A stretch of 44,423 nucleotides of DNA. It comes from Candidatus Eiseniibacteriota bacterium. Lineage in GTDB: Bacteria; Arandabacterota; Arandabacteria; JAGLYR01. The notes under the pieces are model-generated. The model had not been told where the DNA came from. It did not search any database and saw only the letters and a program-made list of their open reading frames with translations. Shown one piece after another: positions 1 to 44,423 of this stretch. The translations under genes and the position numbers were made by a program. The stretch lies in assembly GCA_023132135.1 (NCBI GenBank), contig JAGLYR010000017.1:1-44423 (forward strand), written 5' to 3'. The stretch's first letter is position 1. Each line of letters starts with the position of its first letter.

Positions 1-357
1 CCCGTCGAAGGACACCCACACTGCCGTCCCCCAAACCGTTCGTCCTAAGTGCGCCGAATCAAAGAGAATTCCCCTTGCCGATCAGATATGGACAGGTGGT
101 GCCGGAAAGATGCACAATAAATAAAGCTAACTACGTCCCGGAAAGCCCTCGGAAAGCCCTCCCAATCCAGGATGGCGCCGGCGTTTTCCGTTAGCAAGCC
201 ATTAGCAGGGATCTCTAACTGATTTGTCTACAACTAGTTGAAATCCGCAGTTGGGTCACCAACCCAACGGTCAGATGGAACTTGGAACAAGCGCGCGTGA
301 CGGCGCCCTTCTCAATCACAAGTATGCGAAAATAGAGGTTTGGCTCGGGAGGATCTG
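1..357. other. Leading intergenic stretch with repeat remnant
   Basis: No gene is supported here. Positions 71-139 carry a copy of the dispersed repeat described separately. A 14-nt motif GACACCCACACTGC (11-24) recurs with one change at 7801-7814. A short hairpin TTGGGT/ACCCAA near 251-267 resembles one near 7675-7690 beside another repeat copy. These shared bits suggest the stretch is mobile-element debris at the left edge of the visible island. The promoter of the gene starting at 358 should lie here, but I could not assign one with confidence. Confidence 0.5.
71..139 (+). repeat. Dispersed repeat family 1, copy A
   Basis: This copy starts with CCCCTTGCCGATCAGATATG and ends with GCTAACTACGTCCC. 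It lacks 5 nt (GCTAA) of the central segment seen in the copies at 7701, 10560 and 10711. Read forward it encodes a tail ending SDMDRWCRKDAQ followed by TAA. The same tail in the same phase occurs at 10712-10784 and, inverted, at 13022-13100, so the repeat is probably the 3' end of a lost mobile-element gene plus its terminal sequence. Confidence 0.8.
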
Positions 358-1497
358 ATGATTGATATGAACGCACTGCTTAGAGAAGACCCTGGTCTCG
401 AGCGGTCGGTCGATGGCCTGTTGAAATGGTTCGAGGTACACTTGGCCGAGTACCTTGAGCACTTCCGGAACAGGCGAGAAGAGGCAAAGTCTCTTGTCCC
501 GTTTTTCCTCGAATTAGGCGGTTCTGCGCGGCACTTTGGTGAGAATGACCTGGACAAGCTGATAGTGAAGTCAGTGCGTTTGTTGGAGGATAGCTTCGGC
601 AAACAGCCTCAGCACTTTCGAGACAACTGCCAGCATATTGTGGAGGACCTCCACGCCGCGAAATGGAAGTTTCGAGACTACCAAGCTATCGTCCGAACTC
701 AAGATCTCGACCCTCTAAATGATCGTCAGCGCTGTCTTTGGCTGCTAGCACTCTACCACCAGCTCGCTGAAGGCTGTTTCAAACACCTAGTCATCGCACT
801 GCAAACAGCGATCGTCCTTGCGGACGGGGGCGAGGTCTCGCTGCTAGACAGAATAAGAGGGAGAGATCCAAAGAAGATTGTCAAACTCTTGGTGCGCGAG
901 AGACCGGGTCTCGATATTCTGAAGGACGTGTACTCCCCCCAGCTCCGAGCTGGCTTTGCCCACATGCTGTATGAGCGCTCCCGGTCCCGCGGCGGAGTCG
1001 TTTTGAAGGCTGGCAAGAAGCCAATGGAGGTCCAGCGCTCAGAGTTGGAACTTCACTTCTGGAAGCTGTTCGCCGCAGTCCATGCTCTAGGCCTCGCTAT
1101 AGATCTATTCCTTACTAGGCGCGAAGCGGAGCTGGACTTGCCCGGCACAAAGATCATGTGCGATCCTGAAGACTACATTGCACAGCTCAGGATGCGGCTG
1201 GCAACCAGGGGCATACTCCTCGAGATCACATCGTTCCCGTTGGCGGATCCAAGTGCAGAAATCGAGGCGAAGGCAAGTCCGGTTCGCCAGATGACCTCCG
1301 ACGAATTCGAGGAACTCGTGAAGAGATCTTACCACGAGATAGTCTGCTACTTGGATCACGCCGCCGGGAAGCAGACGAAGGCCCTAGGCCTGGAACTCAG
1401 GGGATTCGCAGGGAATCCAATTGGCCGGATTGATCTGGACGAGTCGAAGATTGAACAATTCCGAACAGGCGGAAAAGAAGAAGAGGACTGTTCGTAG
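358..1497 (+). CDS. Hypothetical protein (379 aa)
   Basis: I do not recognise this protein. The ATG at 358 is chosen because GGGAGG (347-352) lies 5 nt upstream; an in-frame TTG at 340 has no such site. The product is soluble, mostly helical by composition, and has no signal peptide or membrane segment. A central stretch (LRAGFAHMLYE) loosely resembles the RxxxAHxxY pattern of HEPN-like helical domains, but this is weak. The C-terminus is rich in Glu and Lys. It stands alone, converges with the minus-strand membrane-protein gene at 1601, and lies beside restriction-modification and graspetide genes, so a defence-island accessory role is possible but unproven. Confidence 0.7.
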   Translation: MIDMNALLREDPGLERSVDGLLKWFEVHLAEYLEHFRNRREEAKSLVPFFLELGGSARHFGENDLDKLIVKSVRLLEDSFGKQPQHFRDNCQHIVEDLHAAKWKFRDYQAIVRTQDLDPLNDRQRCLWLLALYHQLAEGCFKHLVIALQTAIVLADGGEVSLLDRIRGRDPKKIVKLLVRERPGLDILKDVYSPQLRAGFAHMLYERSRSRGGVVLKAGKKPMEVQRSELELHFWKLFAAVHALGLAIDLFLTRREAELDLPGTKIMCDPEDYIAQLRMRLATRGILLEITSFPLADPSAEIEAKASPVRQMTSDEFEELVKRSYHEIVCYLDHAAGKQTKALGLELRGFAGNPIGRIDLDESKIEQFRTGGKEEEDCS

Positions 1498-1600
1498 ACT
1501 TCAGGCTGAGAAAGGCCACGGGCCCTAACATCCGGCCTCCTCTGCATCGAGAGTGACACGTTTGATACTTGATCGACTGCTGGGATGACGAGATCCATCT

Positions 1601-2206
1601 TCATGGATCCCAGGCCAAGTAGATCATGAGTGCCGCCACGGCGATCACTGAAGCGACAAGAACCACAACTGCGTTCAGCAAAGCCTCGTGTGCTACAGCC
1701 ATTTGGCTGACCCGCTCGTTTACCACCTCCTGGTTCTGCGTTAAGCAGGAGGCTCGCTCTCGGGCAATCCTGCACTGGTACTCTGCTTCTGTCTCTCCCT
1801 CGAGTGGTACGATCTTCTCGATGGTGAGCCTTTCAAAGCCTTTTCGCTCCAGTCCCACAATCGTGGCGAGAACCGCTCTGAGTATCTGAAGCGATATGTA
1901 GGCAGCGACGATGATTCCAGCAGTTGTCAGCTTCGGCCCCAGTCGGAGAATCCCCTTTGCTGCAACATTTACCAGCAAAGCAAGGACCACAGCGACAACC
2001 ACGGAACAGACGGGTACGACGCCCTGGAGCTTGCGTTCAACAGCATCCAGCCTTCCGCTGGATGCTTCCTCCTGACGCTTGATCTGTTCGAGGACCAGCA
2101 TGGCCTTTTCATCCCCGGAACACAGATCGTCAGGTATCGACTCTGGCTCGCCGGGCCGACTCGTAAGCATTGGCCAGATCCTATCCACCAACCATTCCCA
2201 TACCAT
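1601..2206 (-). CDS. Three-helix membrane protein downstream of graspetide ligase
   Basis: This is a 201-residue membrane protein of no family I recognise. A polar N-terminal region with a short predicted coiled helix (about residues 35-60) is followed by hydrophobic segments at about 62-83, 94-119 and 175-198. A charged loop of roughly 55 residues lies between the second and third. The ATG at 2206 follows a G-rich site and starts 12 nt after the ATP-grasp stop, so the two genes are probably co-transcribed. By position it could serve export, membrane tethering or self-protection for the graspetide, but there is no ABC-transporter or peptidase motif to support any of these. Confidence 0.7.
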   Translation of the reverse strand: MVWEWLVDRIWPMLTSRPGEPESIPDDLCSGDEKAMLVLEQIKRQEEASSGRLDAVERKLQGVVPVCSVVVAVVLALLVNVAAKGILRLGPKLTTAGIIVAAYISLQILRAVLATIVGLERKGFERLTIEKIVPLEGETEAEYQCRIARERASCLTQNQEVVNERVSQMAVAHEALLNAVVVLVASVIAVAALMIYLAWDP

Positions 2207-2218
2207 GCGTCCCCCCCA

Positions 2219-3229
2219 TCAGGCAGCGCCGCGTCTGTCACCCTCTGCGTCCACCAGCCAGTCCGCAATTGCGCCCGAGATATCGAACCCAAGCCGATCC
2301 TGTATCCAAGCCCACTGTCCGCTAGGGTTGATTTCAAGGAAATAGTAGCTACCAGTCTTGTCCAGGACCAAGTCTATGGCCCCAAAGTTCAGGCCTAGGG
2401 CTGTGAGGAGCTTCCTGCACTTGGTAGCTATTTGCGGTGGCAGATCGCATCTCGAATGCGGCAAGTCAGCCGATTCCGTTCTCCTCCAGTCGGTCATCGC
2501 TGAAGGTAGTGACTGCGAGTCGATTCTTGCCGCAAACACTGTGCCGCCAACCACTGTCACCCGCAGGTCGCAAGCCTTGTCTACATGTTCCTGAAATATG
2601 ACGGGGGCCAGATGAATAGCCCCTTCGTCTTGGAGATCCGTCTGCGACACGGGCGTTGTATAGATGCTGTAGTTTCCCGTCGGACGTCGGATGTAGCCCA
2701 TGCGACACGCTTTTGCCACCACTCGGCCACGGTGTCTCCTGTGGAAGTCACGCGCAGCCAACGCGTCATTCGTGATCAGAGTGTGCGGGACCCTAAATCC
2801 AATCCGTGAGGCAATAGCAAGCTGGTGGGGTTTGGCTTCAGCGGCAGAGACAGCTGTCGGGTGGCTCATCCAGGAGACATCCCGCGCCAGCAGGGCACCT
2901 CTCAGGAACCACTGGCATTCCCGAAGGCAGAAGTCCTCTAAGTCGCTGTCGAGTTCCTGAGAAAGCTCTGGCAGACGATGCCGACGATACCAGACCGACC
3001 GCACACCGGAGAGATCAACGCAGTTCCCAGTGGCGTCAGTCCATTCCCACGTGGAGCTCCGGGACTTGGCCCCAACCATGAATCGGGAACGGGCTTCTAG
3101 GGGAAGGTCCTCGGTGTTCAGGCGATAGAAGTGAGCTTCCCGCTCACGAAGGGCCAGGATCACATAGTCCGCTGTGATGTCGATCTTCGTGGTAACAACC
3201 AGGATCCCAGGCCTAGGACTAGATGTCAT
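2219..3229 (-). CDS. ATP-grasp graspetide (RiPP) ligase
   Basis: This 336-residue enzyme belongs to the MvdC/MvdD-like ATP-grasp peptide ligases, which join Ser/Thr or Lys side chains of a precursor to Asp/Glu carboxylates, giving macrolactones or macrolactams. Visible features are an N-terminal pre-ATP-grasp domain (ILVVTTKIDITADYVILAL), Lys133 in EAKPHQL, Lys173 in VAKA, Glu214 in FQEHVDK, DLR at 221-223, Asp286 and the metal-binding FLEINPSGQW (297-306). I chose the ATG at 3229 because it overlaps the end of the second precursor (ATGACATCTAG), implying translational coupling. A GTG at 3268 would lengthen it by 13 residues but has no ribosome-binding site. The two precursor genes lie directly upstream. 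Confidence 0.9.
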   Translation of the reverse strand: MTSSPRPGILVVTTKIDITADYVILALREREAHFYRLNTEDLPLEARSRFMVGAKSRSSTWEWTDATGNCVDLSGVRSVWYRRHRLPELSQELDSDLEDFCLRECQWFLRGALLARDVSWMSHPTAVSAAEAKPHQLAIASRIGFRVPHTLITNDALAARDFHRRHRGRVVAKACRMGYIRRPTGNYSIYTTPVSQTDLQDEGAIHLAPVIFQEHVDKACDLRVTVVGGTVFAARIDSQSLPSAMTDWRRTESADLPHSRCDLPPQIATKCRKLLTALGLNFGAIDLVLDKTGSYYFLEINPSGQWAWIQDRLGFDISGAIADWLVDAEGDRRGAA

Positions 3230-3419
3230 CTGTGGTCTCTCTATTGACCTTTGTCTCTCCGGTGTCACACCCGAATCTGCTAGCTGGATCCTGGATGGCA
3301 GGTGTGTCGCCGGACATGAGCAACATCAACTTGCGGTCGTACCGCAAGTCGGAGTGGCGCGTCATTGGGATCCTCACGCCATATCTCAGCAAGAAAGGCT
3401 CTCTCACGTGCCTAGTCAT
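3219..3419 (-). CDS. Graspetide precursor peptide 2 (66 aa)
   Basis: This is a putative ATP-grasp-modified RiPP precursor. The leader has PFLLRY (residues 8-13), then LRYDRKLMLLMSGD (25-38), matching the general pattern of ATP-grasp-target peptides: PFxLR near the start and an aromatic-Asp-x-x-L block before the core. The C-terminal core is GETKVNRETTDDI, with Thr and Lys as possible nucleophiles and Glu/Asp as acceptors. Its ATG lies inside the last codons of precursor 1 (ATGACTAG), and its own last codons contain the ATG of the ligase. An in-frame GTG at 3434 would add five residues, but the coupled ATG is preferred. Confidence 0.85.
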   Translation of the reverse strand: MTRHVREPFLLRYGVRIPMTRHSDLRYDRKLMLLMSGDTPAIQDPASRFGCDTGETKVNRETTDDI

Positions 3420-3576
3420 CGTCAGTCGTTTCACCCCCTACTGCGGTGTGCTTGGTTTCAACGGAGGCGTTAATATCGCCCGAAACCAGAAGGGTCCGGT
3501 CAATTCGGTCTTCCGGGAACTGCGCGGGCACACTGTCACATGAGCTGGCAAATCGCACCAGGAACGGACTCTTCAT
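3412..3576 (-). CDS. Graspetide precursor peptide 1 (54 aa)
   Basis: This small gene is a second, clearly related precursor. The sequence runs from MKSPFLVRF (leader) through IDRTLLVSGD to the core ETKHTAVGGETTDDD and a stop. It shares with precursor 2 the PFLxR(Y/F) motif, the hydrophobic-SGD block and the ETK...ETTDD core, but has six residues (HTAVGG) rather than three (VNR) between the two core halves. A perfect GGAGG (3586-3590) lies 9 nt before the ATG, the best ribosome-binding site in the locus, consistent with a highly made substrate peptide. It starts 42 nt after the nuclease stop at 3619 and could be read from the upstream genes or from its own promoter, which I cannot identify. 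Confidence 0.85.
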   Translation of the reverse strand: MKSPFLVRFASSCDSVPAQFPEDRIDRTLLVSGDINASVETKHTAVGGETTDDD

Positions 3577-3585
3577 TTGTCTCTA

Positions 3586-3590
3586 CCTCC
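3586..3590 (-). promoter_or_regulatory. Strong ribosome-binding site of the graspetide precursor operon
   Basis: A perfect GGAGG lies 9 nt before the ATG at 3576. The downstream precursor 2 and ligase genes have no comparable site and appear to depend on overlapping stop/start codons, so this site probably drives translation of the whole coupled set. Confidence 0.7.
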
Positions 3591-3618
3591 TTGCATAAGG
3601 GTCCTTGACCCACTGCAT

Positions 3619-4233
3619 TTACATCTCCTTCCCACAACGCCTGCACTTGATCGGCCGTTGCGCATCTCCCGTGAATTCAGCTCCACAGAAAGGACACTTG
3701 CCATAGAAAAGTAGAGCGGCACGGCGGCAACCCCGAGGGTCCTTGACGATATCCGGTTCCTGCAGCACCAGCGCCGGCATTCCTGCGGCCTTGTAGGCCT
3801 CCGCCAGACATTCAGGGTATCCGGGAGGGTGACTGTATGTGCCGACGACTTCGATTACCTTGTCAGGTTCATCACGGAACCTGAAATCGGGGTACTTGGC
3901 GCGCCCATTCTCCAAAGTGACCGAATTGCCACGACTGCGATCGTTTCCAGAGAAATACAGTGAAGGAATGTCTGCAACCTCAAAGAACAGCTGCTCAATC
4001 GCGTTCGCTCCTGGCAGAGCGTCGCCCCCGGTTCGCTTTCCCCGTCGGATTCGTTCAAGCCGATCCTTGGCCCATTCTGCGTCTTTCTCACACACGGTGG
4101 ACACCTCGAATAAGCGATGGAGAAGCGCGTCACAAAGTGATTCTACCGCATACGATAGCCCAATGCCAGACCACTCTGAGCCTAGCTGCTTTCTGGCCTG
4201 GGGATTGGCATTCTGGGCGGAGCTGTGTCCCAC
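3619..4233 (-). CDS. Vsr-like endonuclease with C-terminal zinc ribbon
   Basis: This 204-residue protein looks like a very-short-patch-repair/PD-(D/E)xK-type nuclease. The core is KYPDFRF (Asp116) followed by KVIEVVGTYSH (Glu128, His135), the pattern seen in Vsr and related homing-type nucleases, then an alpha/beta end with ALVLQEPDIVKDP. A C-terminal zinc ribbon has Cys180/Cys183 and Cys197/Cys200. The gene overlaps the restriction-modification gene by 52 nt, so translation is probably coupled; a later non-ATG start cannot be excluded. A Vsr-like nuclease beside a DNA methyltransferase could repair methylation-linked mismatches or act as a second restriction activity. The family assignment is by motif reading only. 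Confidence 0.65.
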   Translation of the reverse strand: MGHSSAQNANPQARKQLGSEWSGIGLSYAVESLCDALLHRLFEVSTVCEKDAEWAKDRLERIRRGKRTGGDALPGANAIEQLFFEVADIPSLYFSGNDRSRGNSVTLENGRAKYPDFRFRDEPDKVIEVVGTYSHPPGYPECLAEAYKAAGMPALVLQEPDIVKDPRGCRRAALLFYGKCPFCGAEFTGDAQRPIKCRRCGKEM

Positions 4234-7200
4234 ATCAGCTGTACTTCGTCAAGAGTCAGGCCATAAGCCTTGTTCACCCAGTCGCCGATCTGCCTCTCCA
4301 GCCGTAACCCTTCGACAGCCAGCGTGCGCCTAGGCTCAATCGCCCCAGAATATTCCTCCCGGAGCACCTGTAACTTGGCCGATGTGAGAGACTTCCTCTT
4401 GCCCCGTCCCCTTTTAACCTCGTCTATGAATTCGTCACTGGTCAAGCCGACCGGTGATTGGAGCTTCTTGCTCGGTTTCTCAATGTCGAATTCCACTCTG
4501 AGCCAATCTAGGAGTTTTGCCTGAACCTCCATCAGTTCTCGGGTACCGTCGATGAGAGTACTCACCGCTTTCTCGGTCAATGCACGAAGCTGGTCCGACG
4601 GCTCCGCAATTGGCAGCACCTCCATCTTGAACGTCTGCGGAGTCAGAGCTTCGTCCTTCATGTGGGGCAGGTATCTGAAGTTGTGCCACCACATGAGCGG
4701 CGAGTTGAGGACACCGAGGAGATAGTAGTCCCGGGAAGGGAGAAGGAAAGTCTTGTCGTTGCCAAACATTGATGAATCGTCGAACGCGAAAGAGGGGTGG
4801 TATTGGATTACCTGATAGAGAATCTTCGGATTCTCGAACTCATCGTAGTACGAGCACGATCGGAGTTCCCACCAGAAACGACCCTTGTCTCGACGCTTGC
4901 ACAAGCGCTCCTTGTGTTGAGCCATATACCGATGGATACTCGGGTACACCTTGGCAAAAACCTGCTCCGCCCGCTCTCCAGCTCCGGACCACGGCCAATC
5001 GTGATCGGCGCTTGATCTGAGAACAATCATCCACCGACTCGGGCTGCATGGGCTCCACCGCCGCACGTCCTGACCACGGACGCACGGTCGTATGATCTTG
5101 GAGCAACCCGGATCATCCCGAATAAGCTCATCCCTAGCCGCTTTGTCGATGAGAAACGCCTTGTTATGTCCTGTCAGGAGTCCTCGGTAGGGTGTGGTGT
5201 TGGCGAATTCTGAGAGTGGCTTCCCCGCTTTGCGTAGCTTTGTCATCAATTCAAGTACTGACTGTCGTTCAAGATGCCACGCCCCAGCGTCAAGGTGTGA
5301 CCTCTCTATTTCGAAACCCTGTTCTGCAATCTGCCTGCTCAGGTTGTCAACTCTCAGTTGCTCCCTATGAATCGCGCATATTCGAGTGGTCTGGGGGGGT
5401 GGGCCATCCAACGGTCGACGGACCACGACAACCGACGGAAAAACGTCTGCTTCCTTGAAGACCTGCTTCGCGTGTCCTAGGTCTACAACAGACTCGAGCC
5501 AAGTTTCCTCTGCGAAGAAGCGCCGTAGAGGTTCCCCGTAGCCTGCTTTCATCCACTTGTTGGTAACCACATAGGACATTCTCCCGCCAGGCCTCAGAAC
5601 CTTCACACCAAGCTCGTAGAAGTAGACGTATATGTCGGCCATTCCGTGGAACGCGAGGTATCTCTTCCGGAGATACGCCTTGTAGGGGCTCAACAGCTCC
5701 TGTCGGATGTATGGTGGATTAGCAACAACGACATCAAACCCGCCATCCTCAAAGACCTCAGGAAAGGCTTCCCGCCATTTGAATGCCTTGGGATGCACCG
5801 CTGGGTCGTCAACGACGCTGTTGCCGACGCGAATGTTGTGGTCGAGATCTGTGAGCACCTTGCCCCGCTCAGCAGTCTTGATCCAGAGACTCAGGCGGCA
5901 GATCTCCACAGCTTCCTCGTTGATGTCGACTCCATAGAGGTTCTGTTGGAGAATCTGACGGCTCAGGTCGAATAGCTCTGGACTTCCCCGGAGTTCTTCG
6001 AGTCGATGATTCGCGGTTTGGTAGTGCGCGTAAAGCTGGTCGTAGGCTTCGATCAAAAAGGCTCCGCTCCCGCACGCTGGGTCAAGGACGCGCAGCTTCG
6101 CCAGTTCAATCTGCCAGTCCAGCCAGAAGGCGATCAGGGCATGTTTCTGAGGCGAGTTGAGAGTGGTGGCGTCGTAGGCTGCGGGATCCTCGAGGACCTT
6201 TCCTGCCGTTCCCCTAGCCCTCTTGGCATGATCATCGCGCAGCTTCTCAAAACGTTCACGAAGGACACTGCCCAGCGTCTGTTCAACAATGTAGCGAGTG
6301 ATGAACTCCGGAGTGTAGAACGCACCCTCTTTCTTGCGCCTGGACTTGTGCTTCGCAAGGTCAACGGTATCCGTGATGCCATCCAGCTCGTCCCGGAGCT
6401 TTTCCAAGTCCGTGATCGACTGCTCGAAGATGTGGCCGAGGATGTCAACGTCGACGATCCGGCAAATTGGCTCATCTTCAGGTTCCTCTTCCAACTCCTC
6501 GACCGGGCGATAGTCATAGTCGCCCAATACCTTGAAGAAGGCACACACGTCGTCGGGCACGGCCAAGTTGTCCAACACAGGGTCTTGCTCAAAAAGGCCG
6601 CCGTTATAGCGTGGTATAAGAAGGTCCGCATTGCCGTTGTTGATGAAGCCAAACAGCGCACGGAAGTTATCCCAGATCGGATGGGGGTTGTAGGGGTCCC
6701 TGTATTCGTAGGCGTTCTTGATTGTCTCTGCTGGGAGCAGACCACGATCTTCACAGAAGGCGGAGAAGAGAATTCGATCCAGTAGCTTCTGTGTCGCCGT
6801 CAGAATATCGTGTCTGTCGATCTCGGGATTCGCTTTGCAGAGAGCCGAGAAGGCATCGTGCCGCATGTTCGCGTACTGCTCGTAGTACTCCTTGGTGACG
6901 TTGCGGTCGGCTTTCTCGGATTCCTCAAGGACGTTGTAGAGATGGCTTCGACCGTCTTCAGGAGCAGCGCGTTCGGCACCGAGGAGGAAGACAAACTTGC
7001 GAAACTGGAAATCATCCGAAGCAAGCCTAGAGATGTCGAATCGTTCACAGGTATACTGATCGGCCCCTTTGTAATAGAGACGCGTTTCCCTCATGGATGT
7101 GACTATGATCCAGTCGCAAGGAAGATTGGTAGCGTACTGGTAGGCTTGTTCTATCGCTGACATGCGACGGCCTGCAAAGGGACGGTCGAGAGGATCACGC

Positions 7201-7550
7201 GGGCCCTTACCCTCAAGCACCACAACCGGCTTCCGCTGGTCCGGCCGAAAATCGCCGAGCACGGCGTCAGCGACCCGACCACTGGCCTCGACGCGTTCCT
7301 CCCTGGAGATTGTGTACCGGTTTTGTCCTTGGGCGGGACCTGTGTAGCCAAGAACGTTGTAGAAAACATCCGTGAGAAAATCAGGGAGGAGCTTTTGCTC
7401 TTTCTGCTTCGCCGCCTCTCCCGACGTGAAGAGCTCAGCCCACTGCTCGAGCTTGGCCCTAGCCTCTTTGGCATCATCGGGGAGCTCGAAGGCTTTGATG
7501 CGGGGCCGCAGAACATCAGGACGGAAGAGAGGCTTCAGGATGCTTGGCAA
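4182..7550 (-). CDS. Type IIG restriction-modification enzyme (Eco57I-like)
   Basis: This 1122-residue single-chain enzyme methylates adenine and cleaves DNA. The N-terminal PD-(D/E)xK nuclease has Asp95 and Glu113-x-Lys115 (VVVLEGKG). A helical connector leads to the methyltransferase with SAM motif DPACGSG (490-496) and catalytic NPPY (611-614), then a TaqI-like target-recognition region and a C-terminal helical end. The length is typical of the class and no motif is broken. I place the start at TTG 7550 because AAGGAG (7557-7562) lies 6 nt upstream; an in-frame TTG at 7619 would add 23 residues without a good site. Being one polypeptide, it needs no separate specificity gene. Confidence 0.9.
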   Translation of the reverse strand: MPSILKPLFRPDVLRPRIKAFELPDDAKEARAKLEQWAELFTSGEAAKQKEQKLLPDFLTDVFYNVLGYTGPAQGQNRYTISREERVEASGRVADAVLGDFRPDQRKPVVVLEGKGPRDPLDRPFAGRRMSAIEQAYQYATNLPCDWIIVTSMRETRLYYKGADQYTCERFDISRLASDDFQFRKFVFLLGAERAAPEDGRSHLYNVLEESEKADRNVTKEYYEQYANMRHDAFSALCKANPEIDRHDILTATQKLLDRILFSAFCEDRGLLPAETIKNAYEYRDPYNPHPIWDNFRALFGFINNGNADLLIPRYNGGLFEQDPVLDNLAVPDDVCAFFKVLGDYDYRPVEELEEEPEDEPICRIVDVDILGHIFEQSITDLEKLRDELDGITDTVDLAKHKSRRKKEGAFYTPEFITRYIVEQTLGSVLRERFEKLRDDHAKRARGTAGKVLEDPAAYDATTLNSPQKHALIAFWLDWQIELAKLRVLDPACGSGAFLIEAYDQLYAHYQTANHRLEELRGSPELFDLSRQILQQNLYGVDINEEAVEICRLSLWIKTAERGKVLTDLDHNIRVGNSVVDDPAVHPKAFKWREAFPEVFEDGGFDVVVANPPYIRQELLSPYKAYLRKRYLAFHGMADIYVYFYELGVKVLRPGGRMSYVVTNKWMKAGYGEPLRRFFAEETWLESVVDLGHAKQVFKEADVFPSVVVVRRPLDGPPPQTTRICAIHREQLRVDNLSRQIAEQGFEIERSHLDAGAWHLERQSVLELMTKLRKAGKPLSEFANTTPYRGLLTGHNKAFLIDKAARDELIRDDPGCSKIIRPCVRGQDVRRWSPCSPSRWMIVLRSSADHDWPWSGAGERAEQVFAKVYPSIHRYMAQHKERLCKRRDKGRFWWELRSCSYYDEFENPKILYQVIQYHPSFAFDDSSMFGNDKTFLLPSRDYYLLGVLNSPLMWWHNFRYLPHMKDEALTPQTFKMEVLPIAEPSDQLRALTEKAVSTLIDGTRELMEVQAKLLDWLRVEFDIEKPSKKLQSPVGLTSDEFIDEVKRGRGKRKSLTSAKLQVLREEYSGAIEPRRTLAVEGLRLERQIGDWVNKAYGLTLDEVQLMWDTAPPRMPIPRPESS

Positions 7551-7700
7551 GTCAGGCTCCTTCGGACAATAGAGGTCTGCTGCTATGTCAAGGCTGTGGC
7601 ATCTCAGCCTGATTCCCAATAATAGTGGCCCCTGGCGGCCAGAATCAAGGATTCAGTGAAGAATGAAATCGGAATTGGGCCGTAACCCAAAGGTCAGGGC

Positions 7701-7743
7701 GCCGGAAAGATGCACAATAAGCTAATAAAGCTAACTACGTCCC
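7701..7743 (+). repeat. Dispersed repeat family 1, copy B
   Basis: This copy starts at GCCGGAAAGATGC and ends at CTAACTACGTCCC. It keeps the full central TAAGCTAATAAAGCTAA block, and the codons for KDAQ followed by TAA are in the same phase as in the other copies. Like copy A it is followed by GGAAAGCC. It lacks the upstream GATCAGATATGGACA part of copies A and D. Confidence 0.8.
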
Positions 7744-7982
7744 GGAAAGCCACCCCTAAGATAAGCGTAACTCACGTCAATTCTGGCGTTTTCTTCGTTT
7801 GACACCCACAGTGCTGGCTTCGGGAATTCGGAGCGACAGATCCCTCATCTCCCCGGTATGAACAGCGTCCGCTGGCTCCGGTCTTGCTTTCCGATCATTT
7901 CCCGGTATCCTCCTGCTCAGGTGACACCGGGAAGTCTAGCTGGTTACCGGTAACATCGCGACCACTTTCTCAACAACCCCTA

Positions 7983-8027
7983 TGTCCCCAGATTATCCGA
8001 AGTCAGTGTTGTGTCCCCAGACTGCAA
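7983..8027 (+). repeat. Dispersed repeat family 2, copy 1
   Basis: Positions 7996-8027 match 9892-9923 in 30 of 32 positions, with a shared core around TCAGTGTTGTGT and CCCAGACTGCAA. The two copies are direct repeats flanking the TIR-like module (8212-9826). Confidence 0.8.
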
Positions 8028-8211
8028 TACGCTGCCCCCCTACCCAGTCATTTCCTGTGCCGCAGCACCGACTTCGCTCCGTCTCGTCCGCGTACAAGGG
8101 GATTGTCACAGAAGTGGCAAACTGGTATCATGTCGCTGCAATGCTTGTGAGGTGCCAACTCATTTGCACGTGTCTCTCCTGGTGCAGCGGCGCGCCGCCG
8201 AGGGGATGACG

Positions 8212-8796
8212 ATGGAAGTTGAATACTGCAGGTCCGCCTACGAAAAGGAGTGGGGGCGCAGAAAGGATGTTGAGGGTGGCCTCAACGTTCCCATAGGAAT
8301 CTTGTCTCTCATTGCTACCGCGACAGCCTATCTCGCGCGGTCCTTCCGATACGAATGGGACGTACAAACACTCTCATTTGTTGCCATGCTCGCGGGCGTT
8401 GCGAGCGCTTTTGTTCTGGCAGTGGTCTACCTGATGAGGGTTCTTCACGGTTTTACATACAAGGCCATGCCCACGCCTCGCGAGTTGAATGAGCATGAGG
8501 AGCAAGTGCTGGCCTACTACAAGGGCGGCGATCGGGCGAAGGTAGCTTTCGAGGACTACTTGAAGCAACGATACGCTGAGGCGACGGAAGTGAACTTCTG
8601 GAACAACGTATCGAAGTCGGAATACCTTTACCGAGCACACCGCGCCATCGTGTGGCTGCTGATACTCTTCGCGATTATGCTGGTGTCAGCAGTCATCAGT
8701 GGAATTCTGCATGCCAATGGTGGCGGTGAAACCAGCTGCGGCTTCTGCGCTATTATGTGTCAGATGCCTGGAGGAGTATGTGATGTTTCCCGATGA
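8212..8796 (+). CDS. SLATT-like three-helix membrane protein
   Basis: This 194-residue protein begins with a charged amphipathic helix, followed by paired membrane segments at about 27-43 and 54-76, a long charged cytoplasmic region (about 80-142) and a third membrane segment at about 145-166. The helix-TM-TM-helix start resembles SLATT-type pore-forming effectors found next to nucleotide-signalling or TIR-like proteins in conflict systems. I place the start at ATG 8212, 6 nt after AGGGG; an ATG at 8206 is too close to that site. It is followed by an overlapping microprotein gene and a TIR-like gene on the same strand. The SLATT assignment is an inference from topology, not from a recognised signature. 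Confidence 0.65.
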   Translation: MEVEYCRSAYEKEWGRRKDVEGGLNVPIGILSLIATATAYLARSFRYEWDVQTLSFVAMLAGVASAFVLAVVYLMRVLHGFTYKAMPTPRELNEHEEQVLAYYKGGDRAKVAFEDYLKQRYAEATEVNFWNNVSKSEYLYRAHRAIVWLLILFAIMLVSAVISGILHANGGGETSCGFCAIMCQMPGGVCDVSR

Positions 8797-8905
8797 CGAA
8801 CCACAGTCTCCACCACCAGAACCCAACGAGTCCCCGCCTGAGGGTCCTCCCTTGCACGATGTGAAGGAGGGAGAGCAGCCTTCGAAGAAAGGTGGCAAAG
8901 CCTAG
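8783..8905 (+). CDS. Proline-rich 40-aa microprotein
   Basis: This short gene overlaps the end of the membrane-protein gene by 14 nt. GGAGGAG (8770-8776) lies 6 nt before its ATG, a strong sign of real translation. The product is acidic and proline-rich in its first half (EPQSPPPEPNESPPEGPP) and lysine-rich at its end (KKGGKA). It is probably disordered, and I know no function for it. Its place between a membrane protein and a TIR-like protein suggests a linker or adaptor role in that module. Confidence 0.6.
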   Translation: MFPDDEPQSPPPEPNESPPEGPPLHDVKEGEQPSKKGGKA

Positions 8906-9046
8906 GGCACTTGCACGGTCGATCCGTGAGTGGGCCGGTTAATCGTGTTTTCCGGCTGGGACTGTCGCCGTGTTAGGCTCATGGCCCGGGCCACCGGGAG
9001 TCTTATAGCGATCAGTCTACTCACTGTTCGGCCAGAAGGTGGAATC

Positions 9047-9826
9047 ATGCGACGATGTTTTGTAATGCAGCCATTCGACGAGAGCACATTTGACAAACGC
9101 TATGAGTCTGTCTTTGCACCCGCCATCTCTGCCGCCGGAGTTGAACCCTATCGCGTTGACCGCGATCCATCGGTGAGCATTCCCATTCAGGATATCGAGA
9201 ATGGAATCCGGAATGCGGCAATCTGTTTTGGCGACATCACAACAGATAATCCGAATGTCTGGTTCGAGCTAGGTTTTGCTTTCGCGATCCCTCGCGAAGT
9301 CGTGCTGGTTTGCTCGGATGAGCGAACAACCAAGTATCCCTTTGACGTCCAGCACCGGAGCATCATCAAGTACAAGACGGGTGCACCTCAGGACTTCGAA
9401 GAACTCGAGGCAAAGATATCCAAGCGAATACAGGCGGTTTTGAAGAAGAACGAAGAGATTGGGCGCGCTGTCTCGCTTCCCTCGGTAAAGGATACCCGGG
9501 GACTGAACCAGCATGAACTCGTAGCTCTCGTCACAATCATGCAGAATTCCTTCCTTTCCAACGGGTATGTACCAGGCTACCGGATCAAGAACGACATGAA
9601 CAACGCAGGCTTCACCGACATTGCCGTTGGGATCGCCCTCAAGACCCTTTCTGCCAAGGAACTGTTGGAATCAGATCTGTGGACCGACCAACTCGATGAC
9701 CCATACATGGTCTACAAGACCACTCCTGAAGGGGAGCAATGGCTCATCACTAATCAAGAGAGACTATCTCTCACAATTCAGCCAGAGGAATCAGGAACAG
9801 AGAATGGAGACGACCTGCCCTTCTGA
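9047..9826 (+). CDS. TIR-like / deoxyribosyltransferase-fold protein with winged helix
   Basis: This 259-residue protein starts MRRCFVMQPFDESTFDKRY, typical of bacterial proteins with a TIR-like or nucleoside 2-deoxyribosyltransferase-like Rossmann fold. Further signatures are ADIxTDNPNVWxELG-type residues, here GDITTDNPNVWFELGFA, with Glu74 where the family has its catalytic glutamate, and PFDVQHRSIIKY. A C-terminal winged-helix-like domain spans about residues 155-240. The ATG at 9047 is preferred, with AAGGTGG just upstream; the longer frame from 8930 has no site. Such proteins cleave or bind nucleotides or NAD in known relatives. Next to a membrane protein this suggests an abortive-infection type of module. 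Confidence 0.7.
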   Translation: MRRCFVMQPFDESTFDKRYESVFAPAISAAGVEPYRVDRDPSVSIPIQDIENGIRNAAICFGDITTDNPNVWFELGFAFAIPREVVLVCSDERTTKYPFDVQHRSIIKYKTGAPQDFEELEAKISKRIQAVLKKNEEIGRAVSLPSVKDTRGLNQHELVALVTIMQNSFLSNGYVPGYRIKNDMNNAGFTDIAVGIALKTLSAKELLESDLWTDQLDDPYMVYKTTPEGEQWLITNQERLSLTIQPEESGTENGDDLPF

Positions 9827-9853
9827 AGCGGGCCGAATAAGCGGCTGCAGGTT

Positions 9854-9923
9854 GTCTGGGGACACAACACCAATTACCGAAACTGCCGGGGTCCGAAATC
9901 AGTGTTGTGTTCCCAGACTGCAA
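9854..9923. repeat. Dispersed repeat family 2, copy 2 (inverted-repeat element)
   Basis: This copy is an inverted repeat: GTCTGGGGACACAACAC (9854-9870) pairs with GTGTTGTGTTCCCAGAC (9902-9918) with one mismatch over 17 nt, around a 31-nt middle. Its right part is also a direct repeat of 7996-8027. The structure suits a REP-like or miniature mobile element. Confidence 0.8.
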
Positions 9924-10209
9924 GAACGAACCGCGAAACCTGAACCGCTTCCTCGATAAGGCCTGGCCCGACCGTGAACGCCTGCGCTTGGTCGCGCAAG
10001 CCCTAGTCGGCACCGCCTTGGCGGGTAAGAAGGATGACGGAGCGGAACATCTCGTTGCCACTACCGCAAGCGAGCAGGCTGCGCTCAAGAAACCCATCGC
10101 CAGCTGGCGAGCGCTCATTGACCAGTGCCTGGCCGCCAGCGAAGGAACGTTATTTGATCTCGGGAGGAAGCAGAGAATGATGTACGTTTCGGGAGAAACG
10201 ACGTGCTGA
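9907..10209 (+). pseudogene. Probable 5'-truncated gene remnant (100 codons)
   Basis: The open frame starts inside the family 2 repeat (GTG at 9907), so its first codons come from the repeat and the real N-terminus is probably lost. The remaining sequence (NRFLDKAWPDRERLRLVAQALVG and on) is not one I recognise; it is helical and charged. It overlaps the start of the next gene by 7 nt, which is normal operon spacing, so it was likely the upstream partner of the SocA/DUF4065-like gene. It could also be an intact short gene. Confidence 0.45.
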
Positions 10210-10604
10210 TACGGCAAAAGACAGTCCTTGCGCTCCTGTCGCGGGCAAACAAGCCGTTGAGTCCAACGGTGTTTGTGAAGCTCGCGTTCCTGCTCCGTCA
10301 GGAGACGGGCCTGAAGAACGAGCCGACGTTTTACGACTTCGTCCCGTACAAGTACGGTCCTTTCTCGTTTGCTCTGTATCGGGAGCTTACGAATCTGAGG
10401 CGAGATGGCTATGTGACACCCGATGAGGAACACATCGCACTCTGCGAGCGCAGCGTCAGCCTTGCAAAAGAGAAGATTGATGAACTGCCGGCGGCATTTC
10501 ATGAAGCGGTGGACAAAATCGTCAGGCGGTACGGCAGGGAAAGCCAAACGAGAAATCTAGGGGACGTAGTGAGCTTTATTAGCTTATTGCGCATCTTGGC
10601 TTGA
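10203..10604 (+). CDS. SocA/DUF4065-like protein, C-terminus replaced by repeat
   Basis: The 133-codon product starts from GTG and resembles the antitoxin SocA / DUF4065 group and its relatives: a QKTxLALL start, then FVKLAFLL, then FYDFVPYKYGPFSFALYRELTNLRRDGYV, which is the most diagnostic stretch. In the family the domain continues after a conserved YG motif; here the frame passes VRRYGRESQ and then runs straight into repeat copy C (10560-10600), which encodes the last 15 residues and the stop. The gene is therefore probably truncated. Such proteins act in toxin-antitoxin or defence settings, but no function can be assigned to this one. Confidence 0.6.
   Translation: MLIRQKTVLALLSRANKPLSPTVFVKLAFLLRQETGLKNEPTFYDFVPYKYGPFSFALYRELTNLRRDGYVTPDEEHIALCERSVSLAKEKIDELPAAFHEAVDKIVRRYGRESQTRNLGDVVSFISLLRILA
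10560..10600 (-). repeat. Dispersed repeat family 1, copy C (inverted)
   Basis: The element reads GGGGACGTAGTGAGC on the plus strand, so it is inverted relative to copies A, B and D. It lies inside the 3' end of the SocA/DUF4065-like frame. With copy D it forms an inverted pair around 110 bp. On its own strand the DAQ-stop codon phase is kept. Confidence 0.8.
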
Positions 10605-10760
10605 GATAGATCCTCACATTCACATCTCGGTTGGAATGGGAGCGAGCTCGCCCGAGCGATTGGTGCTAGTCGGCAGACAGTCTCGGCCGCCGTCCGCGGG
10701 ATGGAGAAGAACCCCTGCCGATCAGATATGGACAGATGGTGCCGAAGAGACGCACAATAA
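10605..10760 (+). pseudogene. Helix-turn-helix gene fragment ending in repeat copy D
   Basis: Between the inverted repeats an open frame encodes WNGSELARAIGASRQTVSAA, a clear helix-turn-helix pattern, and runs without a stop into the repeat tail SDMDRWCRRDAQ and TAA at 10758-10760. No start codon or N-terminal domain is present. I read it as the last surviving 3' part of the gene from which the repeat family derives, possibly a transposase with a C-terminal DNA-binding domain; that identity is an inference. Confidence 0.5.
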
Positions 10761-10784
10761 GCTAATAAAGCTAACTACGTCCCC
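10712..10784 (+). repeat. Dispersed repeat family 1, copy D
   Basis: This is the most complete forward copy. It runs from CCCCTGCCGATCAGATATGG through GATGGTGCCG to CTAACTACGTCCCC. It shares order and phase with copy A and, inverted, with the copy at 13022-13100. It is joined in frame to the helix-turn-helix fragment upstream. Confidence 0.85.
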
Positions 10785-10835
10785 TAAAACCCTACAAAGC
10801 ACGCCGGTCTGAACTGACCGCGGCCGAATTGCGGC

Positions 10836-10864
10836 TTGACCTCTGTCCCCAAAAAGGGGACAAT
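10836..10864 (+). promoter_or_regulatory. Promoter with embedded operator for the MNT-HEPN pair
   Basis: A -35 box TTGACC (10836-10841) and a -10 box GACAAT (10859-10864) are separated by 17 nt. A perfect palindrome, TGTCCCCAAAAAGGGGACA (10844-10862), fills the spacer and overlaps the -10 box. The start codon is 22 nt further on. A repressor bound there would block RNA polymerase; the winged-helix domain of the first gene is the obvious candidate for autoregulation. Confidence 0.7.
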
Positions 10865-10886
10865 CGTCCTCAGATTGGGGGCGGCT

Positions 10887-11480
10887 ATGATTGAAGCACT
10901 TCTACCGCAAACCCGCCGGAACATTCTGGCACTGCTGTTTGCAAGGCCTGACGAGGCCTTCTACCTGCGTGAAATCGTGAGAATCACGGGCGCCGGCAAG
11001 GGAGCCGTCGAGCGCGAACTGCGCGCGTTGTCCAACGCCGGCATCGCTGTTCGGGAGAAGCGGGGTAATCTCACCTACTACAGCGCCAACCCCGAATGCC
11101 CCATATACGCCGAGCTGCGCGGCTTGATCCTCAAGACCGCCGGGCTCGCGGACGTTCTCCGGGATTCCCTGGCCCAAGTGAAGGGCATCCACATCGCCTT
11201 CGTCTTTGGCAGCATGGCGGCGGGAACCGCCGATGCCAGAAGCGATGTGGACCTGCTCATAGTGGCAGACGCCCCATTCGCCGATATCTCAGCCGCACTG
11301 CTTCGAGCGCGAGAGCGCCTTGGAAGGGACATCAGTCCAACAGTCTATTCCGTGGAAGAGTACGAAGAAAAACTCAGGGCAGGACACAGCTTCTTCATCC
11401 GGTTGCTGGAAGAACCGAAGATCGCGTTGATAGGAAACCCCGATGACCTTGGACGAGTGGGTCGATCAACATCGAGGTGA
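10887..11480 (+). CDS. Winged-helix MNT-type nucleotidyltransferase antitoxin
   Basis: This 197-residue protein joins an N-terminal winged helix (about 1-68, ArsR-like, with AFYLREIVRITGAGKGAVERE as recognition region) to a minimal nucleotidyltransferase domain with FVFGSMAAGTADARSDVDLL: the GS at 108-109 and metal-binding Asp120 and Asp122. MNT proteins of this kind pair with HEPN toxins and silence them by AMPylation in characterised systems. The HEPN gene starts inside this gene (38-nt overlap), so the two are translated together. The ATG at 10887 follows a G-rich site; the upstream frame from 10836 covers the promoter and is not coding. Confidence 0.85.
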   Translation: MIEALLPQTRRNILALLFARPDEAFYLREIVRITGAGKGAVERELRALSNAGIAVREKRGNLTYYSANPECPIYAELRGLILKTAGLADVLRDSLAQVKGIHIAFVFGSMAAGTADARSDVDLLIVADAPFADISAALLRARERLGRDISPTVYSVEEYEEKLRAGHSFFIRLLEEPKIALIGNPDDLGRVGRSTSR

Positions 11481-11895
11481 CTTACGGCCGGATTCGCCAA
11501 GGCCGGAGACTATCCACGTCCTGCTCGAGGTCGCAGATCGCGAGCTCCGGGACGCTGAGTCCGTGTGGTCCGACGATGGCCGCCTCGAGCATGCGTTCGC
11601 GAGCTGCCTTGCCGCGGCTTCGGCCGCGCTTGCGGCTTGCGGCTACCGCGTGCGCAAAGGAGCACCTTCGCACCACTACCGGCGGCTGGAATCCCTTGTC
11701 TATACGCTCGGGCTCTCCCTGAACGACGTGCAGGAACTGCAGGAGTTCCGCAAGAAGCGGAGTCGCTCGATGTACGAGCAGGTTGGGGTCGTCACCAGGA
11801 CAGAGGCGGATGCCGCGGTGACTGCAGCCCGGCGTCTCCGCCGTGAGGTTTCCGCTTGGCTCGCGCGTGAGCACCCTGAGCTAACTGAGACCTAG
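11443..11895 (+). CDS. HEPN-domain toxin-like protein
   Basis: This 150-residue all-helical protein is the likely partner of the MNT protein. A helix with RKKRSRSMYE (Arg106 to Tyr111) matches the Arg-x4-Tyr form of the HEPN motif rather than the Arg-x4-6-His nuclease form, so ribonuclease activity is uncertain. The sequence also contains the paired long helices typical of HEPN (about 22-70 and 92-145). The gene overlaps the upstream antitoxin by 38 nt, and its end overlaps the end of the opposite-strand AbiEi gene by 15 nt. Confidence 0.75.
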   Translation: MTLDEWVDQHRGDLRPDSPRPETIHVLLEVADRELRDAESVWSDDGRLEHAFASCLAAASAALAACGYRVRKGAPSHHYRRLESLVYTLGLSLNDVQELQEFRKKRSRSMYEQVGVVTRTEADAAVTAARRLRREVSAWLAREHPELTET

Positions 11896-12489
11896 CACCT
11901 CGAGATATGGCTTCATCACGTTGGTCATTCGGCAGATCTTCGCATACTGCCAGGGCTCGTCGTTCGTGCACTTCCGCTGCCGTCGGCAGTCTCTGAGAGC
12001 CTCCAGTGCAACCTCGAGTCCGATCTTGTTTCGATACTTGAAGCAGTCCACGACGGTTTTGGCCGGGTCGTAGACTTTGACCGGCACTCCCTCGATTACG
12101 TGTCTCTCGATGCCCTCGGAGAGAGCTTTACCCGAGAAACGAACAACCCGGATGGGGAGATCAAGTTCCCGTGGCCGCCAACTCTTCCTGTCCACGGCAA
12201 GCCAGACTTGAAACGGCATCTGTGTGGTCAGGCCGTGGAATTGAAGTGCGGAGAGCAGGCAGACTACTCCCTCAGGGATCCGCTTACAGACCTCGGCGAT
12301 CGTCCGGTTCTCCGTAGGCTGAGCATCCGGCAGGGCGTAGAGACCCCGGCCCACGCGTGCCAGTAGCCCTTGGTGGTAAAGCCGGTTCAGGTACTTGCGC
12401 GGGATGCCGTGGGCGTCAAGATCTCTTGGTCTTGTAACACCGTGTGTTCTAACGACTCTCAGGGTTCTGTCAATGGCTGTGCGCCTCAT
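11881..12489 (-). CDS. AbiEi-type antitoxin (orphan)
   Basis: This 202-residue protein matches the AbiEi antitoxin group: an N-terminal winged helix (TLRVVRTHGVTRPRDLDAHGIPRKYLNRLYHQGLLARVGRGLYALPD) and a C-terminal domain with CLLSALQFHGLTTQ, then VPVKVYDPAKTVVDCFKYR and LEVALEALRD. The ATG at 12489 has AGGAG 6 nt upstream; the longer frame from 12570 lacks a site. The usual partner, the AbiEii nucleotidyltransferase, should follow on the same strand, but the next gene is the convergent HEPN gene, so the antitoxin appears orphaned or acts elsewhere. An inverted repeat upstream fits autoregulation. Confidence 0.8.
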   Translation of the reverse strand: MRRTAIDRTLRVVRTHGVTRPRDLDAHGIPRKYLNRLYHQGLLARVGRGLYALPDAQPTENRTIAEVCKRIPEGVVCLLSALQFHGLTTQMPFQVWLAVDRKSWRPRELDLPIRVVRFSGKALSEGIERHVIEGVPVKVYDPAKTVVDCFKYRNKIGLEVALEALRDCRRQRKCTNDEPWQYAKICRMTNVMKPYLEVLGLS

Positions 12490-12516
12490 GGATGGCTCCT
12501 TTTGTCCCAATACCTC

Positions 12517-12536
12517 GGCACTTATTGACAAGTGCC
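12517..12536 (-). promoter_or_regulatory. Inverted repeat upstream of AbiEi gene (likely operator)
   Basis: GGCACTTATTGACAAGTGCC is a perfect 7-nt inverted repeat with a 6-nt centre, 28 nt before the start codon. AbiEi antitoxins are known to bind inverted repeats upstream of their own operon, so this is a plausible autoregulatory site. Confidence 0.6.
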
Positions 12537-12688
12537 AAGGTTTTGTACCACACCAACGGTGACGACGCAAGCCCTTTCTTCAGTAGCTTCGACCTGTCCG
12601 ACCAGAGGAAGAGACGCGCTGAAGCGGCATGACCGCAACTCCAATCCCGATTTCATTCAGCCGACCTGTTTGTACAGACCGCAATGTT

Positions 12689-12720
12689 GGGGGCAGGTCC
12701 TGCAATGCAACAAAACCCGA
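12689..12720 (-). repeat. Flank repeat, copy 1 (matches 14981-15013)
   Basis: About 32 nt are shared with 14981-15013, with a few changes: GGGGGCAGGTCCTGCAATGC followed by CAAAACCCGA. Each copy lies just past the stop codon of a copy of the same gene end, so it belongs to a duplicated 3' flank. In both, the minus strand reads SGFVALQDL. Confidence 0.65.
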
Positions 12721-12735
12721 GACGGCAACGCTGCC

Positions 12736-12761
12736 GTTGTAGCCTGGGTTATTCAGGCTAG
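12736..12761. repeat. 26-nt hairpin repeat, copy 1 (inverted copy at 20393)
   Basis: The core AGCCTGGGTTATTCAGGCT (12741-12759) folds as a 6-bp stem with a 7-nt loop. The whole 26 nt occur in exact reverse complement at 20393-20418. A second hairpin, ACGGCA/TGCCGT (12722-12737), lies next to it. There is no U-tract, so a REP-like element fits better than a terminator. Confidence 0.75.
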
Positions 12762-13012
12762 GGGAAGGCTCATGCCCCCCAGATCGCGGAAGGGACGCCC
12801 GCCGGCTCACGGACGAGTCCGATGCTGGAGATGATAACGCTGAGATCGCGGATGTCGGGTGGCGCGTTGAAGGTCTGCGACGCGGTGAGCTTGAGCTGCA
12901 GGAGATCTCCGGTTCGCAGGTGCTTGGGGAGTTCGGACAGGATCTCAATAGATGAATCGATGATCGGGACTTCGGCCAGAACCTCGTTGTTGGCGGAGAC
13001 CCTGAGGGTGAG
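12757..13012 (-). pseudogene. Duplicated 3' end of the glycosyltransferase-radical SAM gene
   Basis: This 256-bp block matches 15088-15343, the last part of the 1056-residue gene, with about 12 differences and no gaps (about 95% identity). The reading frame is intact and ends in the same GVPSAIWGA and stop. The homology breaks at 13012, followed within 10 nt by repeat copy E. It is the surviving end of a paralogue whose 5' portion was removed. Confidence 0.85.
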
Positions 13013-13021
13013 TGTTTCCTC

Positions 13022-13100
13022 GGGACGTAGTTAGCTTTATTGGCTTATTATGGATCTTTCCGGCACCATTTGTCCATGTCTGATTGGCAAGGGGGGTTCC
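13022..13100 (-). repeat. Dispersed repeat family 1, copy E (inverted)
   Basis: On the plus strand it begins GGGACGTAGTTAGC and runs to GATTGGCAAGGGGGGTTCC. On the minus strand the coding tail reads NPPCQSDMDKWCRKDP before a stop, collinear with copies A and D, and VRRIEG upstream also aligns with VRRIKE in copy A. It abuts the truncated paralogue and marks the right edge of the island. Confidence 0.8.
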
Positions 13101-13274
13101 CTTCGATCCGGCGAACGGCGGGGAGATCGGACAGAAAGCGTGCACGGACCCGTCCGGGAGGAAAGTTCTTCCTGCTCCAGCCAGTGGATGCATATTCCGG
13201 ACAACCCGCCGGGTCCCCTCCAACCATGTGAAACAGCGGGAGTTGACTCAGGTCGTCCGGGCTTCGAGCTCGTC

Positions 13275-13290
13275 TGGCACATGGTTTGCG
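13275..13290 (+). promoter_or_regulatory. Sigma-54 promoter upstream of TPR-methyltransferase gene
   Basis: TGGCACATGGTTTGCG carries the -24 TGGCAC and -12 TTGC elements with the strict 10-nt gap between GG and GC. It ends 86 nt before the start codon at 13377. It is as good as the site before flgB, so the gene probably belongs to the same sigma-54 regulon as the flagellar operon. Confidence 0.75.
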
Positions 13291-13376
13291 TACTCTGGAC
13301 ACCGTACGAGTGTGTCCATGCTCGTACAGAGACCATGTTGATGAGCGGGACCACGAGGTTGTTGCGGAGGGAACTC

Positions 13377-14846
13377 ATGGTTCGATCACCAATCTTCGAG
13401 TGGGTGGAAGGTGTTCAACGGCGCGCGCAGGAGGAGAGACGGTTGGGCTACGCGCTCATCGAGAAGGAAGACTTCGCCGGAGCGGAGCTCGCCTTCCGGG
13501 GAGCGCTGGATCTCGATCCTTGTGCCATGGACTGTTGGTTCGGTCTCGGCGTGGCCCTGAGGATGATTCACCGTCCTCAGGATGCCATCCAGGCGCTGGA
13601 ACAGGCTATGGCCAACGACCCCCAAGATCCCGAGATTCTGCGTCATCTCGGTCTAGCCCACAGGGAAGCGGGCCATCCTCGGGAAGCGCTCGACTACCTG
13701 GTCCAGTCCATGGAGGGTAACGGCCCGAGCGCAACCGCGTTGACGGAAGTCGCAGATCTCCAGATGCAGTTGGGAGAATACATCCAGGCGGCCTCGACCT
13801 GCACCGAGCTCTACAGTGCCACTCGCTGTGAGGACTTCAAGAGATTGTACCATCGAGCTCTTCAACTGGCTCTCCAGGAGAGCACGGGGAGGATCGCCGC
13901 GGACCCCATCGAGATCCGCGAGACCGACCGGACCGTGGAGCCATCTTCACAAACCCCGGGCGAGGACGCGGGGAAAGGTTCACGTCCCTCCTTCCTGGCC
14001 AACGCCACGGATGTCCCGAATCTCTTCGGTCAGACTGCCTTCCCCAACTTCCCGGAAAAGCCATCCTGGACGGAGAATCTCGCCAGGAAGCTGGGATTCT
14101 GGGGACCCATTCGATGCCCGGTGTGCGGTCGAATCACCCTGATGCAGGGGATCGGAGAGAACGTTCGGGAAACGTGCTTCTGCCGGAGCTGCGGGAGTAA
14201 CAACCGGAAGCGGCAGATCGGATACGTGGTCTCGGCTACCGTGGACGCCGCCGTGGAGAAGAAGATTCGCTCGATCCGGGACCTGTGCAACCTCGAGGAT
14301 TTCGCGATCTACAACACGGAGGCCAAGGGGGCCATTCACGAGTTCCTCAAGGGAATGCCCGGATACGTGTGCAGCGAGTACTTCGGCCCCCAGCACAAGA
14401 GCGGCGAGCTCGTGAATGGTATCATGAACCAGGACCTGACGGACCTCTCCTTTGACGACGAGAGTATCGACCTGATTCTCTCCTCCGATGTGTTCGAGCA
14501 TATTCCTCACCCCTACAAGGGGCATGCCGAGATCTACCGCGTGCTCAAGCGCGGCGGCAGGCACGTGTTCACGGTTCCCTTCAGCACGGTGGCACACCTG
14601 GATCAGGAGATCGCACGACTGGACGCCGCCGGTAACCCGGTCTTCTTTGACAAGGCGATGTATCACGGGGATCCTGTGCGCGATGGGGGCATCCCGGTCT
14701 TCCGGATCTTCGGTCTCGAGATGATTGTGAACATGGCCTGGCTTGGATTCCGGACCCACTACTACATCCTGGACAGGATGTCGCACGGCATCTTCGGACA
14801 AAACCTGGGCTGCGCGAGTGTCGTATTCGATGCCGTCAAAATCTAA
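13377..14846 (+). CDS. TPR / zinc-ribbon / SAM methyltransferase protein
   Basis: This 489-residue protein has three parts. Residues about 18-165 form TPR repeats (helical pairs such as GYALIEKEDFAGAELAFRGA). A zinc ribbon follows with CPVC (247-250) and CFCRSC (267-272). The C-terminal class I methyltransferase has NQDLTDLSFDDESIDLILSS, then DVFEHIP and the late motif YRVLKRGGRHVFTVPF. The ATG at 13377 has GGAGGG 5 nt upstream; the open frame from 13050 includes repeat DNA. A sigma-54 promoter lies upstream. Its company of glycosyltransferase and radical SAM genes suggests modification of a surface glycan or of flagellin; the substrate is unknown. Confidence 0.8.
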   Translation: MVRSPIFEWVEGVQRRAQEERRLGYALIEKEDFAGAELAFRGALDLDPCAMDCWFGLGVALRMIHRPQDAIQALEQAMANDPQDPEILRHLGLAHREAGHPREALDYLVQSMEGNGPSATALTEVADLQMQLGEYIQAASTCTELYSATRCEDFKRLYHRALQLALQESTGRIAADPIEIRETDRTVEPSSQTPGEDAGKGSRPSFLANATDVPNLFGQTAFPNFPEKPSWTENLARKLGFWGPIRCPVCGRITLMQGIGENVRETCFCRSCGSNNRKRQIGYVVSATVDAAVEKKIRSIRDLCNLEDFAIYNTEAKGAIHEFLKGMPGYVCSEYFGPQHKSGELVNGIMNQDLTDLSFDDESIDLILSSDVFEHIPHPYKGHAEIYRVLKRGGRHVFTVPFSTVAHLDQEIARLDAAGNPVFFDKAMYHGDPVRDGGIPVFRIFGLEMIVNMAWLGFRTHYYILDRMSHGIFGQNLGCASVVFDAVKI

Positions 14847-15100
14847 GGCAAAAGACTATCACGGAGGACACAGAGGGCAAAGAAGTTGGCGGGACACAGT
14901 ATCCTGCGCCCCGCCAAGAAACACCCGTCGTGCAATCTGTGAGGCGTGTTGGTGCTTCCAACCTGGGCGGTTTGCGTGTTGGGGGTCAGGTCTTGCAGTG
15001 CCACAAAACCCGACGGAAGTGTTGGAATAGCGGATGTTGACGGAGCTGTCCCGGGCACTCTGGTCCCCGGATTTCAGGCGCTTCGGCGCTAGGGGAAGGC
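14847..15100. other. Intergenic region between convergent genes
   Basis: This 254-bp gap has no gene. It contains the second flank repeat (14981-15013), and the rest is unassigned. A small hairpin at about 15078-15089 (GGCGC/GCGCT with CTTCG-like loop) lies just past the stop of the minus-strand gene but has no U-tract. Confidence 0.45.
14981..15013 (-). repeat. Flank repeat, copy 2 (matches 12689-12720)
   Basis: GGGGGTCAGGTCTTGCAGTG followed by CCACAAAACCCGA matches the other copy with few changes. It lies 88 nt past the stop of the fusion gene. Confidence 0.65.
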
Positions 15101-18100
15101 TCATGCCCCCCAGATCGCGGAAGGGACGCCCGCCGGTTCACTCACCAACCCGATGCTGGAGATGATAACGCTGAGATCGCGGATGTCGGGTGGCGCGTTG
15201 AAGGTTTGCGACGCGGTGAGCTTGAGCTGCAGGAGATCTTCGGTTCGCAGGTGTTCGGGGAGTTCGGACAGGATCTCAATAGATGAATCGATGATCGGGA
15301 CTTCGGCCAGAAGCTCGTTGTTGGCGGAGATCCTGAGGGTGAGGTCCCGGCCTTCAAACTTGTCCGGCAAGGCGACGCCATGGATTCGGACGTGGGTGAG
15401 CTCCGGATTGCCCTTGAGATAGATGGCGGATTCCTTGCCCATCCAGCGTGAGCGGTTGCCGTCGGGCCCTTCCAAAGAATGCCAGCCGTCGCCCATCTGG
15501 GCGTCGGTGTGGTCCTTGCTGAAATCGACGTAGGACGCGACAAGGTCCGGCCGGCGCCGGGCCAACACTTCGATGACTTCCTCTCGCGAAAGTCCCCACT
15601 CCCGCCACATCTGCCAGTTGTCCGAGGCAATCTCGATGCAGCGTTCTTCGTGGTCCCTGAGGAGTCGGCTGAATTCCTCTTCCGGCATAGGACCCAAGTA
15701 GTGGCGGGCAGGGGTGTTCTTGACCTCGTTCCAGTTCATGCCCTCGGAGACGATTCCTCTCTTCAGCGCCTCATCCCAAATGGGCGTGCCGGGGTATAGA
15801 CGGAGCCGTCCCCGCTGCCATCGCTGGATTTTCCCGGCGCGGAGATTTTCTTCCAGCGCGCGGAAGGTCGTCTGCAAATCCTCGCGGGTTTCCCCCGGGG
15901 CGCCGTAGATCAGGGAGAGATTCGGCCGGATGCCGTACTCGTTGAGAAGATCGATGGTCCTCTGGTTGTCCTCGGGGGTCGCGGTTCCGGACTTGAGGTA
16001 ATCCAGGACCCCGGGCGAGAAGGATTCGGCCCCGAACATCACTTCCACGACATTCATCCGGCCCAGCATATCGCAGAGTTCACGGTCCACCAGATGCGCG
16101 TGAACCGCGCCGCTGAAAGCCATTTCCTTGTTGAGACCCCTTTCGTCGATGAGACGACAGATCTCCCGGATCCGGCTTCTGGGCGTGATGAAAAGGTCAT
16201 CGAAGAAGTGCGCGTTGCTAACACCAAGGTCGCGATGGATGTGCTCGATTTCCCGGACAACATAGTCGGCCGAGAAGTAGCGGAGGTTTTGCCAGAAGCG
16301 GGAACTCGCGCAGAAGATGCACCGGTAGGGGCAGCCCCGGGAAGTAAACAGGAAAGCCCGGTCGCTGGGAAGGCCGATTCCAATGGCTTTCCGGTCCGGG
16401 AACGGCAGGGAGTCGAGCGATTTGATAGGGGGCCTGGGCTGTGTCTGGAAAAGTGCCCCGTTGTCCCGGAACGCGATCCCGGGAATTCTTCTCAGGTCTT
16501 CGGGCGGAAAACGCTTGCCCCGTTCCTTGAAGCACTGGAGGAGCTCGTGGAGCGTGACCTCGCCCTCGCCGAGGACGGCAATGTCCATTTGCGGCGTGAG
16601 ATTCGGGGGAATAACCGTGATGTGGACGCCCCCGACGATGACAGGGATGTCACTTCTCTCTTTGACCTCTCTCGCCATACACTTGGCCAGCTCGAATTCC
16701 TCGGTCGAGGAACTGATACCCACAATGTCGACATTCTCGGCCAGGAGATCATCAATGGTGTACCGGAAAAGGACCTCGCATTCGGGCATCTTCTCGCGCA
16801 GGTACGAGACAAAGTAGCCGAAGGCCAGCGGGGAATCGGTGTTGCATCTTTTCTCGGGCGCCGTGGAGTCCGCGATGATCAATCCGAGGCGGACGGCGGG
16901 GCGCGCCGGCGAGTGGGCGCTGTCCCGGCGCGGAGAACCATCAGACTCCCCGCAGACGGCGGACAGGCCGACGACCTGGACGGAAAGGATCCGGGCATCG
17001 GGTCCGAGTCCCAATTCGACGGGGATGAAGACAGACGAGCTTTTGAGAAGGATGGGGGTGTCATTTTCCAGGACAACGCGAACCGGCACCCTCTGGTTGC
17101 TTTCGTCAAACGTAACTGTCTGCAGATGCCGGTCCCCGGCGAAGATCTCCACCACAAAGGGGAATGGATCGTAGTACCGGGCATCGAGGCAAACCAGGGT
17201 GAACGCCACCTCCACGGGAAGCGCATCAGCCGGAACCATGATCTTGGCCTGGTGGCCCATCCATCGCCAGAGCCCTTCATCTTCGTGGAAACCGGTACCG
17301 TATCCGGGTCTGATCTGCGAATTGGTGTCAGAGGACCGAGGACTGAGTGACTCCGAGTGCTCCGGCTCCCCGGTTCTCCGACTCTCCGGAGCCTGCAGTT
17401 GCACCTGCTTGAGGTCGGCGGTCCCGGGGTCCAGGATCAGCTTGACCAGATCGGCAATGTCCGCGGGCAGGGGCTCCTGGGGATAGCCCTGTTTCTCCCA
17501 CAGTTTGGCCCAGGTCAGGAACCGGTAGTAGGCCATGGATACGGCCAACACGAGGCTGTGGACACCGTCGGTCCCGGGATCATATCGCTCGACTGCTTCC
17601 TTGAGAGCTGCGGTCAACATGAGTTCGAGGGACCACTTTTTCCCATCCCGCTCCAGGCTCCGGCACTCGTGGTCCGTGTAGCGGTTCAGGCGGTCGACGA
17701 AGTCGAAGAGGTCGTCGTAGGCGAGATGGTCGATTCGGGCTTCCAGCGGCAAGGGCAGCAGCCCTTCCTCACCGTGCATGACGGGGAGCGCATGGATCCG
17801 GTCCGGCCAGCTGAGGGCGCCTTTCCGGAACAGGCGCGGCTGGCGTTCGACATCAACTCCAAAACCAGACCCTTCCATCCATCGTCCCGCGATGTAGTTC
17901 CGGCGGGGAATGCGGAAGATGTCAATGCCCCCGGGGTCGGAGATGACATCGCGGATACTGCAGGCCAATTCGCGGGTGACTCGCTCGTCGGCGTCGAGGA
18001 TGAAAATCCAGTCCCCCGCGGCCTGTTGAATCGCAAACTCCCTGGCGGGTTCAACCACGCCGGTCCGCTCATGGAAGAAGATCCGATCCGTGTAGCGCCG

Positions 18101-18271
18101 GGCGATCTCCACGGTGCGGTCATCGCTGTGCATGTCCACCACGACGATCTCGTCCGCCATGTCTTTCACGCTCTCCAGGCAATCCTCGAGATTCGCTTCC
18201 TCGTTGAGCGTGTTGATTACGACGGACAGCTGAGGTTCCTGGTTCGTTCTTTTGACTGGAAGTGGATGCAT
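15101..18271 (-). CDS. Glycosyltransferase family 2 fused to B12-binding radical SAM enzyme
   Basis: This 1056-residue fusion has four or more parts. Residues about 14-260 are a family 2 glycosyltransferase of the WaaE-like type (SVVINTLNEEANLEDCLESV, with DAD at 93-95). Residues about 328-440 form a beta-sandwich-like module starting LWRWMGHQAKI. Residues about 460-600 are a B12-binding domain (DIVGISSST, VIVGGVHITV), followed by a radical SAM domain with Cys647, Cys651 and Cys654 (RGCPYRCIFC). The last 110 residues are a second module with SRWMGKESAIYL, resembling the first. The start is ATG 18271, with GGAGGG 12 nt upstream, which is rather far. It may add and chemically alter a surface sugar; the substrate is unknown. 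Confidence 0.85.
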   Translation of the reverse strand: MHPLPVKRTNQEPQLSVVINTLNEEANLEDCLESVKDMADEIVVVDMHSDDRTVEIARRYTDRIFFHERTGVVEPAREFAIQQAAGDWIFILDADERVTRELACSIRDVISDPGGIDIFRIPRRNYIAGRWMEGSGFGVDVERQPRLFRKGALSWPDRIHALPVMHGEEGLLPLPLEARIDHLAYDDLFDFVDRLNRYTDHECRSLERDGKKWSLELMLTAALKEAVERYDPGTDGVHSLVLAVSMAYYRFLTWAKLWEKQGYPQEPLPADIADLVKLILDPGTADLKQVQLQAPESRRTGEPEHSESLSPRSSDTNSQIRPGYGTGFHEDEGLWRWMGHQAKIMVPADALPVEVAFTLVCLDARYYDPFPFVVEIFAGDRHLQTVTFDESNQRVPVRVVLENDTPILLKSSSVFIPVELGLGPDARILSVQVVGLSAVCGESDGSPRRDSAHSPARPAVRLGLIIADSTAPEKRCNTDSPLAFGYFVSYLREKMPECEVLFRYTIDDLLAENVDIVGISSSTEEFELAKCMAREVKERSDIPVIVGGVHITVIPPNLTPQMDIAVLGEGEVTLHELLQCFKERGKRFPPEDLRRIPGIAFRDNGALFQTQPRPPIKSLDSLPFPDRKAIGIGLPSDRAFLFTSRGCPYRCIFCASSRFWQNLRYFSADYVVREIEHIHRDLGVSNAHFFDDLFITPRSRIREICRLIDERGLNKEMAFSGAVHAHLVDRELCDMLGRMNVVEVMFGAESFSPGVLDYLKSGTATPEDNQRTIDLLNEYGIRPNLSLIYGAPGETREDLQTTFRALEENLRAGKIQRWQRGRLRLYPGTPIWDEALKRGIVSEGMNWNEVKNTPARHYLGPMPEEEFSRLLRDHEERCIEIASDNWQMWREWGLSREEVIEVLARRRPDLVASYVDFSKDHTDAQMGDGWHSLEGPDGNRSRWMGKESAIYLKGNPELTHVRIHGVALPDKFEGRDLTLRISANNELLAEVPIIDSSIEILSELPEHLRTEDLLQLKLTASQTFNAPPDIRDLSVIISSIGLVSEPAGVPSAIWGA

Positions 18272-18473
18272 GGCTGTCTTTGTCCCTCCGTTACCAACGT
18301 TGCCGTCTCTCGGACATCCAATGCTACTTTCGGGATTCCGGGGCCATTGGTTGAGAACAATCTAAACCGGTGTGGCATAGCTGCCGATGAAAACAGCAGC
18401 GGATGTCCGCTTTGAGGAACAAAGGCTCAAAAGATTGGACCACGAAGAACGCGAAGAGGGGGAGGTACGCAAC

Positions 18474-20396
18474 GTGGCGAAGATCGCCGTGATTTCACCC
18501 AACGACCGGTGCTGCATGGGCGCCCGGCAGCTGTCGTCTCTGGTGAAGAACCGCCACGAGTACTACCTCGTGTGCTATGGCGAGTACCACCACGCGACAT
18601 TCAGCGACACGGCGAGAGTGGGTGATGCAATCGAGGAGCGTCTGCTTCTGGATCTCCTGCGTCGTCTGTCTCCGGACCTGGTGGGGTTTTCCTATCGTTC
18701 CGTGCAGGCGCAACTGGTGACGCACCTGGCCGGCCGGATCCGGTCAGAGCTGCACCTGCCCGTGATGATGGGGGGAATCGGCGCCACCTCCGAGGCGGAT
18801 GAGGCCATCAAGAGAAGCGACGTCGTCTGCGTGGGCGAGGGCGATTTCGTTCTCCCGAGTCTGCTGGATGCCATCGACAGAACGGGCTCTCTGTACAGGG
18901 CTCTTCCGAAAGCGCCCAACCTCTGGTACCACACGCAAACGGGGATCGAGAAGAATCCCATGGAGAGACTCGTTTCGAAGGAAGAGCTCTCCGAGTGGCC
19001 CTTCATCGACTACGATGGCGCCAACAAATTCTCCATCGTGCGTGGCAAGCTCATCGAAAACGACGGGCGATTCGACAATGATCTGGGCGCGTACCCGATG
19101 CTGACCTCCCGGGGGTGTCCCTTTGCCTGCACCTTCTGCCACAATTCCAATGTGCAGGACCTGTACCGCGGCCAGAAGTACTGCCGGCAGCGGAGCGTGG
19201 AGAGCGTGATCAGGGAGCTGGAACAGGCAAAGGCCAACCCCGCCACGAGCATGATTTCCATCTACGACGATCTCTTCACCTTCAACGGTGAGTGGGCCCT
19301 GGAATTCGCCGCCGAGTACAAGAAGCGCGTCGCTCTTCCTTTCTGGTGCTACACGCACCCCTCCAAGGTAAACAGGGAGGTCTTTGAAGCCCTCGTGGAA
19401 GCTGGCCTGGACAACACGGCGATGGGGGTGCAATCCGGAAGCGAGCGGACGCTCTACAAGATCTTCAACCGGAAGACTCCGAGAAGCAAGATCATCGAGG
19501 CGGCGGCAGTACTCAAGGACCTCAAGTGCAGGGCCCAGATCGATCTCATCACAGCGAATTCCTTCGAGACCGATGACGACCGGCGAGACACGCTCGACTT
19601 GATGCTGGCGATGCCGAAGAACACGCGCACCAGTGATTACGACCGGGCATGGTACTACTGCCAGAGCCGCTTGACGTACTTCCCCAACTCCCGCATCTCT
19701 CAGATGGTGGAGGAACAGGGGATCGACACGGATTTCGATCCTGACGTGGCGTCCTTCTGGGAAATGCTGCATGAGCTTGCATTCAAGGATTATCTCCCGG
19801 GATCCGCCGTCATGTATCTTTCCTACCTGTATGATGAGTACAAGTCAACGGCGAAGGATTTCAAACCGGAAACCGGCGCAGAGTGGACCTGGACCAACCT
19901 GCTGGACCGGCCGATGGAGGAAACCGCCCGGCTCTTCGAAGGGGAAGAGGGCGTTCGCGAGATCGAGCGGGCCCTGGGCTGGATCCCAACTGTGGAGGAG
20001 CTGAGCTTCTCCGAAGTCCGGGTTCTGATGGATGCAGTGGCGGCCCCGGGTACGGACGCTGATGGAGCGGAGAGCGGCAGGCGGATCATGCTGGCGCGGG
20101 ATCTCCTGAAGCACCTCAGTGCTGGGAACAGGATGCGGCGGGTGAAAGAGAGTCTGCGTTCACGGGCCGTCCTCGTGGCTAAACTGGCCGACGCCATTGG
20201 GACCCGCGCGGCTGAGAAACAGGAACTGTGGAAGGAAGTGGAAGCCCGCGGCAAGTGGGGGGTTCAACTGGACCGGGACGTGCGGGAGCGGGATGAGACG
20301 ATCGAGAAGTTGCAGGGTGAGCTGGAACAGCGCACGCGCTGGGCGCTGGGGATGGAACAGGAGCTCAAGCAGAGAGAAGCTCTGAGACCCAGCTAG
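18474..20396 (+). CDS. B12-binding radical SAM protein with C-terminal coiled coil
   Basis: This 640-residue protein has an N-terminal B12-binding Rossmann domain (KIAVISPNDRCC, LVGFSYRSVQAQL, MMGGIGAT), a radical SAM core with Cys215, Cys219 and Cys222 (SRGCPFACTFC), and a charged helical C-terminus (about 560-640) likely to form a coiled coil. The GTG at 18474 is chosen because GGAGG (18461-18465) lies 8 nt upstream; an in-frame ATG at 18387 has no site. It is divergent from the glycosyltransferase-radical SAM gene, with about 200 bp between them. Family members carry out methylations or rearrangements at unactivated carbons; the substrate here is not known. Confidence 0.85.
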   Translation: MAKIAVISPNDRCCMGARQLSSLVKNRHEYYLVCYGEYHHATFSDTARVGDAIEERLLLDLLRRLSPDLVGFSYRSVQAQLVTHLAGRIRSELHLPVMMGGIGATSEADEAIKRSDVVCVGEGDFVLPSLLDAIDRTGSLYRALPKAPNLWYHTQTGIEKNPMERLVSKEELSEWPFIDYDGANKFSIVRGKLIENDGRFDNDLGAYPMLTSRGCPFACTFCHNSNVQDLYRGQKYCRQRSVESVIRELEQAKANPATSMISIYDDLFTFNGEWALEFAAEYKKRVALPFWCYTHPSKVNREVFEALVEAGLDNTAMGVQSGSERTLYKIFNRKTPRSKIIEAAAVLKDLKCRAQIDLITANSFETDDDRRDTLDLMLAMPKNTRTSDYDRAWYYCQSRLTYFPNSRISQMVEEQGIDTDFDPDVASFWEMLHELAFKDYLPGSAVMYLSYLYDEYKSTAKDFKPETGAEWTWTNLLDRPMEETARLFEGEEGVREIERALGWIPTVEELSFSEVRVLMDAVAAPGTDADGAESGRRIMLARDLLKHLSAGNRMRRVKESLRSRAVLVAKLADAIGTRAAEKQELWKEVEARGKWGVQLDRDVRERDETIEKLQGELEQRTRWALGMEQELKQREALRPS

Positions 20397-20418
20397 CCTG
20401 AATAACCCAGGCTACAAC
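20393..20418. repeat. 26-nt hairpin repeat, copy 2
   Basis: This is the exact reverse complement of 12736-12761, with a 6-bp stem AGCCTG/CAGGCT. It overlaps the stop codon of the radical SAM gene, so it could stabilise the 3' end of that mRNA. Confidence 0.75.
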
Positions 20419-20458
20419 CCGGGGAATAGAGACAGTGCTGGCGGAAAACGCAGGCTAA

Positions 20459-20992
20459 ACGGGACTATGCAGCGAGTTCGATCCGGCCGTGGTCGTTCTC
20501 AACGGTTACACCGACGGGGCCGTGTGCACCGTGCTGGAAGTCCTGAGCCGCCTGGAGGGAGAGTTTCTGCCGGAGGATCCCCTCCTCGTTCACCTGGCGG
20601 ACGTGGCTTTCCGGGCTAACCTGGAATGTGCCATTGCGAACCTGCCTCCTCACTGGAGCGGCGCGATCCCTGCATTCCCTTCCGACAACCCCGGGTTCAG
20701 CTATCTCGCCACACGCGAGGACGGCCGGGTAACAATGACAGCCGAGAAAGAGGTGATCTCGAATCTGGCCAGCGCGGGCTCCTACTTTTTCCGGAGAACC
20801 CGCGAGTTCAACGAAGCGGCGCGGTCGGCTATCGCAGCGGAAGAGAAAGTGCGCGGAGCATATTTCATGTGCCCCCTTTACAACCATCTCGTCCGGAAAG
20901 GAAAGCCCGTGATGCCCATCCCGGTCGAGTACGTGGCCAATCTGGGCAATGCGGCGGAGCTGAGGGAGATCCGTGTCTCCCCGCAACCAAGA
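20459..20992 (+). pseudogene. 5'-truncated sugar-1-phosphate nucleotidyltransferase
   Basis: The frame encodes the middle and C-terminal parts of a nucleotidyltransferase: VVVLNGYTDGAVCTVLEVL, PLLVHLADVAF (the aspartate region), GSYFFRRTREFNEAA and YFMCPLYNHLVRKGKPVMPI. The N-terminal nucleotide-binding GxGxR segment is absent, and an in-frame stop at 20456-20458 precedes the frame. The frame continues past the domain to 21100, but that tail looks non-coding. It was probably part of the surface-sugar cluster and is now decayed. Confidence 0.65.
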
Positions 20993-21151
20993 GGAATGTG
21001 TAATGGGATCGGGATCCAGCCATGGAATCGAACCAGGAAGAGTGACTCCTCAAGAACGGTGCGGGGTTGGAGAGATGCGGGGGGAGCAGAACCTCTTTAG
21101 CATTCGTCATGAGCGCGTCTCTCCCGAAGGCCAAGGCTCCTGCGGAAGTCC

Positions 21152-21613
21152 GTGAACGCGGCGGCCCGCAACAACCTTCTCCTTCCCATGGTCGAGGTTG
21201 CCCGGGACCGGATGGAGCCGGGGGAAAACCTGGCCCTGGAGATGTACCATCTTCCATCATCAGCCCTGGCCCGTGACGGCAAGCGGTTGCAGTTCCTGGA
21301 TCCCTGGTTGGGGTTGCTCATGGGTGGTGCGACTATCTTCGGGGAGAACCGGGCGTACGACGAACAGGTGGCTGTCCAGACCCCCGGGCTTCTCAACTGG
21401 CTCTGGAAGCCCATCGATGCCGTGGAGGATCCTGCAGAGCGCACGAAGCGTCTCGAGGAAGCCATCGCTCTCCACATCACCTACTTCTCTATCACCAGCA
21501 CCGTGTGGCAGAAGATGAATCCTCAACCGCGGGTGGCGACGGAGAAGGTGGAGAAGATCTACGAGATGATTCGCAGCGTGGCCGAGAGGGAGTATGCGGT
21601 CGGGAAGGCGTGA
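21152..21613 (+). CDS. Hypothetical protein, probably an N-terminally truncated remnant
   Basis: This 153-codon frame starting at GTG 21152 is not one I recognise. It contains ALEMYHLPSSALARDGKRLQ and FLDPWLGLLMGGATIFGEN, which read like an ordered globular protein, and a helical C-terminus. The ribosome-binding site is poor, and the frame is open back to 21113 without a better start, so the 5' end may be missing, as in the pseudogene just upstream. Its codon usage matches the neighbourhood, so it was once a real gene. Confidence 0.5.
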   Translation: MNAAARNNLLLPMVEVARDRMEPGENLALEMYHLPSSALARDGKRLQFLDPWLGLLMGGATIFGENRAYDEQVAVQTPGLLNWLWKPIDAVEDPAERTKRLEEAIALHITYFSITSTVWQKMNPQPRVATEKVEKIYEMIRSVAEREYAVGKA

Positions 21614-21916
21614 GAAACAGAAACGGAAGCAGCGGAACGCGAACAATCCCGGAAGAGGACGCGATAAAGTGCACGCGTCCCACGACTACCATTTTTGTGC
21701 AGCAATAACCGATAGAGAGTCAACGGGTTAGCATTTTCCCACCTGGAACCAGGAAAGCCACACTTTCTCCTCAAGTTTCCCCCCGAAAGTTTCGAAATAG
21801 GTAGTGATACCGGCCAACTGCTTTGTCTATACGCAGATGCGTAAAAGCTGACAAAAACCGCCTAAAGGGGTGGCAGAGCGGCAAGCATCTCCCATTCTTG
21901 CCACAGGAGAAGAATA
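21614..21916. other. Intergenic region before the flagellar cluster
   Basis: This 303-bp stretch has no gene. It separates the modification cluster from the flagellar regulators and is more AT-rich than its neighbours. Two sigma-54-like matches (21744-21759 and 21871-21886) are too poor to call. The kinase promoter must lie here, but I cannot place it. Confidence 0.5.
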
Positions 21917-23212
21917 TTGGAATCGAATTCCCTTGGTACGTTCCTCGGGTCCTTCAGCGAAAGCCTGGACGCGCTCCGGGCCACATGCACGGTGCTGGAG
22001 AGGAAATGCACCAACCTCAACTGGGCTCTGGAAGAGGCCAACCGGAAACTCAGGGAAAGTCTGGACGAGCGGGAGCAACTGGCTTCCCGGCTGGACAGCA
22101 TTCTGCGCTGCCTGTCGGCGGGTGTCATCGCCGTGGATCTTCAGGGCCGGTTGATCGAGTTCAACCAGGCCGCCGCCCGGATCACGGGCCGCGCCCCGGA
22201 AACGGTTCTGGGAACACAGTACCAGGACAAGGTTGGCCGAGGCGTGGCCGAGCGACTTACCCCTCTGCACACCATGGACACAGGTTCTCCCATGGACAAT
22301 GGGGAGAAACAGATCACCACGGCCAAGGGGGACCGTATTCCTGTTGGTTTCAGTACGTCACTGGTGCGGGGGGAGGGCGGCGAGATTCTCGGGGCGGTCG
22401 AGGTTTTCCGGGATCTCCGGAGGGCCAAGCTGCTCGAGGAAGAGCTCCTTCGCACGCGAACTCTGGCGGCGGTTGGGGAGATGGCGGCGGAGGTGGCCAG
22501 CGAGGTCCGGAATCCCCTGGCGGGTCTGGCCGGGTTCGCGGAGCTCCTGGCCCGGGATCTCGCGTCGGATCCTGCCCGCGCCAAGCTGGTCGCGAAGGTC
22601 CAGCAGGGGGTCGCTGGAGTGGAACGCGCCGTCTCCCGGCTCCTGGAAAACGCACGGCCTCTGCCGGCGGAATTCATCACCCGCGATGTCGTGCCGATCC
22701 TCGAACAGGTTCTGGACCTGTTCGAGGAGGATCCGGCGACAACCGGAGGGATCCGTCTGCTGCGCCGGTTGTCCGGCTCGAAGCTTCTCGTCCGCTTCAA
22801 TGAGGAGCAGTTGCGACAGGCAGTGTGGAATGTGCTGCTGAATGCCAGAGAGGCGATGGACAATGAGGGGGCCATCACGGTCTCTGTTGGGGTCTCGGGG
22901 ACAGACCGGGAGGACAGTCGCCTGGCAGATGGGGACTGCCCTCCCTTCGTCCACGTCTGCATTGCCGACACGGGGCGGGGCATGACTCCCGAAGTCGCTG
23001 AGCAGGCTTGCTCGCCCTTCTTCACGACGAAAGAAAAGGGCGCAGGTCTCGGGCTTACGACGGTTCGCCGGATCGTAACCTCACACGGAGGCGAGGTCCA
23101 TCTTGAGTCCAGGCCCGGAGGACCAACGGCCGTGACCATCCGGCTTCCATCTGCCACCACGTCTCAGGTGAAACTCTGGAAGGAGGCCTCGTGCCCGGCT
23201 CCAACACCCTGA
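21917..23212 (+). CDS. PAS sensor histidine kinase with Ser in the H-box
   Basis: This 431-residue cytoplasmic sensor has a coiled N-terminus (about 25-65), a PAS domain (about 58-165), a dimerisation helix and an HATPase domain. N-box NVLLNAREAMD, G1 box DTGRGM, FFTTK and GAGLGLTTV are intact. The H-box reads AAEVASEVRNPLAG: the phospho-acceptor His of the usual AHEIRNPL is Ser195 (codon AGC, 22499-22501). Its position and partner match FlrB/FleS-type flagellar kinases. The TTG start at 21917 has AGGAG (21905-21909) 7 nt upstream. It overlaps the response regulator gene by 22 nt. It may be a pseudokinase-like regulator, or phosphorylate another site. Confidence 0.85.
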   Translation: MESNSLGTFLGSFSESLDALRATCTVLERKCTNLNWALEEANRKLRESLDEREQLASRLDSILRCLSAGVIAVDLQGRLIEFNQAAARITGRAPETVLGTQYQDKVGRGVAERLTPLHTMDTGSPMDNGEKQITTAKGDRIPVGFSTSLVRGEGGEILGAVEVFRDLRRAKLLEEELLRTRTLAAVGEMAAEVASEVRNPLAGLAGFAELLARDLASDPARAKLVAKVQQGVAGVERAVSRLLENARPLPAEFITRDVVPILEQVLDLFEEDPATTGGIRLLRRLSGSKLLVRFNEEQLRQAVWNVLLNAREAMDNEGAITVSVGVSGTDREDSRLADGDCPPFVHVCIADTGRGMTPEVAEQACSPFFTTKEKGAGLGLTTVRRIVTSHGGEVHLESRPGGPTAVTIRLPSATTSQVKLWKEASCPAPTP

Positions 23213-24666
23213 AGAGCATCCTGGTTGTCGACGATGAGCCTTTGATCCGGGAATTCCTCACGGAAATCCTGTCCCGCAAGCGGTACCGGGTGGAGGCTGC
23301 CGCGGATGGGGAAGACGCCCTGTCCATGGTGAAGAAGGACCGCTTTGCCCTGGTCCTGACCGACTGGAGGATGCGCGGGAGAGATGGAATCTCGTTGCTG
23401 CGGGCGGCCCGGGAAGTCTCGCCGGACACCCGGTTCGTGATCATGACCGCCTACGCGACGGTTGAGAATGCTGTGGAAGCCATGAAGCTGGGGGCCTGCG
23501 ACTACCTCACGAAGCCATTCAGCGGCGAGCAGGTGGAGCAGCTGGTTGAGCGGATTCTGATGGACGGTGGAGCAGAAGAAGGGAATCCCTGGCGCGCGGC
23601 GAAGGGTGGGCCGGAGAGGCGGGTTCTTGTGGGGGGAAGTCCCAAGATGAAGGAAGTGCAATCCCTCATCCGGCTGGCTGCTTCTACGGAGGCTACGGTT
23701 CTCATCACGGGGGAAACAGGAACCGGGAAGGAACTGGTGGCCCAGGCTGTCCACGAGCAGAGCCGGCGGGGGGGGCGGTCCTTCGTCCGGTTCAACTGCG
23801 CGGCGCTTCCCGAGACTCTCTTCGAAAGCGAACTGTTCGGCCACGAACGGGGCGCGTTCACCGGAGCAATCCGGCAGAGGAGAGGACGGTTCGAGCTGGC
23901 CCACGGCGGGACACTCCTCATGGATGAGATCTCGGAAATGGCTTGGGGAGGTCAGGCCAAGCTTCTCCGCGTGCTGCAGGAGAAAGAATTCGAGAGAGTG
24001 GGGGGCGCTGCAACCCTCCGGGCGGACGTGCGTGTTATCGCGACCACCAACAAGGACCTGGCCCGGGAGATCCGTGAAGAGAGATTCCGCTCGGACCTCT
24101 ACTACCGCTTGAGCGTGTTTCCCATTGCCGTTCCTCCTCTGCGGGATCGCCTCGGCGACATCCCGGATCTCACCCGGCATTTCCTCCGGCTCCAATGCCG
24201 GCGCAACAGTCTCGAACCGAGGGAAATAAGCCCCGAGGCGCTGGATCTCCTCATGCGATACAGCTGGCCGGGCAACGTGCGTGAGCTGGAGAACTGTCTG
24301 GAGCGGGTGGCCATTCTGTCTCGAGCGGCCGTGATCGGGCCGGAGTGCTTCTACGATCTGATCGGGGAGCAGAATCCCGGAGAGGGTGAGCGGGAGGGGT
24401 ACTGGATTCCGGCCGGGACATCTTTGAAAGACGTGGAGAGCGCGTTTCTCATCCGGACGCTGGAGGAAGTGGGAGGCAATCGGAGCCTGGCAGCCTCTCG
24501 CCTGGGGATCAGCAGCCGGACACTGAGGAATAAGCTCCACATGATGGGTCGGATGGATTTCCTCAAGTCAACTCCTCAACGGGAGGTGGCGGCGGAGGGG
24601 ATGGAAAGGAAGAATGTTCCTCCCGGGATGGAAAGATCGTCTTCTTCCGGTTTCCGGATGCAGTAG
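23191..24666 (+). CDS. Sigma-54-dependent response regulator (FlrC/FleR-like)
   Basis: This 491-residue NtrC-type activator has a receiver domain with phospho-acceptor Asp58 and Lys108, an AAA+ domain with Walker A GETGTGK (174-180), the sigma-54-contacting GAFTGA (221-226) and Walker B LLMDE (about 242-246), and a Fis-type helix-turn-helix near residues 428-450 (NRSLAASRLGISSRTLRNKL). The GTG start at 23191 has AAGGAGG 4 nt upstream and lies inside the kinase gene. Because a sigma-54 promoter follows directly before flgB, this protein is the likely activator of the flagellar operon and of the methyltransferase gene at 13377. Confidence 0.92.
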   Translation: MPGSNTLKSILVVDDEPLIREFLTEILSRKRYRVEAAADGEDALSMVKKDRFALVLTDWRMRGRDGISLLRAAREVSPDTRFVIMTAYATVENAVEAMKLGACDYLTKPFSGEQVEQLVERILMDGGAEEGNPWRAAKGGPERRVLVGGSPKMKEVQSLIRLAASTEATVLITGETGTGKELVAQAVHEQSRRGGRSFVRFNCAALPETLFESELFGHERGAFTGAIRQRRGRFELAHGGTLLMDEISEMAWGGQAKLLRVLQEKEFERVGGAATLRADVRVIATTNKDLAREIREERFRSDLYYRLSVFPIAVPPLRDRLGDIPDLTRHFLRLQCRRNSLEPREISPEALDLLMRYSWPGNVRELENCLERVAILSRAAVIGPECFYDLIGEQNPGEGEREGYWIPAGTSLKDVESAFLIRTLEEVGGNRSLAASRLGISSRTLRNKLHMMGRMDFLKSTPQREVAAEGMERKNVPPGMERSSSSGFRMQ

Positions 24667-24730
24667 GCGGCGCGCCCAAACTGTACTGTAACGCCATGCG
24701 TAACAACAAGATAGGTGTGCAGGGGCTCCT

Positions 24731-24746
24731 TGGCCTGGAACTTGCA
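24731..24746 (+). promoter_or_regulatory. Sigma-54 promoter of the flagellar operon
   Basis: TGGCCTGGAACTTGCA has the -24 GG and -12 GC with exactly 10 nt between them and a full TTGCA. It ends 56 nt before flgB and just after the gene for an NtrC-type activator. Confidence 0.85.
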
Positions 24747-24802
24747 ATATCTGCCACCGGATAAGCCGGTTTTCTGGTGATGGAACTGCGGAGGGATCAG
24801 CA

Positions 24803-25198
24803 ATGACCCGCATTGGACAGATTGACAAAGGCACTCTCGCTGCGCTCAGGGGGATGCTGGATCTGAGCGCCCTGAGGCAGAGCGTGCATGCCGGCAACAT
24901 AGCGAACGCCGACGCACCGGGCTACCAACGGCGTGAGGTGACGTTTGCCGACGAGCTGGGGAAGGCCCAAGGGCGAGGGCTTCGTCCCAAGGTGACGCAT
25001 CCAGGACATCTTGACGCGGCGGTTTCCCGAGGCCGCAGGCTGGAAATCAGGGAAGTGCCGAGCGGCGACGGGAGTGGGAACGTGGATCTGGAAAAGGAAG
25101 CGGTGGCATTGGCGGAGAACGAGCTGCGGTTCAGTGTGGCGGCGAAACTGACGGTGCTGAGACTGCAGAGTCTCCGGAGCAGTATCAAGGGAAGCTAG
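24803..25198 (+). CDS. flgB: Flagellar basal-body rod protein FlgB
   Basis: This 131-residue proximal rod protein is recognised by the N-terminal rod/hook signature ALRQSVHAGNIANADAPGYQRREV and the helical C-terminus ELRFSVAAKLTVLRLQSLRSSI. It has the usual length. It is the first gene after the sigma-54 promoter at 24731 and is followed 22 nt later by flgC. It is assembled outside the membrane through the flagellar export system, so it has no cleaved signal peptide. Confidence 0.95.
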   Translation: MTRIGQIDKGTLAALRGMLDLSALRQSVHAGNIANADAPGYQRREVTFADELGKAQGRGLRPKVTHPGHLDAAVSRGRRLEIREVPSGDGSGNVDLEKEAVALAENELRFSVAAKLTVLRLQSLRSSIKGS

Positions 25199-25220
25199 GT
25201 AGGACCAGGGAGGGAAACGG

Positions 25221-25718
25221 ATGAGTGAAGAGCTCTTCGCGCCATTGGCGATCAGCGCTTCCGGGTTGAGTGCCCAGCGAAAGCGCATGGAGACCATCGC
25301 CAGGAACATTGCCAATGCGGACGCCACGCGGTCGGAGGAAGGCGGAGCCTATAAAAGGCAGAGAGTCGTCATGAGCAGCACGGACTCGCACGAGGCGGCG
25401 TCTAGGGCGACCAGCTCGCATCGCGTGTCGCTGAGGCAGACATCCCCTATGCATCTGGGTGGAGGTGCGGGGCGTCGCTCGCAGGAGCTGATGTTGCCCA
25501 AGGTGGAAGCAGAGGCAGTTGTAGACACCGACGCCGGGTACCGCCTCGTTCATGATCCAACCCATCCTGATGCCGACGAGGAAGGATACGTCCGTCTCCC
25601 GGACATCAATGCCGTGACAGAGATGGTGGACATGATGGCAGCGACCCGCGCGTACGAAGCCAATCTCGCGGCCATGCGCGCGTACAAGGCCATGGTCGCC
25701 AAATCACTGGAGATCTAG
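25221..25718 (+). CDS. flgC: Flagellar basal-body rod protein FlgC
   Basis: This 165-residue rod protein shows the family start (LAISASGLSAQRKRMETIARNIANADATR) and end (YVRLPDINAVTEMVDMMAATRAYEANL followed by AMRAYKAM). It is slightly longer than the common 135-150 residues because of a loop around residues 50-95. It follows flgB and is 5 nt from fliE. Confidence 0.95.
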   Translation: MSEELFAPLAISASGLSAQRKRMETIARNIANADATRSEEGGAYKRQRVVMSSTDSHEAASRATSSHRVSLRQTSPMHLGGGAGRRSQELMLPKVEAEAVVDTDAGYRLVHDPTHPDADEEGYVRLPDINAVTEMVDMMAATRAYEANLAAMRAYKAMVAKSLEI

Positions 25719-25723
25719 AGAAA

Positions 25724-26050
25724 ATGGCATTCGACATCAGCAGAAGCGTGCCGGTTCACTCACCCATTTCGCAGATCGATGGGATGAACGAGCAGGCTCA
25801 TCGCACAAAAGACCGCCTTTCGCAAGGGGGCCCGTCTTTCGCAGAGACGCTGCAAGGCTACCTGAAAGAGGTTGCGGAGATGGAGAGGTTGGCAGAGCAA
25901 CAGGTGGTGAGTCTCGCTCAGGGGGAAGCCACGAATGTTCACCAGGTCATGCTTGCCGTGGAAGAGGCGAACCTGGCCCTGGACCTGCTGATCCAGATCC
26001 GGAACCGTCTTCTGGACGCGTACAAGGAGCTTTCGGCGACATCCATCTAG
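25724..26050 (+). CDS. fliE: Flagellar hook-basal body complex protein FliE
   Basis: This 108-residue protein joins the MS ring to the rod. The family pattern is clear: SFAETLQGYLKEVAEMERLA, then GEATNVHQVMLAVEEANLAL, then QIRNRLLDAYKEL. It follows flgC by 5 nt and precedes fliF, the standard order. Confidence 0.95.
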   Translation: MAFDISRSVPVHSPISQIDGMNEQAHRTKDRLSQGGPSFAETLQGYLKEVAEMERLAEQQVVSLAQGEATNVHQVMLAVEEANLALDLLIQIRNRLLDAYKELSATSI

Positions 26051-26096
26051 TCAGGTCCGGCGGTGAGAACACTGGAACGAGAGAAGGAGCGGTTCC

Positions 26097-27605
26097 TTGG
26101 GAGATGAACTGAAGAGGATGCTGGCAGGCCTTGGAGCCCGATGGAATGGGATGGGGTCGGGGCAGAGATTCATGACGGTCAGCCTCCTTGCGGGCGCGGT
26201 GATCACCATTGCGGTGACCGCGTTTCTGGCGCAACACGCGACCTACGTGGTCCTCTACGCAGGCCTGGATCCCGATCAGGCCAGCGCGGTTGTTGAGGAA
26301 CTCCGGAGTATGGGCGTTTCCTACCGGCTGTCCGATTCGGGGCGGACGATCAGGGTCCCGGAAAAGGATGTCTACGCCACCCGTCTGGATCTGGCGGGGC
26401 AGGGACTTCCCGGCAACGGCGGTTCGGGCTACGAGATTTTCGACAACCGTGGATTTGGAATGACCAATTTCATGCAGCAGGTCAACTACCGGAGGGCCCT
26501 GGAGGGCGAACTGGCCCGGACTATCAGCGAGATGGACGAGATCCTCGGAGTCCGCGTGCATCTGGTTATTCCGGAACGCAGCCTGTTCATGGATGAGAGC
26601 AGGACAGGGACGGCTTCGGTCATGCTGCGGATGAAACCGGGGGTTCAACTCAGCCGCCGTCAGACCCAGGGCATCAGCAGTCTGGTGGCCGGCAGTGTGG
26701 AAGGCCTTGCAGCGGATGACGTGAACATCGTGGATTACTACGGGAACCTGCTGGCCGGAGGCCAGACCGGCGAGGGCTTTAGCGGGGAGAACCTGGCGCA
26801 GCTGGAAGCCAAATCGAGTATTGAGAGCTGGTACGAAGAGAAGGCCCAGACGCTCCTCGACCGGGTGCTTGGGCCGGGGAACTCCGTGGTCCGGGTCACA
26901 GCTGAACTGGATTTCGAGCGGTTGGAGCGGGACGTGGAGATGTTCGACCCGGACAACGCCGTCATTCGCAGCGAAGAGCTCAGTGAGGAAAGCAAGGGCG
27001 GGGATGGGGGAGAGTTCCTCAATTCCGTTACCAACTACGAGATCAACCGGACGGTCGAGAAGCTCGTGAAGGCTCCGGGAACCGTGGAGCGGCTGACCGT
27101 TGCCGTGACCGTGGATGGTCGTTACGAAACCCCGGAGGGCGAAGAAGGAGAAGAGGGCGAGGCTCGGTTTGTTCCCCGACCGGATGCGGAACTCCGGGAG
27201 CTGGAAGCCATTGCCAAGAACGCCGTTGGCTTCAATGAGCGCCGGGGAGATCAGTTCCACATCGCCTGCATCCAGTTCGCGGACGAGTATCTGGTCCGGG
27301 AGCAGAAGGAAATGAAGCATGTGGAGCGCCAGGTTCTCCTGCAGACGGTCCTGCGGTACGGATTCCTGCTGCTGGCCGTCGGGCTGGGTTCCCTTGTGCT
27401 CCTGAAGATTTTCCGGTCGGTAACCGGAATGCTGGCCGGGATTCGTCCTGCTCCCGTACCGGGAGTCGCCGGCGCGGCCGTTGAACAGGAGACGGCTGAC
27501 CGGGCAGAGATCGAGATGCTGGTGGGTCAAGTAACCAGTGCAGCGCGGAACAAACCAGAGGAATCGGCGACCCTGATTCGGAACATGATAGCGGAGAGCG
27601 ACTAG
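26097..27605 (+). CDS. fliF: Flagellar MS-ring protein FliF
   Basis: This 502-residue inner-membrane ring protein has transmembrane segments at about 26-45 and 421-439. Between them lie the ring-building domains (YVVLYAGLDPDQASAVVEEL, then YATRLDLAGQGLPG, RALEGELARTI and VHLVIPERSLF). It is a little shorter than typical FliF (about 550), mainly in the C-terminal FliG-binding tail. The TTG start has AAGGAG (26084-26089) 7 nt upstream. It sits between fliE and fliG. Confidence 0.95.
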   Translation: MGDELKRMLAGLGARWNGMGSGQRFMTVSLLAGAVITIAVTAFLAQHATYVVLYAGLDPDQASAVVEELRSMGVSYRLSDSGRTIRVPEKDVYATRLDLAGQGLPGNGGSGYEIFDNRGFGMTNFMQQVNYRRALEGELARTISEMDEILGVRVHLVIPERSLFMDESRTGTASVMLRMKPGVQLSRRQTQGISSLVAGSVEGLAADDVNIVDYYGNLLAGGQTGEGFSGENLAQLEAKSSIESWYEEKAQTLLDRVLGPGNSVVRVTAELDFERLERDVEMFDPDNAVIRSEELSEESKGGDGGEFLNSVTNYEINRTVEKLVKAPGTVERLTVAVTVDGRYETPEGEEGEEGEARFVPRPDAELRELEAIAKNAVGFNERRGDQFHIACIQFADEYLVREQKEMKHVERQVLLQTVLRYGFLLLAVGLGSLVLLKIFRSVTGMLAGIRPAPVPGVAGAAVEQETADRAEIEMLVGQVTSAARNKPEESATLIRNMIAESD

Positions 27606-27611
27606 GCAGCC

Positions 27612-28643
27612 ATGAGCGTGATGTCGGTGGTGGATCTCAATCCAATACAGAAGGCCGCCATCGTGGTGATGAGCCTGGGGCCCGGCGCGCAGGGGCTCCT
27701 GAAGGAACTGCCGGGGTCGGAGGTGGAGCTTCTTGCCGGCGAAATCCTTCAACTGGGAACCATACCGGAGAACATACGGGATGAGGTCCTGGCCGAGTTC
27801 ATGAATCGGATGGCCGCAGCCCAGACGAGGGGCGAGAGCAGTCTGGAGAAAGCCGCCAAGGTTCTCGAGGTCAGATTGGGGCAGGACGAAGCAGAGCGGG
27901 CGGTCCGGCGCATCGAATGGCGGAACAACGAAGATCTCAAGACCTTCGTGACGCGGGACCCGGAAAAATTCGCGGGCCTGATTGCAGACGAGCATCCCCA
28001 GGCCACCGCCTTTCTCCTGACGCAGATGGATCCGGATCTCTCCGGCCTGGTGATGGCAAGGTTGCCAGAAGACATGCAGCCCGACATAGCCTGGCGAATC
28101 GCGACGATGAAGGAACTGTCTCCGGAGATTGCCTCTCTGGTTCACCAGGCCCTGAGACCCGTGGTGGCGCCGGCGGAGGAAGAAGAAGGGAAGCCTGTCC
28201 AGAGGTTGGAGAAGTTGGGGGGCGAGCAGAAGGCCGCGGGCCTGTTGAACATGATTCCACTGGAGGTCCAGAAGACGGCCCTGGAGAACATGGCTTCCAG
28301 GGATGAAGATCTGGCCACGAAGGTGCGGAAACTCATGTTCGTCTTCCGCGATCTCCTGCTTCTGGATGACCGGGCCATGCAGCGGGTTCTGAAGGAAGTG
28401 GATCTGAAGGACCTCAGCCTTGGCTTGAAGACAGCGGATGAGGATGTCAAGGGCAAGATCTTCAAGAACGTTTCCGAGAGAGCCGCGGTGACCATCCAGG
28501 AGGAAATGGACTACATGACGTCCGTGAAACCGGATGAGGTGGTAGAGGCTCAGGACCGGATTATTGAACGCGTGCGCGCTCTGGAGGAACAGGGCGAGAT
28601 CGTGATTGATCGGGGAGGGGCGACACAGAATGCAGTCGTCTAG
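27612..28643 (+). CDS. fliG: Flagellar motor switch protein FliG
   Basis: This 343-residue C-ring protein binds FliF and the stator. Family features include QKAAIVVMSLGPGAQGLLKEL at the N-terminus, the middle-domain EHPQATAFLL, and the C-terminal torque helix region with MFVFRDLLLLDDRAMQRVL. Charged residues of the torque helix are present. The gene is 6 nt after fliF, and its end overlaps the fliH start by 14 nt. Confidence 0.95.
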   Translation: MSVMSVVDLNPIQKAAIVVMSLGPGAQGLLKELPGSEVELLAGEILQLGTIPENIRDEVLAEFMNRMAAAQTRGESSLEKAAKVLEVRLGQDEAERAVRRIEWRNNEDLKTFVTRDPEKFAGLIADEHPQATAFLLTQMDPDLSGLVMARLPEDMQPDIAWRIATMKELSPEIASLVHQALRPVVAPAEEEEGKPVQRLEKLGGEQKAAGLLNMIPLEVQKTALENMASRDEDLATKVRKLMFVFRDLLLLDDRAMQRVLKEVDLKDLSLGLKTADEDVKGKIFKNVSERAAVTIQEEMDYMTSVKPDEVVEAQDRIIERVRALEEQGEIVIDRGGATQNAVV

Positions 28644-29286
28644 GGTGATCCGACCGGCCAGGATTCTGGACGGGAGTTTTCAGGTCATGGTCCCGCAGGA
28701 AAGCGGGGAATCCGTGGAGAACCCCACGGGGCCGCAGGCCGAGCTCGCGGATGCCCGGCGACAGGAGCAGGAACTCCGTGCGGCTCTTGGGGATCTGGAG
28801 AAGCGTTGGGTTGAACGGGAGAAGGAGTTCGCCGGAGCGGAGAGCAGGGCGGAGGAGAAGGTGGCTGAGGCGGTGAAACGGTTGACCTCGATCGCGGACG
28901 ACTTCATGGCCCAGCGCGAGGACCTGTTCAAGTCGGCGGAAGAGACGGTCCTCCGCCTGGCCGTGGCCATCGCGCGGCGGGTCGTGGGGGACATAGTCGC
29001 AGTGAAAGAGGACGTCGTACTGGAGACGGTGCGGCGAGCTCTCGGATACGTGGTTGAGAAGGAGAGGGTCACCGTCCGGGTGAATCCGGAGGATCTGAGA
29101 ACTGTCCGTGAACACCAGTCGGAATGGCTCGACCTTGTTGAGGGAACGCGATCCCTGAACATCGAAGAAGACGAGCGCATACGAAAGGGCGGGTGTCTCG
29201 TTGAAACTGAAACGGGCAACGTCGAAGCACAGATCGAAAAGCAGCTCCAGACCCTGGAACGGGTCCTGGTCGAGACGGTGAAATGA
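28630..29286 (+). CDS. fliH: Flagellar export apparatus regulator FliH
   Basis: This 218-residue FliH/YscL-type protein regulates the FliI ATPase. The middle is a long coiled coil (about 30-90, ELADARRQEQELRAALGDLE), and the C-terminus has AVAIARRVVGD and RVNPEDLRTV. I use ATG 28630, with GGGGAGGGG upstream; a GTG at 28606 is also in frame. It overlaps fliG by 14 nt and fliI by 4 nt (ATGA). Confidence 0.88.
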   Translation: MQSSRVIRPARILDGSFQVMVPQESGESVENPTGPQAELADARRQEQELRAALGDLEKRWVEREKEFAGAESRAEEKVAEAVKRLTSIADDFMAQREDLFKSAEETVLRLAVAIARRVVGDIVAVKEDVVLETVRRALGYVVEKERVTVRVNPEDLRTVREHQSEWLDLVEGTRSLNIEEDERIRKGGCLVETETGNVEAQIEKQLQTLERVLVETVK

Positions 29287-30602
29287 GCCCAATCGCAATC
29301 GATACGGACAAGTACCTGGACATAGTCAAGCGAACCGACGGGATTCGTCTGACGGGCCGGGTGACGGAACTCATAGGGCTCGTGATCGAGTCCAGGGGAC
29401 CGGCCGTGTCCATTGGCGACGCGTGCCTCATCGAAGCCCGCCCCGAGGGACGGCAGGTTCGAGCGGAGGTCGTGGGGTTCCGGGGAGAGAGCGTGCTGCT
29501 CATGGCCCTGGGAGAAATCGGCGGGGTTTCCCCCGGGGTATCGGTAACGGCAGACGGTCATCCCCTGCGGGTTCATGTGGGACATGAGCTGTTGGGCCGG
29601 GTGCTGGGCGGGCTGGGCCAACCCATCGACGGGCGTGGCCCCACCGGAGCCAAGAGGACGCGTTCTCTCATCGCGACGCCTCCGGACCCGTTGACACGGC
29701 AGCGGATAGCGGAGCCGCTGGCTACGGGAATCCGTTGCATCGATGGGTTACTCACCTGCGGCAAGGGCCAGCGCGTCGGGATTTTCTCGGGAAGCGGGGT
29801 CGGCAAGAGCATCCTCCTGGGCATGATCGCGCGAAACTGCGAAGCCGACCTGAACGTCATCGCCCTCATCGGGGAACGGGGGCGCGAGGTCCGGGATTTC
29901 ATCGAGAAGGACCTGGGACCGGAGGGCTTGAAGAAATCCATCGTCGTGGCTGTGACATCCGATCAGGCGGCGCTCATCCGGCTGAAGGGGGCGTTGCTGG
30001 CCACGACCATCGCCGAGTACTTCCGGGACCTGGGACTTGACGTCATGTTGATGATGGATTCGATCACGCGCGTGGCCATGGCCCAGAGGGAAATCGGACT
30101 GGCAGTCGGGGAGCCGCCGGCCACCAAGGGATACCCGCCGTCGGTCTTTGCCTTTCTGCCAAAACTTCTGGAGCGGTCGGGAACCTCGGCCGTCGGCAGT
30201 ATCACGGGACTCTACACCGTGCTGGTCGAGGGCGACGACATGACCGAGCCGGTGGCGGATGCCGCGAGATCCATCCTCGACGGTCACATCAACCTGTCCC
30301 GGAAACTGGCTTCGGAGAATCACTATCCGGCGATCGACGTGCTCGACAGCGTGAGCCGGGTCATGATCGATGTCGTGGATCCGGAGCACCGGGGCGGCGG
30401 CGCGCGCGTCCGGGAGGTGCTGGCCACCCATCGAGACGCGGAGGATCTGATCAACATCGGAGCCTATGTGAAGGGGAGCAACCCGCGCATCGATTTTGCC
30501 ATCTCCAGGATCGAAGCAATCCGGGAGTTCCTGAGACAGGACATCGGGGACCGGACGGATTACAGCCAGACCGTGGGGCAACTGAAGGCACTGCTCAACT
30601 AG
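29283..30602 (+). CDS. fliI: Flagellum-specific ATP synthase FliI
   Basis: This 439-residue ATPase powers flagellar export. It shows Walker A SGSGVGKS (169-176), GERGREVRDFIEKDLG, Walker B region LMMDSITRVAMAQREIGLA and GEPPATKGYPPSVFAFLPKL. It has typical length and every motif is intact. It overlaps fliH by 4 nt and precedes fliJ. Confidence 0.97.
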   Translation: MSPIAIDTDKYLDIVKRTDGIRLTGRVTELIGLVIESRGPAVSIGDACLIEARPEGRQVRAEVVGFRGESVLLMALGEIGGVSPGVSVTADGHPLRVHVGHELLGRVLGGLGQPIDGRGPTGAKRTRSLIATPPDPLTRQRIAEPLATGIRCIDGLLTCGKGQRVGIFSGSGVGKSILLGMIARNCEADLNVIALIGERGREVRDFIEKDLGPEGLKKSIVVAVTSDQAALIRLKGALLATTIAEYFRDLGLDVMLMMDSITRVAMAQREIGLAVGEPPATKGYPPSVFAFLPKLLERSGTSAVGSITGLYTVLVEGDDMTEPVADAARSILDGHINLSRKLASENHYPAIDVLDSVSRVMIDVVDPEHRGGGARVREVLATHRDAEDLINIGAYVKGSNPRIDFAISRIEAIREFLRQDIGDRTDYSQTVGQLKALLN

Positions 30603-30618
30603 GGAGACTGACGGTTCA

Positions 30619-31077
30619 ATGCCGAAGTACCGGTTCAGACTGCAGAAGGTCATGGAATCAAAGAAGTGCGTGGAGGACCTGAAGAAACAGGATCTGGCCA
30701 ACGCGCAGCGGGTGCTGGATCGGGAAAAGAGCGTGTTTCTCCACCTGCGGTCCAAGGGAGAGGATTGCCGGCAGGAGATGCTCCGCCGGCCGCCTGGTCC
30801 GCTGGACGTGATTCGCGAGTCGATTCACCGCGCCCGCTTCGCTCGGCTGATGACGGACGTAGATCGGCAGGACCAGACCGTGAAGCACTCGTCCCGCAGA
30901 GTCTGCCACGAGCGGGAGGACCTGGTGCAGTGCTCGAAGGAACGCAGGATCCTGGAAAACCTCAAGGAGAAGGGTCTGATCGGGTACATGAGAGAGTGGA
31001 CGCGCCGGGAGCAGAAGGAGACGGACGAAGTCGGCAGGGACGTTTTCCTGCGAAGGGCAAATCGGGCGGCGAAGTAG
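30619..31077 (+). CDS. fliJ: Flagellar export protein FliJ
   Basis: This 152-residue protein is almost wholly a coiled coil, typical of FliJ, which links the ATPase ring to FlhA. The start KYRFRLQKVMESKKCVEDLKKQDLA matches the FliJ N-terminus. Sequence conservation in the family is low, so assignment rests on this start, the coiled coil and its place just after fliI. Confidence 0.88.
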   Translation: MPKYRFRLQKVMESKKCVEDLKKQDLANAQRVLDREKSVFLHLRSKGEDCRQEMLRRPPGPLDVIRESIHRARFARLMTDVDRQDQTVKHSSRRVCHEREDLVQCSKERRILENLKEKGLIGYMREWTRREQKETDEVGRDVFLRRANRAAK

Positions 31078-31107
31078 ATTGCCGGATCCTGCCACCAGGA
31101 GGGGTGC

Positions 31108-31857
31108 ATGGCGGGCGAAAACGAAGAGAAGGCGCAGAAAGAAGGGCAGAGCAGTAGTTCGCCCGGAATCAAGAAAATCCTGCTGGTGGTGGTGGGAGCC
31201 GTGTTTGTGTTCCTGGCCTCTGTACCGCTTCACCTCTACCTTCAGGGTGTGCTGAGTTTCTCGGCTCCCCACCTCAGGCCGGCGCCCGGCCACGCGCAGG
31301 TGGACAGTATTCTGGCTGTGGAGAGGGTGCGTCTGGGAATAGAGGTGGAGGAAAAGCAGGACGAACAGGAAGTTCCGTCCCGGCCCGGGGGGACAAAGCC
31401 CGTGGTGCCGGAGGTCGTTGCCGATGTTTCCGGAGCCAAAGCGGTGTCTCCATTGGAGGGAGCGGCAACAACGGAGACCCGGCAGGAAAACCCGGAAACC
31501 AGTCCCGGTGAAGGCAGCTCCATGCCCGGTTCCGCGGAGCCGGCGGAGGACCGGGGGCAGGAACAGCTCGCCGGGGATCTACAGGGCGCCGGTGGCGCGG
31601 ATTCGATCCTCTCAGCGGGCTGGCTCGCCGAACCCGTGCTCCCCTTCGATCCGAGCAAGTTGGCCAGGCTGGTTGCGGTTTACGAGAAGATGCGGCCGAA
31701 GCAGGTCGCGCTGATCCTCAACACGATGCCGGAAAGACAGGGGGTGATGATCCTTGCCAACATGAAGGACAAGAGTACAGCGAAGGTTTTGGCGGAAATG
31801 GAACCCAGCAAGGCAGCCCGCATGAGCGAGCTGCTGGTCAGGTGGGATAACCAATGA
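31108..31857 (+). CDS. motE: MotE-like protein (MgtE N-domain)
   Basis: This 249-residue protein has one membrane segment at about 22-45, a long low-complexity Pro/Glu/Ser-rich linker (about 75-180), and a C-terminal MgtE-N-type domain (KLARLVAVYEKMRPKQVALIL, then MILANMKDKSTAKVLAEM). MotE-like proteins are flagellar accessory proteins that assist stator or basal-body function. It sits between fliJ and fliK, the usual site, and overlaps fliK by 4 nt. Confidence 0.85.
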   Translation: MAGENEEKAQKEGQSSSSPGIKKILLVVVGAVFVFLASVPLHLYLQGVLSFSAPHLRPAPGHAQVDSILAVERVRLGIEVEEKQDEQEVPSRPGGTKPVVPEVVADVSGAKAVSPLEGAATTETRQENPETSPGEGSSMPGSAEPAEDRGQEQLAGDLQGAGGADSILSAGWLAEPVLPFDPSKLARLVAVYEKMRPKQVALILNTMPERQGVMILANMKDKSTAKVLAEMEPSKAARMSELLVRWDNQ

Positions 31858-33404
31858 GCACTAGCGTAATTCCATTCCTTTCAGAGATGGTTCCGGACTC
31901 CGGCGCTCCGGCTGCTGAGAGCACGGGGATACCCGGGTGCTCTCCCGGGAAAGACGCCGCGGAGAGCGTCCCGCCCTTCCAGGACATCATCGAGTCTCTG
32001 GATGGAAGGATGGATGCCACCGAAGTTCCGGTTGGGGACGGGCTGGGCAGGAATCCGCAGATCCCTGCGACACCCGGTCTGGAAGACCTCTTCCCGGATC
32101 TCGAAGGGGAGGTGCCTGTGGGAAGGGCTCCGGTCGAAAGCCCGGGGAATCCCGGCACGGAATCTCCGGCGGTCCCTCCCCCCTGGATTGGAGTGGCGGC
32201 GAAGCCGTCGGTGGCAGAGGGCATTCTTCCACCAGTGGAACCGGGCGAACCGGCCGGCGTTGGGGGCAGCGTGAATCCTGTGGGAGAAGAACCGGGGAAC
32301 CTCGCCGGGTCGCCGCCGTGGCGCCGGATTGAGAAATCTCCGGGTTCTCATCCGACATTCACGGGAGATCGGTCTGCCGCGGTTGGGCAAGGTTCGCCGA
32401 GTCCGCCGTCCGGGTCGTTGACGACCGGAGAGGTTAACGGGGATTTCCAACAGGTGAATCCGGGCACGGCGGCAGACGCCCGTGTGTCCGCGGAAATCCA
32501 GACGGATCTCGAACTCGTGAAGGAGGTCACGACGCAGGACACTGCACTGGCTAAGAACACTCCACGACTGCACCTGGTATCCGACGACCCGGCGTTCACG
32601 GAGGTTCGCGAGGTCGCGTCATCTACTGAAGGCGATACCTCATTCAGGCCTTCCAGTGGAGAAACGGGACAGGACGAGGCACCTCCCGGGACACGGAACG
32701 GATCGGCAGAGGCCGCGCGGGTTGTGGAGGGTGAGGTGAATGGAGGTCCCGAGTTCAAGAATCTCGAGGCCGTCTCAATGGTCGAGAAGGAGATCTCCCC
32801 AGCTCTGGAGTTCCGCACGAATGCGGGTGCGGTGGAGGGCCGGGGCGGTGCGGACGTGGGAATTCACCCGGCGGAGTTCGCCGGTGCAAACCGGATCGCG
32901 GATCCTACTGCTCTGTATGCTCTGGCTGCCCAGTCCCGGGAGATTGCTACGGGAACTCCACTCGCGATGGCGGAACTGGAGGCCTGGGCGCTCCGCGAGA
33001 GTGTTCTGGAGCAGCTGGAAACCGAAGCGCGCTGGCTTCTTAAATCAAGCAGCAACGAAGCGGAGATTCACCTGGAACCGCCGGAGCTGGGGAAAATCCG
33101 GCTTCGCCTGGCGGTGACGGATGCGTCCGTTCACGGGTTCATAGAGGTAGAGAATCCGTTGGTCAAGGCGATGCTCCAATCGGATCTTCCACGGTTGTCT
33201 GCCTTGCTGGCAGACAGCGGCTTGGATCTGAGTCAGTTCGATGTTCTCCTCTCGGAGGAGAAGCAGGCGCGCCAGCAGCAGAATTCCGGGGATCAGTTTC
33301 AGGGACGCGACGGGTGGCAATCCGAGCAGGAAAGTCCCGAAGCACCTGAGCCGGTTGTTGCCAGAGCCATCGGGGGTGGACACCTGCTGGACTACTGGAT
33401 GTGA
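31854..33404 (+). CDS. fliK: Flagellar hook-length control protein FliK
   Basis: This 516-residue secreted ruler protein has a long, Pro/Gly/Glu-rich low-complexity N-terminal region (about 1-370) and a compact C-terminal Flg_hook domain: EAEIHLEPPELGKIRLRLAV, then HGFIEVENPLVKAMLQSDLP and ALLADSGLDLSQFDV. The PPELGxIxLRL and LPxLxxLL patterns are the family hallmark. The N-terminus is not conserved in any FliK. The start overlaps motE by 4 nt. Confidence 0.9.
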   Translation: MSTSVIPFLSEMVPDSGAPAAESTGIPGCSPGKDAAESVPPFQDIIESLDGRMDATEVPVGDGLGRNPQIPATPGLEDLFPDLEGEVPVGRAPVESPGNPGTESPAVPPPWIGVAAKPSVAEGILPPVEPGEPAGVGGSVNPVGEEPGNLAGSPPWRRIEKSPGSHPTFTGDRSAAVGQGSPSPPSGSLTTGEVNGDFQQVNPGTAADARVSAEIQTDLELVKEVTTQDTALAKNTPRLHLVSDDPAFTEVREVASSTEGDTSFRPSSGETGQDEAPPGTRNGSAEAARVVEGEVNGGPEFKNLEAVSMVEKEISPALEFRTNAGAVEGRGGADVGIHPAEFAGANRIADPTALYALAAQSREIATGTPLAMAELEAWALRESVLEQLETEARWLLKSSSNEAEIHLEPPELGKIRLRLAVTDASVHGFIEVENPLVKAMLQSDLPRLSALLADSGLDLSQFDVLLSEEKQARQQQNSGDQFQGRDGWQSEQESPEAPEPVVARAIGGGHLLDYWM

Positions 33405-33430
33405 CAAACGTGGAGAGGAGGTGAGCGGAA

Positions 33431-34111
33431 ATGGAAATCGGATCGATCCTGGGAACGGGTGGTTCGGGTCAGGACGCGGGACAGCGTGCAGCCTCCGGGG
33501 AGATGGGACGGGAGCAATTTCTGGAGCTGCTACTCACGCAGTTGCAGATGCAGGACCCCCTGGATCCGATGAAGAATGACCAGATGATCGCGCAGCTGGC
33601 GCAGTTCAGTTCCCTGGAGCAGCTGGAGAACATGAACTACAAGCTGACGCAGAACCTGGAGGTGGATCTTCTCCTCGGCCAGCTGTTGAACAACACGATG
33701 GCGACCACCCTGATTGGCAGAGGAGTCCGGATTGCCACCGATTCTTTCAGAAAGGCGGCCGATGAGCCGGCCGCGCTCGGATACCGGCTGTACGGCGATG
33801 CCCAGTCGGTCGAGGTCTCGATCTACGATTCGAACGGCCGTCGGCTTGCAACCATAGACAACCTGGAACACTCCAAGGGGGATCACTCCTTTGAGTGGGA
33901 CGGCCGGGACAGCAAGGGCAATCTGATGCCGGCCGGGTCCTATACCTTCAGCGTGACCGCCGTCACCGGCGACGGAGGACAAGTGGCCGTGGATGAACTG
34001 CTGGTGGGGAAGGTGGACGGAATCCGGTACAGAGATGGGACGGCGTGGCTGGTCATGGGAGAGAACGAGTCCCTGATGGCCGACGTTCTGGAAGTAGTCG
34101 ACGAACTCTAA
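33431..34111 (+). CDS. flgD: Flagellar hook-capping protein FlgD
   Basis: This 226-residue hook-cap scaffold has the N-terminal MGREQFLELLLTQLQMQDPL with PMKNDQMIAQLAQFSSLEQLENM. A Tudor/FnIII-like C-terminus follows, including HSFEWDGRDSKGNLMPAGSY. The N-terminal motif is the defining signature. It lies between fliK and the small flagellar operon protein. Confidence 0.95.
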   Translation: MEIGSILGTGGSGQDAGQRAASGEMGREQFLELLLTQLQMQDPLDPMKNDQMIAQLAQFSSLEQLENMNYKLTQNLEVDLLLGQLLNNTMATTLIGRGVRIATDSFRKAADEPAALGYRLYGDAQSVEVSIYDSNGRRLATIDNLEHSKGDHSFEWDGRDSKGNLMPAGSYTFSVTAVTGDGGQVAVDELLVGKVDGIRYRDGTAWLVMGENESLMADVLEVVDEL

Positions 34112-34146
34112 CGGGTGTTCCTCTGGTTGCGGAAGGAGGCGAATCG

Positions 34147-34509
34147 ATGAACGGAATCGGGCGTGTGGGGCCGGCAGGAACAGGTCCGGGCGCCGGTGTC
34201 CGCAGTGAGCGGAAGGGGGCGGAGGAGTTCAAGACCGCGTGGCGGGATGCGTGCGAGAAACAACGGCTGAAGTTCTCTCGACACGCGATGGAGCGCCTCG
34301 AGACCCGCAACGTCTCGTTGCAACAGATTGATTTGGAACGCCTCGGCTCGGCCGTGGCCCGGGCAGGCGAGAAGGGCGCTCGCGAGTCGCTTGTCCTGCT
34401 GGATGAAATGGCTTTTGTCGTAAGCGTCCGCAACCGGACGGTGATCACGGCTATGCAGACGGGGAAGGACGGAGTTTTCACGTCCATTGACAGTGCCGTG
34501 ATCGCCTGA
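34147..34509 (+). CDS. Flagellar operon protein (TIGR02530-type)
   Basis: This 120-residue small protein belongs to the conserved flagellar operon family found between flgD and flgE. The pattern includes LKFSRHAMERLETRNVSLQQ, then ESLVLLDEMAFVVSVRNRTVIT. AAGGAGG (34133-34139) is 7 nt before the ATG at 34147; the longer frame from 34045 overlaps flgD and is not used. The function is unknown in the family; it may be a regulator or export factor for hook components. Confidence 0.85.
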   Translation: MNGIGRVGPAGTGPGAGVRSERKGAEEFKTAWRDACEKQRLKFSRHAMERLETRNVSLQQIDLERLGSAVARAGEKGARESLVLLDEMAFVVSVRNRTVITAMQTGKDGVFTSIDSAVIA

Positions 34510-34601
34510 GGTTCACAGAAACCACTCAGGGACTGGACCTCCTTCGGGAGGGGGTTCCTCATCGCCGACTGACTGAGGCGGTGAAGGCAAAGGAGTGTGA
34601 A

Positions 34602-36524
34602 ATGCTAGGGTGTTTCTACAGCGCAGTATCCGGGGTGCAAGGGCACCTCTTCAGTATGAATGTCGTGGGCAATAACATTGCCAACGTGAACACGAACGGG
34701 TTCAAGTCGGGACGAGTCAGATTCCGTGAGACTTTCGTGCAGACGTTGAGGGACGCGGCCGCTCCCCGGAACGAGTTGGGAGGCCGGAGCGCGATCCAGA
34801 TGGGTCTTGGAATGGAAATTGCCAGTGTCGACACCAACCAGAGCCAGGGCATGCTCCAGCAGACCGGAATCGTGACGGATCTGGGGATCGACGGCGAGGG
34901 TTATTTTGTTCTGACCGACGGCAACCGGCAGTACTACACACGTTCCGGAAATTTCGTGTTCGACGCAGACGGCTACCTGACCAGTCCGAGCAACGGAATG
35001 ATAGTTCAAGGGTGGCTGGCCGGTGCCCGGGGTGAAATCCCCGCAGGAGCGCCGCTGGAGAAGCTGCAACTTCCCTTTGGCGAGAGAGTGCCGGCCCGAG
35101 CCACCACGGGAGTGCAGTTCAGCGGGAACCTCGATGCCGAGGCTTCCAACAGTACGGCGGAGCTGGCCTCCGCCGGGACGACGGGTGTTACCTCGGCGGT
35201 GGGGATGGCGGTGAATGGCGCGGGCGGACAGCACGAGGTCACGATATCGGGCGCAAATGCAACCGCCAGCGTCGCCACGGGAGCGAACCTCTCGAGTCCC
35301 GGAGCTCTCACGGGTGCGGAAACGCTGTTGGTACTGGGTGTCACGGATGTTTCCGATTTCACCCTCTCCGTAGACGGCGGGAGTGCGATTGAGATCACAG
35401 GTTTGACCACCTCGTCGACGGTCAGTGAACTCATCAACGCCATCAACAACCTGGCGGGCGGTGTGACGGCAAGCCTCGAAGGCGGGGAAGTGAAACTGAC
35501 CCGCGACTACGCTGGGGACGGAACACTGTATAACATAGCGAGCTCGGCCGCGGTGGCGGGCAACATCACGCGCCAGATCTTCGGCGCGGGGGTGGGGTCT
35601 GCCTTCCAGGCGAACAGCGGCACGGCCAGCACGCTCACGGCAACCGACACGTTCACGCCGACTGGCAAGTCGAGTCTGGCCTCAACGGCTCTCACGCTCA
35701 CGATTGATTCTGATTCCGGCCTGATGACGGGGATCTCCGACGTCGGCGATGGTGGAATCACGGTGAATGCCAACAGCGGCTTGGCTGCGGGAACGCTTGT
35801 CATCGACACGGAGGACACGAGTCACCTGACGTCGATCATCGCCTTCGATACTCTCGGGCAGGAGCACACTCTCAACATGACCTTCACCCGTACCGCCGCG
35901 ACCAATCGCTGGTACTGGGAGGTGTCCTTCGACGGTGGCGAGAGTATCACCGGAGGACAAAGGGGGACGGTGGATTTCAACTCCGACGGGTCGTTCCGGG
36001 AGTTCTCCTTCGACAGCGGGGTCGAGAGTGTGTCCCTGAGCCCGAACTCCGGGGCCAATGCCATGTCCATCGATTTCTGGGCCGGGACAGTCAACCGGTT
36101 TGACGGAGTGACCCAGTTCTCCTCTCCATTCACTACCAAGGCGATGTCCCAGGACGGTTTTGGGATGGGCGACCTGACTTCCATTTCCGCGGACCCGTCC
36201 GGCAAGATCACCGGACTGTTTTCCAACGGCACCGTGAAGGACATGGGGCAGGTTGTACTGGCCAAGTTCAAGAACCCGGAGGGTCTCGTGCGAGCGGGTG
36301 GAAACCTCTACGAGATCTCCCCCAACTCCGGTCACGCCATGGTCGGCGCGGCCGGTGAGACGATTTCGGCAAAGATCGTCTCGAAGTCGCTTGAGATGTC
36401 CAACGTGGATCTCTCGGAGGAATTCGTACGGATGATTGTCGCCCAGCGCGGGTTCCAGGCGAATGCCCGCGTTATCACCACGGGCGACGAGATGCTGACG
36501 GATCTCATGAATCTGAAGCGGTAG
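34602..36524 (+). CDS. flgE: Flagellar hook protein FlgE, enlarged
   Basis: This 640-residue hook subunit has the N-terminal rod/hook start (MLGCFYSAVSGVQGHLFSMN, then VVGNNIANVNTNGFKSGRV) and the C-terminal end (SNVDLSEEFVRMIVAQRGFQ with ANARVITTGDEML). It is larger than common FlgE (about 400) because of extra variable domains between about residues 185 and 400, including a flagellin hook IN-like segment near 250-305 (FTLSVDGGSAIEITGL). The ATG at 34602 has AAAGGAG 6 nt upstream. Ser/Thr-rich outer domains would be exposed on the hook surface and could be targets of the modification cluster upstream. Confidence 0.93.
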   Translation: MLGCFYSAVSGVQGHLFSMNVVGNNIANVNTNGFKSGRVRFRETFVQTLRDAAAPRNELGGRSAIQMGLGMEIASVDTNQSQGMLQQTGIVTDLGIDGEGYFVLTDGNRQYYTRSGNFVFDADGYLTSPSNGMIVQGWLAGARGEIPAGAPLEKLQLPFGERVPARATTGVQFSGNLDAEASNSTAELASAGTTGVTSAVGMAVNGAGGQHEVTISGANATASVATGANLSSPGALTGAETLLVLGVTDVSDFTLSVDGGSAIEITGLTTSSTVSELINAINNLAGGVTASLEGGEVKLTRDYAGDGTLYNIASSAAVAGNITRQIFGAGVGSAFQANSGTASTLTATDTFTPTGKSSLASTALTLTIDSDSGLMTGISDVGDGGITVNANSGLAAGTLVIDTEDTSHLTSIIAFDTLGQEHTLNMTFTRTAATNRWYWEVSFDGGESITGGQRGTVDFNSDGSFREFSFDSGVESVSLSPNSGANAMSIDFWAGTVNRFDGVTQFSSPFTTKAMSQDGFGMGDLTSISADPSGKITGLFSNGTVKDMGQVVLAKFKNPEGLVRAGGNLYEISPNSGHAMVGAAGETISAKIVSKSLEMSNVDLSEEFVRMIVAQRGFQANARVITTGDEMLTDLMNLKR

Positions 36525-36594
36525 TCCCTGCACTCAGGGTGGGGTGGCATCCTCGGTCTCTGGCGCTCGGGATTACCCGTAGGGAGGGATAGCC

Positions 36595-37173
36595 GTGGCT
36601 GAGGAAAACCAGGCAGTAACCGGTAACGAGGGTGCAACCCCGCCCGCTACGGAGCAGGCGGGTGCAGGGAAAACGAGTCCCCCACTCGGCACGATCAACA
36701 CCCTGACTCTTCTGATCCTGCTCGGCACGGCGGCCCTGTACGCGGGGGTCGTCTTCGCCTCCTCGCAGATCACGGGACAGGTCGTGGTCCCGAAACTATC
36801 CACATGGCTTGCCGTACGCGAGGCTCGGCAGATCCTGGCTGCGGAAGTGGTCGGCGAGCAAGTTGCTCCCTTCGGCGAAGTGTACGTGATCGAAGACCTG
36901 GTGGTGAACCCCCACCGCTCCGGTGGAATGCGGTATGCCTGCGTGAGCGTTGGGCTCGAATCCCTGGATCCCGCGGTCATCCGGGAGATCGGGATACGGG
37001 ATGCCCAGGTCAAGGATCTGCTGATCCAGATCTTCGGCTCCAGGACGGTCGAGGAGCTGTCGGACGTTTACACGCGGGAAGAGATACGGCAGGAAGTGCA
37101 ACGGCGAGTGGAGGAGATTCTCCCTGCGGGAGAGCTGGACGCCGTGTATTTCGTCAACTTTGTCCTCCAGTAG
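36595..37173 (+). CDS. fliL: Flagellar basal body-associated protein FliL
   Basis: This 192-residue single-pass protein has a membrane segment at about 38-60 and a periplasmic domain with VIEDLVVNPHRSGGMRYACV, then RDAQVKDLLIQIFGSRTVEE and a final EILPAGELDAVYFVNFVLQ. The GTG start follows GGGAGGG. FliL surrounds and tunes stators. It comes 70 nt after flgE. Confidence 0.92.
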   Translation: MAEENQAVTGNEGATPPATEQAGAGKTSPPLGTINTLTLLILLGTAALYAGVVFASSQITGQVVVPKLSTWLAVREARQILAAEVVGEQVAPFGEVYVIEDLVVNPHRSGGMRYACVSVGLESLDPAVIREIGIRDAQVKDLLIQIFGSRTVEELSDVYTREEIRQEVQRRVEEILPAGELDAVYFVNFVLQ

Positions 37174-37185
37174 TGGGGTGTCGGC

Positions 37186-38064
37186 ATGGCGACAGCCGAA
37201 AGCAGCGGCCGTTCTCCTGAGGTCAGGCCCTACGACTTCAGAAATCCGGAGCGGCTCACGACGGGAGTGCGGAGCAAACTCGGCGCGCACCAGGCGAGTC
37301 TTGCAGAAATCCTGTCGGGCCGACTCTCGGAGGGGCTGAGAACGGAGAGCACGGTGGAGTTCCAGGAAATTAGGGAAGCAAACGCCGGCGTTTTCCTGGA
37401 ACCCCCGCACGATCCGGTGTTTTCCCTCACCCCCTCATCGACCAGCGGGGATGTCCTAGTGCGGATGGAGTCCGGGCTGGCGCAGGCTTTCGTGGAGCTT
37501 CTGCTCGGGGGGCAGGGAGAGAAGCGGGAGCCCGATCGCGAAGCGAGTTCCATCGAGATTGCCCTGTTGGGTTGGATGGCCGGAGTAGTCCAGGCCTCTC
37601 TGGGGCAGGCCTGGCCGGGAGGAGAGGGGCGCGCTGGTGAACCGGCGTACCTGACTAGCGAGGAGCGGGCGGAGCTGCAGGGCAGAGGAGGGGTCATCTC
37701 GTCAATGGGATTGACCTTTGGAGAAACGACGGGTGTGCTCCGGTTCTTCTATGGCAGCGAACAGCTGGCCGGGATCGTCGGGGGCGCACTGGGAGACGTC
37801 GACAGCGGCGCCGAGGCGGTCGGCGGCGTGACGAAAATGACTGCGGAGATGATAGGAGGGGTGGCCCTGCCTGTTCGGGTCCAGATGCCGCCGACGCCGG
37901 TCCAGATTCAGGATCTCACTTCGCTGGAGGTGGGAGACGTACTCTACCTGGATCGGAAACTCGACGACGAAATCCGGATCATTATCGGTGAGCGGCACGC
38001 CTTCAACGGGTATCCGGGGACTGCGGACGGTGTCCTTGGTGTGCAGATCAGCAAGCCCTTGTGA
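37186..38064 (+). CDS. fliM: Flagellar motor switch protein FliM, N-terminally short
   Basis: This 292-residue C-ring protein has the start of the core, VRPYDFRNPERLT, and the middle-domain LLLGGQGE, and a C-terminal SpoA domain with VQIQDLTSLEVGDVLYLDRK. Typical FliM (about 330 residues) begins with a conserved LSQxEIDALL peptide that binds phosphorylated CheY. Here only about 14 residues precede the core and none fit that peptide, so switching control by CheY must use another site or protein. The stop overlaps the fliN start by 4 nt (GTGA). Confidence 0.88.
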   Translation: MATAESSGRSPEVRPYDFRNPERLTTGVRSKLGAHQASLAEILSGRLSEGLRTESTVEFQEIREANAGVFLEPPHDPVFSLTPSSTSGDVLVRMESGLAQAFVELLLGGQGEKREPDREASSIEIALLGWMAGVVQASLGQAWPGGEGRAGEPAYLTSEERAELQGRGGVISSMGLTFGETTGVLRFFYGSEQLAGIVGGALGDVDSGAEAVGGVTKMTAEMIGGVALPVRVQMPPTPVQIQDLTSLEVGDVLYLDRKLDDEIRIIIGERHAFNGYPGTADGVLGVQISKPL

Positions 38065-38699
38065 CGGAATTGGAGAGGAGCGGAACGTTGGCAGCTGGCA
38101 CAGAAGAAGCGACCGAGGTTGTCGAGCAGGAAAGCGCGTCTGCGGAAGAGGACCACACTCCGGAAGCGGAGGCCCCGGCCCCTGAGGCAGCGGAGGCATC
38201 TTCTGAGACAGTGGAGGAGACCCCTGAAGCTGCGGAGGGCGAGAGCGCCGGATCGGAACCGGATGGTGAGGATGCGCCTCCTGCAGCGGAGCAGGACGGG
38301 GAAGGATCGGAAGAAGCTCGGGAATCCGAGGGCGAGGGGAGTGGGGGCGACGAGCCGGGTGCGGCGGAGAGTGGGACGCAGGATGCCACGGGTGTCCGGC
38401 GGGCGGAGTTCCAGACGCTGTCGTCACGGGGATCTCCGGCCGTGGGCGACAACATGCAGCTCCTGATGGAGGTCACCGTCCCGGTCACCGTCGAGCTGGG
38501 TGGAACGATCCTGCCGCTCAGGGAAATCCTGGAACTGGGCCCTGGGTCCATCGTCAAGCTGGACCGGCCTTTGGGAGAGCCGGTGGATATTCTGGTCAAC
38601 GGCGAGATGGTTGGGCGTGGGGAAGTCGTTGTTGTGGGGGACCAGTTCGGAATCCAGGTCACGGAACTGGTGGATCCCAGCGCTGCGAAGCGGGAATAG
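38061..38699 (+). CDS. fliN: Flagellar motor switch protein FliN with acidic extension
   Basis: This 212-residue protein has the FliN SpoA domain at its end (about 130-205: LLMEVTVPVTVELGGTILPL, then LREILELGPGSIVKLDRPLG and EPVDILVNGEMVGRGEVVVV). The first 120 residues form a highly acidic Glu/Ala/Pro-rich extension that replaces the usual short N-terminus; it is likely disordered. The GTG start overlaps the fliM stop. Confidence 0.92.
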   Translation: MTELERSGTLAAGTEEATEVVEQESASAEEDHTPEAEAPAPEAAEASSETVEETPEAAEGESAGSEPDGEDAPPAAEQDGEGSEEARESEGEGSGGDEPGAAESGTQDATGVRRAEFQTLSSRGSPAVGDNMQLLMEVTVPVTVELGGTILPLREILELGPGSIVKLDRPLGEPVDILVNGEMVGRGEVVVVGDQFGIQVTELVDPSAAKRE

Positions 38700-38717
38700 C
38701 GGGAGGGAGCTGCACAG

Positions 38718-39209
38718 ATGAAACGTCTGCTCGTGCTGTTGTTGCCGGCAATCTGCCTGGCCGTGATCCTCTTCTGCTGGGGGGGGCTGCACGGGAGCGC
38801 CGCCGCTGACCCAACCGCTGAGCCGGGCCGTTACGAAGGAGGAGAGATCGAGATTTCCGGCCTGGCCCTTCGAGTAGCACTGGCGCTGGCACTGATTCTT
38901 CTGCTCATCGTGGGGGCGGTCTACACCCTTCGACTGATCGGGGGACGGGGGGGCGTTGAGGCGCGGGGCGCGGTTGAGGTGCTGGACCGCTGCTACCTGG
39001 CTCCGAAGCGCGCCCTCTACACAGTGCGGATGGGAGAACGCGTCGTGGTTGTCGGAGTGACGGAAGCGAGCATCACGCCGGTCGTGGAACTGTCCCTGGA
39101 AGAGAGTAGCGAGATGTACCCGGAAGGTCCGGCGTCCCCGGCGCGGCCGGGAGGATTCCAGAACATCCTGAAAAGCCTGGCAACGAAGGTCGTACGGCCG
39201 CGCGTCTGA
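38718..39209 (+). CDS. fliO: Flagellar biosynthetic protein FliO
   Basis: This 163-residue protein has an N-terminal hydrophobic segment (about 3-22), a second one at about 52-75, and a cytoplasmic part with EARGAVEVLDRCYLAPKRAL and VRMGERVVVVGVTEASITPV, as in FliO. FliO assists FliP ring assembly. It lies between fliN and fliP, the normal place. Confidence 0.88.
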   Translation: MKRLLVLLLPAICLAVILFCWGGLHGSAAADPTAEPGRYEGGEIEISGLALRVALALALILLLIVGAVYTLRLIGGRGGVEARGAVEVLDRCYLAPKRALYTVRMGERVVVVGVTEASITPVVELSLEESSEMYPEGPASPARPGGFQNILKSLATKVVRPRV

Positions 39210-39237
39210 GTTCTCGGTTGACGAAGGGAAGTGTGGA

Positions 39238-40002
39238 ATGGCCCGTCCCAGAGCAACATTGATTGCCGGAGCTCTCGGCGCAGTGCTCGTAGCTGCCGTG
39301 GTGCTTTTCTGCGCGGGCTCCTGCTGGGGGCTTCCGCAGATCAGTCTTGAAGTCGGGGACAGCGATGACCCAACGGGACTCCCGATGACGCTGAAGATCG
39401 TCCTTATGCTCACGGTCCTGTCCCTGGCTCCGGCTTTCGCCATCCTGGTGACGTCATTCACCCGGATCGTCGTGGTTTTCTCTTTCCTCAAGCACGCTAT
39501 CGGGCAGCAGCAGGTGCCTCCCAACCAGATCCTGCTGGGACTCTCGCTTTTCCTTACCGTGTTTGTGATGGCTCCGGTCTGGCAGGATGTCCAGGAGAAT
39601 GCTTTTGCGCCGCTGATGGCCGGGGAGATCGAGGAATCGGAAGCCTTGGACAGGGCGCTCGAGCCCGTCCGGGCCTTCATGTTCCATCATACTCGGGAGA
39701 AAGACCTGGAGCTGTTCATGAACATCGCCGGTTTGCAGGATGCTTCCGGCAGAGATGACGTGCCGACGTATCTCGTGATCCCGGCCTTCGTGATCAGTGA
39801 GCTGACCACGGCTTTTCAGATCGGTTTCCTGCTCTTCATCCCGTTTCTGGTGATCGACATGGTTGTCGCCAGCGTCCTGATGTCCATGGGGATGATGATG
39901 CTGCCGCCTATCATGATTTCCATGCCGTTCAAGATCCTGCTCTTCGTACTGGTGGATGGCTGGTATCTGATCATTCAGTCGTTGGTGACGAGTTTTCAGT
40001 AG
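39238..40002 (+). CDS. fliP: Flagellar biosynthetic protein FliP
   Basis: This 254-residue export-gate protein begins with a cleavable signal-like segment (about 5-35) and contains the family block ILVTSFTRIVVVFSFLKHAI followed by GQQQVPPNQILLGLSLFLTV. A second block is FVISELTTAFQIGFLLFIPF and the end is MPFKILLFVLVDGWYLI. The length is typical. Confidence 0.96.
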   Translation: MARPRATLIAGALGAVLVAAVVLFCAGSCWGLPQISLEVGDSDDPTGLPMTLKIVLMLTVLSLAPAFAILVTSFTRIVVVFSFLKHAIGQQQVPPNQILLGLSLFLTVFVMAPVWQDVQENAFAPLMAGEIEESEALDRALEPVRAFMFHHTREKDLELFMNIAGLQDASGRDDVPTYLVIPAFVISELTTAFQIGFLLFIPFLVIDMVVASVLMSMGMMMLPPIMISMPFKILLFVLVDGWYLIIQSLVTSFQ

Positions 40003-40015
40003 GAGAGAGTTGAAG

Positions 40016-40285
40016 ATGAGTGAGGAAATGCTCATCCGTATTGGCCAGAATGCCGTGATGGTGGCCCTTGAGGTGGGAGGCCCTCTGCTTCTGCTGGGTC
40101 TCGTCGCGGGGGTGACCGTCAGCGTGTTGCAGGCGGTGACGCAGATACAGGAGGCAACCCTGAGCTTCATCCCAAAGATCCTTGCGGTGGCTCTGGCTTT
40201 CCTGCTGTTCACGCCGTGGATGATCCAGAAACTGGTTCAGTTCACGACGTTCCTGTTTGGTGATTTCAGGGTGTTCATCCAGTAG
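40016..40285 (+). CDS. fliQ: Flagellar biosynthetic protein FliQ
   Basis: This 89-residue two-helix export-gate protein shows VALEVGGPLLLLGLVAGVTV, then QAVTQIQEATLSFIPKILAV, the family signature. ATG 40016 has AGGAGAG 8 nt upstream; a TTG at 40010 in frame is not needed. Confidence 0.94.
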   Translation: MSEEMLIRIGQNAVMVALEVGGPLLLLGLVAGVTVSVLQAVTQIQEATLSFIPKILAVALAFLLFTPWMIQKLVQFTTFLFGDFRVFIQ

Positions 40286-40297
40286 GACGGGTTGCAG

Positions 40298-41077
40298 ATG
40301 GAGTGGATGGATCGTGTGGCTTCGGATCTGCCCCTGTTCCTCCTGACGGGGGTACGGGTCGCGGGACTTCTTTTTCTTGCGCCCGTGTTCGGGCAGAAGT
40401 CACTGCCGCCCGTTCACCGGATCTGGATGGTCCTGTTGCTCTCGCTCCTGCTCCTGCCTGCGATTGGTTCGCAGGAGCTCGCCGGGATCTCCGGGATCGG
40501 CTTCGTTCCCGTGGTTGCCAGCGAACTGGCCGTGGGCCTGCTGTTGGGTTTCTCGGTGCTGCTGTTTCTGGAGTCGGCCAAGTTCGCCGGGCGCCTGGCG
40601 GGCGTCCATATCGGCTTTGGCCTGGCCAGCATTGTGGATCCGGTGACCAAGGAGCAGGGAACCCTGCTGGACCAGCTCCAGGGCATGATGGTTCTCGTGT
40701 TGTTTGTGACCATGGGGGGACACCGGATGCTTCTCCAGGCGCTGGGCGACAGCTACTCCATGGTTCCCATCGGACAGGCACAGATCCCGGCGAGCCTCGC
40801 CGAGGGGATTGTCCGCGTGTTCTGCCGGACCATTGTTCTTGGAATCCAGATTGCGATGCCCGTCCTTGCCAGTGTGTTTCTGACGGAGATTGCCATCGGG
40901 ATCGTCGCCAAGGGGGTGCCCCAACTGAACATCTTCACCATCGGGCTGCCGCTCAGGATTGTGGTCGGGTCGCTGGCTTTCACGGTGACCCTGCCCGTGT
41001 TCATCAGTTTGATGCGGCGAGTGATCAACGGGATCCCGGTGGAACTGCACGGACTGCTGCAACTGATGAGGCCGTGA
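40298..41077 (+). CDS. fliR: Flagellar biosynthetic protein FliR
   Basis: This 259-residue polytopic export-gate protein has an N-terminal FLLTGVRVAGLLFLAPVFGQ, a middle GFGLASIVDPVTKEQGTLL and a C-terminal VPQLNIFTIGLPLRIVVG, all family hallmarks. ATG 40298 is used; a TTG at 40292 is also in frame. Confidence 0.94.
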   Translation: MEWMDRVASDLPLFLLTGVRVAGLLFLAPVFGQKSLPPVHRIWMVLLLSLLLLPAIGSQELAGISGIGFVPVVASELAVGLLLGFSVLLFLESAKFAGRLAGVHIGFGLASIVDPVTKEQGTLLDQLQGMMVLVLFVTMGGHRMLLQALGDSYSMVPIGQAQIPASLAEGIVRVFCRTIVLGIQIAMPVLASVFLTEIAIGIVAKGVPQLNIFTIGLPLRIVVGSLAFTVTLPVFISLMRRVINGIPVELHGLLQLMRP

Positions 41078-41121
41078 CCGCGGAACGAAGTGGAACCCGG
41101 GGGAAGGAAGCAGAGGCGTAG

Positions 41122-42204
41122 GTGTCGGACAAAGGTGAAAAGACAGAGCAACCCACCGGACGGCGCCGAACGGAGGCCCGCCGCAAGGGTGATCTGATCA
41201 AGAGTACCGAGCTGAAGTCGGCCATCATGGTCCTGGTCGGTGTTGCGACTCTCAAGTTTGCCGGCCCGTGGATGAAACGGATGATGATGGAGCGGTTCCA
41301 GGGCAGCTTCGCGGGGATTGCGGAAACGGAGGTCACCGGGGCATCGATGTCGGCTATCCTGGCCTCATGGGGGTCGTGGATGGGAGAACTCCTGATACCC
41401 ATTCTCGCGGTTCTCTTCTTCGGCGGAATTCTGGTGGGAGCCCTTGTGCAGGGAGGTTTTGTGTTCACGACGCAGCCCCTGGCCCTGAATCTGTCGCGTC
41501 TCAACCCCGTCACGGGAGCGAAAAACCTGATTTCGGGGCAGACGTTCTTCCGGCTGTTCCGGGACACGGTCAAGGTTGTCCTGATCGGCTATGTGTGCTA
41601 CCAGGCGGTGAGGGATGCCATGGCCATGCTGCTGGAGCTCACGGATGTCCATCTGGCCCAGACCATGAGTAGTGTGAGCGACCTTGTGATATCCCTGGCG
41701 CTGAGGGCGGGATTCGTGCTGCTGATCCTGGGGATCATCGACTACGTTTTCATGCGGCGCAAGTACTTCAAGGACCTCAAGATGACCAAGCGCGAGGTCA
41801 AGGATGAGTTCAAGCAAATGGAGGGTGATCCCCTGGTGAAGGGGAAGATCCGGGGCCTGCAGAGGGACCTGGCGCGACGGAGAATGATGCAGGCGGTGCC
41901 TAACGCCGACGTCGTCCTGACCAACCCGACCCGCGTGGCCGTCGCGCTCAAGTACGATCCGGAAGCCATGGGCGCGCCCACCGTTGTGGCGAAAGGCCAA
42001 CGTCTCGTCGCGGAGAAGATCAAGGCCATTGCCCGGCAGTTCGACGTGCCTGTGGTCGAGGACAAATTCCTGGCCCGGTCCCTGTTCAATCTCGCTGAAG
42101 TCGGAGAGCAAATCCCCGAGGAACTCTACCGCGCCGTGGCTGCGGTCCTGAGCTACGTCTACCGGCTCAAGGGCAAGCTCTCGCCACTGGGGCAAAAGGC
42201 ATGA
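41122..42204 (+). CDS. flhB: Flagellar biosynthetic protein FlhB with NPTR site
   Basis: This 360-residue export-switch protein has the start EKTEQPTGRRRTEARRKGDL, four membrane segments and a cytoplasmic C-domain. The family cuts itself at an invariant NPTH sequence, which triggers the change from rod/hook to filament export. Here the site reads NPTR (268-271), with Arg codon CGC at 41932-41934. The Asn-Pro-Thr needed for Asn cyclisation is kept, and the flanks (VVLTNPTRVAVALKY) are otherwise standard. The GTG start follows a modest site. Confidence 0.94.
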   Translation: MSDKGEKTEQPTGRRRTEARRKGDLIKSTELKSAIMVLVGVATLKFAGPWMKRMMMERFQGSFAGIAETEVTGASMSAILASWGSWMGELLIPILAVLFFGGILVGALVQGGFVFTTQPLALNLSRLNPVTGAKNLISGQTFFRLFRDTVKVVLIGYVCYQAVRDAMAMLLELTDVHLAQTMSSVSDLVISLALRAGFVLLILGIIDYVFMRRKYFKDLKMTKREVKDEFKQMEGDPLVKGKIRGLQRDLARRRMMQAVPNADVVLTNPTRVAVALKYDPEAMGAPTVVAKGQRLVAEKIKAIARQFDVPVVEDKFLARSLFNLAEVGEQIPEELYRAVAAVLSYVYRLKGKLSPLGQKA

Positions 42205-42224
42205 CCTGAGGAGGGAACACACGG

Positions 42225-44333
42225 GTGACTGAACCAGTTGCAGAGAAGAGATCCTTCCTGAATATCGCGGACCATCCCGACGTGGCGCTGGCGGTAGGGG
42301 TGATCGGGATCCTGGGAGTCATGATTGTTCCCCTGCCCACCGCTATCCTGGATCTTCTCCTGGCCGTCAACATCAGTTTCTCGCTGGTCGTGCTTGTGAA
42401 CGCCCTCTACGTCACCGCGCCGCTGGAGCTGTCCGTCTTCCCCAGCCTGATGCTGGTTGTGACCCTGTTCCGGCTTTCCCTCAACGTGGCGTCGACACGG
42501 CTCATCCTTGGCCAGGGCTACGCGGGGGAGATGATAGGTGCTTTCGGCAGCTTTGTCGTGAAGGACAACTACATTGTGGGGTTCGTGATCTTCCTGATTC
42601 TGGTGGCAATCCAGTACCTGGTGGTTGTCCGTGGTACAGAGAGGAACGCGGAGGTGGGAGCCCGGTTCACGTTGGATGCCATGCCGGGAAAGCAGATGAG
42701 TATCGACGCCGACCTGAACGCCGGGCTGATCAATGAGGAAGAAGCCCTGCGCCGCAGGAAGGATCTCTCACGAGAGGCCAACTTCTATGGGGCGATGGAC
42801 GGCGCGGCCAAGTTCGTCCGGGGCGACGCCATTGCCGGAATTGTAATCACACTTGTGAATATTGTTGCGGGTTTCGGCGTGGGCATGCTCCAGATGGGTA
42901 TGGGCGCGGGTGAATCCCTGCGGACCTACACGCGCCTGACGATAGGGGATGGACTGGTGAGCCAGATTCCGGCCCTGATCATCTCCACGGCCGCGGGCAT
43001 TGTCGTGAGCCGTTCCAGCGCCGCCTCCAGCTTGGGGAAGGACCTGGGAACGGAACTCTTCTCCAAGCACAAACCGCTGCTGGTTGTGTCCGGGACCCTG
43101 GTAGCCCTGGCGCTGATTCCAGGAATCCCCACCCTGCCGCTCATGATTATGGCTGGCGGGATTCTGCTGGTGGCTCGGGCAAGCCTGACCCGGCACAGGA
43201 AACAGGAAGAGACTCCCGCGCCTGCGCCTCCGGCCAGGCGTGACGAGGGGCCGGAGGAATACCTGAAGCTGGACCGGCTTGAAGTGGCTATCGGCTACGG
43301 GCTGATTCCTCTGATAGACCAGGAAGGCGGGAGTGATTTCCTGGACCGTGTCCTGGCCATGCGGCGGCAGCTGGCGGGGGATCTGGGCATCATCGTCCCC
43401 CGCATCCGGGTTCGGGACGACATTCGCCTGAAACCGGACCACTACCAGATCCGGATCAAGGGCAGCAGGGTGGCCACTGGAGCCATCGCGATGGGTCATC
43501 ATCTGGCCATCGGAGCGGAGAATCTTCTGGATCAGATTGATGGGGTGGAGACGAAAGAGCCGGCCTTCGGTCTTCGGGCAAAATGGATCACGGGATCTGC
43601 GAAATCGCGTGCGGAGGATCTGGGCCTCACCGTGGTCGGGGCCAGTGTGGTTCTCGCCACGCATCTGACGGAGGTCGTTAGATCCCACGCGTGGGAAATC
43701 GTCACACGCCAGGATGTCCAGTTCCTCATGGATGAACTGAAGAAGGACGCTCCCGCGGTTGTGGAGGATGTCGTTCCCCAGGTCATAAGCCTGGGCACCG
43801 TCCACCGGGTGCTGCAGAATCTGTTGAAGGAGAGGGTGGGCATTCGGGATCTGTCGACCATCCTGGAGATCCTGGGTGACTTTGGTCCCCAGGTCAAGGA
43901 AGTCGATGTCCTGACGGAGTACGTGCGCGCGGGACTGAGCCGGGCAATCAGCAGCAGCGCGGTGGGTCCCGAGCGGAAGCTTCACGTGGTTTCGCTGGAT
44001 CCGGCAGTTGAACACATGATCTCGCAGGCAGCGCGCGAAGGGGGACAGGGGCTGGGGACCGCGCTGCCTCCAGCCGAATCGCAACTGTTGCTCAAGAAAC
44101 TGGAAGGAATGGTCAAATCCATCCTGGATCGCCAGCAACGCCCAGCGATCCTCTGCGCTCCCCAGGTTCGGCTGGCGATCAGGCGCATGACGGAAGCGAC
44201 CTTCCCGACGCTGCCCGTACTTTCCTATCATGAAATCGCTCCGGATGTCGATGTGTATTCCGTCGGAATACTGGCCGTCGAAGACGAGCTCGAGGGTGTA
44301 CCTATGGACGAGATCGTCCCGGCGATGACCTAG
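42225..44333 (+). CDS. flhA: Flagellar biosynthesis protein FlhA
   Basis: This 702-residue export-gate protein has about eight N-terminal membrane segments, the FHIPEP-type block RFTLDAMPGKQMSIDADLNA, and a cytoplasmic ring domain (about 335-702) with RVRDDIRLKPDHYQIRIKG and HRVLQNLLKERVGIRDLSTI. It has full length and no broken motif. The GTG start follows GAGGAGGG at about 8 nt. In related operons flhF, a CheY-like protein and a sigma-28 gene often follow, but the window ends 90 nt later. Confidence 0.97.
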   Translation: MTEPVAEKRSFLNIADHPDVALAVGVIGILGVMIVPLPTAILDLLLAVNISFSLVVLVNALYVTAPLELSVFPSLMLVVTLFRLSLNVASTRLILGQGYAGEMIGAFGSFVVKDNYIVGFVIFLILVAIQYLVVVRGTERNAEVGARFTLDAMPGKQMSIDADLNAGLINEEEALRRRKDLSREANFYGAMDGAAKFVRGDAIAGIVITLVNIVAGFGVGMLQMGMGAGESLRTYTRLTIGDGLVSQIPALIISTAAGIVVSRSSAASSLGKDLGTELFSKHKPLLVVSGTLVALALIPGIPTLPLMIMAGGILLVARASLTRHRKQEETPAPAPPARRDEGPEEYLKLDRLEVAIGYGLIPLIDQEGGSDFLDRVLAMRRQLAGDLGIIVPRIRVRDDIRLKPDHYQIRIKGSRVATGAIAMGHHLAIGAENLLDQIDGVETKEPAFGLRAKWITGSAKSRAEDLGLTVVGASVVLATHLTEVVRSHAWEIVTRQDVQFLMDELKKDAPAVVEDVVPQVISLGTVHRVLQNLLKERVGIRDLSTILEILGDFGPQVKEVDVLTEYVRAGLSRAISSSAVGPERKLHVVSLDPAVEHMISQAAREGGQGLGTALPPAESQLLLKKLEGMVKSILDRQQRPAILCAPQVRLAIRRMTEATFPTLPVLSYHEIAPDVDVYSVGILAVEDELEGVPMDEIVPAMT

Positions 44334-44423
44334 CCTGGATTATGTGCAAATGGGTGTGCCCGCGATGTGCTGGTGCGTTGTTGGAGAGGAGAATAGACAA
44401 TAGACAATAGACCGCAATAGAGA
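44334..44423. other. Sequence after flhA with short tandem repeat
   Basis: No gene start is visible before the window ends. Near the end AATAGACAATAGACAATAGACC is a short tandem of a 7-nt unit (ATAGACA). There is no terminator-like hairpin, so transcription probably continues. Confidence 0.4.

Follow-up and report, generated by a model that had tools for sequence, protein, structure and literature searches.

A probable thuringinin-like graspetide cassette with two single-core precursors in a Candidatus Eiseniibacteriota genome

The window analysed here, a stretch of 44,423 nucleotides from a Candidatus Eiseniibacteriota genome, carries on its minus strand four genes in series, which encode two small precursor peptides, an ATP-grasp ligase and a membrane protein (Table 1). 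Judging from their sequences, these genes very probably constitute a thuringinin-like graspetide cassette, the products of which would be peptides cyclised within a single core each. A preliminary description had recognised tandem graspetide precursors lying directly before an ATP-grasp ligase, and this is confirmed by the open reading frames and their overlaps, the homology between the two peptides and the family profiles of the ligase; the membrane protein gene was absent from the coordinates that it gave. Precursors with repeated cores (Lee groups 3, 5 and 6, with thuringinin among them) form cluster 13 of Makarova et al. (2022, PMC8939145), and their cluster 18 is a membrane protein, uncharacterised and restricted to thuringinin loci, for which they suggested a role as transporter. 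The cassette fits their description in every testable part except the exact spacing of the core and the number of repeats. A 2026 survey counts 43 graspetide groups and 21,584 predicted graspetides (PMC13097080), so that a single divergent member is, taken alone, no surprise. What is new here is modest: the outer Thr of the core lies at -3 from the inner Thr and not at -2, the acid at +2 after the Glu is missing from both peptides, and two tandem genes carry a single core each, where relatives have repeats in one gene.

Table 1. Coordinates of the cassette in the window, of cassettes in prophages, and of restriction or candidate defence genes lying close to cassettes.
Feature	Locus	Position	Strand	Content	Basis
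Precursor 1, 54 aa	window	3412..3576	-	leader MKSPFLVRF..., C-terminal core T41-K-H-T44-A-V-G-G-E49-T-T-D52-D53-D54	ORF, Shine-Dalgarno, homology to precursor 2, family profile
Precursor 2, 66 aa from ATG	window	3219..3419	-	leader PFLLRY...RYDRKL..., C-terminal core T53-G-E-T56-K-V-N-R-E61-T-T-D64-D65-I	overlap, family profile
Graspetide synthetase (MvdC/MvdD-type ATP-grasp ligase), 336 aa	window	2219..3229	-		family profiles, PDB matches, conserved residues
Membrane protein, 201 aa	window	1601..2206	-	three hydrophobic segments	family profile, shared motifs
Ribosome-binding region of precursor 1	window	3577..3601	-	CAAGGAGGTAGAGACAA-ATG	direct sequence reading
Restriction/candidate defence genes, within about 3 kb of cassette	window	4182-7619
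Restriction/candidate defence genes, within about 3 kb of cassette	L046	6575-9861
Restriction/candidate defence genes, within about 3 kb of cassette	L011	6336-8155
Restriction/candidate defence genes, within about 3 kb of cassette	L016	471-2967
Leptospira/other prophage cassette	L012	3679-5580
Leptospira/other prophage cassette	L018	4679-6600
Leptospira/other prophage cassette	L019	4606-6847
Leptospira/other prophage cassette	L020	4723-6555

The ribosome-binding site ahead of precursor 1, AAGGAGGT, is near-perfect, its AAGGAGG being 9 nt away from the ATG. What had been remarked about this site and about the positions of the genes was correct, and the first peptide is indeed small enough to be missed. 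The open reading frame of precursor 2 spans 3219-3434 on the minus strand, where a GTG at 3434 would give 71 aa; the ATG at 3419-3417 is the more likely start. This ATG falls within the final Asp codons of precursor 1, the ligase ATG (3229-3227) falls within the final Asp codons of precursor 2, and the membrane protein gene begins 12 nt past the end of the ligase gene. The overlapping genes are presumably coupled in translation. Flagellar and flagellar-export genes (a FliI-like ATPase, FliL, FlhB and FlhA) occupy 25-44 kb of the window, which places the cassette close to a core chromosomal locus of this genome.

The two precursors are homologous: their local alignment scores 58, whereas 5000 shuffles averaged 21.4 (SD 4.1) and reached 46 at most. 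Both also carry the graspetide leader motif P-h-h-x(1,2)-h (PMC8939145), as PFLVRF and PFLLRY. Short open reading frames are frequent in this GC-rich sequence, and the peptides could have been chance frames upstream of an unrelated, RimK-like ATP-grasp enzyme. This is extremely improbable given a homology far above shuffles, the match of both peptides to a precursor profile made from other loci, the quality of the ribosome-binding site and the tightly overlapping starts.

When the two peptides were aligned freely, the optimal alignment placed their cores in a single gapless register, VETKHTAVGGETTDDD over CDTGETKVNRETTDDI, with TxxTxxxxETTDD in common and with Thr, Thr, Glu, Asp and Asp at identical positions in both. 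The core had previously been read as ETK and ETTDD halves separated by three or six residues; this gap appears because ETK was aligned with ETK, a register that scores lower over the core (BLOSUM62 score of 25, against 34 without gaps). Rings of different size had been proposed on the same ground. The difference in length between the precursors is located in the linker between leader and core, outside the core itself, and a difference in ring size is thus without support; since one gapless register holds in both peptides, equal ring sizes are predicted.

These alignments bear directly on the proposal of a new graspetide class, with fixed ETK and ETTDD halves, a variable gap, unequal rings and possibly a Lys amide donor. 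Both strings do occur in both peptides, and the spacing TxxTxxxxExxDD is not among the units of the relatives described below, but the class is very unlikely. The register picked by free alignment also matches the T....E..DD of the family, and the ligase, leader, core and membrane protein are all thuringinin-like, with their counterparts in clusters 13 and 18. Moreover, the Lys of ETK takes different register positions in the two peptides (in peptide 1 it follows the outer Thr, at +1; in peptide 2 it follows the inner Thr, again at +1) and is unlikely to be a donor.

Relatives of the thuringinin-like cassette were sought on plasmids, in phages, in viral contigs and in an actinobacterial survey, and their neighbourhoods were then read. 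Small homologous frames lie beside the related ligases with their T, E and D residues conserved, in line with the comparison that the preliminary description had suggested. In the precursors of these relatives, 38 Tx4E units were found automatically, two of which (at L015 and L019) were overlapping mis-registers, leaving 36. All 36 of these units, like both window peptides, combine an inner Thr with a Glu at +5 and, past the Glu, an acid at +3. Thr or Ser precedes the inner Thr at -2 in every one of the 36, and an acid occupies +2 in most. Each of the two window cores retains its inner Thr, a Glu at +5 and acids at both +3 and +4, but places the outer Thr at -3, with none at -2, and has Thr instead of the +2 acid. 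The window cores are thus a small but real variant, concordant in two paralogues, and the earlier impression of an unfamiliar core holds at this level, since the exact spacing TxxTxxxxExxDD was found in none of the 36 correctly registered units, although it fails as a sign of a new class.

Precursor 2 contains TKVNRE, nearly identical to the TKVNLE and TKVNVE of relatives, and scores 17.0 bits (E 5e-4) against a profile of the relatives' precursors built without it, the best shuffle reaching 6.3. Precursor 1 matches the same profile weakly, at 11.8 bits against the same best shuffle. A tblastn search of plasmids with precursor 2 alone gave no significant match.

The ligase matches TIGR04187 at 290 bits (cut-off 350), MvdC at 240 (of 425) and MvdD at 221 (of 475), as well as PF21068; its best PDB matches, 5ig8, 7m4s, 5ig9 and 7mgv, are microviridin and related synthetases. 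The seven ligases that were aligned all share the ATP/Mg residues D286, E299 and N301, and D-L-R stands in the window ligase at the position of the family's D-x-R. In a tree of 26 rows, obtained by removing the four longest and without thuringinin's own ligase among them, a branch with weak support (53/90) sets the window ligase and all ten ligases from loci with a membrane protein apart from the other rows, and the five rows nearest to the window ligase are all of this kind. The five nearest rows are again of this kind in the tree of 30 rows, where the membrane-cassette ligases do not form one resolved group. Several points count against the thuringinin-like placement, namely the weak support of this branch, an identity of at most about 41% between the window ligase and any relative found, the weak profile match of precursor 1 taken alone, and cores that have lost the -2 Thr and +2 acid of nearly all relatives.

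TIGR04187 is the top NCBIfam match of the ligase, and it is the family of the actinobacterial tgmA/tgmB/tgmC systems (SAV_5884; graspimiditides), with which the window also shares a Y-D-x...P-x-I/V region in the leader. Membership of this tgmA/tgmB kind is nevertheless highly unlikely, and we rejected it on the score below the cut-off and on the ligase trees. Indeed, a Streptomyces tgmB reaches 401 bits, whereas the ligases of the membrane cassettes, like that of the window, match TIGR04187 below its cut-off (245-266 bits), and in the trees the tgmB ligases fall into a well-supported clade of their own, from which the window ligase is absent. Furthermore, the tgm systems have other cores, and their isoaspartyl methyltransferase gene is absent from the window, where the membrane protein gene takes its place.

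To characterise this fourth gene, a profile was built from the downstream proteins of ten relatives, without the window protein. The frame at 1601-2206 is the best window ORF against it (41.9 bits, E 2.2e-12), as compared to 11.4 bits for the best of 1000 locally shuffled copies, and the window protein scores 43.5 bits when the actinobacterial protein (L040) is also left out of the profile. An N-terminal WP, R52...K59 and N....N.KV are motifs common to the family and the window protein. On this sequence evidence, the protein is a member of the membrane-protein family that follows the ligase in thuringinin-like loci, a family that would, by its position and description, correspond to cluster 18. 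Its hydrophobic segments lie at about 63-81, 98-116 and 179-198, and an AlphaFold model of low confidence (pLDDT 64, pTM 0.42) consists of helices only. The family profile gave only chance-level matches to solved structures; a tblastn search of plasmids with the membrane protein alone gave nothing significant, and a profile was required.

The cassettes seen in the neighbourhoods of the relatives share a recurrent order of precursor, ligase and a membrane protein of ~200-240 aa, the genes often overlapping by a few bases, and their precursors contain 2-6 tandem TxTxxxxExDDD units, for example TKTKVNLEADDD. Plasmids of Croceicoccus, Pseudomonas aeruginosa RW109, Sinorhizobium and Agrobacterium carry them, as do a fecal phage scaffold, a Leptospira phage and Leptospira prophages, two further prophages and an Actinomycetota genome (G192), the precursor of which (ETRTVTKIASEDDD ... 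TGTETRIGSEDPD) was identified by manual inspection of the reading frames. In the prophages L018-L020, the cassette lies on the strand opposite the neighbouring phage genes, in a passenger or moron position. PHROG 25343 corresponds to the cassette precursor and PHROG 21292 to the cassette membrane protein; both are listed as of unknown function. Among eight species of the phylum, the ligase was detected at high score in the window's genome only, and the cassette was not found in the few genomes examined from the same family, order, class and phylum.

Two loci met in this search stand somewhat apart. A prophage locus (L053, 3783-5619) encodes a 75-aa precursor with THSKTMAWPGDDDPDEGRCY at its C-terminus, apparently a single core of another spacing, together with a divergent member of the membrane family (26 bits). 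In a Propionibacteriales MAG (L005, 5001-5968), the ligase is broken across frames downstream of a tgmA-like precursor, possibly a decayed locus or an assembly error.

Compared with known systems, the window cassette most resembles thuringinin-like loci, which have the same gene order of precursor(s), single ATP-grasp ligase and small membrane protein. Their leader, PFLxRF ... Y ... P-I, and their core, TKVNxE..DD, are also found in the window, and the succession of two Thr, then Glu, then Asp residues is matched by its T....E..DD register. In contrast, thuringinin-like precursors bear several cores per peptide, whereas the window has one core on each of two overlapping genes, and all relatives found have TxT where the window has TxxTxxxxExxDD, with acids at +3/+4 only. 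Thuringinin's own motif is TxxTxxxExxDxD, which has a shorter inner spacing than the window core and a different last acid. The Leptospira phage vB_LalZ_80412-LE1 carries a three-gene cassette with a ligase 38% identical to that of the window and with the same membrane-protein motifs, but its single precursor of 106 aa contains three tandem TKTxxxxExDDE-like units. Microviridins (MdnB/MdnC; PDB 5ig8, 5ig9) are expected to share the ligase fold and its chemistry, and have a PF..RF leader motif; they differ by a TxKxPSD core, two ligases, a Lys amide link and a C39 peptidase/ABC transporter. The window cassette was rejected as a microviridin locus, TxKxPSD being absent and the MvdC and MvdD scores falling below cut-off.

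A mechanism may be proposed for the thuringinin-like cassette. The ligase would recognise the PFLxR(F/Y) leader and, consuming ATP, esterify Glu/Asp carboxyls with Thr hydroxyls inside each C-terminal core. An inner ester would link Thr(0) to Glu(+5) (precursor 1, T44-E49; precursor 2, T56-E61) and would be nested inside an outer one, in which the Thr located three positions before the inner Thr is joined to the first Asp that follows the Glu (T41-D52 and T53-D64). We infer these linkages because the register is conserved and because, by a published rule, nucleophile residues come before acids (PMC7823629). Each peptide would then become a small bicyclic hairpin, lighter by 36 Da, with equal ring sizes in both. 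As for the membrane protein, it would probably export, anchor or answer to the peptide product.

The surroundings of the cassettes raise the question of a role in conflict, which would be compatible with a thuringinin-like cassette and bears on its function. The cyclised peptides might act with the membrane protein as a toxin, trigger or exclusion factor, the cassette travelling as a passenger of defence islands and prophages, although we consider this rather unlikely. More generally, it is doubtful, if conceivable, that thuringinin-like cassettes are mobile conflict modules on prophages, plasmids and defence islands, with peptides that are not exported protease inhibitors. We are equally hesitant to see in the peptides and membrane protein, for example, an exclusion or abortive-infection pair, of which the window would be a divergent minimal version with two single-core peptides. 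Such readings draw on the restriction genes near several cassettes: a Type IIG restriction-methylation enzyme near that of the window, Type I HsdM/HsdS beside that of G192 (L046), an Eco29kI-like restriction enzyme with a C5 methylase at L011 and the candidate defence pair PDC-M01A/B at L016. The strand inversion of the L018-L020 cassettes relative to the phage genes and the patchy distribution, with the cassette in 1/8 genomes of the phylum, point the same way, as would a PycTM-like match of one cassette membrane protein, if it were significant (E 0.016). However, these associations are anecdotal, being drawn from about nine loci with no background rate to set them against. AbiE-type genes are likewise found close to plasmid graspetide loci that have no membrane protein (L030), and protease inhibition is the activity described for every graspetide characterised by 2022 (PMC8939145). 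PADLOC models did not match the window ligase or membrane protein. Because several relatives adjoin restriction systems or ride prophages as passengers, a defence-like role is nevertheless an open lead.

The cassette provides a natural ring-spacing variant, the shift of the outer Thr from -2 to -3 and the loss of the +2 acid being concordant in two paralogues, and this bears on how far graspetide ligases tolerate changes in the geometry of the ladder. It also extends thuringinin-like cassettes to a sparsely sampled phylum, represented here by eight species, and its relatives give a probable identity to the two unannotated phage protein families PHROG 25343 and 21292. Why these cassettes occupy prophages and adjoin restriction systems is a question that can be tested.

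Several other genes of the window deserve mention. Between the Type IIG enzyme and precursor 1, a 204-aa protein (3619-4233) has a C-terminal zinc ribbon and a nuclease-like YPDFRF...KVIEV; it gave no family match above threshold. At 8011-9826, a membrane protein gene with near-noise scores of 10-15 bits to the cassette membrane family adjoins a gene for a nucleoside deoxyribosyltransferase/TIR-effector-like protein (8930-9826), and the two look like an effector pair. Overlapping genes for a nucleotidyltransferase (MNT, with HTH) and a HEPN protein at 10836-11895 are a probable HEPN-MNT toxin-antitoxin pair. Finally, a 1056-aa protein encoded at 15101-18271 combines glycosyltransferase family 2, B12-binding and radical SAM domains.
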